The notes below the pieces were generated by a model. It was not told the DNA's origin. It saw nothing but the letters and a program-made list of their open reading frames with translations, and ran no database searches. This document shows, piece after piece, positions 1 to 44,125 of a DNA stretch of 44,125 nt. The translations under genes and the position numbers were made by a program. The stretch is taken from positions 1 to 44,125 of the forward strand of contig JACPXL010000057.1 in assembly GCA_016196555.1 (NCBI GenBank), read 5' to 3'. This stretch comes from Candidatus Omnitrophota bacterium (lineage in GTDB: Bacteria > Omnitrophota > Omnitrophia > Omnitrophales > Aquincolibacteriaceae). How positions within the stretch are numbered: the first letter of the stretch is position 1; each line of letters starts with the position of its first letter.

Positions 1-387
1 GATCAATTAATTGCTTCCATGGAGCTCATTGAGCGCGAAGGAACGGGAGTTATCCTCTATATGCGCCAAGAAGGCCGCGGGATTGGACTTGCCAATAAAC
101 TGAAAGCTTATGCCCTTCAAGATCAGGGATTGGATACGGTTGAAGCCAATGCAGAACTTGGATTTAAACCGGATTTGCGTGAATACGGTATCGGCGCTCA
201 GATCTTGAAAGATTTGGGGCTTGCCCAGTTGCGTCTCATCAGCAACAATCCGCGGAAAATTGTCGGCCTCGAAGGCCACGGCCTCCATGTGGTCGAACGG
301 ATTTCTCTTTCCACTCCTCAGCATTCTCACAATGCAAAATACCTGAAGGCCAAGAAAGAAAAACTAGGCCATATCTTCAACCTCTAG
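1..387 (+). CDS. ribA: GTP cyclohydrolase II domain, 3' part (ribA or ribBA)
   Basis: This open frame enters from the left edge and is the C-terminal part of GTP cyclohydrolase II, which opens GTP to the first pyrimidine intermediate of riboflavin synthesis. Visible hallmarks are QEGRGIGL, followed by an [14 protein letters not shown] helix, the [11 protein letters not shown] segment and the closing [14 protein letters not shown] motif, all at family-typical spacing. The zinc-binding cysteines lie upstream of the window, so it cannot be seen whether a RibB (DHBP synthase) domain is fused in front, as in RibBA. The stop is followed after 7 bases by ribH, so the genes are surely cotranscribed. 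An internal ATG at 19 is not the true start, because conserved sequence begins before it. Confidence 0.93.
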
Positions 388-394
388 GATTGTT

Positions 395-883
395 ATGACC
401 ATTCGACGAGGACGCCTTCTAGCGAACGGCAAGCGCTTTGGAATTGTTGTTGCCCGCTTCAATCAATTTATCACCCAAAGACTTTTGGACAGCACGCTGG
501 AAACATTAATCCATGCAGGCGTTAACAAAAAGAATATCGAAGTCGTGTGGGTTCCAGGTGCTCTTGAAGTCCCTTTTTTCTGCCGCAAACTTTCCCAAGA
601 CAAAAAATTCGATGCTGTAATCGCTCTTGCCTGTGTGTTGCGCGGAGACACGCATCATTTTGAATGCGTGGCGAGTGAAGTGACCCGCGGAGTTTCTCAG
701 GCCGCGCTGGAAAAGGGAGTTCCCATCGCAACAGGAATTATCACCGCGGACAATCTGGAACAGGCCATTGACCGGGCCGGCCTCAAATCCGGAAATAAAG
801 GCGAGCAAGCGGCTTTGGCTGCAATCGAAATCGCTGATCTTGACCGGCAATTATCCAAGCCTGGGCGGAAACGTCATGCGTAA
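395..883 (+). CDS. ribH: 6,7-dimethyl-8-ribityllumazine synthase
   Basis: Lumazine synthase (162 residues) condenses 5-amino-6-ribitylaminouracil with 3,4-dihydroxy-2-butanone 4-phosphate, the penultimate step to riboflavin. The family signatures are clear: FGIVVARFN near residue 16 (substrate-binding aromatic segment), VPGALEVP around 53-60, and GDTHHFECVASEV around 84-96 with the catalytic histidine. The C-terminal NKGEQAALAA..IADL helix is typical. It ends inside the first codons of nusB (8-base overlap), which implies translational coupling. The C-terminal tail (KPGRKRHA) is basic and slightly longer than usual but otherwise unremarkable. Confidence 0.96.
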   Translation: MTIRRGRLLANGKRFGIVVARFNQFITQRLLDSTLETLIHAGVNKKNIEVVWVPGALEVPFFCRKLSQDKKFDAVIALACVLRGDTHHFECVASEVTRGVSQAALEKGVPIATGIITADNLEQAIDRAGLKSGNKGEQAALAAIEIADLDRQLSKPGRKRHA

Positions 884-1298
884 AAGGACTCAGGCGCGCG
901 AATGCGCCATTCAAATTCTTTATCAGCGCGAAATGAATGATGATCCTCTCGATAAAGTCTTTGCTTCTTTTTGGGAGCAATATCCGGGGTTTACCGAAGA
1001 GACAAAGGAATTTACCCGCCAGCTGGTCTTAGGAACAATCGAACATCTTACGGAAATTGACGAAGTCGTCAGCCGTTATACGGAAAACTGGCAGCTTTGG
1101 CGCATGGCCGTCATCGACCGGAACATTCTGCGTTTTGCCACCTACGAACTTTTATACGCGGGGGATATTCCACCCAAAGTGACCATCAATGAAGCGGTCA
1201 ATATTGCCAAAAAATTCTCTCAGGAAGAATCCGGAAAATTTGTGAATGGTGTGCTGGATAAAATCAGCCATTCGGAACAAGCCAAAAAACCCATCTAA
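876..1298 (+). CDS. nusB: Transcription antitermination factor NusB
   Basis: NusB (140 residues) binds boxA RNA with ribosomal protein S10 in rRNA antitermination complexes. The all-helical NusB signature is present: MRKRTQARECAIQILYQ at the N-terminus, then the WRMAVIDRNILRFATYELLY helix near 75-95 and INEAVNIAKKFSQEESGKFVNGVLDKI at the C-terminus. The frame extends upstream to 768, but homology starts at the ATG at 876, which overlaps the ribH stop by 8 bases. A ribH-nusB pair is widespread in bacteria and supports this start. Confidence 0.95.
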   Translation: MRKRTQARECAIQILYQREMNDDPLDKVFASFWEQYPGFTEETKEFTRQLVLGTIEHLTEIDEVVSRYTENWQLWRMAVIDRNILRFATYELLYAGDIPPKVTINEAVNIAKKFSQEESGKFVNGVLDKISHSEQAKKPI

Positions 1299-1330
1299 TC
1301 TCAAAAATAAAATCTGAAAATCAAATTTCT

Positions 1331-2428
1331 ATGCCCAATCGTCTTCATGAATCTTGGATGCGGGAAGCCCTGAGGCTCGCCGCAAAAGGCCGGTTCACCG
1401 TGAGTCCCAATCCCATGGTAGGGGCCTGCGGGGTTAAAGCCGGACGGAAAGTGGGCGAGGGGTTTCATGAAAAGTACGGCGGCCCGCATGCGGAAATTCA
1501 CGCACTTCGGCGCATGGGAAAAAAATCCCGCGGAGCAACTCTTTATGTGACGCTCGAACCCTGCTCCACTTGGGGAAAAACACCGCCTTGCGTTGCGGCC
1601 ATTGTGAAGGCGGGCATTCGCCATGTGGTTGTTGGAAGTTATGATCCCAATCCCAAAAATCATGGGCGCGGGATTCAAGCGCTGAGAAAAAACAGCATTA
1701 AAGTCACGCTGGGTGTTTTGGACAAAGAAGTTCAAAAGCAAAATGAATCCTTCTTTAAATTGGTCAAAACCGGCCTTCCTTTTGTGACTGTTAAAATGGC
1801 CCAGTCCTTAGATGGAAAAATTGCGGCCACGAATGGAAGCTCGCGCTGGATTTCTTCGCCGCCGGCCCGGGATTTTGTTCACCGTCTCAGGGCTGAGCAA
1901 GATGCTATTTTAATCGGAAAAAATACACTTCTGAAAGACAATCCCAAACTGAGTCCAAGAATTAAAATCAAAAACACGATGCCGGGAAAACCTTGGCGCA
2001 TTGTGATGGATTCACAGCTCGAAGCTTCCCCCCGCGCCAGAATTTTTCAAGGCGATCAATTGACTCTTCGTGCGGCTTCTGTAAAAAAGATAAAAAGTTT
2101 CAAAAATAAAGCGCAGGGAATTCTTTTGCCGGTGAATGAAAAAAAAGGTCGGCTGGATTTGAAAGATTTATTGAAAAAATGCGCTGCCCTGGGCGCCGCA
2201 AAAATCCTGGTCGAAGGCGGGGGAGAAACGGTTTGGTCTCTTTTGAATGAAGGCCTTGTGGACAAGGCTTATTGGATTATGGCCCCTAAAATCATTGGAG
2301 GGCGTCGGGCAAAAACATCGGTGGAAGGCGAAGGAGTCGTGAATCCCAATCGCGCCATGCCGTGTACGGTCGAATCTGTTTCCAAATTGGGAGAAGACTG
2401 GCTCTTCGAATTAAAATTTAAAAAATAA
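1331..2428 (+). CDS. ribD: Bifunctional riboflavin deaminase/reductase RibD
   Basis: RibD (365 residues) deaminates and then reduces the pyrimidine intermediate of riboflavin synthesis. The N-terminal cytidine-deaminase-like domain (about 1-145) carries the zinc motif HAEIHAL and the PCSTWGKTPPC dithiol motif. The C-terminal reductase domain (about 148-365) begins with VTVKMAQSLDGKIA and includes SRWISSPPARDFVHRLRAEQDAILIGKNT and the VEGGGET NADPH-site glycine run. Length is normal. It follows nusB after 32 A-rich bases without an obvious Shine-Dalgarno sequence. Its stop codon shares one base with the ribE start (TAATG). Confidence 0.95.
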   Translation: MPNRLHESWMREALRLAAKGRFTVSPNPMVGACGVKAGRKVGEGFHEKYGGPHAEIHALRRMGKKSRGATLYVTLEPCSTWGKTPPCVAAIVKAGIRHVVVGSYDPNPKNHGRGIQALRKNSIKVTLGVLDKEVQKQNESFFKLVKTGLPFVTVKMAQSLDGKIAATNGSSRWISSPPARDFVHRLRAEQDAILIGKNTLLKDNPKLSPRIKIKNTMPGKPWRIVMDSQLEASPRARIFQGDQLTLRAASVKKIKSFKNKAQGILLPVNEKKGRLDLKDLLKKCAALGAAKILVEGGGETVWSLLNEGLVDKAYWIMAPKIIGGRRAKTSVEGEGVVNPNRAMPCTVESVSKLGEDWLFELKFKK

Positions 2429-3072
2429 TGTTTACCGGAATTATTCAAAATCAGGGAACCGTTGTCCGCAAAGAGCGCTGTGCCCAGCAAATTCACTTTA
2501 CCTTTGGCTTCCGCAAAAAAGAAAAGGGAGTGAAAATTGGTGACAGCATTGCGGTGGATGGGGTTTGCCTCACCGTAGTTAAATTGGGCCAGAAAACTTT
2601 TGAAGCAGATGTAATCGATGAAACCCTCAAGGCTACGACCTTGGGGCGGCTTGTTATCGGAAATCAGGTCAATCTCGAACGGTCCTTGCGAGTGGGTGAT
2701 TCCATCGGCGGGCACTTTGTGACGGGCCATGTTGATGGCGTAGGCCGTATCGTCACAATCAAAAAACAGGGGGCCAACTACACCTTGCAGATCGAGGCAT
2801 CGGCCGATATAATTCGATCTCTTATTGTCAAAGGATCTGTCGCTATTGACGGCATTAGCCTTACCATTCAGGGAATTCACACCAACACCTTTAAGGTGGC
2901 AATGATTCCATTAACCCTTCGCCAGACGACTCTTGGATTTAAAAAGGAAGGAAGTTTTGTCAATTTGGAAATTGATTTGACCACCCGTTATCTCAAAGGG
3001 CTGACGGCACTCAACACTTCTCGATCTTCATCCACATTGACTCTCAAACGTCTCAAGGCACAAGGTTTTTAA
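2428..3072 (+). CDS. ribE: Riboflavin synthase alpha chain
   Basis: Riboflavin synthase (214 residues) dismutates two lumazine molecules to riboflavin. It begins with the characteristic MFTGIIQ and shows the two homologous lumazine-binding barrels: GDSIAVDGVCLTVV and NLERSLRVGDSIGGHFVTGHVDG in the first, GSVAIDGISLTI and a matching NLEIDL segment in the second. The alpha chain ends with a serine-rich and lysine-rich tail. The start is fixed by the TAATG junction with ribD. Together with the preceding genes it completes a near-full riboflavin pathway. The next gene (cobC) follows after 11 bases, so riboflavin and cobalamin genes are probably on one transcript. Confidence 0.95.
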   Translation: MFTGIIQNQGTVVRKERCAQQIHFTFGFRKKEKGVKIGDSIAVDGVCLTVVKLGQKTFEADVIDETLKATTLGRLVIGNQVNLERSLRVGDSIGGHFVTGHVDGVGRIVTIKKQGANYTLQIEASADIIRSLIVKGSVAIDGISLTIQGIHTNTFKVAMIPLTLRQTTLGFKKEGSFVNLEIDLTTRYLKGLTALNTSRSSSTLTLKRLKAQGF

Positions 3073-3083
3073 CGCGTGAAAGG

Positions 3084-3725
3084 ATGACCCGGCTTATCTT
3101 GATCCGACACGGCGAAACGGACTGGACTCTCGAAAAAAGATATCAGGGAGACACGGACATACCGCTGAATGCCAAGGGAAAACATAATATTCAAAACGCT
3201 GCCCGCTGGATTTCGCAAATGAAAATCGATTTTCTTTATTCTTCAATGCTGCTTCGCGCCCGGATGTCTTCGGGAATTATCGGCAAAGCCATTCGGAAAA
3301 AAGCCGTCGCCGACAAAAGAATTAATGAAATATGTTTTGGTGTTTGGGAAGGAAAAACAGGCGATGATTTGTGGAAGGAAAAAGACAGGGCTTTTATGCG
3401 CTGGAGTAAAGGTGAATGGGTCACGCCGACAGGCGGAGAAAAAATCAGTGATTTTAGAAAAAGAGTTTCGCATTTCCTCAAGGCTGTTTTGAAACGGCAT
3501 CCGGGAAAAACCGTCGCCATTATTTCGCATGGCGGCGCCATTAAAATGATGATCATGGAAGCTTTAAAATTATCTTATCGATCATTGTGGATGATGCGGG
3601 TTGATCCTGCTTCTGTTTCGGCCTTGAATTTTTTCCCGGATTTCAATCAACTCGCTCTGCTTAATTATGTTCCGTCTCTTGCGCCCATCAAAAAGGGAAA
3701 AAAAGGCAAAGAAGGCTGGCGATGA
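3084..3725 (+). CDS. cobC: Histidine phosphatase, probable alpha-ribazole phosphatase
   Basis: A 213-residue phosphoglycerate-mutase-like histidine phosphatase. The phospho-accepting motif LIRHGETDW (His9) opens the protein, with GDTDIPLNAKG, NEICFGVWEGKT and the second catalytic histidine in ISHGGAIK near 150-157. CobC removes the 5'-phosphate from alpha-ribazole phosphate or adenosylcobalamin phosphate in nucleotide-loop assembly. The cobalamin assignment rests on context (cobU and cobT directly follow), since this fold has many substrates. The C-terminus is a lysine-rich tail. It overlaps cobU by four bases (ATGA). Confidence 0.82.
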   Translation: MTRLILIRHGETDWTLEKRYQGDTDIPLNAKGKHNIQNAARWISQMKIDFLYSSMLLRARMSSGIIGKAIRKKAVADKRINEICFGVWEGKTGDDLWKEKDRAFMRWSKGEWVTPTGGEKISDFRKRVSHFLKAVLKRHPGKTVAIISHGGAIKMMIMEALKLSYRSLWMMRVDPASVSALNFFPDFNQLALLNYVPSLAPIKKGKKGKEGWR

Positions 3726-4273
3726 ATACAGTCACGCTTGTCACCGGCGGAATACGCAGCGGAAAAAGCCGTTTTGCCCTTGAGCTGGCAAAAGGTAAGT
3801 TTCCAGGGATTAAAACATTTTTGGCCACGGCCCAGCCTCTGGATGAAGAAATGAAGCAGCGCATTGCAAAGCATCAGGAGGAAAGAGGCAGTGAGTTTTT
3901 AGCCGTGGAAGAACCGGTTTATCTTTCTCGCGCCATTCAAAAGGCCGCGGAGAGTTCGCCCCTGATTCTCGTGGATTGCCTTACTCTTTGGATGAATAAT
4001 CTGATTTATCATTTGGGAAATGATTCGTTGGAAATGAAAAATGAAATACGGCTTTTTCTTGAATGCCTCGAATCTAAACCCGCTTCGATCATTCTTGTGA
4101 CCAATGAAATCGGATGGGGACTGGTCGGAGAAAATCCGCTCAGCCGGTGTTTTGTGGATAGTTTAGGTTCTTTGAATCAGGAAGCCGCGCGTTTGAGCGA
4201 TGAAGTCATTCTCATGGTAAGCGGAATCGCGCAATATGTTAAAAGACAGGAAATTCATGCAAGACTGGATTAA
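3722..4273 (+). CDS. cobU: Adenosylcobinamide kinase/GMP transferase CobU
   Basis: CobU (183 residues) phosphorylates adenosylcobinamide and transfers GMP to it, activating the corrin for nucleotide-loop attachment. The P-loop GGIRSGKS lies at residues 9-16. KHQEERG contributes the guanylylated-histidine region, LVDCLTLWMNN is the Walker-B-like strand, and VTNEIGWGLV.ENPLSR.F.D..G.LNQ is the diagnostic C-terminal block. Length matches the family. The start overlaps cobC (ATGA) and the 3' end overlaps the next reading frame, which fits a tightly coupled operon. Confidence 0.95.
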   Translation: MNTVTLVTGGIRSGKSRFALELAKGKFPGIKTFLATAQPLDEEMKQRIAKHQEERGSEFLAVEEPVYLSRAIQKAAESSPLILVDCLTLWMNNLIYHLGNDSLEMKNEIRLFLECLESKPASIILVTNEIGWGLVGENPLSRCFVDSLGSLNQEAARLSDEVILMVSGIAQYVKRQEIHARLD

Positions 4274-5315
4274 CCGTTCGAAACAGGTTTTGCCGCTGCA
4301 AGAGGAATGGAAAAAACTTGCCCAGCGGCGTTTAGATGAACAAACCCGGCCGCAGGGAAGTTTGGGAGTGTTGGAAGAAGTGATCAGCCGGCTTGCATCG
4401 ATTCAGAAGACCGACCGCCCTCATATTGAAAATAAAAGAATTTTGATTTTTGCGGCCGATCACGGCGTGGAAGCCGAAGGCGTCAGCCGTTATCCGCGCG
4501 AAGTCACGCGGGCCATGGTGCTCAATTTTCTAAACGGCGGCGCCACCGTTAATGCTTTAGCGCGTCATGTGAATGCCCAAGTTCAAGTTGTGGATGTGGG
4601 CGTTGATGCTGAATTCCAAAAACATGATCGATTAATTCCGGCAAAAATCCGCCGGTCCACACGCAATATGACACAAGAACCTGCGATGACGGAAGAGGAA
4701 TTGTCGAGAGCTCTAAAAATTGGATGGGATTTGGTCCATCAATTAAAAGAAGAGGGAGTTGAAATTTTAGGGCTGGGAGAAATGGGAATTGCCAACACCA
4801 CGGCGGCAAGCGCGATGATAGCGGCTCTCACCGGAATTCCGGTTGATTCCGTGACAGGATACGGAACAGGATTAAAAGTCGATGAGAGAAATCATAAAGT
4901 CCAAGTGATTCAAAAGGCGCTTGATTTACACCGGCCCTTTTTGAAAAATCCTTTGGCGGTTTTGCAGCACGTGGGAGGTTATGAGCTCGCGGCTCTTACC
5001 GGAGCTATTCTGGCTGCGGCCGATTTGAGTTTGCCGGTGATTATTGACGGCTGGATTGTTTCGGCTTCTGCCTTAGCGGCCGTTTCTCTTAATCCACGGA
5101 TTAAAGATTATCTTTTTTTTTCCCATCAATCCGAAGAGCGCGGCCATGGACTGATTCTTGGAGAGTTGGGAGTACAGCCTCTTCTCAATCTTAAAATGCG
5201 GTTGGGAGAAGCCAGCGGTGCCGCGCTTGCCATGACCATTCTTGACGCCGCCATGAAAATTTATCACGAAGTTGCCACTTTTGAAAAAGCCCGTGTTGCC
5301 AATGCAAAATCCTAA
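4257..5315 (+). CDS. cobT: Nicotinate-nucleotide:DMB phosphoribosyltransferase CobT
   Basis: CobT (352 residues from this start) activates the lower ligand base, classically dimethylbenzimidazole, to its alpha-ribotide. Conserved blocks are RPQGSLGVLEEV, FAADHGVEAEGVSRYP, FLNGGATVNALAR, EMGIANTTAASA, SHQSEERGH and the C-terminal RLGEASGAALAM with the catalytic glutamate. The frame is open to an ATG at 4236, but the ATG at 4257 has an AGG six bases upstream and gives normal family length, so it is preferred. It overlaps cobU by 17 bases. No bluB is seen, so the identity of the lower ligand is open. Confidence 0.94.
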   Translation: MQDWINRSKQVLPLQEEWKKLAQRRLDEQTRPQGSLGVLEEVISRLASIQKTDRPHIENKRILIFAADHGVEAEGVSRYPREVTRAMVLNFLNGGATVNALARHVNAQVQVVDVGVDAEFQKHDRLIPAKIRRSTRNMTQEPAMTEEELSRALKIGWDLVHQLKEEGVEILGLGEMGIANTTAASAMIAALTGIPVDSVTGYGTGLKVDERNHKVQVIQKALDLHRPFLKNPLAVLQHVGGYELAALTGAILAAADLSLPVIIDGWIVSASALAAVSLNPRIKDYLFFSHQSEERGHGLILGELGVQPLLNLKMRLGEASGAALAMTILDAAMKIYHEVATFEKARVANAKS

Positions 5316-6738
5316 TTTAAAATACGGCTGTGTCATTGCCGGGACGCATTCCGGAGCCGGTAAAACCACCTGGTCTCTGGCATTGATGGCGCTCGCCCGA
5401 AAAAAAGGGCTTGAGGTTCAGCCTTTTAAAGTTGGGCCGGATTATATTGATCCCGGTTTTCACCATGCTATTTGCCATCCTCGCCGCTCGCGCAATCTGG
5501 ATCTTTATCTACTTTCCGAAAATACCGTAAAAGAAACTTTTTTGCGTCATACAGAAAATTCTGAAATGGCGATTATCGAAGGCGTCATGGGTCTTTATGA
5601 CGGTAAGGGAGCCAGCGGCCAAGAAGGCAGTACGGCACAAATGGCGAAATTTTTGAACCTTCCGGTTTTTTTGGTCATCGATGGTTCTGGAATGGCAGGA
5701 AGTGCCGCTGCTTTGGTCCTTGGCTTCCAAAAATTTGATTCTGATTTAAAACTGGCCGGTATTTTGATCAATCGTGTTGGCAGTGAAGGGCATTATCAAT
5801 GGTTGAAGCGTTCCATCGAAGAGAAAACGGGAATCCCTTGCCTTGGTTATTTACCTAAAGACAATTTTCTTTCGATTGGCGAAAGACATCTGGGGCTCAT
5901 GACAGCGCAGGAAGTCGATAAAAAATTGGAGAAGGCGCAACACGCTGCTTCATCACTGGAATCCCGTTTTGACTGGAAAAGTTTTATGAAAATTACGCGA
6001 ACTGAGAAAAGCGAGATTGCTTCGCTCACTTCGTTCGCTCGCAAAGACAACGTTGTCATTGCGAGGAGGCCAAAGGCCGACGAAGCAATCTCGGTTTCGC
6101 GAATCGGAATTGCTTATGACGCCGCATTTTCTTTTTATTATGAAGATAACTTTGATCTTTTGAAACAAGCCGGCGCGGAGCTTGTCTTTTTTTCTCCTTT
6201 GAAAGATTCTCAATTGCCAGAAAATCTGAATCTATTGTATTTGGGCGGAGGTTTTCCAGAGCTCTATACTCATCCTCTTTCTGAAAATCAGGGAATGATG
6301 GCCGCCATCCGGGATTTTTATCACAGTGGCGGATTTATTTATGCGGAATGCGGCGGCCTGATGTTTTTGGCTGAGGCTTTGATTGATTCCACGGGGCGAG
6401 AGTTTGCTATGGCAGGGCTTATTCCCGGCAAAGTTCGAATGATGGAAAGGCTTCAGAATTTCGGATATCATGAGGTCCGCGTGACGCAGGGAAACTTTCT
6501 TTTCCCGGAAGGACAAATTCTCCGCTCGCATGAATTTCATTATTCCTCATGGGATCAGGAAGGAAAAGTCCCGGCCCTCTATGAAATTGGGACACGCCGG
6601 GAAGGATTTCAAGGCGAGCGTTTGATCGCGAGCTATCAGCATTTGCATTTTGGTTCTGCGCCGGGGATTGCACGGCAAATGGCAGGGATCAGATCATGGA
6701 AAAAGAATTTCATCTTACAGCCAGCACCGATCAATTGA
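5302..6738 (+). CDS. cobB: Cobyrinate a,c-diamide synthase (CobB/CbiA)
   Basis: A 478-residue ATP- and glutamine-dependent amidase that amidates the a and c carboxylates of the corrin ring. The N-terminal dethiobiotin-synthetase-like domain has the P-loop GTHSGAGKTT (about 14-23), KVGPDYIDPGFH and EGVMGLYDG. The C-terminal class I amidotransferase domain has ECGGLMFLAE with nucleophile Cys350 and a late histidine in YQHLHFG. Between them, residues about 237-264 are encoded by a palindromic repeat (6012-6093) that stays in frame and sits in the interdomain linker. An alternative upstream ATG at 5272 is less likely because homology begins just after 5302. The 3' end overlaps the next gene by 43 bases. 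Confidence 0.93.
   Translation: MQNPNLKYGCVIAGTHSGAGKTTWSLALMALARKKGLEVQPFKVGPDYIDPGFHHAICHPRRSRNLDLYLLSENTVKETFLRHTENSEMAIIEGVMGLYDGKGASGQEGSTAQMAKFLNLPVFLVIDGSGMAGSAAALVLGFQKFDSDLKLAGILINRVGSEGHYQWLKRSIEEKTGIPCLGYLPKDNFLSIGERHLGLMTAQEVDKKLEKAQHAASSLESRFDWKSFMKITRTEKSEIASLTSFARKDNVVIARRPKADEAISVSRIGIAYDAAFSFYYEDNFDLLKQAGAELVFFSPLKDSQLPENLNLLYLGGGFPELYTHPLSENQGMMAAIRDFYHSGGFIYAECGGLMFLAEALIDSTGREFAMAGLIPGKVRMMERLQNFGYHEVRVTQGNFLFPEGQILRSHEFHYSSWDQEGKVPALYEIGTRREGFQGERLIASYQHLHFGSAPGIARQMAGIRSWKKNFILQPAPIN
6012..6093. repeat. Palindromic element, family I, copy A, in frame inside cobB
   Basis: An 82-base element bounded by perfect 13-base inverted arms (cgagattgcttcg at 6012-6024 and its complement at 6081-6093), with a second nearly perfect inverted pair in the centre (about 6038-6065). 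It is translated in the cobB frame as a stretch starting SEIASL and ending ADEAI. Copy B at 15881-15965 inside cobQ has the same arms and is read in the same frame. The element resembles a mobile palindromic repeat that has entered a tolerant linker. Confidence 0.85.
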
Positions 6739-7094
6739 CCTCTTTTCGCAGGGAGCTGGAGCTTTCTCTGCAGGAGATGGGGCTTTATGAAAAGGGATCG
6801 GGCGAAGTTATTCTTGCCGTGGACGAAGCTTTGACTAATATCATACGGCATACCTATGGCGGCAAAGGCGGAAAAATTGATGTGGCGGTCAATGATTTTA
6901 CCGACAGGGTGGAGATTAAAATAAAGGATTTTGGGGCGAAGTTCGATCCTTCCAAAATTCCTGCGCCCGAACTACCACCCAAAAAACCGGGCGGTTTGGG
7001 ACTTTATTTGATTAAGAAGTTAACGGACAAATCGGAATACAGTTTTCTGAAAGAGGGCGGGAACCAGCTTCTTTTGACGAAGTACAAAAAATAG
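6696..7094 (+). CDS. RsbW-like serine kinase / anti-sigma factor
   Basis: A 132-residue stand-alone GHKL ATPase of the RsbW/SpoIIAB class (HATPase_c_2). The N box is AVDEALTNIIRH (about 41-52), the G1 box is KDFGAKFDP, and the G2 box is PGGLGLYLIKKL. Such proteins phosphorylate a STAS-domain antagonist and bind a sigma factor or another partner. The next gene encodes a STAS protein with a target serine, and a SpoIIE-type phosphatase lies at 9782-11620, so a full partner-switching set is local. The start overlaps cobB by 43 bases. No sigma factor gene is seen, so the controlled partner is unknown. Confidence 0.87.
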   Translation: MEKEFHLTASTDQLTSFRRELELSLQEMGLYEKGSGEVILAVDEALTNIIRHTYGGKGGKIDVAVNDFTDRVEIKIKDFGAKFDPSKIPAPELPPKKPGGLGLYLIKKLTDKSEYSFLKEGGNQLLLTKYKK

Positions 7095-7097
7095 CCT

Positions 7098-7180
7098 GTC
7101 ATTCTGAAGCCCGAAGGGCTGAAGAATCTCGCGAGATCCTTCGCTCAGCGAAGCAGTCCTTTAGGATCGCTCAGGATGAC
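7098..7180. repeat. Palindromic element, family II, intergenic copy
   Basis: An 83-base imperfect palindrome fills most of the gap between the RsbW-like gene and the STAS gene. Outer arms are gtcattctga (7098-7107) and tcaggatgac (7171-7180), pairing with one mismatch. The inner part holds gaagaatctcgcgagatcct, which is itself nearly palindromic. It shares both parts with the copy at 14581-14650. When transcribed it should fold into a strong hairpin, which could insulate or attenuate expression between the two genes. Confidence 0.82.
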
Positions 7181-7200
7181 GGTGATAAGAAAGGTGCTTT

Positions 7201-7536
7201 ATGAAAATTAATCAAAAACAAAAACAAGATGTTCAAATTTTCGAATTGACGGGGGAACTCGATTTTCACAATTCTCCGAAATTGCGCGAGGAATTGCTTA
7301 AATCCTTGGAAAAGCAGGTGAAAAAAATCCTGGTCAATTTAAAAAAGGTAAGCTATATCGATAGCTCTGGCCTCGCCACATTTGTGGAGGCGCTTCAGAA
7401 GAGCAAAAAAAATAATGCCAAGCTCGTGTTGGCTGAACCGGAAGCGCGCGTACGCAGTGTTTTTGAAATCGCAAAGCTTGATGAGATTTTTCTTTTTGCC
7501 GCCTCCGAAGACGAAGGGGTCAACCTTTTAGGATAA
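7201..7536 (+). CDS. STAS-domain protein (anti-sigma antagonist or MlaB-like)
   Basis: A 111-residue single STAS domain. The conserved phosphorylation loop reads YIDSSGLA (about 57-64), preceded by LTGELDFHN and followed by a C-terminal F.IAKLDEIF helix, as in RsbV/SpoIIAA. Two roles are possible. It may be the antagonist phosphorylated by the RsbW-like kinase encoded just upstream. It may also be the MlaB-type subunit of the Mla transporter, because mlaE starts only two bases after its stop and E. coli MlaB is likewise a STAS protein. These roles are not exclusive. Shine-Dalgarno-like AAAGG precedes the ATG, just beyond the repeat. Confidence 0.88.
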   Translation: MKINQKQKQDVQIFELTGELDFHNSPKLREELLKSLEKQVKKILVNLKKVSYIDSSGLATFVEALQKSKKNNAKLVLAEPEARVRSVFEIAKLDEIFLFAASEDEGVNLLG

Positions 7537-7538
7537 TC

Positions 7539-8339
7539 ATGAAAGATTTTTTAGGTAAAGTCGGAGAAACTTTATTTTTTGTGCTAACCGGAGTCGGCAG
7601 GCTTTTCGGTTTGTTTGCAGCCGTGACCGAAACGCTAGGGCTTGCTCTCACACAGAAAAAAATTCTCAAGCGCTCGCATATTTTTCATCAAATGGTTTTG
7701 ATCGGGGTTGATTCGCTGGGCATTGTGGCCCTAGTGGCTGCTTCAGTGGGGACAGTGCTTGCTTTGCAGGCCGCTTATCAGCTCAAGCAATTCGGTGCGG
7801 TTATGTATACGGGCAGCTTGGTCAGTGTTTCCATGTCCCGCGAACTTGGGCCTTTGGTTGCTGCCATTGTGATTTCTGGACGTATCGGTGCCCGTATGGC
7901 TGCCGAATTGGGTACCATGAAAGTGCAGGAAGAAATTGACGCCTTAACCACCATTGGTCTCAATCCCATTCGTTATCTCGTCGTTCCCCGATGTATTGCC
8001 TTGCTAGTGATGCTGCCTTGCCTCACGATTATTACTGACGTGGTGGGTATGCTCGGCGGATTTTTGATCGGAACTTTCAGCGTAGGAATTAATCCGTATG
8101 TTTATCTGGCGAAAAATTTTGACGCGATGGTTCTCAAAGATATTTATACCGGCCTTGCGAAAAGTGCAGTATTTGCTTTATTGATTGCTTTGGTCAGCTG
8201 TCATCAGGGCCTTTCTGTGGAAGGCGGTGCCGAGGGAGTTGGTAAGGCCACCACGCAAGCCGTTGTCATTTCCATTGTACTCATTATCGTGGTGGATTGT
8301 CTTGCCACGGCCATTTTTTATTACGCGCTTCCGGCCTAA
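7539..8339 (+). CDS. mlaE: MlaE-type ABC permease
   Basis: A 266-residue integral inner-membrane permease of the MlaE/DUF140 family, which moves phospholipids between the membranes of diderm bacteria. It has an amphipathic N-terminus, about five hydrophobic segments and the diagnostic cytoplasmic motif AELGTMKVQEEIDAL..IGLNP (about 127-149). The preceding RELGPLVAAIVISGRIGARMAAE segment and SCHQGL near the C-terminus are also typical. It is followed after one base by the ATPase gene. The context STAS-mlaE-mlaF-mlaD mirrors the Mla complex composition. Confidence 0.93.
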   Translation: MKDFLGKVGETLFFVLTGVGRLFGLFAAVTETLGLALTQKKILKRSHIFHQMVLIGVDSLGIVALVAASVGTVLALQAAYQLKQFGAVMYTGSLVSVSMSRELGPLVAAIVISGRIGARMAAELGTMKVQEEIDALTTIGLNPIRYLVVPRCIALLVMLPCLTIITDVVGMLGGFLIGTFSVGINPYVYLAKNFDAMVLKDIYTGLAKSAVFALLIALVSCHQGLSVEGGAEGVGKATTQAVVISIVLIIVVDCLATAIFYYALPA

Positions 8340-8340
8340 T

Positions 8341-9135
8341 ATGGAAAACATGATTGAAGTTAAAAATTTGGTGAAGCGGTTTGGCGATCGCGCTGTTTTG
8401 GATGGCCTCTCTCTCGAAATTCCGGCTGAAAAAATTACGGTCATTATGGGAGGTTCTGGCTGCGGCAAAAGTACGCTTCTCCGGCATTTGGTCGGGCTTT
8501 ATGCGCCGGATGAAGGGGATATCTGGGTTGATGGAAAAAATATTGTGGGCATGCAGGAAAAAGAGATCAATGAAGTGCGCCGCAAATTCGGAATGCTTTT
8601 TCAAAGCGCGGCCCTTTTTAATTCCATGACTGTCGGAGAAAATGTGGCCCTTCCTTTAAAGGAACACACCGATCTTTCAAATGAAATTATCAAAATTATC
8701 GGTAAAGTGAAATTGGAACTGGTCGGTTTGACCGGTTTTGAAGACTTTATGCCGTTTCAGATTTCCGGCGGAATGAAAAAGCGCGTTGGTTTGGCGCGCG
8801 CCATTGCGCTTGATCCCAAAATTGTTTTCTATGATGAGCCTGGAGCAGGGCTTGATCCAATCACGACCGCTATGATCGATCAGCTTATTCTCGACCTCAG
8901 CCGAAAATTAAAAATTACTTCCGTGGTCGTGACACATGAAATGAAAAGCGCTTTCCGCATCGCCGACAAAATTATTCTTCTGCATAAAGGCAAGGTCCTG
9001 GAAGTTGGGACCAGCGAATCCATCGCCAATTCCAAAAATCCTTATGTTCAGCAATTTATCAAAGGGGAGCCGGAAGGGGCCATCCCTTTAAAACAAACTA
9101 GCGAAGCCTATCTCAAAGGTTTGCTCGAAACGTAA
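8341..9135 (+). CDS. mlaF: MlaF-type ABC transporter ATPase
   Basis: A 264-residue ABC ATPase. Walker A is GGSGCGKST (about 37-45), the signature is ISGGMKKRVGLARA, Walker B is IVFYDEP followed by GAGLDP, and the H-loop is VVTHEM. The GMKKRVGLARA form of the signature is characteristic of MlaF. The frame is open upstream to 8185 inside mlaE, but the ATG at 8341 directly after the mlaE stop gives the normal N-terminus (MENMIEVKNLVKRFG). It powers lipid transport through MlaE. The C-terminal extension ends in a short helix, as in other MlaF proteins. Confidence 0.94.
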   Translation: MENMIEVKNLVKRFGDRAVLDGLSLEIPAEKITVIMGGSGCGKSTLLRHLVGLYAPDEGDIWVDGKNIVGMQEKEINEVRRKFGMLFQSAALFNSMTVGENVALPLKEHTDLSNEIIKIIGKVKLELVGLTGFEDFMPFQISGGMKKRVGLARAIALDPKIVFYDEPGAGLDPITTAMIDQLILDLSRKLKITSVVVTHEMKSAFRIADKIILLHKGKVLEVGTSESIANSKNPYVQQFIKGEPEGAIPLKQTSEAYLKGLLET

Positions 9136-9152
9136 ATTAAAGGAGAAATATC

Positions 9153-9770
9153 ATGTACTCATCAGCAGAAGTTAAATCGGGGTTTTTAGTCACCGTTTCC
9201 ATCGTCCTGCTTATTGGCTTGACTTTTATCGTCGGGAATTTTTCCAAAGGGCCGACCATGGAATATCAGGTCCGTTTTGCTTACATCAACGGGGTGAAAA
9301 AGGATGCACCGGTTTTTTGTGCCGGTAATGAGGTCGGGCGCGTGAATAAAATCGTAATGCAACCAAGCGAAGAGCGGCCAGTTTTGATCAGCGTGCTTGT
9401 TCCTAAAACCCTGATTATTCGCGAAGACAGCCAAGCTTTTATTGATACGTTGGGGCTGATGGGGGAAAAATTTGTTGAGATCACGCCGGGTACGGTCCAG
9501 TCTCCCAATCTTCCGGCCGGCTCCACGATTCAAGGAACAGATCCTATTCCCATGTACCTATTGATTCAAAAGGCCAATAAACTGGCGGACCGGATGGAGG
9601 AGCTGACTGCAACTCTCAATCCATTGACGGAACGAATCGATACTTTGACGAGAGGGCACGAAGAAGACATTTCCAAAATTATTGTCAATTTGGAGCAAAC
9701 ATCCGCTAATTTGCGGGACATGACGCATGATTTGAAATATCGGCCCTGGCGTCTCGTCCGCAAAGGATAA
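9153..9770 (+). CDS. mlaD: MlaD-type MCE-domain protein
   Basis: A 205-residue periplasmic substrate-binding subunit anchored by one N-terminal transmembrane helix (about 10-28, FLVTVSIVLLIGLTFIVG). The MCE domain follows (about 37-118) with the core GVKKDAPVFCAGNEVGRV and a LGLMGEKFVEITPG strand pair. The remaining 80 residues are helical (an LTATLNPLTERIDTLT-type repeat), as in MlaD proteins that form a hexameric ring and tunnel. A strong Shine-Dalgarno sequence (AAGGAGA) precedes the ATG. No mlaA or mlaC gene follows, so the outer-membrane partner is elsewhere or different. Confidence 0.9.
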   Translation: MYSSAEVKSGFLVTVSIVLLIGLTFIVGNFSKGPTMEYQVRFAYINGVKKDAPVFCAGNEVGRVNKIVMQPSEERPVLISVLVPKTLIIREDSQAFIDTLGLMGEKFVEITPGTVQSPNLPAGSTIQGTDPIPMYLLIQKANKLADRMEELTATLNPLTERIDTLTRGHEEDISKIIVNLEQTSANLRDMTHDLKYRPWRLVRKG

Positions 9771-9781
9771 TCGCCGCTTTA

Positions 9782-11620
9782 ATGCCTCAAACTGCCAAGC
9801 CGTCGCCTTTCCTTCCTTATCTTGTCGCGATCTGCCTTGCCGTAGTTGTTTTTGCCCTCCATCAATTTCAATGGATGAATTTTCATGAGCTTGAATCCGT
9901 CGATCTGCGTTTTTCACTGCGCGGCGTAAAGCCTGTTCCTCAAGATGTGGTGATCGTGGAAATCGACGAAGCCAGCCTGCAAAGCCTGGGGGCCTGGCCT
10001 TGGCCGCGCAAAACCCATACGGAATTTTTGCAAGCACTAGAGAAATTCAAACCCCGCTTCGTGATTTACAATATTCTTTTTACTCAAGACAGTTCTATCG
10101 AGGAAGAGAACCGCGAACTTGCGACGGCCATGGAAAAAGTGGGGAAAGTGATTTTGCCTTTCTATTATTATTCGGAAAAACCTTTTCGGGCTTTTTTCCC
10201 CACCCATGTTTTGCAGGAATCCACCCGCAGCACAGGTTTTGCTAATCTGTCGGCGGATCGCGACGGAAAAATCCGTCGTTTGAAACTTTCAGTCCGATCT
10301 GATGAGGATGTTTTTTATCCGATTTCCGTGCTTGCCGCGATGAGTCAATTTGTGGATGAAGAAAAATCCCGCCGTTGGATTACGCAAATTCCAACCGATT
10401 CCCGAAATCATTTTTGGATCAACGAGGCTGATGTCTCTTCTCTCGAAAAAGTCTCCTTTTCCCGCGTTTTGCAAGCTTCGCAAAGCGGAGAGGAATCTTT
10501 GCTGAGAAAAATCTTTGAAAATCGCGGGGTTTTAGTGGGCAAAGTCGAATCTGAAACCATGATTCAGGCTAAAGCGCTTCATACCTTGATGAGCGGAATC
10601 TATCTTCACCCGACTCACCGCATTTTCGATTTATGCCTCATTCTTTTTCTTGCGATTGTAGCCTGCTGGAGCGCCAAAATCGCTTCTCCAGGCTTTGGAA
10701 TTTTTTCCATTCTAGCTTTGATGGGGAGCTATGCTCTACTGAATATTCTCGCTTTTAATTTTTGGGGATGGATTCTGCCATTTTTTGTTCCGCTCATTGT
10801 CATGGGTTCGATTTATATTCTCGTCCTGTTTATGGAAGCACTGGACATTCGGTTTCGCGGAGAATTGATTGACCGGGAAATCGGAACCGCGGCAAGAATT
10901 CAGGAAACCTTTTTGCCGCGCTCGATTCCCAGCGTCGAAAATTTGGATATTGACGTGGAATGCCGTTTCGCAAGGCAAGTCGGCGGTGATTTTTATGACT
11001 GGACTGATTTTGGAAATGGAAATTTTGGGATTTGCGTAGGCGATGTTTCTGGCAAAGGGATCCCCGCGGCGATTTATATGGCGCGGGCCATCAGTGATTT
11101 CCGGCGGGAGAATAAATCGGGCCTTGAAACCGGTGAGCTCTGCCGTTTGCTGAACACGATTTTGACACGGGAGATGGCGGCCAGTTCCGGCATGTTTTTG
11201 ACCATGATTTATGTGGTCGTGAATCCTCATCAAAGAAAACTTTGGGTCACGAATGCCGCGCATATGCCGATGATTTTTTACAGCCAAAAACAAAAAAAAT
11301 CAGAAATTTTTCTGGCCAACAAAGTTCCGGTAGGAAAACCGCTCGGTCTTTTTGCGGAAGCGGATTATCAAACTATCGAATTATCGTTTGAGCCGGGGGA
11401 TTATTTTGTCCTTATCAGCGACGGAATCAAAGAGGCACGCAATGAAAAGAGCCGGGAATTTGGCCTGGACCGCATTAAAAAACTGATGGAAGAGTTTGCT
11501 GGAGTTCCTTCCGAAGAATTAATCAATCAGCTTTTTTACAGCCTTGCCGCTTTTCAGAAGGGCCTGCCGCTTCATGATGACTGTACCGCCATTTGCGTGC
11601 GGTTCCGCGCCGGTTTTTGA
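9782..11620 (+). CDS. CHASE2 sensor / SpoIIE-type PP2C phosphatase
   Basis: A 612-residue membrane phosphatase. Residues about 11-28 form a first transmembrane helix. A periplasmic CHASE2 domain (about 33-270) shows VVIVEIDEASLQSLGAWPWPR and TGFANLSADRDGKIRRLKL. Three hydrophobic helices span about 281-352. The cytoplasmic SpoIIE/PP2C domain (about 370-612) begins AARIQETFLP and carries the metal-binding aspartates in GGDFYDW, VGDVSGKG, LISDG and HDDCTAICVRF. Such enzymes dephosphorylate STAS-domain antagonists. It most likely acts on the STAS protein at 7201-7536 in response to an envelope signal. It follows mlaD after 11 bases, which ties the regulator to the lipid transporter. Confidence 0.9.
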   Translation: MPQTAKPSPFLPYLVAICLAVVVFALHQFQWMNFHELESVDLRFSLRGVKPVPQDVVIVEIDEASLQSLGAWPWPRKTHTEFLQALEKFKPRFVIYNILFTQDSSIEEENRELATAMEKVGKVILPFYYYSEKPFRAFFPTHVLQESTRSTGFANLSADRDGKIRRLKLSVRSDEDVFYPISVLAAMSQFVDEEKSRRWITQIPTDSRNHFWINEADVSSLEKVSFSRVLQASQSGEESLLRKIFENRGVLVGKVESETMIQAKALHTLMSGIYLHPTHRIFDLCLILFLAIVACWSAKIASPGFGIFSILALMGSYALLNILAFNFWGWILPFFVPLIVMGSIYILVLFMEALDIRFRGELIDREIGTAARIQETFLPRSIPSVENLDIDVECRFARQVGGDFYDWTDFGNGNFGICVGDVSGKGIPAAIYMARAISDFRRENKSGLETGELCRLLNTILTREMAASSGMFLTMIYVVVNPHQRKLWVTNAAHMPMIFYSQKQKKSEIFLANKVPVGKPLGLFAEADYQTIELSFEPGDYFVLISDGIKEARNEKSREFGLDRIKKLMEEFAGVPSEELINQLFYSLAAFQKGLPLHDDCTAICVRFRAGF

Positions 11621-11624
11621 GCGG

Positions 11625-11653
11625 TTTACAATCAATTCTCATTATGCTATTTT
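11625..11653 (+). promoter_or_regulatory. Candidate sigma70 promoter for 11672 gene
   Basis: TTTACA at 11625-11630 and TATTTT at 11648-11653 are separated by 17 bases, in the short gap after the phosphatase gene. Transcription would begin near 11660, shortly before a Shine-Dalgarno-like AAGGA and the ATG at 11672. This would give the second cobalamin block its own promoter. Confidence 0.45.
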
Positions 11654-11671
11654 GACGCGAAAGGAAGTCAC

Positions 11672-12010
11672 ATGCCTAGGAAAATCATCTCTACGCTGAT
11701 CACCCTCACTTTCGTTTTTTCGTTCTTTCCGGCGGTTGTTTTGGCAGGCGAAGGGACATTTGGTGATTATATGGGAGAGATTGGAACGAAGGTCGGCCGC
11801 GGATTGGTCAATATCATTACAAGTCCCGCGGAAATTCCCTGCACGATGGGCGATGAAATGAGCGTCAGGGGAGGGTCCGGATTTTTTACAGGTTTCGGCA
11901 AGGGAATCGCTTTTATGCTCCGGAGAATTTTGGTCGGCGTGACGGAAATTGGAACTTTCATGATTCCGATGGAACGCACGATTCCGCCTGTCTGTCAAAA
12001 AACCATCTAA
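11672..12010 (+). CDS. Exported protein resembling the TIGR04073 family
   Basis: A 112-residue protein with a clear Sec signal peptide (positive MPRK, hydrophobic core to about 23, cleavage after VLA). The mature part is glycine-rich with the pattern KVGRGLVNIITSPAEIP, a GGSGFFTGFGKGI segment and a R.LVGVTEIGTFMIP tail. This resembles the small exosortase-system-associated TIGR04073 proteins as I recall them. No exosortase or PEP-CTERM gene is seen here. Its stop shares one base with the start of the BtuF-like gene (TAATG), so it leads the second cobalamin operon although no corrin role is evident. Family assignment is moderate. Confidence 0.6.
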   Translation: MPRKIISTLITLTFVFSFFPAVVLAGEGTFGDYMGEIGTKVGRGLVNIITSPAEIPCTMGDEMSVRGGSGFFTGFGKGIAFMLRRILVGVTEIGTFMIPMERTIPPVCQKTI

Positions 12011-12765
12011 TGCGTATTGTCTCGCTCAGCTCTTCACTGACGGAAACCTTTCAGTCGCTTGGAGGCGGTTCGGATCTTGTCGGCATTACGGATTATTGCG
12101 CCGAAGAAAAATCTTCCGGTGCCAAGCGCATCGGATCACCGAAGGCATTGAAGATTTCTGAAATTCTGGCTTTAAATCCGGACTGTGTTCTTGCGGACAA
12201 GACGGAGAATAGGCCGGACGAAGTTTCGCAGATTCAAAAAAAATGCCGGGTGATTTCTTATGAAGCCCGTTCGCTTGAAAGCGTAAAAGATACGATTTGG
12301 GCTCTCGGGCGTGAATTTGGGAAAACTCCCGAGGCCGGCCAGGTGATCGACCAAATTAAACAGGAAGAAGAGATTTCGCGCAAAGCCTTGGCAGAAATAC
12401 CGCCTATGCGTACCATTGTTTTGCTTTGGCATCAGCCCTACGTGACTGTGAATTTTGATACTTATATTTCCCGATTAGTTGAAGCAAGCGGCGGTTTGAA
12501 TGTTTTTCGTGAGGATCCAGTGCGTGAATTCCCAATCGAAATTGAAGACATGCTGGAAAAGGAACCCGAAATCCTTCTGCTTGCTGGCGATCCATACGCG
12601 TTTAAGAGGCATCACGTGAAAGGTTTTCGTAAATACCGGATTTTTTCAAAAATTAAAATTGAGCTGATGGATGGAAAGATCTTTGCCAATTTTGGCCCGA
12701 GGACTTCCGAAGCCATACGGTTTTTAAGATCTATTTTGATTCCAAACTATGCCGCTTCTCATTGA
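12010..12765 (+). CDS. BtuF-like helical-backbone metal/corrinoid-binding protein without signal peptide
   Basis: A 251-residue protein of the periplasmic-binding-protein class III fold (BtuF/FepB type): MRIVSLSSSLTETFQSLG at the N-terminus, IGSPKALKISEILALNPDCVLAD, a long linker helix around 95-125 and GGLNVFRED in the second lobe. BtuF binds vitamin B12 in the periplasm, but here no signal peptide or lipobox precedes the domain, and the start is fixed by TAATG overlap with the upstream gene. A cytoplasmic corrinoid or cobalt-binding role is therefore possible. It sits directly ahead of cobS and overlaps it by 17 bases. No btuC or btuD gene is nearby. Confidence 0.8.
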   Translation: MRIVSLSSSLTETFQSLGGGSDLVGITDYCAEEKSSGAKRIGSPKALKISEILALNPDCVLADKTENRPDEVSQIQKKCRVISYEARSLESVKDTIWALGREFGKTPEAGQVIDQIKQEEEISRKALAEIPPMRTIVLLWHQPYVTVNFDTYISRLVEASGGLNVFREDPVREFPIEIEDMLEKEPEILLLAGDPYAFKRHHVKGFRKYRIFSKIKIELMDGKIFANFGPRTSEAIRFLRSILIPNYAASH

Positions 12766-13498
12766 TTTTATGGAAGCCTTGCGCTTCCTCACCATTTTTC
12801 CTATTCCTTTGCCCAAAGGAGCTCGCCGTCATTCTGCTTCTGCGCTGGCGCATTCCATGCTGTTTTTCCCTTTGGTCGGTCTTTGCATCGGATTCATTTC
12901 TCTCGGGGTTTATTTTATTTTTAAATCCCATATTCCTTACACGATTTCTAATCTCTTCCTTTTAATTATCCCGGTGATTTTGAGCGGCGGGCTTCATCTT
13001 GACGGCTTCGCGGATTTTTTAGACGGGTTCTGCAGCGGCAAAAACAAAGAGGAAATGTTCAAGATTATGAAAGATTCCCGCATCGGAACTTTTGGTGCGG
13101 CCGGGCTTGTGCTGCTTTTACTTATTAAATACCAGCTTTTGATGGAGCTTCCATTAAAGGAAGCTGTGTTTTTAATGGCGCTTGCTTCTTCGCGCTGGAT
13201 TCAGGTCGCTCTATGTTTTTTTCTGCCGGCCGCGAAACCGTCCGAAGGTTTAGGCCGTGAAGTGGCGCACAAAGTGGGCGTGCGGGAATTGACAGGAGCA
13301 AGCATTTTCTTGTTTTTGATGACGATTTGGCTTCAGGGCCTAGGGTTAATTTTGTTTGTGGGGCTGGTTTTATTTTTGGCGCTTGTCAGTTGGATTTTTG
13401 TTCAGCGTTTCGGCGGCATTACCGGTGATTTAATCGGTGCGGCCAGTGAAATGACGGAAATTATGATTTATTTTTTAACCGTGGTTTTTTACGTATGA
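12749..13498 (+). CDS. cobS: Adenosylcobinamide-GDP ribazoletransferase CobS
   Basis: CobS (249 residues), the integral membrane cobalamin synthase that joins adenosylcobinamide-GDP with alpha-ribazole. Hallmarks are LRFLTIFPIP near the N-terminus, the aspartate-rich GGLHLDGFADFLDGFCSG, KDSRIGTFG, and RFGGITGDLIGA near the C-terminus. Five or six hydrophobic segments are visible. It completes, with cobU, cobT and cobC upstream, the nucleotide-loop pathway, although these genes are separated here by the Mla block. It overlaps cobD by four bases (ATGA). Confidence 0.94.
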   Translation: MPLLIDFMEALRFLTIFPIPLPKGARRHSASALAHSMLFFPLVGLCIGFISLGVYFIFKSHIPYTISNLFLLIIPVILSGGLHLDGFADFLDGFCSGKNKEEMFKIMKDSRIGTFGAAGLVLLLLIKYQLLMELPLKEAVFLMALASSRWIQVALCFFLPAAKPSEGLGREVAHKVGVRELTGASIFLFLMTIWLQGLGLILFVGLVLFLALVSWIFVQRFGGITGDLIGAASEMTEIMIYFLTVVFYV

Positions 13499-14667
13499 GT
13501 CAAAATCTACATGGCGGAGATTTGAAAAGTTTTGCCCGGAAGTTCAGACTCTCTGAAGAAAACATTTTGGATTTTTCGAGTAATATTAATCCTCTGGGCA
13601 TTCCTGAATTCGCACGCAGACTTTATCCTGATCTGGCGGAAGATTTAAGCCGTTATCCAGACCCGCGGGCGGAAGATTTACGGCAGGAAATCGCCCGACA
13701 TTATCCCGTTTTCCCCGAAAATGTGATTGCGGGAAATGGTTCCATGGCCATTTTGTCGCTTGCCATACAGACTCTTGCGCCTAAGCGCGCTATTTTGATC
13801 GAACCCTGTTTTTATGAGTACCGGGAAATTTTAAATCGCGAGGGCGCTGAAGTAAGAAGCGTTCTTCTGCGGGAGCGGGAAGGATTTGAATTTCCTTTGC
13901 CGGAAATCACGGGTGCTTTGCGAGGTGCCGATCTGATGGTGATTGGCCATCCCAACAACCCGACGGGGACGGCGGTCAAACGCGATCAATTGCTCGAACT
14001 GATTTCTGAAGCGCGCCGGCAAAATATTTTTGTGATTGTCGATGAAGCTTTCAGCGACTGGTCGCCGGAAATTTCCTTAGCCAAAGAAATTCGGGACAAC
14101 AGTTCTTTTTTGGTTGTTAAATCACTCACAAAATTTTATGCCTTAGCCGGAATAAGGTCTGGTTTTGGATTGGGGACCCGCCGTTTAATCGAAAAAATGC
14201 AAAGTGCCCAAGAGATTTGGTCCTGCAATCGTCTTGCTCAAAAATTATCGATTGCCGCCCTTCAGGACAATCAGTTCCGCCAGGAAACTCTGGATTGGTT
14301 CGGCAAAGAATCAGCATTTCTTCGCGAACAAATCAATCTCCTTGGAGAATTCCGGGCTTATCCCAGCCTTGCCAATTTTTTCCTGGTTAAAACTCTTCCG
14401 GCGATAGACAAAAAAACAAACTCCGCAACGCCATTTTTTGAATTCTTAGGCCAGCGTGGAATTTATGTCAGGCAAGCGGCCGGTTTTGCGGGACTAGATC
14501 ATGCCTATTTTCGCACCGCCATTCGCCTTCGCCATGAAAATGAAAAACTAATCCAGGCTTTAAAGGCGTGGATGAAAATACGTCATTCTGAGCCCCGAAG
14601 GGGCGAAGAATCTCGCGAGATCCTTCGGTCCTTCGGACCTCAGGATGACGGAGGGTATTTCTCATGA
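13495..14667 (+). CDS. cobD: Threonine-phosphate decarboxylase, CobD-type aminotransferase-fold enzyme
   Basis: A 390-residue PLP enzyme of the histidinol-phosphate aminotransferase fold. It opens with HGGDLKSFARKF and LDFSSNINPLG, has HPNNPTG, the VDEAFSDW aspartate motif, and the PLP lysine in SLTKFYALAGIRSGFG. In cobalamin synthesis it makes aminopropanol phosphate from threonine phosphate, the side chain added by CbiB. Residues 363 to about 386 are encoded by a family II palindromic repeat (14581-14650) and form a tail beyond the normal C-terminal helix. The gene overlaps cobQ by four bases (ATGA). CobC is the synonym in Pseudomonas nomenclature. Confidence 0.92.
   Translation: MSQNLHGGDLKSFARKFRLSEENILDFSSNINPLGIPEFARRLYPDLAEDLSRYPDPRAEDLRQEIARHYPVFPENVIAGNGSMAILSLAIQTLAPKRAILIEPCFYEYREILNREGAEVRSVLLREREGFEFPLPEITGALRGADLMVIGHPNNPTGTAVKRDQLLELISEARRQNIFVIVDEAFSDWSPEISLAKEIRDNSSFLVVKSLTKFYALAGIRSGFGLGTRRLIEKMQSAQEIWSCNRLAQKLSIAALQDNQFRQETLDWFGKESAFLREQINLLGEFRAYPSLANFFLVKTLPAIDKKTNSATPFFEFLGQRGIYVRQAAGFAGLDHAYFRTAIRLRHENEKLIQALKAWMKIRHSEPRRGEESREILRSFGPQDDGGYFS
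14581..14650. repeat. Palindromic element, family II, forming the cobD C-terminus
   Basis: A 70-base imperfect palindrome with outer arms cgtcattctgag (14581-14592) and ctcaggatgacg (14639-14650), one mismatch. Its core contains gaatctcgcgagatcc and the perfect hairpin ggtccttcggacc. It is read through in frame as the last part of CobD, and its right edge abuts a GGAGGG Shine-Dalgarno sequence for cobQ. It shares its arms and core with the copy at 7098-7180. Confidence 0.85.
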
Positions 14668-16229
14668 AAGCAAAGTCCTTAATGATTCTAGGAACGGCTT
14701 CTCACGTTGGAAAATCGGTTGTTGCTGCCGGACTGTGCCGTCTTCTTTCCGATGCCGGTTATAAGGTGGCGCCTTTTAAAGCCCAGAACATGTCGAATAA
14801 TTCTTTTGTCACACGTGAAGGCGGGGAAATGGGGCGGGCCCAGGTGGTTCAGGCTGAATGTGCGCGCGTGGAACCGCATGTCGATATGAATCCCATTTTG
14901 CTCAAACCATCTTCGGATAACGGTTCCCAGGTGATTGTTCACGGAAAATCCGTTGGCCATATGAGTGCAAAGGATTATTACAATGCCAAAGAAAAAATTT
15001 CCTCCGCGGTTCGAGAATCTTATGAACGATTAGCCTCGCAATACGAAATTCTTGTGATCGAAGGGGCGGGGTCGTGCGCGGAAATTAATCTCAAAGAAAA
15101 CGATATTGTGAATCTGAAAATGGCGGAATGGGCGGACGCGCGTTGTGTTTTGGTGGGGGATATAGACGCCGGCGGTATTTTTGCTTCGATGATCGGCACG
15201 CTGGATTTGCTGACGGAAAGCGAAAGGGCGCGTATCGACGGCCTCATCATTAATAAATTCCGCGGCGACCGGTCGCTTTTTGATCAGGGAATGGATTTTA
15301 TCGAAACAAAAACGGGAAAGAAAATCTTGGGCATGATTCCTCATGATCGCGAGCTTTGGATTGATGCGGAAGATGGAGTCGCTGCGGAAAGACAAAAATC
15401 CGAATCGAAAAAGACGGACGATATTTTGGATATTGCGATTATTTTGCTGCCGCGCATGTCGAATTTCACGGACTTCGAAATTCTTCGCCGCGAGCCGGGC
15501 ATTCATTTGCGTTATGTCCGTCATGCCGGTGAGATGGGGAATCCGGACCTTTTGATTTTGCCGGGAACAAAATCCACTCTGGGCGATTTGGAATATCTTC
15601 TCAGTTCTGGTTTTCAGGGAAAAATCAAAGCGTATTTTGAAAACGGCGGGAGAATATTGGGTGTTTGCGGCGGTTTGCAAATGCTGGGAGAAAAAATAAT
15701 CGATCTCCATGGTGTTGAATCACAAAAACCTGAAATGGCAGGACTTGGAATCTTTAAAATGACGACGGAGTTTTTTTCTGAAAAAGTGCTGCGTCGTCTC
15801 ACTCAACCGGTCAATCAAGTTTTATTTGGTTCCCGCATCGAAGGTGAAATTGAAGGCTACGAAATCCATATGGGGAAGAGCGAGATTGCTTCGCTCCATC
15901 AGTCGAATGCTGGGGCTCGCAATGACATGCCATTGCGAGGAGGCGAAGCCGACGAAGCAATCCCGCATTTATTCTTTGTCGACGCTTCGGGCCGTGCTGC
16001 CGGAACTTATATTCATGGTTTGTTCGATCGGGCTCCTTTTCGGCACTCTTTTTTGGCAGCACTCAGAAAATCTTGCGGCAAAGAAGGCGCTGCCGGTGGG
16101 CTGTCCTTTTCTGCGCAGGATTTCAAAGAAATTCACTATAACCGTTTGGCGCGGCTTCTCGCCGAAAATCTCGATTTGCTCTTTGTTCAAGAATGTCTGC
16201 GATTATCCTTGCCTTTGTCCTTGATTTAA
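14664..16229 (+). CDS. cobQ: Cobyric acid synthase CobQ
   Basis: CobQ (521 residues) amidates the b, d, e and g side chains of adenosylcobyrinic acid a,c-diamide. The N-terminal domain has MILGTASHVGKSVVAAGLCR, PFKAQNMSNNSFVT and VIEGAGSCAEINL. The amidotransferase domain has ILGVCGGLQMLGE with nucleophile Cys335, GYEIHMG, and the histidine in GTYIHGLFD. About 29 residues between these last two blocks (406-434) come from a family I palindromic repeat at 15881-15965, placed in a variable loop. A GGAGGG Shine-Dalgarno sequence lies eight bases before the ATG. The gene overlaps cbiB by 37 bases. Confidence 0.94.
   Translation: MKAKSLMILGTASHVGKSVVAAGLCRLLSDAGYKVAPFKAQNMSNNSFVTREGGEMGRAQVVQAECARVEPHVDMNPILLKPSSDNGSQVIVHGKSVGHMSAKDYYNAKEKISSAVRESYERLASQYEILVIEGAGSCAEINLKENDIVNLKMAEWADARCVLVGDIDAGGIFASMIGTLDLLTESERARIDGLIINKFRGDRSLFDQGMDFIETKTGKKILGMIPHDRELWIDAEDGVAAERQKSESKKTDDILDIAIILLPRMSNFTDFEILRREPGIHLRYVRHAGEMGNPDLLILPGTKSTLGDLEYLLSSGFQGKIKAYFENGGRILGVCGGLQMLGEKIIDLHGVESQKPEMAGLGIFKMTTEFFSEKVLRRLTQPVNQVLFGSRIEGEIEGYEIHMGKSEIASLHQSNAGARNDMPLRGGEADEAIPHLFFVDASGRAAGTYIHGLFDRAPFRHSFLAALRKSCGKEGAAGGLSFSAQDFKEIHYNRLARLLAENLDLLFVQECLRLSLPLSLI
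15881..15965. repeat. Palindromic element, family I, copy B, in frame inside cobQ
   Basis: An 85-base element with arms cgagattgcttcg (15881-15893) and cgaagcaatcccg (15953-15965), pairing 12 of 13, and an inner near-palindrome built on ctcgcaatgaca. It is the same element as 6012-6093 in cobB and is read in the same frame (SEIASL ... ADEAI), with three extra bases so that the host frame is kept. It lies in a loop of the CobQ amidotransferase domain. Confidence 0.85.
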
Positions 16230-17149
16230 TTCTCGGGGACCCCGTTTATCCCTATCACCCTGTCCGGCTGATGGGGAAAGCCATCGAAAGGCTGGAGAAT
16301 TTTCTCCGCTCCACCGTCCGCAATCTCCGTCAAGGCGGCATGATTCTGGCTTTTTTATTTCCTCTTTTTGTGCTCGTCCTGTCTTGGTGGTTTATTTATT
16401 GGCTGGGTCAAATTCATTTTCTTTTGGGATGGGCCGCGAGTATTTTCGGAATTTATTCTTCATTATCGATTCGTGACCTCCATCGTGAAGCGCTTCAAAT
16501 TTATAAAAACCTTTTAAAAAAAGATGTGGAGAGTGCCCGCCGGAATTTGGCGCGAATTGTGGGACGCGATACGCAGGAATTACCCGAAGCTGAAATTTTG
16601 CGCGGAACCGTCGAAGCCGTTTCGGAAAGTGTTCTGGACGGTATTGTGGCGCCATTATTTTTTGCTGCACTCGGGGGAGCGCCGCTCGCGCTTTGGTACA
16701 AAGCAGTCAATACATTAGATTCCATCATTGGCCATCAAAATGAAAAATATCGTGAGTTTGGATTTTTCGCCGCTAAACAAGATACATGGGCCAATCTTAT
16801 TCCGGCTTGGATTTCCTATTATGCCATCGCGTTGGGGGCGCTTTTTGTGAATGGCCGGTTTCGCGAAGCATTATTTGTCGGATGGAATGACGGTATGAGC
16901 GCTTCCTATGGGCCGAGCGCAATTCCACAGGCAACTTTTGCCGGAGCGTTCGGAGTGAAGCTTGGCGGCGTTAATTATTATCAAGGAGTGAAAATCGAAA
17001 AACCCTATTTGGGATTTGCGAAAAAAAATCTTCGTTTGGAAGATGTCACAAAAAGCCTCAAATTGATGCTTGCTGCGTCTTGGATTTCGTTGCTTTTTGC
17101 CCTTCTTTTGCGTTATGCTACCAGCCTATGTCTTCAGCCTATCTTTTAA
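16193..17149 (+). CDS. cbiB: Adenosylcobinamide-phosphate synthase CbiB
   Basis: CbiB (318 residues; CobD in Pseudomonas nomenclature) attaches aminopropanol or its phosphate to adenosylcobyric acid. The N-terminus shows the family signature LDLILGDPVYPYHPVRLMG, with ARIVGRDTQELPEAEILRGTVEAVSE.VLDGIVAPLFFA in the middle and NTLDSIIGHQNEKYREFG later. Several membrane helices are evident. It follows CobQ, its pathway predecessor, with a 37-base overlap. The ATG at 16193 gives a typical N-terminus. Confidence 0.94.
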   Translation: MSAIILAFVLDLILGDPVYPYHPVRLMGKAIERLENFLRSTVRNLRQGGMILAFLFPLFVLVLSWWFIYWLGQIHFLLGWAASIFGIYSSLSIRDLHREALQIYKNLLKKDVESARRNLARIVGRDTQELPEAEILRGTVEAVSESVLDGIVAPLFFAALGGAPLALWYKAVNTLDSIIGHQNEKYREFGFFAAKQDTWANLIPAWISYYAIALGALFVNGRFREALFVGWNDGMSASYGPSAIPQATFAGAFGVKLGGVNYYQGVKIEKPYLGFAKKNLRLEDVTKSLKLMLAASWISLLFALLLRYATSLCLQPIF

Positions 17150-17502
17150 TTGCTCACGGAAGCCGCGAAAAGGAAAGTAATCAGGCCTTTGAAAAATTTA
17201 CGGATGAACTTCGCCGCCGTTTTCCGGAGCGTGATGTCCAGCCGGCCTATTTGGAATTGGTCAAGCCTGATATTTCCGAAGCGATTGAGCTTTGTGTCAG
17301 CCGCGGGGCGGAAGAAATTTTTGTCATTCCTCTGATGCTTTTCCCGGGCCGGCACGTCAAAGAACATATTCCCCAGTTTGTTCAAGAAGCTAAAAAGAAA
17401 CATCCCCATATTGATTTTCATTATGCCGGGCCTTTGTCAGACCAGCCCTTAATGATTGAATTGGTGGATCAAAGTATTTCAAGAAAGGTCAAAACTCGAT
17501 GA
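17128..17502 (+). CDS. cbiX: Small sirohydrochlorin cobaltochelatase CbiX-like
   Basis: A 124-residue class II chelatase half-domain (CbiX-S type). It begins SSAYLLIAHGSREKESN with the metal-binding histidine and carries the second histidine motif in FPGRHVKEHIP. Such proteins insert cobalt into sirohydrochlorin at the entry of the anaerobic cobalamin pathway. SirB or a Ni-chelatase (CfbA) is the main alternative, but the gene lies in a cobalamin operon. An upstream ATG at 17080 is rejected because homology begins at 17128. It overlaps cbiB by 22 bases and the next gene by four bases. Confidence 0.88.
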   Translation: MSSAYLLIAHGSREKESNQAFEKFTDELRRRFPERDVQPAYLELVKPDISEAIELCVSRGAEEIFVIPLMLFPGRHVKEHIPQFVQEAKKKHPHIDFHYAGPLSDQPLMIELVDQSISRKVKTR

Positions 17503-17855
17503 GCGAATCCAGCCCAAAACCCGTGATGAGGCCTTACAAAAGACATATTTTGGTTTGTACGGGGCCGCGCTGTGCTCCGGAAAGCTCTCCGGCAGTTTAT
17601 CAACAGCTTAAAGACCGCCTTAAGGAATTGGGACTTCACGAAGGCCCAAATCGTATTCAGAGAAGCCAATGCCATTGTTTTGGAATCTGCAAGCAGGGAC
17701 CCCTGGCCGTGGTTTATCCGGAGGACGTCTGGTATCATGATTTGACCCCTGAAAAAATGGAACGGATCATTCAGGAGCATCTCATTGGGGGCCGTCCGGT
17801 CGAGGAGTATGTGTTTTACCGTCAAAGCCATCCCGCCCAAGCTGGGAGCTGCTAA
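17499..17855 (+). CDS. Thioredoxin-like 2Fe-2S ferredoxin
   Basis: A 118-residue protein with the thioredoxin-like [2Fe-2S] ferredoxin pattern: ILVCTGPRC at about 18-26, then SQCHCFGICKQGP around 57-69, with LPVVY-like strand LAVVYPEDVWY and a C-terminal helix. The cluster ligands are probably a subset of these cysteines. It starts within the cbiX stop (ATGA), so it is translationally coupled to the chelatase. A redox or metal-handling role next to CbiX is an inference from position. The last residues (AGSC) add another cysteine. Confidence 0.85.
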   Translation: MSESSPKPVMRPYKRHILVCTGPRCAPESSPAVYQQLKDRLKELGLHEGPNRIQRSQCHCFGICKQGPLAVVYPEDVWYHDLTPEKMERIIQEHLIGGRPVEEYVFYRQSHPAQAGSC

Positions 17856-17873
17856 TAAAGGCCATTTGCCGCC

Positions 17874-17901
17874 TTGACTCAGACCTTCCTATCTATATAA
17901 T
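17874..17901 (+). promoter_or_regulatory. Sigma70-type promoter
   Basis: TTGACT (17874-17879) and a perfect TATAAT (17896-17901) are separated by 16 bases in the 103-base gap after the cobalamin operon. Transcription should begin near 17908 and lead into the 17959 gene, which has its own GAGGAG Shine-Dalgarno sequence. Confidence 0.75.
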
Positions 17902-17958
17902 AAGCCGTTATTCATACAAACGGCTGCGTCTAAAATAGCCAAGCCTTGAGGAGAAATT

Positions 17959-18309
17959 ATGACCACCCCTAGTGAAAGTAATAATTCTGTCACCCCGCAG
18001 GATCCTGAAATTCAGGACGCCAAATTTTTTGCCGCAATCGGTTACATCAACGTTCTCTGTTTTGTTCCTCTTCTTCTTAAAAAAGGAAATAAATTTGCGC
18101 AGTTTCACGGCAAGCAGGCTCTCGTTCTATTCATTTTAGAAATTGCAGCGAGCATTTTGAAAGCAGTTCCGGCTCTCGGCGATCTTGTTTTTACGGTCGC
18201 TTTTGTGGTTTTTGGAATTCTCTCATTAGTCGGCGTGGTCAAAGTCCTGATGGGGGAATATTGGGAAATTCCGGTGGTCTACGAGATCGCCAATCGAATT
18301 ACCCTTTAA
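17959..18309 (+). CDS. Small membrane protein, DUF4870-like
   Basis: A 116-residue protein with a polar N-terminus and three hydrophobic helices. The arrangement DAKFFAAIGYINVLCFVPLLLKKGNKFAQFHGKQALVLF, in which a first helix is followed by a charged loop with FHGKQA, is characteristic of the DUF4870 family of small membrane proteins with unknown function. It has its own promoter (17874-17901) and a good Shine-Dalgarno sequence (GAGGAG) six bases before the ATG. Nothing in its context reveals a role. Confidence 0.72.
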   Translation: MTTPSESNNSVTPQDPEIQDAKFFAAIGYINVLCFVPLLLKKGNKFAQFHGKQALVLFILEIAASILKAVPALGDLVFTVAFVVFGILSLVGVVKVLMGEYWEIPVVYEIANRITL

Positions 18310-18354
18310 TACAGCTTCGCAGTAAAGAATCTTACCGTCAAAAGAAAGGCTCGC

Positions 18355-18370
18355 CACTTGAATTCAGGTG
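18355..18370. promoter_or_regulatory. 16-base palindrome upstream of coiled-coil gene
   Basis: CACTTGAATTCAGGTG is a 16-base inverted repeat, complete apart from one G-T pair, located 22 bases before the ATG at 18393. It could be an operator or a small RNA hairpin. No strong promoter was recognised in this gap of 83 bases. Confidence 0.35.
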
Positions 18371-18392
18371 AGAATTTACAGGTGTTTAGCGT

Positions 18393-20228
18393 ATGCTTCT
18401 TGGTCACAAGAAAACCCAGGGGGATGAAAAAAATTGGTCCATTATTTTAAATCCTCTCCGCAACGAACTCGATAAAAAACGCGTTTCACAAAAAATTTCC
18501 GAAGCTTTTTCCCTTTCTCAAGACGAAGCCTCCGATCTTGTTGCGAACACTCCAATCATCCTGCTCGATAATCTCACCAAGGATGATGCCGTCCGCGTAA
18601 AAAAATATTTTCAGCCAACCGGCGCCGAAATCATGCTGACCAATGACCTTTTTCTTAAACGCAAATGCTACCGGACTGTTTGGCCGGATACTCCCACGCT
18701 TTCCTTTTTGGAAGAATGGAAGGAAGTAAAGCCGGAGCATCATGAAGAAATGATGACGCAGGAGTTGGCTGTGGAAGAAGCTTTGCAGGAGATTCAATCC
18801 CTCGGTCCGAGCCTGATGAACAAACCAGCGGCTCCGGTAGAGAAAAAAGAACCTGCGCCTTCTTTCCCGCAAGGTGACCGGGATCAGTTGATGCGCGAAG
18901 CCGACCGTTGGAAAAGAGAATGCAATTCCTATCAGGCGGAAGCTACACGGTTGCGTCAGGAACTTGACCATGCGCGACGGGAATTGGAAAAAACTCAAAA
19001 AGAGCGGGTAGTGATGGAAAGAACCCACACTTCGCAAGATGATCTCGCGCACAGACGCGAAAAAGAATTACAAGATCTTCAGGCCCTGCTCAGCAATGCA
19101 GAAGAAAAATACGAAGGATTGAAAGAGGAATACCGCCAGACGCGTGTATTAATGAATGATAAATTGAATCAAGCGAACCGGCGCACTGAAGAAGAGACTG
19201 CGAAAAGCACTCAAATCCAACAGCAAGCAAAAGCGGTTGAAAAAGCAAAGCTAATTCTCGAAGAATCCGTTAAGCAGCTTTCTTTGCAAAATTCGGATGC
19301 GCTCAGCCGTGTCAATGCTTTCGATAAAACCCGCCAAGAGCTGGAAGAAACGCTTCGTCTGCAAAACGAAAAATATCAGACTTTGGAAAGGGAATATCAC
19401 GATGTCCATAGTCTTTTGGAAAGAAAATTATCGGGCTTGAGCAGCGAACTGGCTTCCGGCAAAGCGAAGATAGAAGAATTGGAAGAGAAAATACAAGGTT
19501 TTGAATCAGAACGGCGTTTGTTCGAAGTGCAAATGAAAGAACAGGAAGCGCAGGCGGATTCATGGCGGGAAAAATATGAAACACTGATGCGCGAAGCCGA
19601 GATTTTGAAAATATCAGTTCATGAAGAAAAGTCCCAGCGAGTTAAAATGGAAGAGCGCTTTAAGGATTTCGAGAAAAGCTTGAGTCTCATGAATAAAGAG
19701 CTCGATGAGCGAAGCCGTGAAGCCCGCCAGTGGGAATTACGGGCGCTTGATCTGGAAAAAGAACTCAGTGAAAGCCGGCATGCTTATGAAGAACAACTCC
19801 GGACCTTTGAAGGCAAGGTCAAGCTTCTTGAAACAAAAGACCGCGAACTGGAGTCTTTGCGCCGCCAGGTTCGTGAGATCAATCAACAAATTGAACAACG
19901 CGAAGCCGTACAAAAAAGAATGCATCTGATGAGCCAGCTGACGGAAAAAGAAGCCCAGCTTAAAAAACTTGTCGGTGATCAGGAAAAAATCGAATCTGAA
20001 ATCCGCAGCCGTGAAGAAAGTATGCGCACTATTTTGGCTGAACAAGAAGCTTTGGAAAAAGAAATTATTGAAGCCAAACAGACCGAGCGCCATTTAATGG
20101 AACAGATCAAAAAAGATAAAACTCCACGTTTTTCCGCCTTAGGCGGACCCGCTTCGAGTGGAAAAGTGGCGAATGGTAAGACGGACGCTGCCGTTTTTCA
20201 TTCTGCCAGTGATGGGGAAGTTGAATAA
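18393..20228 (+). CDS. Long coiled-coil protein with an L7/L12-like N-terminal domain
   Basis: A 611-residue cytoplasmic protein. Residues about 25-90 resemble the C-terminal domain of ribosomal protein L7/L12: ISEAFSLSQDEASDLVANTP then LTKDDAVRVKKYFQPTGAEIML follows the helix-loop-helix pattern EAKDLVE..P and EEAE.IK..LE.AGA of L7/L12. From about 150 to 570 the sequence is continuous heptad-rich coiled coil, dominated by E, K, Q, R and L, ending in a short polar glycine/serine tail. No membrane segment or signal is present. Function is unknown. An SMC-like structural or scaffold role is possible but unproven. The DUF151 gene follows after 6 bases. Confidence 0.7.
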   Translation: MLLGHKKTQGDEKNWSIILNPLRNELDKKRVSQKISEAFSLSQDEASDLVANTPIILLDNLTKDDAVRVKKYFQPTGAEIMLTNDLFLKRKCYRTVWPDTPTLSFLEEWKEVKPEHHEEMMTQELAVEEALQEIQSLGPSLMNKPAAPVEKKEPAPSFPQGDRDQLMREADRWKRECNSYQAEATRLRQELDHARRELEKTQKERVVMERTHTSQDDLAHRREKELQDLQALLSNAEEKYEGLKEEYRQTRVLMNDKLNQANRRTEEETAKSTQIQQQAKAVEKAKLILEESVKQLSLQNSDALSRVNAFDKTRQELEETLRLQNEKYQTLEREYHDVHSLLERKLSGLSSELASGKAKIEELEEKIQGFESERRLFEVQMKEQEAQADSWREKYETLMREAEILKISVHEEKSQRVKMEERFKDFEKSLSLMNKELDERSREARQWELRALDLEKELSESRHAYEEQLRTFEGKVKLLETKDRELESLRRQVREINQQIEQREAVQKRMHLMSQLTEKEAQLKKLVGDQEKIESEIRSREESMRTILAEQEALEKEIIEAKQTERHLMEQIKKDKTPRFSALGGPASSGKVANGKTDAAVFHSASDGEVE

Positions 20229-20234
20229 GGATTC

Positions 20235-20642
20235 ATGATCGAACTGGTTTTAAGCAAAATCAAGGTGGACGAGACCCGCAGCGAGCAGGTCATTATCTTC
20301 CGTGAAAAAGATGGAAGCCGCTACCTCCCCGTAGTCATCGGCATTGCCGAAGTCAATGCCATTAAACTCAAACTCAGCAGAATCAAACCGCCCCGTCCTC
20401 TTACCCACGATTTGCTGCTTGATGTCGTCCAAAGTCTTGGTGCCAAACTCGAGAAAATTGTGATTGATAAATTGCAGCATAATACGTTTTACGCCAAAAT
20501 TTACCTTAAGCGCCAAAACGGCGGAGGCGAAGTAACGATTGATGCCCGTCCGTCCGACAGTGTTGCGCTTGCCCTTCGTGCTGAAGTCCCGGTTTTTGTG
20601 GCCGAAGAAGTTATGGGTGCGGCCAGCGTGACCGAGTTTTAA
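20235..20642 (+). CDS. Bifunctional nuclease family (DUF151) protein
   Basis: A 135-residue protein of the BFN/DUF151 family, whose plant member has RNase and DNase activity. Typical blocks are LPVVIGIAEVNAIKLKL, RPLTHDLLLDVVQSLGA, and DARPSDSVALALRAEVPVFVAEEVM. It lacks the UVR domain that some relatives carry. It starts after a short AAGGA Shine-Dalgarno sequence and ends one base before trxB. The cellular substrate in bacteria is not established. Confidence 0.88.
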   Translation: MIELVLSKIKVDETRSEQVIIFREKDGSRYLPVVIGIAEVNAIKLKLSRIKPPRPLTHDLLLDVVQSLGAKLEKIVIDKLQHNTFYAKIYLKRQNGGGEVTIDARPSDSVALALRAEVPVFVAEEVMGAASVTEF

Positions 20643-20643
20643 A

Positions 20644-21561
20644 ATGAAAACTTTCGACGTCGTTATTATTGGCGGAGGAGGCGCCGGCCTTACCGCAGCG
20701 CTTTATACCTCGCGTGCCAAACTAAATACTCTCCTTTTAGAAAAACTTGTTCCAGGCGGCCAAATCGCCCTTACCGATCTTGTGGAGAATTATCCCGGAT
20801 TTCCGGAAGGCATCACCGGCGGTGAAATTTCCCAGCGCATGGAAAAACAAGCCAAGCGTTACGGAACACAAGTCGCTTACGAAGAAGTAAAAAGCCTGGT
20901 TAAAAATCCTTCCGGCACTTTTGAAATTAAAACAGCTTCTCAAACTTATGAAGCCCGCGCCTTGATTCTGGCGGCAGGGGCATCCTTCCGCACGCTTGGA
21001 GTTCAGCGTGAAAAGGAATTGACCGGCCGGGGAGTTTCTTATTGCGCGACTTGTGACGGCGCTTTCTTTAAGGAAAAAGATATTATTGTGGTGGGCGGAG
21101 GAGATTCCGCTATGCAGGAAGGGATTTTTCTCACACGCTTCGCCAAAAAAGTTTCTGTGATTCATCGCCGGGACAAATTGCGGGCCAGTCCGATTCTTCA
21201 GGAACGCGCCAAACAAAATACAAAAATTGATTTTGTCTGGGACACGGTGGTGGAAAAAATCCAGGGCGATAAAAAGGTCGAAGGCGTGACTTTGAAAAAT
21301 CTCAAAACCCAGCAGGTCCGCGATTTTAAAACAGACGGTGTTTTTGTTTTTGTCGGTCATGAGCCCAATACCGCATTTGTGAAAGGTTTTGTTGAGTTGG
21401 ATGATCACGGCTATGTCAAAACCGGCGAATCATTGACCACTTCCGTGCCGGGCGTTTTTGCGGCCGGTGAAATCCGCACCGGCGCTGTAAAGCAGCTTGT
21501 TTCCGCCTGCGGAGAAGGGTGCGAAGCCGCACTGGCCGCCCAGGCCTATTTGGAACATTGA
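20644..21561 (+). CDS. trxB: Thioredoxin reductase
   Basis: A 305-residue NADPH-dependent flavoprotein that reduces thioredoxin. The FAD motif GGGGAGLTAALYTSRA is at 10-25, the redox-active CATCDG has cysteines at 134 and 137, the NADPH motif is VVGGGDSAMQEG, and the C-terminal FAD block is PGVFAAGEIR (usually GDVR). It lies one base after the DUF151 gene and overlaps the next lipoprotein gene through TTGA. The pairing with a TlpA-like thioredoxin lipoprotein suggests a local disulfide-redox theme. Confidence 0.94.
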   Translation: MKTFDVVIIGGGGAGLTAALYTSRAKLNTLLLEKLVPGGQIALTDLVENYPGFPEGITGGEISQRMEKQAKRYGTQVAYEEVKSLVKNPSGTFEIKTASQTYEARALILAAGASFRTLGVQREKELTGRGVSYCATCDGAFFKEKDIIVVGGGDSAMQEGIFLTRFAKKVSVIHRRDKLRASPILQERAKQNTKIDFVWDTVVEKIQGDKKVEGVTLKNLKTQQVRDFKTDGVFVFVGHEPNTAFVKGFVELDDHGYVKTGESLTTSVPGVFAAGEIRTGAVKQLVSACGEGCEAALAAQAYLEH

Positions 21562-22049
21562 TTACCCGCTATTCTATTCTCCTCATAAGCCTTCTCGCTT
21601 TAATGGCTGGCTGCAGGCAGCAGATTCAATCTGCACCTGATTTTAAACTGCCCACGTTGGCTGACGCCTCTCAGGAAGTCACTCTCTCGGAAGTCTTAAA
21701 AGAGCATCCCGTTCTTCTTGTTTTTTGGGCCAGTTGGTGTCCTTCCTGTGTTGCAGAAATTCCCACACTGAATGAATGGAATGATAAATATCAAGCGCAG
21801 GGTTTGAAGATTTTCGGCGTCAACTTTCAGGAAACTCCCGAAACCATCCTGGAATTTTCCAAACAACTGCCTATCCGATATCCAATTTTGCTGGACCGGG
21901 ACGGTCATGTGGCGGAACAATTTGGATTGGAAGGACTGCCGGCGGCCGTTTTAGTGGCCCAAAATGGAAAAATCATTTACTTTAGTTTCTCTTTGCCGCA
22001 CAATATGCCCGAATTGCTCCATCAAGGCAGTTTAGAGAAAACAATTTAA
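21558..22049 (+). CDS. TlpA-like thioredoxin-fold lipoprotein
   Basis: A 163-residue protein read from a TTG start that overlaps the trxB stop (TTGA). It has a lipoprotein signal peptide ending LALMAGC (Cys19), then a thioredoxin-like AhpC/TlpA fold with FWASWCPSC (Cys61 and Cys64) and a cis-proline region GLPAAVLV. It should act in the periplasm as a thiol reductant, for example in cytochrome or envelope-protein maturation. A longer start at 21519 would bury the signal inside trxB coding sequence and is less likely. No ccd or dsb partner is nearby. Confidence 0.85.
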   Translation: MITRYSILLISLLALMAGCRQQIQSAPDFKLPTLADASQEVTLSEVLKEHPVLLVFWASWCPSCVAEIPTLNEWNDKYQAQGLKIFGVNFQETPETILEFSKQLPIRYPILLDRDGHVAEQFGLEGLPAAVLVAQNGKIIYFSFSLPHNMPELLHQGSLEKTI

Positions 22050-22075
22050 TGGCTCATCCCAAAGGAGGCTTTTGA

Positions 22076-22369
22076 ATGGAAGCCAATCACAACTTTGATC
22101 CCATGATGAAACAGTTGATTCAGCTCTTGACCAGAATTTTGTCCCATCATTTTCCCCAGGAAAAGTTTTCAGACTTTAGTTCTCATAAAGACAAGAGCAT
22201 AAATTTTAATCTTTATTTTCTCAATGTGGCGCCCCTTCCGGAAGATCTCGAAGATTGGGAAGATTTTGAGGAAGATGAAAGCGCTGGTTTGGATGCGGAA
22301 GCCGATACGATGGGCCGATTGAATTATGCAGATTTGGAGTTTTTGCGCCGGCACGGAATCCGGTTTTAA
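22076..22369 (+). CDS. Small acidic hypothetical protein
   Basis: A 97-residue protein not recognised as any family. The N-terminal third is a predicted helix with hydrophobic periodicity (MMKQLIQLLTRILSHHF). The middle is strongly acidic (EDLEDWEDFEEDE), and the end LNYADLEFLRRHGIRF is compact and mixed. A consensus AAAGGAGG Shine-Dalgarno sequence precedes the ATG, so it is probably translated well. It lies between a thioredoxin lipoprotein and a DUF547 protein with short gaps. No signal peptide. Confidence 0.65.
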   Translation: MEANHNFDPMMKQLIQLLTRILSHHFPQEKFSDFSSHKDKSINFNLYFLNVAPLPEDLEDWEDFEEDESAGLDAEADTMGRLNYADLEFLRRHGIRF

Positions 22370-22399
22370 CCCGCCTCATTTATCGAATTATCCTTTCTT

Positions 22400-23251
22400 A
22401 TGAAGCGTAGCTACTTTTCCTTCTACCTGAAATTTGTCTGCGCTTTATGGTTTTTCTTCTTTTCAATCCTGCCTTATGGTTACTGTCTGGATAAATCTTT
22501 TGACCATTCTACTTGGGATCAATTTCTTAAAAAATTCGTCAATGAAAATGGCGATGTGGACTACAGCGCCGTCAAAGCGGACCCCGCCCTTTTAAACGAA
22601 TACTTCCGCCAGCTGGAGGATATCGATGGCGAGGACTTTAAGGCAAATTGGCCGCGAGAGGAGAGAATGGCCATCTTTTTGAATGCGTATAATGCGGGGA
22701 TCATTCGCGCGATTACGCGGGTTTATCCAGTTCCCAGCGTACAGAGCGTCCCTGGGGTATGGGAAAACTATGATATTAAAATTGCCGGTCATGCGTTCAG
22801 CCTCAACAATATTTTGGTCGACGGGCTTATCCGCACTTTCCGGGACGAAAAAATTCATCTCGTCCTTTCTGCCGGTGCGAAAAGTTCGCCGCGTCTTCGC
22901 GCCGAGGCCTTTACCGGCCCCAAAGTTGAAGGCCAGCTTTTTGTAGCGGTCAAAGAATTTGTGAATAATCCTAAAATGAATCAAATCACACCGGGCGAGA
23001 AAAAAATCCGGATTTCAGAACTGTTTAAATGGCATGCCGCCGATTTTCTTTTAGATTTCGGAAGCCGGGAAATTGATGAAAGATTTACCAATCTGGAAAT
23101 GGCGGCCCTTTCCTTTTTAGCTCATTATTTGGACGATGAAGAAAAAGTGACTTATTTGGAAGAAAGAAATTATAAAATCCAATACCTTCCCTTTGATTGG
23201 AATTTGAATGACTGGCATTCTGAACAGAAAAAGGAACCAGCTTCTGCCTAA
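22400..23251 (+). CDS. Exported DUF547-family protein lacking the usual cysteines
   Basis: A 283-residue protein with a long signal peptide (about 1-29, SFYLKFVCALWFFFFSILPYGYC). The DUF547 pattern is clear: FVNENGDVDYSAV, then MAIFLNAYNAGIIRAI, SLNNILVDGLIRTF and HLVLSAGAKSSPRLRAEAF. In most DUF547 proteins the last block reads CAS..CP. Here both cysteine positions are alanine or serine. The family is of unknown function and papain-like activity has been suggested for some members, so this copy may be non-catalytic. It overlaps the nitrilase gene by 44 bases. Confidence 0.85.
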   Translation: MKRSYFSFYLKFVCALWFFFFSILPYGYCLDKSFDHSTWDQFLKKFVNENGDVDYSAVKADPALLNEYFRQLEDIDGEDFKANWPREERMAIFLNAYNAGIIRAITRVYPVPSVQSVPGVWENYDIKIAGHAFSLNNILVDGLIRTFRDEKIHLVLSAGAKSSPRLRAEAFTGPKVEGQLFVAVKEFVNNPKMNQITPGEKKIRISELFKWHAADFLLDFGSREIDERFTNLEMAALSFLAHYLDDEEKVTYLEERNYKIQYLPFDWNLNDWHSEQKKEPASA

Positions 23252-24059
23252 AACATCTCTTCGTATCTTGTGCCTGCAAGTCAATGCGGGCAGCAACCCG
23301 CAAAAAAACCTCGACCGCGTTTTTGGGCGCCTTGATCGATTGCGCGGCCGGTTCGACCTTATTGCCCTTCCTGAAAATTTTTGCTGGCGCGGCACCTCAA
23401 AAGATCTTTCCCAAATCTCTGAGCGTTTTTCTTCTGTTCTCAAACGCTTTCAAGCTTATGCGCGCAAGCGGCAAAGTGCTATTCTTCTTGGAAGTTTGAT
23501 TGAGCCTTCAGCAAAGAAAAATAAATTTTGGAATACTTCCGTGTTAATTTCTCCGCAAGGGAAAATCGCCGCCCGGTATAGAAAAATACATCTTTTTGAT
23601 ATTGGAATGAAACAAGTGCAAGTTCAAGAATCCGCTCATATTTTGAGTGGGCATTCGATTGTCACCGGCCGCGTGGGAAAAATTAAAGCCGGGCTTACTA
23701 TTTGTTATGATTTGCGTTTTCCCGAGCTTTATCGCCAACTGAGTTTGCGCGGAACAAAAATTATCTTTGTTCCTTCTAACTTCACTTATCAGACGGGCAA
23801 AGCCCATTGGGAAATTCTGCTTAAAGCGCGAGCAATTGAAAATCAGGTTTTTATTGTGGCGCCGGCTCAAGCCGGTAAAAATCCGGCTTCCGGAATTCGA
23901 AGTTTTGGAACCAGTTTGATTCTGGATCCGTGGGGGAATGTGCTGGCTCGGGCCGGCCGTTCTCGTGAAGAATCGATTTTTGCTTCCTTGGATATGAAGA
24001 AATTAGACCAACTGCGAAAGACCTTTCCCGTTTTAAAACACAGACGCCTTCTTTCGTAA
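23208..24059 (+). CDS. Carbon-nitrogen hydrolase (nitrilase superfamily, Nit-type)
   Basis: A 283-residue omega-amidase/Nit-type amidase. The catalytic triad is visible as Glu56 (ALPENF), Lys126 (YRKIHLFDI) and Cys166 (TICYDLRFPELYR). RAIENQVFIVAPAQAG and a conserved DPWG.VLA segment follow. Relatives deaminate alpha-ketoglutaramate or deaminated glutathione (Nit1). The latter would fit the glutathione genes elsewhere in this window, but that is an inference. The ATG at 23208 gives a 44-base overlap with the DUF547 gene, and the true start may be slightly later because homology begins near residue 18. Confidence 0.88.
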   Translation: MTGILNRKRNQLLPKTSLRILCLQVNAGSNPQKNLDRVFGRLDRLRGRFDLIALPENFCWRGTSKDLSQISERFSSVLKRFQAYARKRQSAILLGSLIEPSAKKNKFWNTSVLISPQGKIAARYRKIHLFDIGMKQVQVQESAHILSGHSIVTGRVGKIKAGLTICYDLRFPELYRQLSLRGTKIIFVPSNFTYQTGKAHWEILLKARAIENQVFIVAPAQAGKNPASGIRSFGTSLILDPWGNVLARAGRSREESIFASLDMKKLDQLRKTFPVLKHRRLLS

Positions 24060-24100
24060 CCTCTTAATCCACCATTAGTTAAGCATTCCTTGAAAAGAGA

Positions 24101-24129
24101 TTGACAGCGAAGGGGCTAATCCATAAGAT
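24101..24129 (+). promoter_or_regulatory. Sigma70-type promoter for rplU-rpmA
   Basis: TTGACA (24101-24106), 17 bases of spacer, then TAAGAT (24124-24129). Transcription would begin near 24136 and give a short leader ahead of the rplU Shine-Dalgarno sequence (AGGAG). A consensus -35 and correct spacing make this one of the clearest promoters in the window. Confidence 0.7.
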
Positions 24130-24163
24130 ATGCCCCTACTTGAAGTTAGGAGAAAAACACTTT

Positions 24164-24484
24164 ATGTCACAATATGCCATTATCAATACGGGTTCAAAGC
24201 AATATCGGGTTGAGCCCAATCATGTGATTGAAATCGAAAGATTTGATTTCCCCGAGGATCAAAAACAAGTCACTCTGGATCAAGTCCTGCTTGTGCGTGA
24301 CGGTGAAAAAATCCATGTCGGAAATCCTTGGGTTAAAGGCGCGAGTGTTCTTTGCGATAATTTGGGCGAATTCCGCGGCCCCAAAGTAGTTTCTCTCAAA
24401 TACCGCCGGCGTAAAGCTTCCCGTAAAAAACATGGGCACCGCCAGGACCTGCTCCGGCTTCTAGTCAAAGAAATTAAATTCTAA
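24164..24484 (+). CDS. rplU: 50S ribosomal protein L21 (bL21)
   Basis: Ribosomal protein bL21 (106 residues), beginning MSQYAIINTGSKQYRVEP and ending with the basic YRRRKASRKKHGHRQ segment that contacts 23S rRNA. The frame is open to 24101 but the ATG at 24164 is preceded by AGGAG and gives the universal N-terminus. It forms the standard rplU-rpmA-obg cluster with the next two genes. Confidence 0.95.
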   Translation: MSQYAIINTGSKQYRVEPNHVIEIERFDFPEDQKQVTLDQVLLVRDGEKIHVGNPWVKGASVLCDNLGEFRGPKVVSLKYRRRKASRKKHGHRQDLLRLLVKEIKF

Positions 24485-24500
24485 TTTTTGAGGTCTTCAG

Positions 24501-24746
24501 ATGGCGCATACAAAAAGTCAGGGTAGTACAACTAATGGACGCGACTCCAATTCCAAACGTCTCGGAGTTAAAGTTTATGGCGGACAATTTGTGCGGGCGG
24601 GCGGTATTATTGTTCGTCAGCGCGGTAATCGTTTTCGTCCCGGCCTTTTTGTGGGACGGGGAAATGATTTTACGCTTTTCGCAAAACGCGATGGCGTGGT
24701 TGAATTTAAGACGAATAAAACCGTTAGTATTATCCCGTCGAATTAA
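24501..24746 (+). CDS. rpmA: 50S ribosomal protein L27 (bL27)
   Basis: Ribosomal protein bL27 (81 residues). It starts [24 protein letters not shown], where the family norm is MAHKK.GGS.RNGRDS, and continues with [16 protein letters not shown] and HPG-like [11 protein letters not shown]. There is no cleavable N-terminal extension of the Firmicutes type. It follows rplU after 16 bases and is followed by a rho-independent terminator. Confidence 0.95.
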
Positions 24747-24763
24747 ATCCAAATTTACAAATC

Positions 24764-24800
24764 AAAGGGTCCGGCTAAAAGGCCGGGCCCTTTTTCTTTT
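24764..24800 (+). terminator. Rho-independent terminator after rpmA
   Basis: A 12-base-pair GC-rich stem (aaagggtccggc paired with gccgggcccttt, one G-T pair) with a small loop, followed by TTTTTCTTTT. It lies between rpmA and obg and should end most ribosomal-protein transcripts, leaving obg on read-through or on an unseen promoter. Confidence 0.82.
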
Positions 24801-24805
24801 ATCCC

Positions 24806-25777
24806 ATGCTCATTGATCATGTTCACGTTTTAATCCAGGCAGGAAGCGGCGGCAACGGATGCGAAAGTTTTTTCCGTCGCACCGATAAAAAACTCGTTCC
24901 CAATGGCGGTGACGGAGGGAACGGGGGCGCAGTGATTTTTCAATCTTCCACAAACGCGCCTTCTCTTTCGAGTTTTCGTTTGAGGCAGCATTTGATCGCC
25001 GAATCGGGCGGTCATGGCGGCAGCAATCGCAAGCGCGGGAAAAACGGAGAAGATTTGATTGTTCGAGTACCCGTGGGAACAAGGATTATGGATCGCCAGC
25101 GCAAATTCATGATTCGTGATTTGGCCAAAGACGGGGAAGAAGTCACTATTCTTGAAGGAGCCAAAGGCGGTGTCGGAAATTACGGCGGCAAACAGGCTAC
25201 TCAGGGGAATAAAGGTGAAATCCTTGATCTCGAGTTAAGTTTTCGCTTGATGGCAGATTTTGTGCTGGTCGGCCTTCCCAATTCCGGAAAGACGGCGATT
25301 CTTAATTATTTGACCCGGTCCCAAGCCAAGGAAGAATCTTATCCTTTTTCCACCAAATCACCAGAGCTTGGTGCTTATTCGATTTCCGATATGGAAACAG
25401 TAACGCTTTGTGAACTTCCTTCAATTTATTCCGGCTCTCACGAAGGGCGTGGAATGGGAACGGGTTTTCTCAGGCATCTTGAAAATGCCAAGGTCATTTT
25501 GCTGGTGATTGATCCGGCTTCAAAATTTTCCGAATCTCTTAGCGATGGCCTCAAAATCCTGAGAAAAGAAATCGAGATTTACCGAAAAGAATTTCTCGAA
25601 ATTCCAACGGCTGTGGTCGTCAATAAGATGGACCTTCCCGAAGCCAAGGAAAAGACGAAAAAGTTTAATGCCGGAAAAGACGTTCCCAAATTTTTGGTTT
25701 CCGCTAAAACCGGAGAGGGAATGGCAGCCCTAGGAAAATTTTTAAAAGAAAGGTATGAATTAGCAACCCATGCGTGA
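24806..25777 (+). CDS. obg: Divergent GTPase Obg/CgtA
   Basis: A 323-residue Obg GTPase, involved in ribosome assembly. The glycine-rich OBG fold (about 1-150) and GTPase domain are recognisable: G1 GLPNSGKT (156-163), YPFSTKSPELG switch I, NKMDLPEA (G4) and SAKTGEG (G5). The G3 region, normally DIPGLIEGAHEG, reads ELPSIYSGSHEG (203-214), so the magnesium-coordinating Asp and the switch II Gly are replaced. The switch I threonine is serine, and the Obg fold is shortened before the GTPase domain. No C-terminal extension is present. Position after rplU-rpmA shows that it is the orthologous Obg. Confidence 0.9.
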   Translation: MLIDHVHVLIQAGSGGNGCESFFRRTDKKLVPNGGDGGNGGAVIFQSSTNAPSLSSFRLRQHLIAESGGHGGSNRKRGKNGEDLIVRVPVGTRIMDRQRKFMIRDLAKDGEEVTILEGAKGGVGNYGGKQATQGNKGEILDLELSFRLMADFVLVGLPNSGKTAILNYLTRSQAKEESYPFSTKSPELGAYSISDMETVTLCELPSIYSGSHEGRGMGTGFLRHLENAKVILLVIDPASKFSESLSDGLKILRKEIEIYRKEFLEIPTAVVVNKMDLPEAKEKTKKFNAGKDVPKFLVSAKTGEGMAALGKFLKERYELATHA

Positions 25778-26903
25778 TCCGCTTCAATCTGCCCAGCGCA
25801 TTGTCATCAAAGCCGGCACCAGTATTTTGACCTCGCGCGCGACAGGACTTTTTTCCGGCCAGAATTTAAAACGGCTTGGGACCGAGATCAGTAATTTAAT
25901 CGACCAGAAAAAAGAAGTCGTCCTCGTCAGCTCAGGGGCTATTGCTTTTGGAATGGAAACTTGCAGATTCGAAAAACGGCCCAAAGAAATGGCTGTTCTT
26001 CAAGCCGTTGCCGCGATCGGGCAGGGGAAGTTGATGCATGCTTATGAAAAATTATTCTCCAAAAAAAAACTTCACACCGCTCAGCTTCTTTTGACGCGGG
26101 ATGGACTCGAAACAAGAAAACGTTTTTTGATTGCGCGTCAGACTTTAAAAACTTTGCTCGGGATGAAAAATGACGCTGGACGCATGAGTGTTCTGCCGAT
26201 TGTGAATGAGAATGATACGGTGGCCACCGATGAAATTGCTTTCGGAGATAATGATATTCTATCGGTGCATGTGGCCCATTTGATTCAGGCTGATCTTTTG
26301 GTCATTCTCTCGGACGTCGATGGGTTTTTCTTGAAAGACGGGACTCGTTTGAGACAGGTTTCGCGAAAAGAAGAAATTGACCAGGAACTTGTGCGCCATC
26401 TCCGCGACACGGCGAAAGATAAAACCGTGGGAGGCATGAAAGCAAAGCTTTCCGCCGCCAGAACCGCCATGCGCCTTGGTATTCCGCTTCTAATGGTCAA
26501 TGGACATGAGCCAGGCATTATCAGCAAGGCTTTGGCAGGAGAAGACATCGGGACTTTTTTTATGGCAGGAAGGGAACATAACAGTGACCGGAAAAAGTGG
26601 ATCGCTTTTTCTGCGGCGCGGCGCGGCACTGTGATTGTGGATTCCGGTGCGGCCAATGCGCTTGAAGAATCTTATCGCAGTCTGCTTCCAAGCGGTGTGA
26701 CAAGAACGCGCGGTTCTTTCGAGCGCGGTGACGTGGTCGAACTCGAAAATCAGTCTGGCCGTGTGATCGGCCGCGGAGTGGTCCGGTATTCCAGCCGCGA
26801 GATCAGCCAATTGGCCGGAAAAAAAACCGGTGAAATCGAAACCATCTTAGGGTATAAACTTTATGACGAAATTATTCATCGAAATGATTTGGTGATTTGG
26901 TGA
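25770..26903 (+). CDS. proB: Glutamate 5-kinase
   Basis: ProB (377 residues) phosphorylates glutamate in proline synthesis. The amino-acid kinase domain (about 1-265) has IVIKAGTSILT, VLVSSGAIAFG, NENDTVATDEIAFGDNDILS and the GGMKAKLSAA substrate loop. A C-terminal PUA domain (about 285-365) has GTVIVDSGAANAL and FERGDVVEL.N..G..IGRGVVRYSS. It overlaps obg by 8 bases, and the stop overlaps proA through GTGA. Confidence 0.95.
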   Translation: MRDPLQSAQRIVIKAGTSILTSRATGLFSGQNLKRLGTEISNLIDQKKEVVLVSSGAIAFGMETCRFEKRPKEMAVLQAVAAIGQGKLMHAYEKLFSKKKLHTAQLLLTRDGLETRKRFLIARQTLKTLLGMKNDAGRMSVLPIVNENDTVATDEIAFGDNDILSVHVAHLIQADLLVILSDVDGFFLKDGTRLRQVSRKEEIDQELVRHLRDTAKDKTVGGMKAKLSAARTAMRLGIPLLMVNGHEPGIISKALAGEDIGTFFMAGREHNSDRKKWIAFSAARRGTVIVDSGAANALEESYRSLLPSGVTRTRGSFERGDVVELENQSGRVIGRGVVRYSSREISQLAGKKTGEIETILGYKLYDEIIHRNDLVIW

Positions 26904-28162
26904 AAAAATCCTGGGAAAAATCCATTCTTGTTATGCTCAAGCGCGCGCGTGAAGCTTCGGGCCCGGCCTCTCAATTGTCATCCAAAGTAAAATCAAAAAT
27001 TCTAAAAGATGTGGCGGCGCGGCTTAAAAAAGAAACATCAAGCATCCTTAGAGAAAACTCGAAAGACTTGAAAGAAGCGCGCCAAAACGGACTCAGTTCG
27101 GCCATGATTGACCGGCTGACCTTGACCAAGCAAAGAATCGCGGATATGGCCAAAGGAGTTGAAGCCGTTGCAGCGCTTCCCGACCCCATTGGAAAAGTGA
27201 CTTCTAGCTGGAAACGCCCGAATGGGCTTCGTATTTCGCGTGTTGTCGTCCCATTGGGCGTCATTCTGATTATTTATGAATCCCGGCCAAATGTGACAGT
27301 TGAATGCGCTTCGCTTTGCCTCAAAAGCGGCAATACCGTAATTTTGCGCGGGGGACGTGAGGCCTTTTATTCCAATCGTGCCCTTGTGAAAATTTTCACG
27401 GATGTTTTGAAGACGCATCATTTGCCAGAAGGCTGCGTGAGTTTTGTTCAAACCACAGACCGCGATGCCGTCGATTTTCTTTTGAAGCGTGATCAGGATA
27501 TTCATCTCGTCATTCCGAGAGGGGGCGAGGCCCTTATCCGCAAAGTGGCGGAAATTTCCCGTATTCCCGTGATCAAACATTATCAAGGGATATGCCATGT
27601 TTATGTGGACGAAAAGGCGGATCTCAAGAAAGCTTTAAATATTGCTTACAATGCCAAAATGCAAAGACCTGGTGTCTGCAATGCCATGGAAACTCTTTTA
27701 GTTCATGAAAAAATTGCGGGCCGGTTCCTTCCTCTTTTGGGAGAAAAACTTCGCGAAGGAGGCTGCGAAATACGCGGCGATCAAAAAACCTGTCAGGCTC
27801 TGCCTTGGGCAAAAAATGCTCAAGCCAATGATTATGGCCATGAATTTCTCGATAAAATTCTTGCCATTAAAGTAGTGCCGGGTCTTGAAGAAGCGATTGA
27901 ACATATTCAGCGCTTCGGATCGCAGCATACGGATGCGATTGTTACCAAAAATCGCCGGTCCGCCGACATTTTTAAAAAGCAGGTGGATTCTTCTTCTGTC
28001 ATGGTGAATGCATCCACTCGTTTTTCCGACGGCTTTCAGTACGGCTTTGGCGCTGAAATCGGTATTTCGACCGACAAAATTCATGCCCGGGGTCCCATGG
28101 GGCTTGAGGGTTTGACCTCATACAAATATCTCGTGGAGGGGCATGGGCAAGTCCGTTCATGA
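26900..28162 (+). CDS. proA: Gamma-glutamyl phosphate reductase
   Basis: ProA (420 residues from this start) reduces glutamyl phosphate to glutamate semialdehyde. Conserved blocks include RVVVPLGVILIIYESRPNVT, SLCLKSGNTVILRGG, VIPRGGEALIR, HYQGICHVYVD, the catalytic cysteine in RPGVCNAMETLLVH, and NASTRFSDGFQYGFGAEIGIST. Two start codons are possible, TTG at 26897 and GTG at 26900. The GTG forms a four-base GTGA overlap with the proB stop and is preferred. It overlaps nadD by 20 bases. Confidence 0.95.
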   Translation: MKKSWEKSILVMLKRAREASGPASQLSSKVKSKILKDVAARLKKETSSILRENSKDLKEARQNGLSSAMIDRLTLTKQRIADMAKGVEAVAALPDPIGKVTSSWKRPNGLRISRVVVPLGVILIIYESRPNVTVECASLCLKSGNTVILRGGREAFYSNRALVKIFTDVLKTHHLPEGCVSFVQTTDRDAVDFLLKRDQDIHLVIPRGGEALIRKVAEISRIPVIKHYQGICHVYVDEKADLKKALNIAYNAKMQRPGVCNAMETLLVHEKIAGRFLPLLGEKLREGGCEIRGDQKTCQALPWAKNAQANDYGHEFLDKILAIKVVPGLEEAIEHIQRFGSQHTDAIVTKNRRSADIFKKQVDSSSVMVNASTRFSDGFQYGFGAEIGISTDKIHARGPMGLEGLTSYKYLVEGHGQVRS

Positions 28163-28763
28163 AAAAAAGGATGAGCGAAAGTTAAAAATCGGCATTTTGG
28201 GAGGAACTTTTGATCCTATCCACTTCGGGCATCTGTCGTTGGCCCGGCATGCGAAAGATCAATTTCATCTCGATAAAGTCCTTTTTATTCCTGCTTTGAT
28301 TCCTCCGCATAAGCTTTCCCGCCGCGATATAACTCCCGCACCTTATCGATATCACATGGTAGAATTGGCAATTCAAAATCAGCCGGAGTTTGAAATTTCT
28401 GATTTGGAACTTAACCGGCCCGATATTTCTTATACCGTCGATACTTTAAGGGATCTTGAGAAAACATACCCTCAAAGTGAATTTTATTTGATTGTCGGCG
28501 CTGATACCCTTGCCGAGGTTCCGCACTGGCATGAAAGCGAAGAAATCATGAATAAGGTTAAGTTTTTGGCAGCAAAGCGCGAAATTGAAGGAGAGACGAA
28601 AATCCATTCAGCCTACATTCATTGGATTAATATGCCGCTTTTTAAAATTAGTTCTTCGCAGATACGTCGTTTTATTTCAAATGGGCAATCTGCCGCCGAG
28701 TGGCTTCCGGAGGCCGTAGGCCGTTATATTCAAGAGATGAAACTTTACCAGAATCATTCCTGA
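28143..28763 (+). CDS. nadD: Nicotinate-nucleotide adenylyltransferase
   Basis: NadD (206 residues) adenylates nicotinate mononucleotide in NAD synthesis. The nucleotidyltransferase motif GILGGTFDPIHFGHLSLA is at about 17-34, VLFIPALIPPHK follows, then YTVDTLRDL and VGADTLAEVPHWHE, with the C-terminal ISSSQIR motif. The first 14 residues are polar and precede homology, so the true start may be slightly downstream, but no better codon is obvious. The stop shares bases with the next ATG (TGATG). Confidence 0.94.
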   Translation: MGKSVHEKKDERKLKIGILGGTFDPIHFGHLSLARHAKDQFHLDKVLFIPALIPPHKLSRRDITPAPYRYHMVELAIQNQPEFEISDLELNRPDISYTVDTLRDLEKTYPQSEFYLIVGADTLAEVPHWHESEEIMNKVKFLAAKREIEGETKIHSAYIHWINMPLFKISSSQIRRFISNGQSAAEWLPEAVGRYIQEMKLYQNHS

Positions 28764-29998
28764 TGGGAACTTTGGGACATTTTCTCATTGCCATTTTTTG
28801 CATGATTGCTTCCGGTCTTTTTTCCGCGACCGAAACGGCCCTTTTTTCTCTTTCCAAAATCGAGAAACGGCGGCTTGCTGAAAGGCATCCGAGAGTCTGG
28901 AAATGGATTGCCAACCATTTGGAACATCCCCGCCGTACTCTCTTGACCATTTTAATCGGCAATCTTTTTGTGAATACTCTGGTTGCCTCCCTAGTGACTT
29001 TGATTGTCTCTTCCCTTTGGGGGCCGAGATATTTAACGTTTGGGATTGCTATTTTTACGGTCGTTTTTATTTTCTTCTGTGAAATCTTACCCAAAGTCAT
29101 TTCCGTTCGCAAAGATGAAAAAGTCGCCATGTTGACGGCCTTTCCCTTGGAAATCATCGCCGTTCTTCTTTCTCCCATTCGCCGCGTGACACGTTTTGTG
29201 ACCGATTGGATTGTTTCTTTTCTGATTCATGAAAAGAAAGAACATGTGGATGTGATTTCCGAAGAAGAGCTCAAAGCCCTTGTGAAAATCGGAGAAGAAG
29301 AAGGCGTCATTGATCGCGATGAAAGGAAAATGATTCAAAAGTTTTTTGAGCTTGGTGAACGCCCTGTCCGTACCATTATGACTCCGCGCATTGATATGGT
29401 AGCGCTTGATGCGGAAGATCCTTCGGCAAAGCATGTGGAGATGATGAAAAAATATCATTTTTCTTCTTTTCCCGTGTATCAAGGATCCCCGGACAATATT
29501 CTCGGAGTCCTTTTCGTGCAGGACTATATGCTGAATTCGGCAAAAGGAATCCAAGGAGTTTTAAAACAGCCTATTTTTATTCCTGAAACCAAACGCATTG
29601 ACGATTTGCTGGAGGATTTTCGCCGGATTGGAGAGCGTCTGGCCATTTGTGTGGATGAATATGGAGGAACGGCAGGAATTGTCACGCTCGAAGATATTTT
29701 GGAAGAAATTTTTGGAGAATTTTACGATGAATATGCAGCGGTCACAAATCCTATTCGCAAATTAAGTGATCGTGAATATCTGGTAGAGGCCAAAATTTCA
29801 CTGGTGGAATTTAACGAGTTTTTCTCCACTCATTTTGAAAGTAAAGAGATCAGCACTTTGGGTGGATTGATCCTTGAGAAAATGGGAAAAGTCCCTGAAA
29901 AGGGAAAGGTGCTCGAGCTGGACAAACATGAAGTCCGGATTCATGATGTTATTCGCCAGCGCATTAAAACTGTGATTGTGAGGCAAATCCATGATTAG
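28763..29998 (+). CDS. HlyC/CorC-family (DUF21-CBS-CorC_C) membrane protein
   Basis: A 411-residue CNNM-type protein with a DUF21 transmembrane domain (about 1-185, starting GHFLIAIFCMIASGLFSATETALFSL), a CBS pair containing RPVRTIMTPRIDMVALD and VDEYGGTAGIVTLEDILEEIFGE, and a C-terminal CorC_HlyC domain. Relatives are implicated in magnesium or cobalt transport. The ATG at 28763 overlaps the nadD stop (TGATG). An upstream extension to 28700 lies inside nadD and is rejected. A second DUF21 gene overlaps it by 8 bases. Confidence 0.9.
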   Translation: MGTLGHFLIAIFCMIASGLFSATETALFSLSKIEKRRLAERHPRVWKWIANHLEHPRRTLLTILIGNLFVNTLVASLVTLIVSSLWGPRYLTFGIAIFTVVFIFFCEILPKVISVRKDEKVAMLTAFPLEIIAVLLSPIRRVTRFVTDWIVSFLIHEKKEHVDVISEEELKALVKIGEEEGVIDRDERKMIQKFFELGERPVRTIMTPRIDMVALDAEDPSAKHVEMMKKYHFSSFPVYQGSPDNILGVLFVQDYMLNSAKGIQGVLKQPIFIPETKRIDDLLEDFRRIGERLAICVDEYGGTAGIVTLEDILEEIFGEFYDEYAAVTNPIRKLSDREYLVEAKISLVEFNEFFSTHFESKEISTLGGLILEKMGKVPEKGKVLELDKHEVRIHDVIRQRIKTVIVRQIHD

Positions 29999-30935
29999 TC
30001 TCGCACTGGCTTTTTTCATGTGCCTGCTTCTCTCGGTTTTTTTCAATGCTGCAGAAATGGCTTTTGTCTCGACTAATAAATTGAAACTCAGAGAACTTTC
30101 TGACAAGGGAGATTTTCCGGCACGTGTCGTTCTTCATCTTTATCATTATCCCCAGCGGTTTTTAACGACTCTCCTTGTTTGCAATAATGTAGTCAATTTG
30201 GCGGGGACCGCGGTCTTTACCGTCATGCTTCAGGTTTATCTAGGAATTGCCAATGAATGGGTCGTCACTGCCATTTTGGCTCCTGTCCTGATCGTTTTTG
30301 GAGAAATGGTGCCGAAGGATTACGGGCGTTTACAATCCCGGCAATTTTTACTTCGCCACAGTTATTTGCTCGATATTATTTCCCGTTTATTTTATTATCC
30401 GACGCTTTTGATTTTGAAAGCCGTGGATTTCTTTTTAGGGCCGTTTGGAATGACTACGCGTAAAAGTATTTTTGTGGATGAAGAAGAATTCCATCTCCTG
30501 ATTGAAGAAAGCGCCAAAAGCGGGGTAATGACGCATCATGAAAAGCAATTGATCGATACCATTCTTAACTTTGAACGGACTCATGTGGAATTGGTCATGG
30601 TCGGTGTGGATAAAATTTCCAAAGTTCCTTTGACGGGAAAAGTCGCGGATGTTAAAGATATTGCACGCCGCACAGGTGCAAAAATGGTATTGATCTACGA
30701 AGAAATTCCCACTTTGATTGTCGGAATGATTTATGTGTTTGATCTTCTTTTTGATGAGAATGATAATCAGGGGTTGAAAAATTATCTTCGTTCCCCGATC
30801 TTTCTTTCCCGGAAAACTTCTGTAGAAAAAGCCTTTTTGACTTTGCAACAAAAAAGGCAGTCTTTCGCGGTAGTCACGGACGATCACGGAGAAGTGATCG
30901 GCGCCGTTCCGATTGAAAGACTTCTCGCCGTATGA
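29991..30935 (+). CDS. Second DUF21-CBS membrane protein lacking CorC_C domain
   Basis: A 314-residue paralogue-type partner of the upstream gene. The DUF21 domain (about 1-170) has the typical NAAEMAFVSTNKLKLRELSDKG start and APVLIVFGEMVPK segment. A degenerate CBS pair follows to residue 314 with VIGAVPIERLL at its end. It lacks the C-terminal CorC_HlyC domain. Tandem DUF21 genes occur in other bacteria, and the two products may form a heteromer. It overlaps both neighbours by a few bases. Confidence 0.86.
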   Translation: MISLALAFFMCLLLSVFFNAAEMAFVSTNKLKLRELSDKGDFPARVVLHLYHYPQRFLTTLLVCNNVVNLAGTAVFTVMLQVYLGIANEWVVTAILAPVLIVFGEMVPKDYGRLQSRQFLLRHSYLLDIISRLFYYPTLLILKAVDFFLGPFGMTTRKSIFVDEEEFHLLIEESAKSGVMTHHEKQLIDTILNFERTHVELVMVGVDKISKVPLTGKVADVKDIARRTGAKMVLIYEEIPTLIVGMIYVFDLLFDENDNQGLKNYLRSPIFLSRKTSVEKAFLTLQQKRQSFAVVTDDHGEVIGAVPIERLLAV

Positions 30936-31387
30936 GATTTTTAAGCAAGATTTTTTTCCTTTTTTTCCTTATATTCTCCGCGCCTCTTTATGCCTATACC
31001 GAACACATTGCGGCTCCACTCGAAGATATTTGGAAAGCCAGCCAAGAAGCCCTTAAGCCCTATGGAATTCTTAAATCGGATGAGAAAAACAGCATTTTGG
31101 AAAGCCGCTGGATTCAAGAGAAGGTAACGCGGGAACATCATCTATTCATTACGGCGTTAAAAAAAGACTATTGGCGGCGTATGCGTATCCGGGTCCGGCT
31201 TAAAAAGACCGAATACAGTACGCGCATTGAGGTGCGAGGGAGTTATCAATACCGTGCTGTGGATGCTCCATGGCATGGCGTGTGGCGGCCCCTGAAAGTG
31301 ACGGGTCAGGACCGGGAGCGGGAACGTGATTTTTTCTTTAAAATTCTTAGGCAGCTTGAGCAAGACAAGCTAAGTAAAGCTTTGTAG
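30932..31387 (+). CDS. Exported hypothetical protein
   Basis: A 151-residue protein with a strong signal peptide (MRFLSKIFFLFFLIFSAPLYA). The mature part begins with PLEDIWKASQEALKPYGILKSDEKNSILESRWIQE, a helix followed by a strand pattern reminiscent of the small alpha/beta modules found in BamC-like and other envelope lipoproteins. Basic and aromatic residues are frequent (YWRRMRIRVRLKKTEYSTRI). No cysteine is present for lipidation, so it should be soluble in the periplasm. Function is unknown. The ATGA overlap couples it to the second DUF21 gene. Confidence 0.75.
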   Translation: MRFLSKIFFLFFLIFSAPLYAYTEHIAAPLEDIWKASQEALKPYGILKSDEKNSILESRWIQEKVTREHHLFITALKKDYWRRMRIRVRLKKTEYSTRIEVRGSYQYRAVDAPWHGVWRPLKVTGQDRERERDFFFKILRQLEQDKLSKAL

Positions 31388-31450
31388 CATGAAGCCGAAA
31401 ACTATACAAATACTATCTTCTTTTTTAACTCACCTTGAGGGGGTTCTTCA

Positions 31451-32554
31451 TTGCGGGTTATTGCAATCGCTAATCAGAAAGGAGGCTGCGGGAAAACTAC
31501 CACAAGCATTAATTTTGCCGCATGTTTGGCGCATTTAGGTAAAAGAGTCCTCATTGTCGACCTTGATCCTCAAGGTCATTCCACCTGCGGTCTTGGTATT
31601 CATGCCGAAAAACTTTCCTGGACGATTTACGATCTCTTAAAAGGCGGCGGTCATGGCAGACAGACGTCGTGGCCGGAAGTACTGCGCGAGATCAGCCCTA
31701 ATTTATATGTAACGCCTTCCTATAGTATTCTCAGCGCCCTTGAAGAAGAACTGGTTTATCAGCCGGATTGTTTTAAACGGCTCAAGCATGAATTAGAAGG
31801 CGAGAGCTTCAGCGAATTGAAATTCCATTATGTGATTTTGGATTGTCCTCCCAATCTCGGAGTTTTAACTTTCAATGCCCTCGAAGCTGCCGATGAAATT
31901 TTTATCCCTATTGAGCCTTCCTTTTTTTCTCTGCACGGTTTGGGAAAAATCAGTGAAACCGTTCAAGCTGTCAATCAACGCCGGCCGATTCCTTTAGAAC
32001 TCCATGCTCTCCTAACGATTTTTGATTCCCGCACCCGTTTCGCGCGTGAAGTGTATGATGAAGTCAAAACCCATTTTAAAAGCCGCTTATTCCGCGCCAT
32101 TATTCACGAAAGCGTTCTTTTAAAGGAAGCTGCCAGCGCGGGGGAAAGTATTGTCCAATATGCTATGGATTCGCCGCCCTTTCGTGATTATTTCAATCTT
32201 GCTGTGGAGTATTTGGAAAGAGAATGGAACCGTCTTCTTCCTGAAGAGGAATTGGGCTGGGAAAATCTTCTTTTAAACCGCTATGGGCCTCGCCGCGTGA
32301 TCGGCGGAATTCTTTTTCAAATTATAAGTAAGAATGCCAGGACCGTGGAAATTGCCGGAGATTTCAATCATTGGATTCCTGAATCTTTGGTCAAAAGAAG
32401 TGAAGACGGATTGTGGCAGAAGGTGATTCCGATTCAACGAGGGTCGTATCGCTATAAATTTATTGTGGATGGGGAATGGCAAATGGATCCGGAATATCCG
32501 GTGCAGAAACAAAATGATTTTGGGACTTATGATTCTTATTTGGAACTTGTTTGA
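31451..32554 (+). CDS. ParA-family ATPase fused to a C-terminal glycogen-binding (CBM48/AMPK1-type) domain
   Basis: A 367-residue protein read from a TTG preceded by GAGGGGG seven bases upstream. Residues 1-255 are a ParA/Soj ATPase: deviant Walker A KGGCGKTT (10-17), VDLDPQGHSTCGLG, and Walker B YVILDCPPNLG. Residues about 285-367 form a CBM48/AMPK-beta-like domain with TVEIAGDFNHW, then GLWQKVIPIQRGSYRYKFIVDGEWQMDPE and a final D-Y-L-E strand. In known proteins this domain binds glycogen or starch, and the ATPase uses dimer cycling to position cargo. A polysaccharide-targeted ParA is therefore plausible. Two further genes of unknown function follow in tight linkage. No parB-like gene or parS site is seen. 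Confidence 0.88.
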   Translation: MRVIAIANQKGGCGKTTTSINFAACLAHLGKRVLIVDLDPQGHSTCGLGIHAEKLSWTIYDLLKGGGHGRQTSWPEVLREISPNLYVTPSYSILSALEEELVYQPDCFKRLKHELEGESFSELKFHYVILDCPPNLGVLTFNALEAADEIFIPIEPSFFSLHGLGKISETVQAVNQRRPIPLELHALLTIFDSRTRFAREVYDEVKTHFKSRLFRAIIHESVLLKEAASAGESIVQYAMDSPPFRDYFNLAVEYLEREWNRLLPEEELGWENLLLNRYGPRRVIGGILFQIISKNARTVEIAGDFNHWIPESLVKRSEDGLWQKVIPIQRGSYRYKFIVDGEWQMDPEYPVQKQNDFGTYDSYLELV

Positions 32555-32562
32555 GGTGAAAG

Positions 32563-33381
32563 ATGGAAATACGTAAATTAAAACGGGGTTTAAGGGATGT
32601 TTCGCCGCTTTTCGGGAATGTCGAAGAGCTAGCGACTCTTTTGCCGCCGCCTTCGCATTTGAATGTCTCCAGCCGTTCGCTTGAAATTTTAAATGTTTTC
32701 AGTGCTAATCATCCTGAAGAATCTCTTTTTTACAATACCTATGTGGCTTCTAAAATTGCAGCAGATCATTTTCCTTCGAATGTTATTTCTCTCGAGCCCT
32801 TTTACCGGCCGGATTCAATTCATTTGCGAAAACCTCAAGAATCACAGCCGTTTAATACCCGTTTAAAACATTTTTCCCTTTCTTGGGAACAATTTGACAA
32901 AATCATTTCAAAGCCGGTTCATCCAAACAGTTTTAATCCTCTGATGCCTCAAACTATTTTTATTGATTTTAATCACAGCAAAATTCCTTATCCGGAGAAA
33001 ATCCTTGCGGTTTTGAATAAATGGATTCTCCTGATCCGTCCCAATCTAGAAAGTCTTACGGAAACTTATAAGATGATCAAGGCTGCGAAGCCAATCAATC
33101 CGCATTTGGAATATTTTATCTTTTTAGATGCTGAACTGCCGGAATCTGAAAGCAGCCCTCTCTTTGAGCAGTTCTCCGAAGTAGTCGCCAAATATTTGGG
33201 GATTAATCTGATTTGGCTGGGAGAGCTCTCTTTTTTTAATCCTTCCGCTGCTTCCACAAGCGTGGCGAGGCTTGATCACCTTTTTCTGGATTCCCAGCCT
33301 CCTATTCATTCCCCGGCAAAAGTTTCACTGGCGCAGTTTGTTCAACCCGTTTCCGATTCTGTGGTAGGCCATGCCAGCTGA
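32563..33381 (+). CDS. Probable degenerate MinD/ParA-like protein without P-loop
   Basis: A 272-residue protein without a recognised family name. Residues about 40-80 (LEILNVFSANHPEESLFYNTYVAS and the following VISLEP) have the strand-loop-helix-strand layout of a SIMIBI P-loop ATPase, but the GKGGVGKS motif is replaced by SANHPEES. Residues 131-166 (TIFIDFN, WILLIRPNLESL) mimic the Walker B strand and the following LV..P...S strand, and 205-220 (SEVVAKYLGINLIWLGE) resembles the MinD helix that precedes a strand. It lies 8 bases after the ParA-CBM48 gene. It could be a non-catalytic partner of that ATPase. This is a fold inference only. Confidence 0.5.
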   Translation: MEIRKLKRGLRDVSPLFGNVEELATLLPPPSHLNVSSRSLEILNVFSANHPEESLFYNTYVASKIAADHFPSNVISLEPFYRPDSIHLRKPQESQPFNTRLKHFSLSWEQFDKIISKPVHPNSFNPLMPQTIFIDFNHSKIPYPEKILAVLNKWILLIRPNLESLTETYKMIKAAKPINPHLEYFIFLDAELPESESSPLFEQFSEVVAKYLGINLIWLGELSFFNPSAASTSVARLDHLFLDSQPPIHSPAKVSLAQFVQPVSDSVVGHAS

Positions 33382-33973
33382 TTTCAAGATTTTTCAGATT
33401 GAAAGCCGCCGTGAAGAAAATCATGAAAAAATCCAAGCGGCTCTGAAGCAGGCTTTGCAGGATTTGTATTCTTCATCTCTCATAACCTGTGCCCCTCCTC
33501 ATCCTTACGACCTTGAATGTAATTTCTTTTTCCGCACTAAAGAAGGAATTTTATGGGCGAGGATTTTTTACGAATCTTTATCCCACGTCTGCTTTGAAAA
33601 TCTGATTGAAGAATTTGGAGCCTTGGCGGACAGGATGAAGGAAAAAATCAGCGTCTGCGTTTTCTTTCCTTCGGTGGGGCGGGGGATTGCTGAGGCGTTC
33701 CGGTCGGCCGCGAATCTCAGAAAAAATTTGATTATCAATTCTGCGACCACTCGTTTCTTCGAATATTCCTTTTTATGGTCTCAAACCGAAGAAGAAGGGC
33801 TCGCGCTTAAACAGTGGCATCTTTTGCCGGAAGCAGTGTCTGTTTCGGTCCAAAGTCCTGCTGCGACGGCCGGAAAATTGCCCGAAGATTATCATTTTTT
33901 CAAGTACGCCCGGTTGTCGGCCCCTGAATTGGAAGCCTTGCTGGAAATTGCCCATCGTCTGAAAAAAGCCTAG
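33371..33973 (+). CDS. Hypothetical protein of the ParA-CBM48 cassette
   Basis: A 200-residue protein not recognised. It is soluble, without signal or membrane segments. The middle (about 50-125) shows alternating strands and helices (NFFFRTKEGILWARIFYE, then a helix, then ISVCVFFPSVGRG) and a final amphipathic helix ends the protein. It overlaps the preceding gene by 11 bases, so all three genes of the cassette are probably translated together and act in one process. A promoter for the next gene follows immediately. Confidence 0.6.
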   Translation: MPADFKIFQIESRREENHEKIQAALKQALQDLYSSSLITCAPPHPYDLECNFFFRTKEGILWARIFYESLSHVCFENLIEEFGALADRMKEKISVCVFFPSVGRGIAEAFRSAANLRKNLIINSATTRFFEYSFLWSQTEEEGLALKQWHLLPEAVSVSVQSPAATAGKLPEDYHFFKYARLSAPELEALLEIAHRLKKA

Positions 33974-34008
33974 TTCCTCTTAGCTGCCGGCCTCAGATTT
34001 TTTCTCTC

Positions 34009-34037
34009 TTGATGGGGTGGGGAATCTTCCCTATAAT
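34009..34037 (+). promoter_or_regulatory. Sigma70-type promoter close to the ATG (leaderless transcript predicted)
   Basis: TTGATG (34009-34014), 17 bases, then a perfect TATAAT (34032-34037). The predicted start of transcription is near 34043-34045, only two to four bases before the ATG at 34047, and no Shine-Dalgarno sequence is present. Confidence 0.72.
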
Positions 34038-34046
34038 CAACTTTCT

Positions 34047-34763
34047 ATGGCACCCCAGGTCAAAGACAATATTACAGCCCTCAAGAAAGCCCAGGAAATC
34101 GACCGGGAAATTTATCTGGCCCAGGAACAGCTTAAAGAAATTCCTGAGGAGATTGCTCGGTTGAAGCAGGAATTAGAAGTCGAAAAAGGGCATTTAAAAG
34201 AGCTCGATGGCGTCCTCAAGAAACTGCAGCTAGCTCAGAAACAAAAAGAAGGCGAGCTTGCGCAAAAAGAGGCCAATGTCAAAAAATTGGACGGCCAGCT
34301 CAGCCAGGTTAAAACCAACAAAGAATACAGCGCCCTCCAGCAAGAAATCGCGTCCTTGAAAGCTGATAACTCTCTTTTGGAAGAAGAGATCATACGCCTT
34401 CTCGATGAAATTGAAGCGGCCCACGAAGAAGTCAGAAAAGAATCGGAACGTCTCAAGCAGTGTGAGAAAGAGTTTTCCGGTAAAGAAGCACAACTTTCCC
34501 AGAAACAAAAAGAGCTTCAGGGGAATGCCGAAAAATTAAAAAGCGAACGCGAACAATTTGTTTCTCAGGTCCTTCCAGAAATCCGCAGTCTTTATGAGAC
34601 AGTGATTCAAAAAAAATCCGGCATTGCCTTGGCCAAAGTCAACGGAGAGAATTGTGGCGCCTGCCAAATCAAACTCCGTCCTCAGCTCGTGAATGAAATT
34701 CTCATGGGGCAAAACGTTGTCCTGTGCGAGAGCTGTTCCCGCATTTTGTACGTCGAAGAATAA
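34047..34763 (+). CDS. Coiled-coil protein with C-terminal zinc ribbon (DUF164/CT398-like)
   Basis: A 238-residue protein. Residues about 5-185 form an antiparallel coiled-coil hairpin rich in E, K, Q and L. The C-terminus carries a C4 zinc ribbon with NCGACQIKL and VVLCESCSRIL. This matches the CT398/HP0958-like family (DUF164), whose members act as chaperones or bind nucleic acids. The frame is open to 34017, but that region contains the -10 box, so the ATG at 34047 is the true start. No Shine-Dalgarno sequence precedes it. It is the last gene before the division cluster. Confidence 0.86.
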   Translation: MAPQVKDNITALKKAQEIDREIYLAQEQLKEIPEEIARLKQELEVEKGHLKELDGVLKKLQLAQKQKEGELAQKEANVKKLDGQLSQVKTNKEYSALQQEIASLKADNSLLEEEIIRLLDEIEAAHEEVRKESERLKQCEKEFSGKEAQLSQKQKELQGNAEKLKSEREQFVSQVLPEIRSLYETVIQKKSGIALAKVNGENCGACQIKLRPQLVNEILMGQNVVLCESCSRILYVEE

Positions 34764-34802
34764 TTCCCGCACCCTTGCAAAAGGGGTGATCTGCCCAAAA
34801 TG

Positions 34803-34839
34803 GGGGGATTAGCAGTCTTTTCCCAGTTTCCCCCTTTTT
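34803..34839 (+). terminator. Weak candidate terminator
   Basis: A GGGGGA run (34803-34808) can pair with TCCCCC (34829-34834) across a 20-base loop, followed by five T residues. It lies 40 bases after the zinc-ribbon gene. The large loop makes it uncertain. The rest of the 251-base gap 34764-35014 holds the mraZ promoter and operator described separately. Confidence 0.3.
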
Positions 34840-34922
34840 CCCATTCCTAGTGTTCCTTTTGGCCCCAGCCCTCTAAATGTTGTATTTCCCTAGCTATTTC
34901 AACGGGTTATAAAAAAAAGCTA

Positions 34923-34951
34923 TTGACGAGGTATTCAGCCCTGGATATACT
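34923..34951 (+). promoter_or_regulatory. Sigma70-type promoter of the division cluster (PmraZ)
   Basis: TTGACG (34923-34928), 17 bases, then TATACT (34946-34951). Transcription would begin near 34958, just before the MraZ-box repeats at 34964-34993, so a bound repressor there would block early elongation or promoter escape. Confidence 0.75.
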
Positions 34952-34963
34952 TCGGTCGATAAT

Positions 34964-34993
34964 AAAGTGGTAGAAAGTGGTGGAAAGTGGTAA
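34964..34993 (+). promoter_or_regulatory. MraZ operator: three 10-base direct repeats
   Basis: AAAGTGGTAG, AAAGTGGTGG and AAAGTGGTAA occur back to back at exactly ten-base spacing between the mraZ promoter and its ATG. MraZ repressors of other bacteria bind clustered GTGG/TGGG-type repeats spaced by one helical turn at the same place, so autoregulation of the division cluster is strongly suggested. Confidence 0.82.
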
Positions 34994-35014
34994 CTAGAAA
35001 GGAAAAGGCCGTCC

Positions 35015-35452
35015 ATGTTCTACGGGGAATTTGAACACGCATTAGATGGGAAAGGCCGCGTGATTATCCCGGCAAGATTCCGGGAAATCTTTAAAGAGCA
35101 TTACGCGGAAAAATTTTTCATCACACGCGGACTGGATCGCTGCCTTTTTGTGTTCACGGAAGAATCCTGGAAAACTCAGGAGAAAAAATTTCGTGAGATG
35201 CCCTTCACTAAGACTGAATCCCGAAAATTCAACCGGCTTTATTTTTCAGGCGCCTGTGACGTGGTTTGTGACAAGCAGGGAAGGATTTTGATTCCGGACT
35301 ATCTGAAACAATACGGAGAAATTAAAGAAGACGTGGTCATTATCGGAGTTTCGGACCGTATTGAAATTTGGGCGAAGGAAAAGTGGCGTGAGTTTTATAA
35401 ATCCAATCAAGATCAATTTGAAGATTTGGCAGAAAAACTGATTACCGACTAA
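35015..35452 (+). CDS. mraZ: Transcriptional regulator MraZ
   Basis: MraZ (145 residues) is the AbrB-fold repressor of the dcw cluster. Both conserved half-domains are present: GEFEHALDGKGRVIIPARFRE at the N-terminus and FSGACDVVCDKQGRILIPDYLK in the second half. It binds the repeats directly upstream (34964-34993). Length is typical. It leads a cluster ordered mraZ, STAS gene, rsmH, ftsL, ftsI. Confidence 0.96.
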   Translation: MFYGEFEHALDGKGRVIIPARFREIFKEHYAEKFFITRGLDRCLFVFTEESWKTQEKKFREMPFTKTESRKFNRLYFSGACDVVCDKQGRILIPDYLKQYGEIKEDVVIIGVSDRIEIWAKEKWREFYKSNQDQFEDLAEKLITD

Positions 35453-35466
35453 ACGCGGAGGAAAGA

Positions 35467-35805
35467 ATGGCATATCGTTCAAGGGCAAAAATGGGAGTCG
35501 ATGTCTTAAAATTCGAAGGGGACCTGGATGCTCTGTCCATGGTCAAAATGAAAAATCGTTTAACGCGGCTTCTGAATAAAAATCATAAGAAGCTCCTTCT
35601 TGATTTGGGCCGCGCACGGCGTGTGGAATTGGCCGGTCTCGGTATTTTGGTCGACCGCCTAATGAAAGTGCGCGCCCAAAAAGGGGACATCAAACTTTGC
35701 AACCTTCGTCCCGAAGTAGAACAGACCTTTCGAATGATCGGTGTGGGTGATCTGATGGAATTTTTTCGATCCGAAGAGGAAGCGATTCGGAGCTTTGTTT
35801 CATAG
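35467..35805 (+). CDS. STAS-domain protein in the division cluster
   Basis: A 112-residue single STAS domain: VDVLKFEGDLDALSMVKMKNRL, KKLLLDLGRARRVELAGLGILVDRL, and RPEVEQTFRMIGVGDLMEFF. In phosphorylated STAS proteins the loop reads DSSGL; here it reads ELAGL, so the target serine is absent. The gene has a GGAGG-like Shine-Dalgarno sequence and overlaps rsmH by 11 bases, so it is translationally tied to the division cluster, where a STAS gene is not standard. It may relay a signal by binding only, or act as a structural partner. The RsbW-like kinase at 6696-7094 could not phosphorylate it at the usual site. Confidence 0.82.
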   Translation: MAYRSRAKMGVDVLKFEGDLDALSMVKMKNRLTRLLNKNHKKLLLDLGRARRVELAGLGILVDRLMKVRAQKGDIKLCNLRPEVEQTFRMIGVGDLMEFFRSEEEAIRSFVS

Positions 35806-36700
35806 TCCCGTTCTTTTAAAAGAAGTACTCGATTTTCTCGCCCTCAAACCGGGCGCCGTGGTGGTGGACGGAACCCTCGGCAGTGGAGGGCATGCCATTG
35901 AAATCTTGCAAAGAATCGGAACCAATGGCAAACTGATCGCGATTGATCAAGATGCGGCAGCCATCGAACGATGCAAAAGGCGGTTTCAAGATTCACCCAA
36001 CTTTTTGTTTTATCAAGAAAATTTTAAAAATCTCGGAATTATTTTAAGAACTCTAAATATTTCGAAAGTGAATGCCGTAATACTTGATGTCGGTTTTTCA
36101 TCGGATCAAATCCAGGATCCCGAACGGGGATTCAGTTTTGAAAAGCCGGGGCCGCTGGATATGCGGATGGACAAGCGTAGTGAATTAACAGCACGCGACC
36201 TTGTCAACGATCTTTCAAAAGAGGAACTTGAAAAAATTTTCTGGGAGTACGGGGAAGAGCGCCGGGCAGCAAGAATTGCCGAAACTATTTTGCGCGAGCG
36301 TTTGATTCGGCCGATCGAAACGACGGACCAACTGGCCGAAGTGGTTTCAAAATCTTTTTCGGGCAAATTTCCCGTCAAGAAAGGCAGCCGCCCGCACTGG
36401 ATGAAGCGTCATCCTGCGACAAGAGTTTTTCAGGCCCTAAGAATTGCCGTCAATGATGAACTTGGTGTTTTAAAAGAGGGCCTGCCGGAAATCTGGCGTT
36501 ATGTCGGTTCAAAAGGACGGCTGGCGGTCATCACGTTTCACTCTTTAGAAGACCGTATCGTCAAATGGCAGTTTCGCGGATGGGCCGAAGCGGGAGAAGG
36601 CAAGCTGGTGAACAAAAAGCCGCTCCAGCCAACGCGGGATGAAATGAAAGTTAACCCAAGATCACGAAGCGCAAAATTGCGGGTGATAGAAAAATTATGA
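35795..36700 (+). CDS. rsmH: 16S rRNA (cytosine1402-N4)-methyltransferase RsmH
   Basis: RsmH/MraW (301 residues) methylates C1402 of 16S rRNA. It starts from TTG with the family N-terminus HSPVLLKEVLDFL, has the SAM-binding DGTLGSGGHAIEIL, AVILDVGFSSDQI, GFSFEKPGPLDMRMD and the C-terminal ITFHSLEDRIVK. The TTG start overlaps the STAS gene by 11 bases and no ATG exists near it. It overlaps ftsL by four bases (ATGA). Standard dcw-cluster position. Confidence 0.95.
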   Translation: MFHSPVLLKEVLDFLALKPGAVVVDGTLGSGGHAIEILQRIGTNGKLIAIDQDAAAIERCKRRFQDSPNFLFYQENFKNLGIILRTLNISKVNAVILDVGFSSDQIQDPERGFSFEKPGPLDMRMDKRSELTARDLVNDLSKEELEKIFWEYGEERRAARIAETILRERLIRPIETTDQLAEVVSKSFSGKFPVKKGSRPHWMKRHPATRVFQALRIAVNDELGVLKEGLPEIWRYVGSKGRLAVITFHSLEDRIVKWQFRGWAEAGEGKLVNKKPLQPTRDEMKVNPRSRSAKLRVIEKL

Positions 36701-37074
36701 AAGGCATAGGCAAATTTCTAGCGGGGCTCGGACTAGGAATATTCTTTCTTCTTCTCTATGTCCATCTTCAAATTGCCACGTTTCAAGTGTCTTATTCGAT
36801 TAATACTCAGTCCCGTCGTCTTGCAAAAAGCGGTGAAGCGTATCGTCTCCTGAAATTCGAAGTTGACCAGCTGCGGGCCCCCCGGCTCCTCGAGCAAAAA
36901 ATGAAAGACATGCAAATCGACCTGGCCCTTCCCAAAGAAGTTCAAGTAGTAAAAATTCCGGCTCCTCCTCCAGCAACAGAATCCTTGTCCAACGTTTCGC
37001 TCAAACCTCTTTCTGACGGCCTGATGGATTTTCTTGGTCGTTGGGTCAAGGTTGCACAAGCCAAAACCGACTAA
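36697..37074 (+). CDS. ftsL: FtsL-like cell-division protein
   Basis: A 125-residue bitopic protein: a short cytoplasmic N-terminus, one transmembrane helix (about 8-27, FLAGLGLGIFFLLLYVHLQI), then a periplasmic leucine-zipper-like helix (INTQSRRLAKSGEAYRLLKFEVDQLRAP) and a proline-rich tail. Sequence identity to FtsL is always weak, so the call rests on topology and on position between rsmH and ftsI. FtsL works with FtsB and FtsQ to activate septal peptidoglycan synthesis. ATGA overlap with rsmH. Confidence 0.78.
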   Translation: MKGIGKFLAGLGLGIFFLLLYVHLQIATFQVSYSINTQSRRLAKSGEAYRLLKFEVDQLRAPRLLEQKMKDMQIDLALPKEVQVVKIPAPPPATESLSNVSLKPLSDGLMDFLGRWVKVAQAKTD

Positions 37075-37083
37075 CGTTTTATT

Positions 37084-38892
37084 ATGTCCCCAGTGATTTC
37101 CAACCGGCGTTTTTGGATCACTAACTTTTTTCTATTCTCGTTTTTCCTGATTATTTTTTATCAGCTCCTTCAACTCATGGTCATCCGCCGTCCGGCCTTT
37201 CAAAAACTGGCGGCCAAACAACATCGACTTGTCGTGGAAGTTCCGCCCCTTCGCGGTCAAATTGTGGATCGAAAAGGCCGGGAACTCGCCACCAATCTCA
37301 AAGTCCCTTCGATTTATGCCGTCCCGCGTTTAATCAGCAAGAACGACCGCGCGGACCTTGCCAAAAAAGCAAGCCGCATCCTGGGCCTTAATGAAAAATT
37401 TTTATTGGAACGATTGAGCCGCAACAAATCCTTTGTCTGGCTCAAGCGCAAAGTTTCTTCCGCTGAAGCAGAAAAAATTTCCAAACTTGCCAATCCCGCC
37501 TTCGGCATTCTCGAAGAATATAAACGTTTTTATCCGCAAGGGGATTTACTGGCACAGATTTTGGGATTCACCAATACCGACAACGCCGGTCTTGAAGGCA
37601 TTGAACTTTATTTAAACCGGGAACTCGAAGGGCGGCCGGGGAAACGTTACACGAAACGTGATGCCCTGGGACGCGAAATCAAAGCCTTTGAAGTCAAAAC
37701 TATTCCCGCTCTCGACGGTCATCGCGTGACGCTTACCATTGATCAATACGTTCAATATTTAACGGAACGTGCGCTGGATCGTGCTTTCACAACTTGGAAA
37801 GCGCAGGGAGGCTGGGCCATTGTCATGGAGGCCAAAACCGGCAAAGTAATTGCGATGGCCAATCGTCCGACGTTTAATCCAAACGATTATGAAAAGTCCA
37901 TGCCTGCAACAAGACGCAATCGCGCTATTACGGACATGTATGAGCCGGGTTCGGTTTTTAAAATCGTTACGGCAAGCGCTGTGCTCAATGAAAACAAGGT
38001 GACGACAGAGAGCATATTCGATTGTGAAAACGGGGCTTATCGATACGGTTCTAAAGTGTTGCATGATGTTCACCCGTACGGCAAATTAAGCTTCGCAGAT
38101 GTGCTCGTTAAATCGAGTAATATCGGAACGGTGAAAATTGCCTCACGCCTCGAGCCCAAAGTTTTCCAAAGTTATATCGAAGCCTTTGGATTTGGAAAGC
38201 TTAGCGGCATTGATCTTCCCGGAGAAGTCCCGGGTTATACGCGTCCGCCTTCACTTTGGTCCAAAACATCGCCCTACAATATCCCTATGGGTCAGGAAAT
38301 TTTGGTGAACACACTTCAAATGACAGTGGCCATGGCTGTGATTGCCAATGGTGGAAATTTAGTGTCGCCGTATATGATTGAACGGATTCAAGACCAAGCC
38401 GGTGTGACGCTGCGGGAAAGAAAGCCCCAGGTCAAACATCGCGTGATACGTCCTGAGGTGGCACAAACCATGCGGCAAATTTTAACGCGTGTGGTGGAAG
38501 AGGGAACTGGGAAAAAAGCCCATATTGACGGCATTCCCGTGGGCGGAAAAACCGGAACCGCGCAAAAAGTTCTGTCAGGAGGACGCGGTTATTCCCACAG
38601 TGATTTTATTTCTTCATTCATTGGTTTTGCTCCAGCGGATGATCCGATCCTTGTCATGACGGTTGTTTTGGACAATCCCAAACCGCTTTATTATGGAGGC
38701 ACGGTCTCAGCCCCGGTTTTCAAGGAAGTGATGGAAGCAGCACTTTATTCGGCGGGGTATGTTCCTCACAACGCGAAGACGTTGGAAGAAATTAGGAGTG
38801 CCGGAGACCTTGGAAAAAATCCACCACCCGTTGAGTTAGGCGACTCCCGGGGTAAAGCAGTTCCGCTTCCGGCAGCCCAGCCGGCGACGTAA
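37084..38892 (+). CDS. ftsI: Septal peptidoglycan transpeptidase FtsI (PBP3)
   Basis: A 602-residue class B penicillin-binding protein. One N-terminal transmembrane helix (about 10-31) precedes the pedestal domain (RGQIVDRKGRELATN). The transpeptidase domain has the active-site EPGSVFK (Ser290, Lys293), KSSNIGT and GGKTGTAQK. No PASTA domains are present, which fits a Gram-negative FtsI rather than Spo0V/PBP2X types. The proline/alanine-rich C-terminal tail (last 33 residues) overlaps the 3' end of gshB on the opposite strand by 101 bases. The gene ends the division cluster in this window. Confidence 0.93.
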   Translation: MSPVISNRRFWITNFFLFSFFLIIFYQLLQLMVIRRPAFQKLAAKQHRLVVEVPPLRGQIVDRKGRELATNLKVPSIYAVPRLISKNDRADLAKKASRILGLNEKFLLERLSRNKSFVWLKRKVSSAEAEKISKLANPAFGILEEYKRFYPQGDLLAQILGFTNTDNAGLEGIELYLNRELEGRPGKRYTKRDALGREIKAFEVKTIPALDGHRVTLTIDQYVQYLTERALDRAFTTWKAQGGWAIVMEAKTGKVIAMANRPTFNPNDYEKSMPATRRNRAITDMYEPGSVFKIVTASAVLNENKVTTESIFDCENGAYRYGSKVLHDVHPYGKLSFADVLVKSSNIGTVKIASRLEPKVFQSYIEAFGFGKLSGIDLPGEVPGYTRPPSLWSKTSPYNIPMGQEILVNTLQMTVAMAVIANGGNLVSPYMIERIQDQAGVTLRERKPQVKHRVIRPEVAQTMRQILTRVVEEGTGKKAHIDGIPVGGKTGTAQKVLSGGRGYSHSDFISSFIGFAPADDPILVMTVVLDNPKPLYYGGTVSAPVFKEVMEAALYSAGYVPHNAKTLEEIRSAGDLGKNPPPVELGDSRGKAVPLPAAQPAT

Positions 38893-39733
38893 CATTAATT
38901 TCAATCAGTCTTTCCATCATCACATCAATTCCCACAAAATAAAGTTTTTCCTTTAAAAGCACGGGCTTTAAATCGCGGACAAGGGCCTTTTCCCACGCCG
39001 TAATTTTAGTCACATGGAAAGTCCCGCCTTGGGAGAGATTGGCCCGGAAATCCCCGCGGGCAAATCTCTTTTCATAAGCGGACAGGATCTCGCCATTCAA
39101 AATCAAAATCCGTTTGTCCCCTACAATTCCGGGGCCCTGTAAGAATCGTTGTGCCAAAATGATTTGCGAACCAGATTTCGTGGCATTTTTGGTCATTGTT
39201 TTTCGCCGTCCGTTTTTTTGCCGTAAAAGAGTAATCCCTTCGCCGCCTTTTTGATTAAGAATTTTCAAGACGAGGTCCGATTTTATTTTTTTCTGAAATT
39301 CCAAGATTTTGTCGGAGCTGGAAGTCACGATTGTTTCTGGCATCCATTTCGAGAAAATAATCCCGGCCAATTTCTCATTGGCATTTCTAACTCCGCGCGG
39401 GTGATTAACAATCGTCACTTTGCCGGCTGCCAGTTCCAGAATATAAGTCAGATAAAGATAATTCAAATCAAAGGGAGGGTCTTTGCGAAGCATGACGAGA
39501 TCAAAATCCTCCAGGCGAAATTGGGCAGGAGGGCCTACACGATAACTTTTTGCACTAAGAACAGAAATTTTTTGGGCATGGCAGCGGACATCACGGTTTT
39601 CCAGCCAAATATCTGGGGAGTCCGTGTACCAAGTTTCGCCATTTTGGCGCACAAATTCTTGAAGAATGGCAAAAGACGTGACAAGTTCTACCTCACGGCA
39701 AGGCAAAGGATCGATAATGAAAAGAACACGCAT
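38792..39733 (-). CDS. gshB: Glutathione synthetase-like ATP-grasp ligase
   Basis: A 313-residue prokaryotic-type glutathione synthetase, joining gamma-glutamylcysteine and glycine. Family blocks are VMLRKDPPFDLNYLYLTYILE, VNHPRGVRNANEKL, the ATP-grasp glycine loop LNQKGGEGITLL, GDKRILILNGE.LSAY.KR, RANLSQGG and FVGIDVM...LIEINVTSPAG. It is the only recognised gene on the minus strand. Its start faces gshA across 75 bases, so the glutathione pair is divergently transcribed. Its 3' end overlaps ftsI by 101 bases in a convergent arrangement, so both C-termini use the same DNA. Confidence 0.9.
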   Translation of the reverse strand: MRVLFIIDPLPCREVELVTSFAILQEFVRQNGETWYTDSPDIWLENRDVRCHAQKISVLSAKSYRVGPPAQFRLEDFDLVMLRKDPPFDLNYLYLTYILELAAGKVTIVNHPRGVRNANEKLAGIIFSKWMPETIVTSSSDKILEFQKKIKSDLVLKILNQKGGEGITLLRQKNGRRKTMTKNATKSGSQIILAQRFLQGPGIVGDKRILILNGEILSAYEKRFARGDFRANLSQGGTFHVTKITAWEKALVRDLKPVLLKEKLYFVGIDVMMERLIEINVTSPAGLPEAELLYPGSRLTQRVVDFFQGLRHS

Positions 39734-39745
39734 AGGATTCCCCGA

Positions 39746-39796
39746 TTGTTTTCTTGAAGTAAAAAAGCTATTCTATTTAAATCCTCGAGCTGTTGA
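39746..39796. promoter_or_regulatory. Candidate divergent promoters between gshB and gshA
   Basis: Within the 75-base divergent gap, plus-strand TTGTTT (39746-39751) and TATTCT (39769-39774) have 17-base spacing. On the minus strand TTCAAC (39791-39796 as plus coordinates) and TAGAAT (39769-39774) have 16-base spacing. Both are weak matches, but the divergent arrangement requires two promoters here. Confidence 0.4.
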
Positions 39797-39808
39797 AAGG
39801 AGTATTAT

Positions 39809-41182
39809 TTGAGTACCTTGACCGGAGAAGCCCATTCCAAAGTCCTCGCTTCCGAGGCGGATCTTTCCCGTTATTTTCATGCTTTCGCAAAGTCTCAAGA
39901 CTGCATGCGCGTGGGAATTGAAGCCGAATTTTTCGGAGTTCATGCGCAAACCGGGCAGGCACTTCCTTATGAAGGCGAGGGGGGAATTCAGGCAATTTTA
40001 CGGGGTCTTTCTCAAAAATTCCAGTATGAACCTATTCTCGAACAGGGAAATATTATTGCCCTCCGCCGCGGTAAAACCTTCATCACGCTTGAACCCGGCG
40101 CGCAGGTTGAATTAAGCGCAGAACCGGTTTGGAATGTTTTTGAAATTGAGGAGCAGCTTAATACTTTTTTCCATGAACTGCTTGAGATCTCACGTGATTT
40201 TCCCGGCACTTCATGGCTTGCCGCCGGATTTCATCCTTTTAGCCGGATTGATCAAACTCCGTTTGTTCCGAAAACGCGCTACAAGATTATGGAAAAGCAT
40301 TTTAAAACTCATGGCACTCAGTCCCATGAAATGATGAGAAGAACGGCCACCAATCAAATCAATTTTGATTACTTGAGTGAATCCCATGCGATGGAAAGTT
40401 TGAGAGTTTCACTGGGGATTACTTCCATGGTCACCGCGATGTTTGCCAATTCTGCTTTCGCCGAAGGCCGTCCAAACGGATTTATTTGTAAACGCCTTGA
40501 TGTTTGGAATCATACCGACCCTGACCGTTCAGGTTTAATTGTGGAATTCACCAAGCTTGGCAAAACTTTTCAGGATTATTTGCGCTATCTTTTGGACATG
40601 CCGGTTATTTTTATTGTCCGTCAGCAGGAATGGATCCCGCTTAAGCAGATGACCTTTCGCAAATTCATCCAAGAAGGCTATCGTGGAGAAAAGGCAACGG
40701 TAGGAGATTTCGAACTTCATCTGAGTTCGGCTTTTCCCGAAGTCCGTCTCAAACAATATCTCGAAATCCGCGGCGTGGATTGCCAAGCCCCATATTTGAT
40801 TCCCGCCGTGGCAGCGTTTTGGAAAGGTATTCTTTATGATTCCGACACCCGCGATAAAGCTTGGGAGTTGGTTTCTTTTGCTTCCGAAAAAGACCGTTTA
40901 AATTTACATCACTCAGTCCCGCGAGAAGGTCTGAGCGCCAAACTTGGCAGCAAACCCATTCTTCCGATTGTTCGCGAACTCGTGGAACTTTCCTGCCGCG
41001 GCCTTTCCAAACAAAAAGTGACGGATACGGCCCGCAATGAATGTTTTTTTCTAGAAAGAATACGAGCAAAAATTATCCGGCCCGGTAAATCTCCGGCTGA
41101 AACCCTTCTGGAAAAATGGGAAGGGGAGTTGGCCAAAAACCCCTCAAAGCTGCTTGATTATCTAAAGATTAAGCAAGGGTAG
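39809..41182 (+). CDS. gshA: Glutamate-cysteine ligase (GCS2 type)
   Basis: A 457-residue ligase of the GCS2 group (plant/alphaproteobacterial GshA and EgtA relatives), making gamma-glutamylcysteine. Motifs visible are VGIEAEFFGV with the metal-binding glutamates, EPGAQVELSAEP, FHPFSRIDQTPFVPKTRYKIM, HEMMRRTATNQINFDY and a downstream MTFRKFIQEGY. The start is TTG with a strong AAAGGAG seven bases upstream, and homology begins soon after. It is divergent from gshB and together they form a complete glutathione pathway. Confidence 0.9.
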   Translation: MSTLTGEAHSKVLASEADLSRYFHAFAKSQDCMRVGIEAEFFGVHAQTGQALPYEGEGGIQAILRGLSQKFQYEPILEQGNIIALRRGKTFITLEPGAQVELSAEPVWNVFEIEEQLNTFFHELLEISRDFPGTSWLAAGFHPFSRIDQTPFVPKTRYKIMEKHFKTHGTQSHEMMRRTATNQINFDYLSESHAMESLRVSLGITSMVTAMFANSAFAEGRPNGFICKRLDVWNHTDPDRSGLIVEFTKLGKTFQDYLRYLLDMPVIFIVRQQEWIPLKQMTFRKFIQEGYRGEKATVGDFELHLSSAFPEVRLKQYLEIRGVDCQAPYLIPAVAAFWKGILYDSDTRDKAWELVSFASEKDRLNLHHSVPREGLSAKLGSKPILPIVRELVELSCRGLSKQKVTDTARNECFFLERIRAKIIRPGKSPAETLLEKWEGELAKNPSKLLDYLKIKQG

Positions 41183-41208
41183 ACTCTCCGCAAGATTTTC
41201 GTTAATAT
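41180..41208 (+). promoter_or_regulatory. Candidate tRNA promoter
   Basis: TAGACT (41180-41185), 17 bases, then TAATAT (41203-41208). Transcription would begin near 41215, giving a short 5' leader for the tRNA at 41233. The elements are moderate matches, but the position is right and gshA ends immediately before. Confidence 0.45.
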
Positions 41209-41232
41209 GTGCGCCTCGATCTGTGCCTATAA

Positions 41233-41306
41233 CGGGGCGTGGCTCAGACTGGTAGAGCGCTCGGTTCGGGACCGAGAGACCGCAGGTTCAAATCCTGCCG
41301 CCCCGA
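41233..41306 (+). tRNA. tRNA-Pro (anticodon CGG)
   Basis: A complete 74-base tRNA cloverleaf. Acceptor arms CGGGGCG and CGCCCCG pair fully. The D arm is GCTC/GAGC, the anticodon stem CTCGG/CCGAG encloses the loop TTCGGGA with anticodon CGG, and the T arm GCAGG TTCAAAT CCTGC is canonical. The discriminator is A and CCA is not encoded. The anticodon reads proline codon CCG. Confidence 0.95.
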
Positions 41307-41332
41307 TAATTTTTGGTTTTGCCAAAAATTAT
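41306..41332 (+). other. Perfect 11-bp hairpin directly after tRNA-Pro
   Basis: Arms ataatttttgg (41306-41316) and ccaaaaattat (41322-41332) pair perfectly over a 5-base loop, starting at the tRNA discriminator base. It is AT-rich and without a following T-run, so it may serve in 3'-end formation or processing rather than classical termination. Confidence 0.6.
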
Positions 41333-41354
41333 CATCCCGAACGAAGTGAGGGGC
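41331..41354 (+). repeat. Possible half copy of a dispersed palindromic repeat
   Basis: The segment atcatcccgaacgaagtgag (from 41331) resembles one arm of GTCAT-type dispersed repeats such as the family II copies at 7098 and 14581, but no matching second arm is found nearby. It could be a truncated or decayed copy next to the tRNA. Confidence 0.35.
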
Positions 41355-41377
41355 TTCCTTCTCTTATTCCTTTCTCC

Positions 41378-41383
41378 TATAAT
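41378..41383 (+). promoter_or_regulatory. -10 box predicting a leaderless transcript
   Basis: A perfect TATAAT (41378-41383) stands seven bases before the ATG at 41391, with a weak TTCCTT 17 bases upstream (41355-41360). Transcription would start at or next to the ATG. There is no Shine-Dalgarno sequence. Confidence 0.6.
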
Positions 41384-41390
41384 ATTTGCC

Positions 41391-42776
41391 ATGAAAACAT
41401 TGGATTACATCACAGGTTTTGATTCCAGCACAACCATGCTCTATGCGCTTGGTCAATTTCTTCACGGCAAAGAATTCCGCGGTGTCGGTGTGGCCCCGAA
41501 TGTTCCTGCCTTTGTTGGAGATGCCATTAATACTATTCCGGAAGACTGGCGCACGTCTCTTTACGGCCTAAGCGGATGGGCAGGGGCCATGAAAGAGTCG
41601 AAATTAAAAAAAATTAAGTCTGAGGATATTGCGCAGTGGGTAGTGGATCAATATCCCAAACGTAAATATCCAGGCGTCATAATTGGCTCTTCCAATGGTG
41701 CGGTTATTCATCTGGCTGCGGCGCTCGGCATTCCATGGTTTCCGCAAACTTATCTTCTTTCCGTGCGAAGACTTCTTCCTCCGGATGAAATAAAAAAAGA
41801 CGCCGAGTGGGGGAAGAAAATGGTCAAACATTTTTTACCCCAGAATCCCGATCTCTTGGCGTATCAAATGCACGATCCGCTTCAGGACCGGCTCATGATT
41901 CAAAAAATGGGGTATTTCCGTCTCAAACGCACGAAGCTCGGCAAGCCATGGGAGGATTTTTTAAAAAAGAATTTGAAGCCGGGAGGAATTATTTATACCT
42001 CAGAATGTAGTTATCCCTGGTGGGTTTATTCTCTGGGTGAACGGCATACTTTTCAAATCGGAGGGCTTGGAGGTTTGACCTCCAAAGAATACCTGACAGG
42101 ATGCGCCAAAATCGACCGCTTTCTTCAAAATTATAAAACCAACGTACGCAAATGGTACCTTCCGATAAAAGCCACCAAAGCGTTGGAAGCCGAATGGGGA
42201 TTTGCCCCGGCCCTTTTGGAAGACATCAAGCGATTCGCTAAGAAGCACGGCTATCGCGTCAAAAGAATTTGTTTTAACGAGCCGGAAGATGTGAGTCCTC
42301 TGGCAGCTGATTTTTATCGCTGGTGGTATCGCAAATTAAAATGGAACACTGACCGTATGTTAGGAGAATCTTTCGCCCTTCTTGAACCGCTTTGGACTTT
42401 TAAAACGGAGTCCATCCCTTTCTGGCTGGCATTCAATACACGCTCTTCTTTAAAAGCTCTGCGCAATTATCTTAAATCTTCTAAACCTTTTCGCGAAATC
42501 CATCTCATGCTGATGTCCAATGGAGTTAAAGACGCCATTGGGTTGGTTTCCATTAAGGAATGGAAAGCGGCCATCTCTCACGCCAAAGGCAAACATGGAT
42601 TTGTGGGAGTGGATGAAGAAAAATATCCTGCCGATATCGGAACTTTTCTGAGATATCACGACGATTTGCGAAACAAAATTGGTGCCCGCCGCGAAGTCCC
42701 TCCTTCGCTTACCATTGCAGACTTCGAAAAATTCCTGAAAGAAAAGAAAAGGAAATACCGCGTTACTTTTTGTTGA
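41391..42776 (+). CDS. Hypothetical protein with a G-S-S-N-G nucleophile-elbow-like motif
   Basis: A 461-residue cytoplasmic protein of no recognised family. Residues about 90-125 (KYPGVIIGSSNGAVIHLAAALGIPWFPQTYLL) have a strand, GxSxG turn and helix like the nucleophile elbow of alpha/beta hydrolases. A GGIIYTSECSYPWWVYSLG segment near 208-225 and a lysine- and tryptophan-rich C-terminal half follow. The frame is open to 41313, but that region holds the hairpin, half repeat and -10 box, so the ATG at 41391 is chosen. A leaderless mRNA is predicted. The next gene follows after 10 bases. Confidence 0.75.
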   Translation: MKTLDYITGFDSSTTMLYALGQFLHGKEFRGVGVAPNVPAFVGDAINTIPEDWRTSLYGLSGWAGAMKESKLKKIKSEDIAQWVVDQYPKRKYPGVIIGSSNGAVIHLAAALGIPWFPQTYLLSVRRLLPPDEIKKDAEWGKKMVKHFLPQNPDLLAYQMHDPLQDRLMIQKMGYFRLKRTKLGKPWEDFLKKNLKPGGIIYTSECSYPWWVYSLGERHTFQIGGLGGLTSKEYLTGCAKIDRFLQNYKTNVRKWYLPIKATKALEAEWGFAPALLEDIKRFAKKHGYRVKRICFNEPEDVSPLAADFYRWWYRKLKWNTDRMLGESFALLEPLWTFKTESIPFWLAFNTRSSLKALRNYLKSSKPFREIHLMLMSNGVKDAIGLVSIKEWKAAISHAKGKHGFVGVDEEKYPADIGTFLRYHDDLRNKIGARREVPPSLTIADFEKFLKEKKRKYRVTFC

Positions 42777-42786
42777 CCAATAACCT

Positions 42787-43035
42787 ATGCCCAGGCTTAC
42801 TAGCGGACAAAATACGCAATCACCCGTTCCGAAAATTCGTTTGGAAAAGAGAATGGGGAAATGGGTGACAGTAATTTCGGGGCTGCATACTTACGGGACT
42901 GACAAGCTTGAGGCCATGGCCAAGGAATTGAAGGCCAAATCCGGGGCCGGCGGCACCGTTAAAAATGGTAATATTGAAATTCAGGGCGATAAAATCCAAT
43001 TTATTCAAACTTGGTTTCGAAATCAAAAAAAGTGA
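42787..43035 (+). CDS. SUI1/eIF1-family protein (YciH-like)
   Basis: An 82-residue protein with a compact SUI1 domain: [17 protein letters not shown], then [37 protein letters not shown], the canonical TVK.G.IE.QGD block. Bacterial relatives (YciH) are proposed to influence start-codon selection, as eIF1 does in eukaryotes. Given the many TTG starts in this window that connection is intriguing but only inferred. It follows the hypothetical gene after 10 bases and precedes the DUF255 gene by 7 bases. Confidence 0.88.
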
Positions 43036-43042
43036 GGCCGTT

Positions 43043-44125
43043 TTGCAAAAATATTTTGTTTTGACTTTCTTTTTTCTTTCGATTCTTTCCGCCAATTTAA
43101 AAGCTGAAGAATCTGGCTCCTCCCTCGCTTGGCAAAAATGGGAAGACGGCCTTTTTGAAAAGGCAAAAAGCGAAAACCGTTTTGTGATTCTCGATTTGGA
43201 AGCAGTGTGGTGCCATTGGTGTCATGTGATGGAAGAAACTACCTATCAAGATCCCAAAGTCAAAGAACTGATCCAAGCCAAATATATTCCGGTCCGAGTG
43301 GATCAAGACGCCAATCCCGATATTTCCCATCGCTATGAAGATTATGGATGGCCTGCTACCGTTGTATTTGCTCCGGATGGCTCGGAGATTGTTAAACGCC
43401 GCGGATACATTCCTCCCGGCCCCATGGCTTCCTTGCTTCAAGCCATTATCGACGATCCCGCGCCCGGCCCTTCGATTACTCAGGGAGAAGAAATCCGTCC
43501 GGCTGAAAATGCTTTTCTGGCGCCCGATCAGGCCGAAGAGATTCAAGCCGAGCATCTCGATCTTTATGACAAGGAATTCGGCGGCTGGGGGAGTATTTTT
43601 AAATTAATCGATGCGGACCATATGGAATATGCCATGCTCAAAGCTGCTGCGGGCGATAAAGAGGAAGAGGGTTTTGCGCTGAAGACTTTTGATCAGGCGC
43701 TCAATTTGCTGGACCCGGTTTGGGGCGGCTTTTATCAATATTCCGATCAGCGTGACTGGAAATCGCCGCATTTTGAAAAAATTATGATTATTCAAACGGA
43801 TTATATGCGTCTTTATGCCATGGCCTGGTTGATATGGCAAAAACCCGAATATCTGAATGCCGCGAAAGCCGTGGCGGATTATGCCAAAAATTTTATGACC
43901 TCAGAAAAGGGTGCTTTTTATACCAGCCAGGATGCGGATGTGAGTCCTGAATTCTTAGGCACGGAATTTTATGCGCTCACAGATTCCGCTCGCCGCGAAA
44001 GCGGCAAAATGCCCAGAATCGATCAACATATTTATTCACGCGAAAATGGATGGATGATTTCAAGCCTTGCGGCGCTTTACGCAGCTACGGGAGAGCCGTC
44101 CTATTTGAATCAGGCGGTGGCTGCA
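43043..44125 (+). CDS. Exported thioredoxin-domain protein (DUF255/YyaL-like), 5' part
   Basis: This frame runs off the right edge (361 codons visible). It starts from TTG with GAGG just upstream and encodes a signal peptide (MQKYFVLTFFFLSILSANLKA). A thioredoxin-like domain follows with the hallmark WCHWCHVMEE (CxxC) and a YGWPATVVFAPDG cis-proline segment. A helical domain then begins (LYDKEFGGWGS, LDPVWGGFYQYSD, FEKIMIIQTDYMRLYA), as in the YyaL/DUF255 family with its six-hairpin glycosidase-like fold. Most relatives are cytoplasmic, so export is notable. Confidence 0.87.
   Translation, partial: MQKYFVLTFFFLSILSANLKAEESGSSLAWQKWEDGLFEKAKSENRFVILDLEAVWCHWCHVMEETTYQDPKVKELIQAKYIPVRVDQDANPDISHRYEDYGWPATVVFAPDGSEIVKRRGYIPPGPMASLLQAIIDDPAPGPSITQGEEIRPAENAFLAPDQAEEIQAEHLDLYDKEFGGWGSIFKLIDADHMEYAMLKAAAGDKEEEGFALKTFDQALNLLDPVWGGFYQYSDQRDWKSPHFEKIMIIQTDYMRLYAMAWLIWQKPEYLNAAKAVADYAKNFMTSEKGAFYTSQDADVSPEFLGTEFYALTDSARRESGKMPRIDQHIYSRENGWMISSLAALYAATGEPSYLNQAVAA

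Follow-up and report, generated by a model that had tools for sequence, protein, structure and literature searches.

The cobB gene of this Omnitrophota bacterium contains an 82-bp palindromic element at positions 6012–6093 of the window (the whole 44,125-nucleotide stretch of DNA analysed here). Very probably, this segment is a copy of a dispersed, non-autonomous palindromic repeat of REP/MITE-like character with a CGTC tag, which multiplies as DNA in Omnitrophota. The element consists of two inverted units, occurs in multiple copies at unrelated sites, is absent from orthologues at the cobB site, and leaves the reading frame open.

Results

An in-frame palindrome within cobB

An 82-base element with perfect 13-base inverted arms had been predicted inside cobB, with the frame unbroken and the protein families on both sides intact, and each of these features was confirmed in the sequence. 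The relevant features are as follows.

5302–6738, plus strand: cobB (cobyrinic acid a,c-diamide synthase), host of the element; NCBIfam equivalog PRK01077, 505 bits (cut-off 254); Pfam CbiA and GATase_3 both intact; AlphaFold mean pLDDT 89.9
6012–6093, no strand assigned: palindromic element of two inverted hairpin units whose GTC ends meet at the centre; encodes SEIASLTSFARKDNVVIARRPKADEAIS
6012–6051, minus strand: left unit; its head GTCTTTGC replaces GTCATTGC
6052–6093, plus strand: right unit, GTTGTCATTGCGAGGAGGCCAAAGGCCGACGAAGCAATCTCG; exact pattern match with a TGTC head tag

The arms lie at 6012–6024 (CGAGATTGCTTCG) and 6081–6093 (CGAAGCAATCTCG) and extend to 17 nt at 94% identity (6008–6024/6081–6097). 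A second inverted pair of 14 nt occupies the centre (6038–6051/6052–6065). As a single strand, the element folds far beyond dinucleotide shuffles (z −5.5 as DNA and −5.5 as RNA). The cobB frame is open throughout and the element contributes 28 encoded residues. Its core 12-mer, GAGATTGCTTCG, has 4 matches within the window compared to 0.41 expected, a number reached by no shuffle. An Rfam search with the element returned a chance match to miR158 alone (18.5 bits against a gathering threshold of 67), and a known RNA family was rejected as the identity of the element.

The element stands in place of the native linker

The closest CobB proteins are from Omnitrophota and share 55–61% identity. Between the DWKSFMK and RIGIAYD motifs, the CobB encoded here has 43 residues, compared to 27–61 in orthologues (median 32; 34 in the two nearest). 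The net gain is therefore about 9 to 11 residues, whether measured against the nearest orthologue or against the median, and subtracting the 28 element codons leaves 15 residues, fewer than in any orthologue. The gains in CobB and CobQ (see below) fall short of the element length, so some native residues were lost, either with the insertion or later. The element thus stands in place of the native linker in CobB and of a native loop in CobQ and is not a clean addition of 28 residues, with the proviso that these lengths were compared with distant homologues and may have differed before insertion. The prediction that the element adds about 28 residues holds for what is encoded; the linker itself grew by much less, since most of the native linker was replaced.

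The element peptide was not present in any of the 89 CobB orthologue sequences aligned, a set that includes a few genes fetched twice from two collections; a homologous peptide at this position in orthologues from unrelated lineages had been named as evidence against an insertion. The genome closest by CobB, G037, carries 131 units and yet its CobB has a plain linker without the element. The AlphaFold model of CobB (32 sequences) consists of two confident domains, with the element region at about residues 237–264 as a weak stretch between them, modeled as a low-confidence helix and coil (block means of pLDDT 63, 49, and 78). Sequence matches in the PDB were found for neither CobB nor CobQ, and a fold search returned CTP synthases and single glutaminases only, which did not help to place the CobB linker.

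Other copies in the window

Further elements in the window are listed here, together with two host genes.

7098–7179, no strand assigned: sister-family element, intergenic, just past the stop at 7094
13495–14667, plus strand: aminotransferase, cobD-like by context and sequence, with a C-terminus lengthened by a sister-family element
14581–14650, no strand assigned: sister-family element (GTCATTCTGAG...GAAGAATCTCG, GTC ends outside), read as the C-terminal tail RHSEPRRGEESREILRSFGPQDDG
14664–16229, plus strand: cobQ (cobyric acid synthase), second host; NCBIfam PRK00784, 606 bits (cut-off 273)
15881–15965, no strand assigned: element copy in the GYEIHMG...GTYIHGL loop of CobQ, arms 12/13, encodes SEIASLHQSNAGARNDMPLRGGEADEAIP

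The cobQ copy is indeed read in the same frame as that in cobB, as had been proposed, and shares the outer frame SEIAS...DEAIP. The CobQ loop has 49 residues compared to 31–44 in orthologues, a net gain of about 6. The aminotransferase has 51 residues from RTAIRLR to its C-terminus, compared to 23–37 in orthologues, which terminate about 14–28 residues sooner. Repeats are thus carried by three cobalamin genes of the window, namely cobB, cobQ, and the cobD-like aminotransferase gene that precedes cobQ.

Anatomy of the repeat unit

The unit is about 40 nt long and has the form (C/T)GTC-ATTGC-GAG-...-GAA-GCAAT-YC; the element consists of two such units in inverted orientation. Each unit forms a hairpin in which a 5-bp outer stem is followed by a GA/GAA internal loop and then by a variable inner stem, which has up to 7 pairs and is usually closed by a GAA-type triloop. 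In a sister family (the C-family), an ATTCT/AGAAT stem replaces ATTGC/GCAAT, a double compensatory change. Covariation was also detected within the stems, with double changes at 7 of 12 pairs (37 cells compared to 10.4 in shuffled data, and lost when the partner was slid), in an alignment whose rows were hand-picked from one length class and several genomes and whose five outer pairs, ATTGC/GCAAT, are fixed by the search pattern. The columns before ATTGCGA were counted. In the own genome of cobB (G000) these are T (47) or C (13) in 61 units, followed by G (61), T (56), and C (57); in G037 they are C in 93 of 99, followed by G (99), T (98), and C (98). In G000 the tail mostly reads Y-C-G; units of G037 mostly have Y-C-A, along with T and G.

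Dimers of the family to which the cobB element belongs (the G family) are always inverted, with 25 inverted and no tandem pairs in G000 and 38 and none in G037. The GTC ends point outside in 17 and inside in 8 dimers of the own genome (34 and 4 in G037), and the copies in cobB and cobQ are of the rarer, GTC-inside kind. In small numbers, 7 of the 8 GTC-inside G-family dimers of G000 lie in long ORFs, compared to about half of the GTC-outside dimers.

Copies and hosts across the genome

The original prediction called for a genome search with copies tabulated by gene, frame, and position, and regarded the absence of further copies as evidence against it. In the own genome, a draft of 1.69 Mb in 97 contigs (86% complete, 5.6% contamination), 65 exact G-family units were found compared to none with a reversed-pattern control. 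A tolerant pattern delimited 96 elements, from the two families together, in the stretches around copies; many of these elements are intergenic. Thirty-five ORFs of at least 200 amino acids read through one or more elements. At least 21 of these ORFs are genes recognized by Pfam, 18 of them with family homology on both sides. The hosts include TsaD, GatB, CobB, CobQ, MtaB-like and MiaB methylthiotransferases, MtnA, DHFR, an aminotransferase, a NagZ-like protein, a chorismate-binding enzyme, AddA, AddB, ScpA, PcrA, MutY, IleRS, UDG, RnfC, an MqnE/CofH-like enzyme, and a BtuF-like protein, where names finer than the Pfam family are a reading of the sequence. In ScpA, UDG, and the NagZ-like protein, the element is outside the matched domain.

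Where solved homologues were compared, the element falls between conserved blocks, as seen in DHFR, TsaD, MtnA, IleRS (two places), PcrA (two places), and MiaB. The stretch concerned has 44 residues in IleRS compared to 2 in the solved structure; the corresponding values are 36 and 3 as well as 38 and 4 for PcrA, 51 and 2 for MiaB, 27 and 6 for TsaD, and 29 and 9 for DHFR. The net gain is close to the full element length in IleRS, PcrA, and MiaB; TsaD and DHFR gained about 20 residues from an element that encodes about 27. The PcrA helicase (G000:C59:15767-18052, L162) and IleRS (G000:C74:9558-12665, L179) each contain three in-frame units or dimers. Elements, in several cases more than one, were also observed in large unnamed proteins with a GGFHxxG motif, encoded at G000:C50:1-2349 and G000:C83:4832-6820 and at G037:C2:12017-14407 and G037:C32:20800-23622; these proteins may be a favored or weakly constrained host family.

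Distribution among relatives

The pattern is present in 37 of 58 Omnitrophota genomes, with 1 to 203 units, and absent from the other 21. In G037, the in-frame hosts include valyl-tRNA synthetase, AddB, an agmatine-deiminase-like protein, and others, the names again being read from sequence. The AddB proteins of G000 and G037 share 41% identity overall; one site is filled in G000 and two in G037, and each is empty in the other. Because the genus is represented by this genome only and offers no empty DNA site from a close relative, the junctions and any target duplication could not be seen. A unit was also found in a Chloroflexi contig (L090), and the element family is probably not confined to Omnitrophota. 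At G037:C35:74728-76398 (L297), an element links glycosyltransferase-like and HAD-phosphatase-like sequences in one open frame; repeats of this type may fuse neighboring genes. By titles and abstracts, no literature report of such elements in Omnitrophota was found, and no paper containing the string GTCATTGCGAG concerned a bacterial repeat.

Use of the reading frames

The original prediction suggested, from the shared frame in cobB and cobQ, that the element may have evolved to be translatable. Genic G dimers have 3.3 open frames of 6 compared to 3.1 in dinucleotide shuffles, and other G dimers have 2.5 compared to 2.5; the sister family has fewer open frames than its shuffles. On these values, the idea of an element more translatable than chance was rejected. 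The suspicion about a common frame does have a real core. Antisense units in genes of G000 and G037 are in the E/G-I-A-S phase in 28 of 40 cases compared to 19.3 expected from the open frames (P = 0.0006), in a test that was chosen after the pattern had been seen, on two related genomes and with some unverified hosts in G037. Some element-spanning ORFs that were N-terminal or doubtful (e.g., C67_24785, C68_935, and C59_18514) were left out of this test. Among Pfam-verified genes of the own genome, the EIAS phase was used in 11 of 13 (P = 0.008). The used frame is weakly more hydrophilic (26 of 44 compared to 20.8 expected, P = 0.08). Selection among insertions is enough to account for the EIAS bias, without evolution of the element itself.

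Search for a mover

The sole Y1 transposase gene of the own genome has its own 37-bp terminal inverted repeats, which are unrelated to the element. This same gene is located in a separate, small transposon-like unit, with the terminal inverted repeats at 1255–1291 and 2033–2069 of L031 (89%). Across the 58 genomes, the number of Y1 genes did not correlate significantly with the number of units (Spearman 0.22, P = 0.09); two of the 15 unit-rich genomes lack a Y1 match. No Y1 match was found in G037, with its 131 units. Scanning 30 Y1 loci revealed a G element at one (in G012, where this element abounds) and a sister-family unit at another. On these grounds, a Y1/RAYT protein was rejected as a simple mover. 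The search identified neither a gene bounded by element ends nor a parent transposon.

Discussion

The cobB segment may have arisen as follows. Copies would enter genes with little regard for coding and would be purged unless the frame stays open and the site is a surface loop or linker. One copy may have hit the CobB linker between the ATP-binding and glutaminase domains, with native linker codons lost upon insertion or later, such that the linker would now consist mostly of the element, acting as a floppy spacer. The resulting CobB is predicted to still work. Movement may be due to a transposase, either of the host or acting in trans, or copies may arise when replication slips through the hairpin.

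Other explanations were weighed against a dispersed repeat. We consider it unlikely that a preferred frame evolved in the element, giving a benign, soluble peptide and hence tolerated insertions: the excess of the EIAS phase in both data sets points in this direction, but the number of open frames does not exceed that of shuffles and falls below it in the sister family, the trend in hydrophilicity is weak, and selection on the hosts produces a bias among surviving copies, quite apart from the use of related genomes in a test picked after the data had been seen. The strong RNA hairpin, its covarying stems, and the many intergenic copies would fit a repeat kept as an RNA or DNA device whose presence in coding sequence is incidental, and REPs elsewhere act as stabilizers of mRNA 3′ ends, attenuators, or gyrase sites (PMC3733652). 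Such a role is rather improbable given that two independent genomes have dozens of in-frame copies inside unrelated genes, that the sites differ between relatives, and that the 21 genomes without the pattern argue against a general function; covariation may also stem from the spreading of hairpin DNA.

That the peptide was recruited as a functionally selected linker of CobB and CobQ is very improbable, since the same type of peptide is found in IleRS, PcrA, DHFR, TsaD, MutY, and other proteins that have nothing in common, even though the greater part of the CobB linker now consists of it. The draft state and contamination of G000 could raise the concern of an assembly or binning artefact, which we regard as hardly credible because the same arrangement is present in the independent genome G037; moreover, the copies are not collapsed repeats, since frames are kept and inner stems differ from copy to copy.

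Beyond the dispersed repeat as such, it is possible, if doubtful, that Omnitrophota palindromes are a continuing supplier of loop and linker peptides, characterized by repeated entry into essential enzymes, displacement of native loop codons, a bias to one frame, and a mover other than Y1/RAYT. Coding palindromes are best known from reduced intracellular bacteria; finding dozens of copies in frame in each of two genomes of Omnitrophota points to a more general process. Many enzymes can be compared in natural pairs, one partner having the peptide inserted at a loop and the other lacking it, which makes the uptake of parasitic sequence by proteins, and the later loss of loop residues, testable. 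Annotation and structure prediction of such genomes should beware of repeat-derived peptides.

Among known systems, MITEs are likewise short, lack an ORF of their own, and have inverted ends, but for the Omnitrophota element neither a parent transposase with the same ends nor a target duplication could be shown. The GTAG REPs associated with RAYT proteins are also short hairpin units in inverted dimers; the tag here is GTC instead of GTAG, the element does not flank the Y1 genes, and their number does not track its copy number. The original prediction likened the segment to Rickettsia palindromic elements (RPEs, such as RPE-1; Ogata, Claverie). This parallel stands with respect to multiple copies, in-frame palindromes in many unrelated and presumably working genes, tolerated sites, and the CGTC tag, but not with respect to a clean addition or evolved translatability. 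The Rickettsia hosts are alphaproteobacterial, and the likeness is one of behavior. RPE-1 is longer than the Omnitrophota element.

The closest resemblance is to the CGTC-tagged REPs, which were described in five phyla that do not include Omnitrophota (Di Nocera, De Gregorio and Rocco, 2013; PMC3733652). More than half of their intragenic inserts are dimers or groups encoding 20–30 residues, no transposase is attached to them, and RPE-4 and RPE-6 of R. conorii belong to this class (PMC3733652). Shared features are the unpaired CGTC/TGTC head (CCTC also occurs in the class), a stem starting with AT, dimers in opposite orientation that outnumber tandem ones, copies inside genes, and the absence of a transposase gene flanked by the element, which for the Omnitrophota element refers to Y1 genes only. 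In the published class the tail is of 3 nt and mostly CCA (PMC3733652); the tail here is also short and reads mostly Y-C-G or Y-C-A, depending on the genome. Published families 1–4 have stems of 8–9 bp and loops of 4–5 nt (PMC3733652), whereas the 5-bp stem, internal loop, inner stem, and triloop of the Omnitrophota element place it outside these families. The element is best called a further family of the CGTC-tagged REP class that, by its behavior, works like the Rickettsia elements.

Follow-up and report, generated by a model that had tools for sequence, protein, structure and literature searches.

Why would a ParA-type ATPase carry, within the same polypeptide, a predicted alpha-glucan-binding domain, and what would such a protein place, sense or hold together? 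The question is raised by a gene of Candidatus Omnitrophota, found on the contig JACPXL010000057.1 of assembly GCA_016196555.1 (the window, that is the whole stretch of 44,125 nucleotides that was analysed). The corresponding genome measures 1.69 Mb in 97 contigs, is 86% complete and 5.6% contaminated, and its closest named relatives are Candidatus Omnitrophota MAGs. The cargos known for ParA/MinD systems are DNA, protein organelles, chemoreceptor arrays, flagella and division sites, and we know of no mechanism for the inheritance of bacterial glycogen between daughter cells. If the protein acts on alpha-glucan as its domains suggest, a polysaccharide store would represent a new class of ParA/MinD cargo, and the cells carrying the fusion may place or partition their sugar stores.

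Domains and conserved residues of the fusion protein

The ParA domain (Table 1) displays the deviant Walker A motif KGGCGKTTT with its signature Lys10, together with DLDPQ and DCPP, and is matched end to end by Soj and ParA structures, the closest being ParA 8ray (1.5e-49), T. thermophilus Soj 1wcv (1.3e-42) and H. pylori Soj (1.6e-32). After a linker of approximately 26 residues in the window protein, longer in other families, the C-terminus matches both AMPK1_CBM (PF16561, E 2.7e-13, 50.4 bits for a curated cut-off of 26.8) and CBM_48 (PF02922, 2e-7, 31.7 bits for a curated cut-off of 22.4). In the PDB, this C-terminal domain lies closest to the AMPK beta-2 and beta-1 glycogen-binding domains (best 1.7e-8); pullulanase, branching enzyme and the starch phosphatase SEX4 come next. 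The original prediction, made from the sequence alone, had proposed an intact deviant Walker A ParA domain and a CBM48/AMPK-beta-like domain in one protein, the latter at residues 280-367. The AAA_31, AMPK1_CBM and CBM_48 profiles bear out this architecture, the bounds are correct (profile match 285-365), and the HMM check that it suggested for the C-terminus gave matches over the cut-off with the sugar-stacking aromatics retained.

Table 1. Position of the fusion gene, its domains and the genes that follow it in the window
Feature	Position	Strand	Basis
Likely ribosome-binding site GAGGGGG	31437..31443	+	7 bases 5' of the TTG start; sequence inspection
ParA-CBM48 fusion protein, 367 aa, TTG start	31451..32554	+	ORF and domain profiles; full length kept in relatives
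ParA ATPase domain, residues 1-258	31451..32224	+	Pfam AAA_31 5.5e-46; ATPase residues invariant 88/88
CBM48/AMPK-beta-type alpha-glucan-binding domain (predicted), residues 285-365	32303..32545	+	Profiles, nearest structures, contact residues
Partner u272, basic N-terminal motif and MinD/FlhG-like predicted fold without P-loop	32563..33381	+	Next gene in 28 loci; AlphaFold and Foldseek
u272 N-terminal motif RKLKRGLRDVSPLF, candidate ParA-activating peptide	32572..32613	+	Motif model and degenerate pattern
Third gene, u200; tentative assignment to a degenerate NucS-like fold	33371..33973	+	Conserved position; best fold match 2vld E 0.035
CdsZ/CT398-like coiled-coil zinc-ribbon protein	34017..34763	+	Conserved neighbour lying between the operon of the fusion and mraZ; possibly not part of the system

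The signature Lys, the P-loop Lys and the three Walker Asp examined are invariant in 88/88 fusions. On the CBM48 side, the two sugar-stacking positions equivalent to AMPK W100 and W133 are occupied by Trp in 88/88 and 87/88 fusions, the equivalent of K126 is Lys or Arg in 83/88, that of L146 is Phe or Tyr in 81/88 and that of N150 is Asn or Asp in 87/88; in the window protein these five positions, in the order W100, K126, W133, L146, N150, hold Trp, Lys, Trp, Phe and Asp, the two Trp being W308 and W343. The roles of these sugar-contact residues have been described in AMPK, where mutation of the two glucan-stacking Trp abolishes the glucan effect (PMC9788615); the plant CBM48 protein PTST, too, no longer binds starch once its two corresponding Trp are mutated (PMC4339375). 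The fusion CBM48 thus shares with the AMPK beta glycogen-binding domain its family and its stacking Trp, but it is joined to a ParA ATPase, outside any kinase complex. PTST (PROTEIN TARGETING TO STARCH) likewise combines a CBM48 with a protein-interaction region that brings a protein to starch granules (PMC4339375), whereas it has no ATPase and acts in a eukaryotic plastid.

This conservation bears on the possibility that the E-set domain has been turned into a protein-protein interaction module, its sugar binding lost, so that a protein cargo would be positioned. In favour of this explanation, CBM48-like domains are found in numerous other bacterial proteins, some of which have tandem copies and no evident link to glycogen (L095, L103, L105). 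It is nevertheless distinctly unlikely in our view, both stacking Trp and the equivalents of Lys/Arg126 (83/88) and Asn/Asp150 (87/88) being retained over several phyla, and the retention of these contacts across phyla would be hard to explain without a ligand role for the CBM48. The tandem proteins, which belong to Spirochaetes and Bacteroidota MAGs, contain 3-4 AMPK1_CBM domains each.

Two alignment positions were also followed that we take to be the DNA-contact arginines of B. subtilis Soj. Across the fusions, 76/88 have Arg at one and 58/88 have Lys or Arg at the other. In the clade of the window, the first is basic in 7/15 and the second in 0/15, and a Lys or Arg is retained at residue 225. 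Since these presumed contacts are mostly gone in that clade, nucleoid binding is uncertain for it.

Distribution and phylogeny of the fusion

Among 58 relatives, full-length fusions were found at 53-64% identity in approximately 25 genomes of the same family, and other families of the same order possess the fusion with short or long linkers. All of the aligned members (32/32) match both AAA_31 and AMPK1_CBM. The identical architecture in many independent genomes rules out a MAG mis-join. When sampling was extended across Omnitrophota, the fusion was present in 133/193 genomes, a count in which a best E < 1e-44 was taken as the fusion and two borderline cases were scored negative. A scan of named genomes added 39 further fusions, in Omnitrophota, many Phycisphaerae, other Planctomycetota, Candidatus Auribacter (Auribacterota) and MAGs labelled Zixiibacteriota, Desulfobacterales, Nitrospirae and Gammaproteobacteria; those of the last four labels come from one MAG each and may lie on contaminant contigs. 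The survey beyond one assembly that the original prediction had called for therefore reveals a widespread protein, and the occurrence in 133/193 Omnitrophota genomes and in other phyla rules out a fusion confined to a single assembly.

A tree was built from ParA domains, 45 of them fused and 10 unfused (a small sample of the latter), and a single branch with 100/99 support separates the fused domains from unfused ParA/Soj, in agreement with a single origin of the fusion as far as the sequences indicate. The pairing of ParA with CBM48 is old and widespread, is maintained in several bacterial phyla about which little is known, and offers a functional handle on phyla that are uncultivated.

The partner protein and the proposed ATPase cycle

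The gene following the fusion encodes a protein, u272, a relative of which is the next gene in 28/28 loci of its cluster. The body of u272 diverges fast and the N-terminus keeps K-L-K-R-G-L-K-D-I-S-P-L-F; this basic N-terminal motif (KLKRGLRDVSPLF) resembles, in its sequence, the ParA-activating peptides, and we take KLKRGL..LF to be similar to the activating peptide of ParB in particular. A position-weight model of the motif, trained on partner N-termini of the window's clade and tested on loci outside that clade, gave 13.6-25.2 bits to the gene after the fusion in six outside loci (Desulfobacterales, Nitrospirae, two Phycisphaerae, Auribacter and another Omnitrophota class), the 99th percentile over 886 other neighbouring ORFs being 6.0 bits. 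In the six-frame translations of all loci compared, the matches above 15 bits were all fusion partners save one, a DUF4912 protein. The degenerate pattern RGLx[DE]hSx[LF]F gave 39 matches in 58 whole genomes, of which 30 directly adjoin the fusion gene and 9 lie elsewhere, the same number (9) as the reversed control gave, and u272 is the sole match in the window's genome. No u272 relative was detected in several Omnitrophota classes that possess the fusion.

The AlphaFold model of u272, obtained from a shallow alignment (pLDDT 68, pTM 0.64), has FlhG 4rz3 as its best Foldseek match (E 9.5e-9, probability 1.00), with FleN, MinD and ParA also matched. The predicted fold is thus that of FlhG/FleN/MinD, whereas the window u272 has no P-loop and a different N-terminal motif; a loose P-loop pattern matches 3/32 partners, by pattern match alone. 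Comparison of the u272 profile with the ParA alignment was not significant at the sequence level. A sequence-level kinship of u272 with ParA is therefore not backed by profile comparison, and is favoured only by the fold prediction and by a weak match to CbiA in one u272 relative.

Could the partner be a ParB? No Pfam match, and hence no ParB domain, was found in u272, and an ordinary ParA-ParB pair lies on another contig of the window's genome, which rules this out. The chromosomal ParA (Soj)-ParB system has an ATPase domain homologous to that of the fusion, but the fusions form their own clade and the genome holds both. The idea, also put forward in the original prediction, of a reader of glycogen status for chromosome segregation is in consequence unlikely, since an ordinary ParA-ParB pair exists in this genome apart from the fusion, whose own partner is not ParB.

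The partners of ParA/MinD ATPases are diverse and often unidentified (PMC10241942), and they engage the ATPase via a positively charged N-terminus (PMC12204374). Owing to its linkage, to its basic N-terminal motif found across phyla and to this known N-terminal mode of ParA/MinD partners, we infer with good support that u272 would be the cognate activator of the fusion ATPase. The u272 family is a new partner family, previously unnoticed, of ParA-CBM48.

These data lead us to favour, tentatively and at slightly less than an even chance, the interpretation that the fusion serves as the ATPase in a distinct kind of ParA-type system, which would position or partition its cargo, and that this ATPase has a built-in alpha-glucan-binding module and the partner as its activator. 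From the fusion with its intact ATPase residues and retained sugar-contact residues, and from the linked partner with its cross-phylum motif, all of which are apparent in the sequences themselves, we infer glucan binding, an activating partner, a dynamic cycle and a cargo as follows. ATP-bound dimers would attach to a surface, the nucleoid or another matrix, via the ParA domain, and the CBM48 domain would dock them on glycogen or on glycogen-making complexes. By its basic N-terminal motif, u272 would contact the dimer, stimulate ATP hydrolysis and release the ATPase, and the glucan body might thereby be spaced, held or shared between daughters. The nearest functional parallel is McdAB, in which McdA is a ParA-type ATPase that places a metabolic body, the carboxysome, and the adjacent McdB acts through a basic N-terminus (PMC12204374). 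McdA has no cargo-binding domain, however, whereas ParA-CBM48 has a predicted glucan-binding domain within the ATPase and a partner of MinD-like predicted fold, and McdA 6non is only a distant sequence match to the ParA domain of the fusion (1.2e-11).

Neighbouring genes and the possible role of alpha-glucan

Loci of the window's class are arranged as CorC-like, CorC-like, small protein, ParA-CBM48, u272, u200, CdsZ-like, mraZ, STAS, mraW, so that the neighbours of the window's own operon are CorC-like proteins and the dcw cluster; no alpha-glucan gene is found in this operon, and no cellulose synthase gene among the conserved neighbours identified around the fusion. The STAS-domain protein (35467-35805 of the window), between mraZ and mraW, is kept across the class. 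In most loci of the class the operon stands directly 5' of mraZ-mraW-ftsL-ftsI, a position that agrees with the main rival reading, according to which the CBM48 is a metabolite-responsive switch: maltodextrin or glycogen would alter the ATPase cycle, and another cargo (division site, envelope machinery or membrane protein) would be placed according to carbohydrate status, glucan being the signal. The same domain in AMPK reports glycogen to the catalytic part (PMC2642990). We consider this reading unlikely, with an appreciable probability all the same; the linkage to dcw is restricted to one class and missing elsewhere.

In Omnitrophota classes other than that of the window, the fusion is preceded by the gene of a small protein that spans the membrane once (18 loci). 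This bitopic protein possibly has an extracytoplasmic jelly roll, with weak CBM17/28 and mannanase-binding matches below the cut-off, and a carbohydrate-binding domain of this sort beside the fusion would again suit a glucan signal. The family (L139-L158) has a cytosolic K/R-rich N-terminus, EIYEHLAKIYLD, matches no Pfam family over the cut-off and is tightly linked to the fusion. By eye, the u272 motif has a likeness in these upstream membrane proteins, which the position-weight test did not bear out (p 0.29; reverse direction p 0.65). Two genes upstream of the fusion, 8/20 loci of these other Omnitrophota, from four families, encode a cytosolic GH57 enzyme (PF03065, 5.9e-61), a member of a family of alpha-glucan enzymes, and the GH57 gene is preceded by a gene for a porin-like protein. 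This GH57 linkage, which could be read with glucan as a signal, is equally compatible with glucan as the cargo.

The GH57 and porin linkage also accords with a ParA-like scaffold without positioning, which would unite glycogen synthase, branching enzyme or polysaccharide export machinery in a role like that of BcsQ in cellulose synthesis, and the fusion does give a weak BcsQ profile match (Pfam, 38 bits). Such a scaffold is nonetheless very unlikely: a glucan synthase is missing from the conserved operon, and full conservation of the ATPase residues, together with linkage to an activator-like partner, speaks for an active ParA cycle.

Further associations with alpha-glucan come from single loci. 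In the genome of L060, a DUF4912 protein (10323-11858), four genes downstream of the fusion, bears RKLGKGLEDISHLFLSS, which is nearly identical to the sequence in the u272-type partner encoded there; its gene is followed by that of a GH57 branching enzyme with a BE_C domain. No such motif occurs in the DUF4912 proteins from relatives of the window; it is not a general property of DUF4912 proteins and, among them, is confined to this one genome (L060). In the window's genome, a stand-alone CBM48/AMPK1_CBM protein of 96 aa lies directly upstream of glgA, the glycogen synthase gene (contig C25, L043:2834-3121), and on contig C89 (L186) a DUF4912 gene adjoins a GH57 1,4-alpha-glucan branching enzyme. 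Several relatives have DUF4912 at approximately 10 kb or less from glycogen phosphorylase. Glycogen synthase itself was found in 125/133 genomes with the fusion versus 46/60 without (Fisher p 0.001, without correction for phylogenetic relatedness). This co-occurrence counts little, because fusion and glycogen synthase are both distributed along phylogenetic lines and are jointly missing from several small genomes, and the synthase is so frequent in the phylum that its presence says little. The link of the fusion to alpha-glucan is thus circumstantial.

The prediction of a device that places or segregates glycogen granules is accordingly upheld in part. A positioning device tied to alpha-glucan is favoured by the ParA-activator-like neighbour and by the alpha-glucan enzymes near relatives; granules as the cargo would go a step further. 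In that narrower form, a dedicated and ancient ParA-type system by which Omnitrophota, Planctomycetota and relatives would spatially organise or partition bodies of glycogen (alpha-glucan), using a CBM48-tethered ATPase and a MinD-like pseudo-ATPase activator, is possible though doubtful. The open-access literature, which leaves subscription papers and preprints mostly outside its scope, yielded no relevant account of ParA in connection with CBM48, glycogen or Omnitrophota, in keeping with the earlier remark that no described system of such architecture was known to its author. Among ParA/MinD systems, this one would stand out by having its cargo-type domain within the ATPase itself and by its new partner family. 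With a motor-like ATPase and a putative cargo-binding domain in one protein and a short candidate activating peptide in the next gene, the architecture is directly testable.

Finally, the third gene of the operon deserves mention. A NucS-like fold for u200 is suggestive only, the best fold match being 2vld at E 0.035. The third genes of L059 and L060, like u200, may have a degenerate NucS/EndoMS-like nuclease fold, and in locus L062 a u200-like region is apparently fused behind the partner motif.
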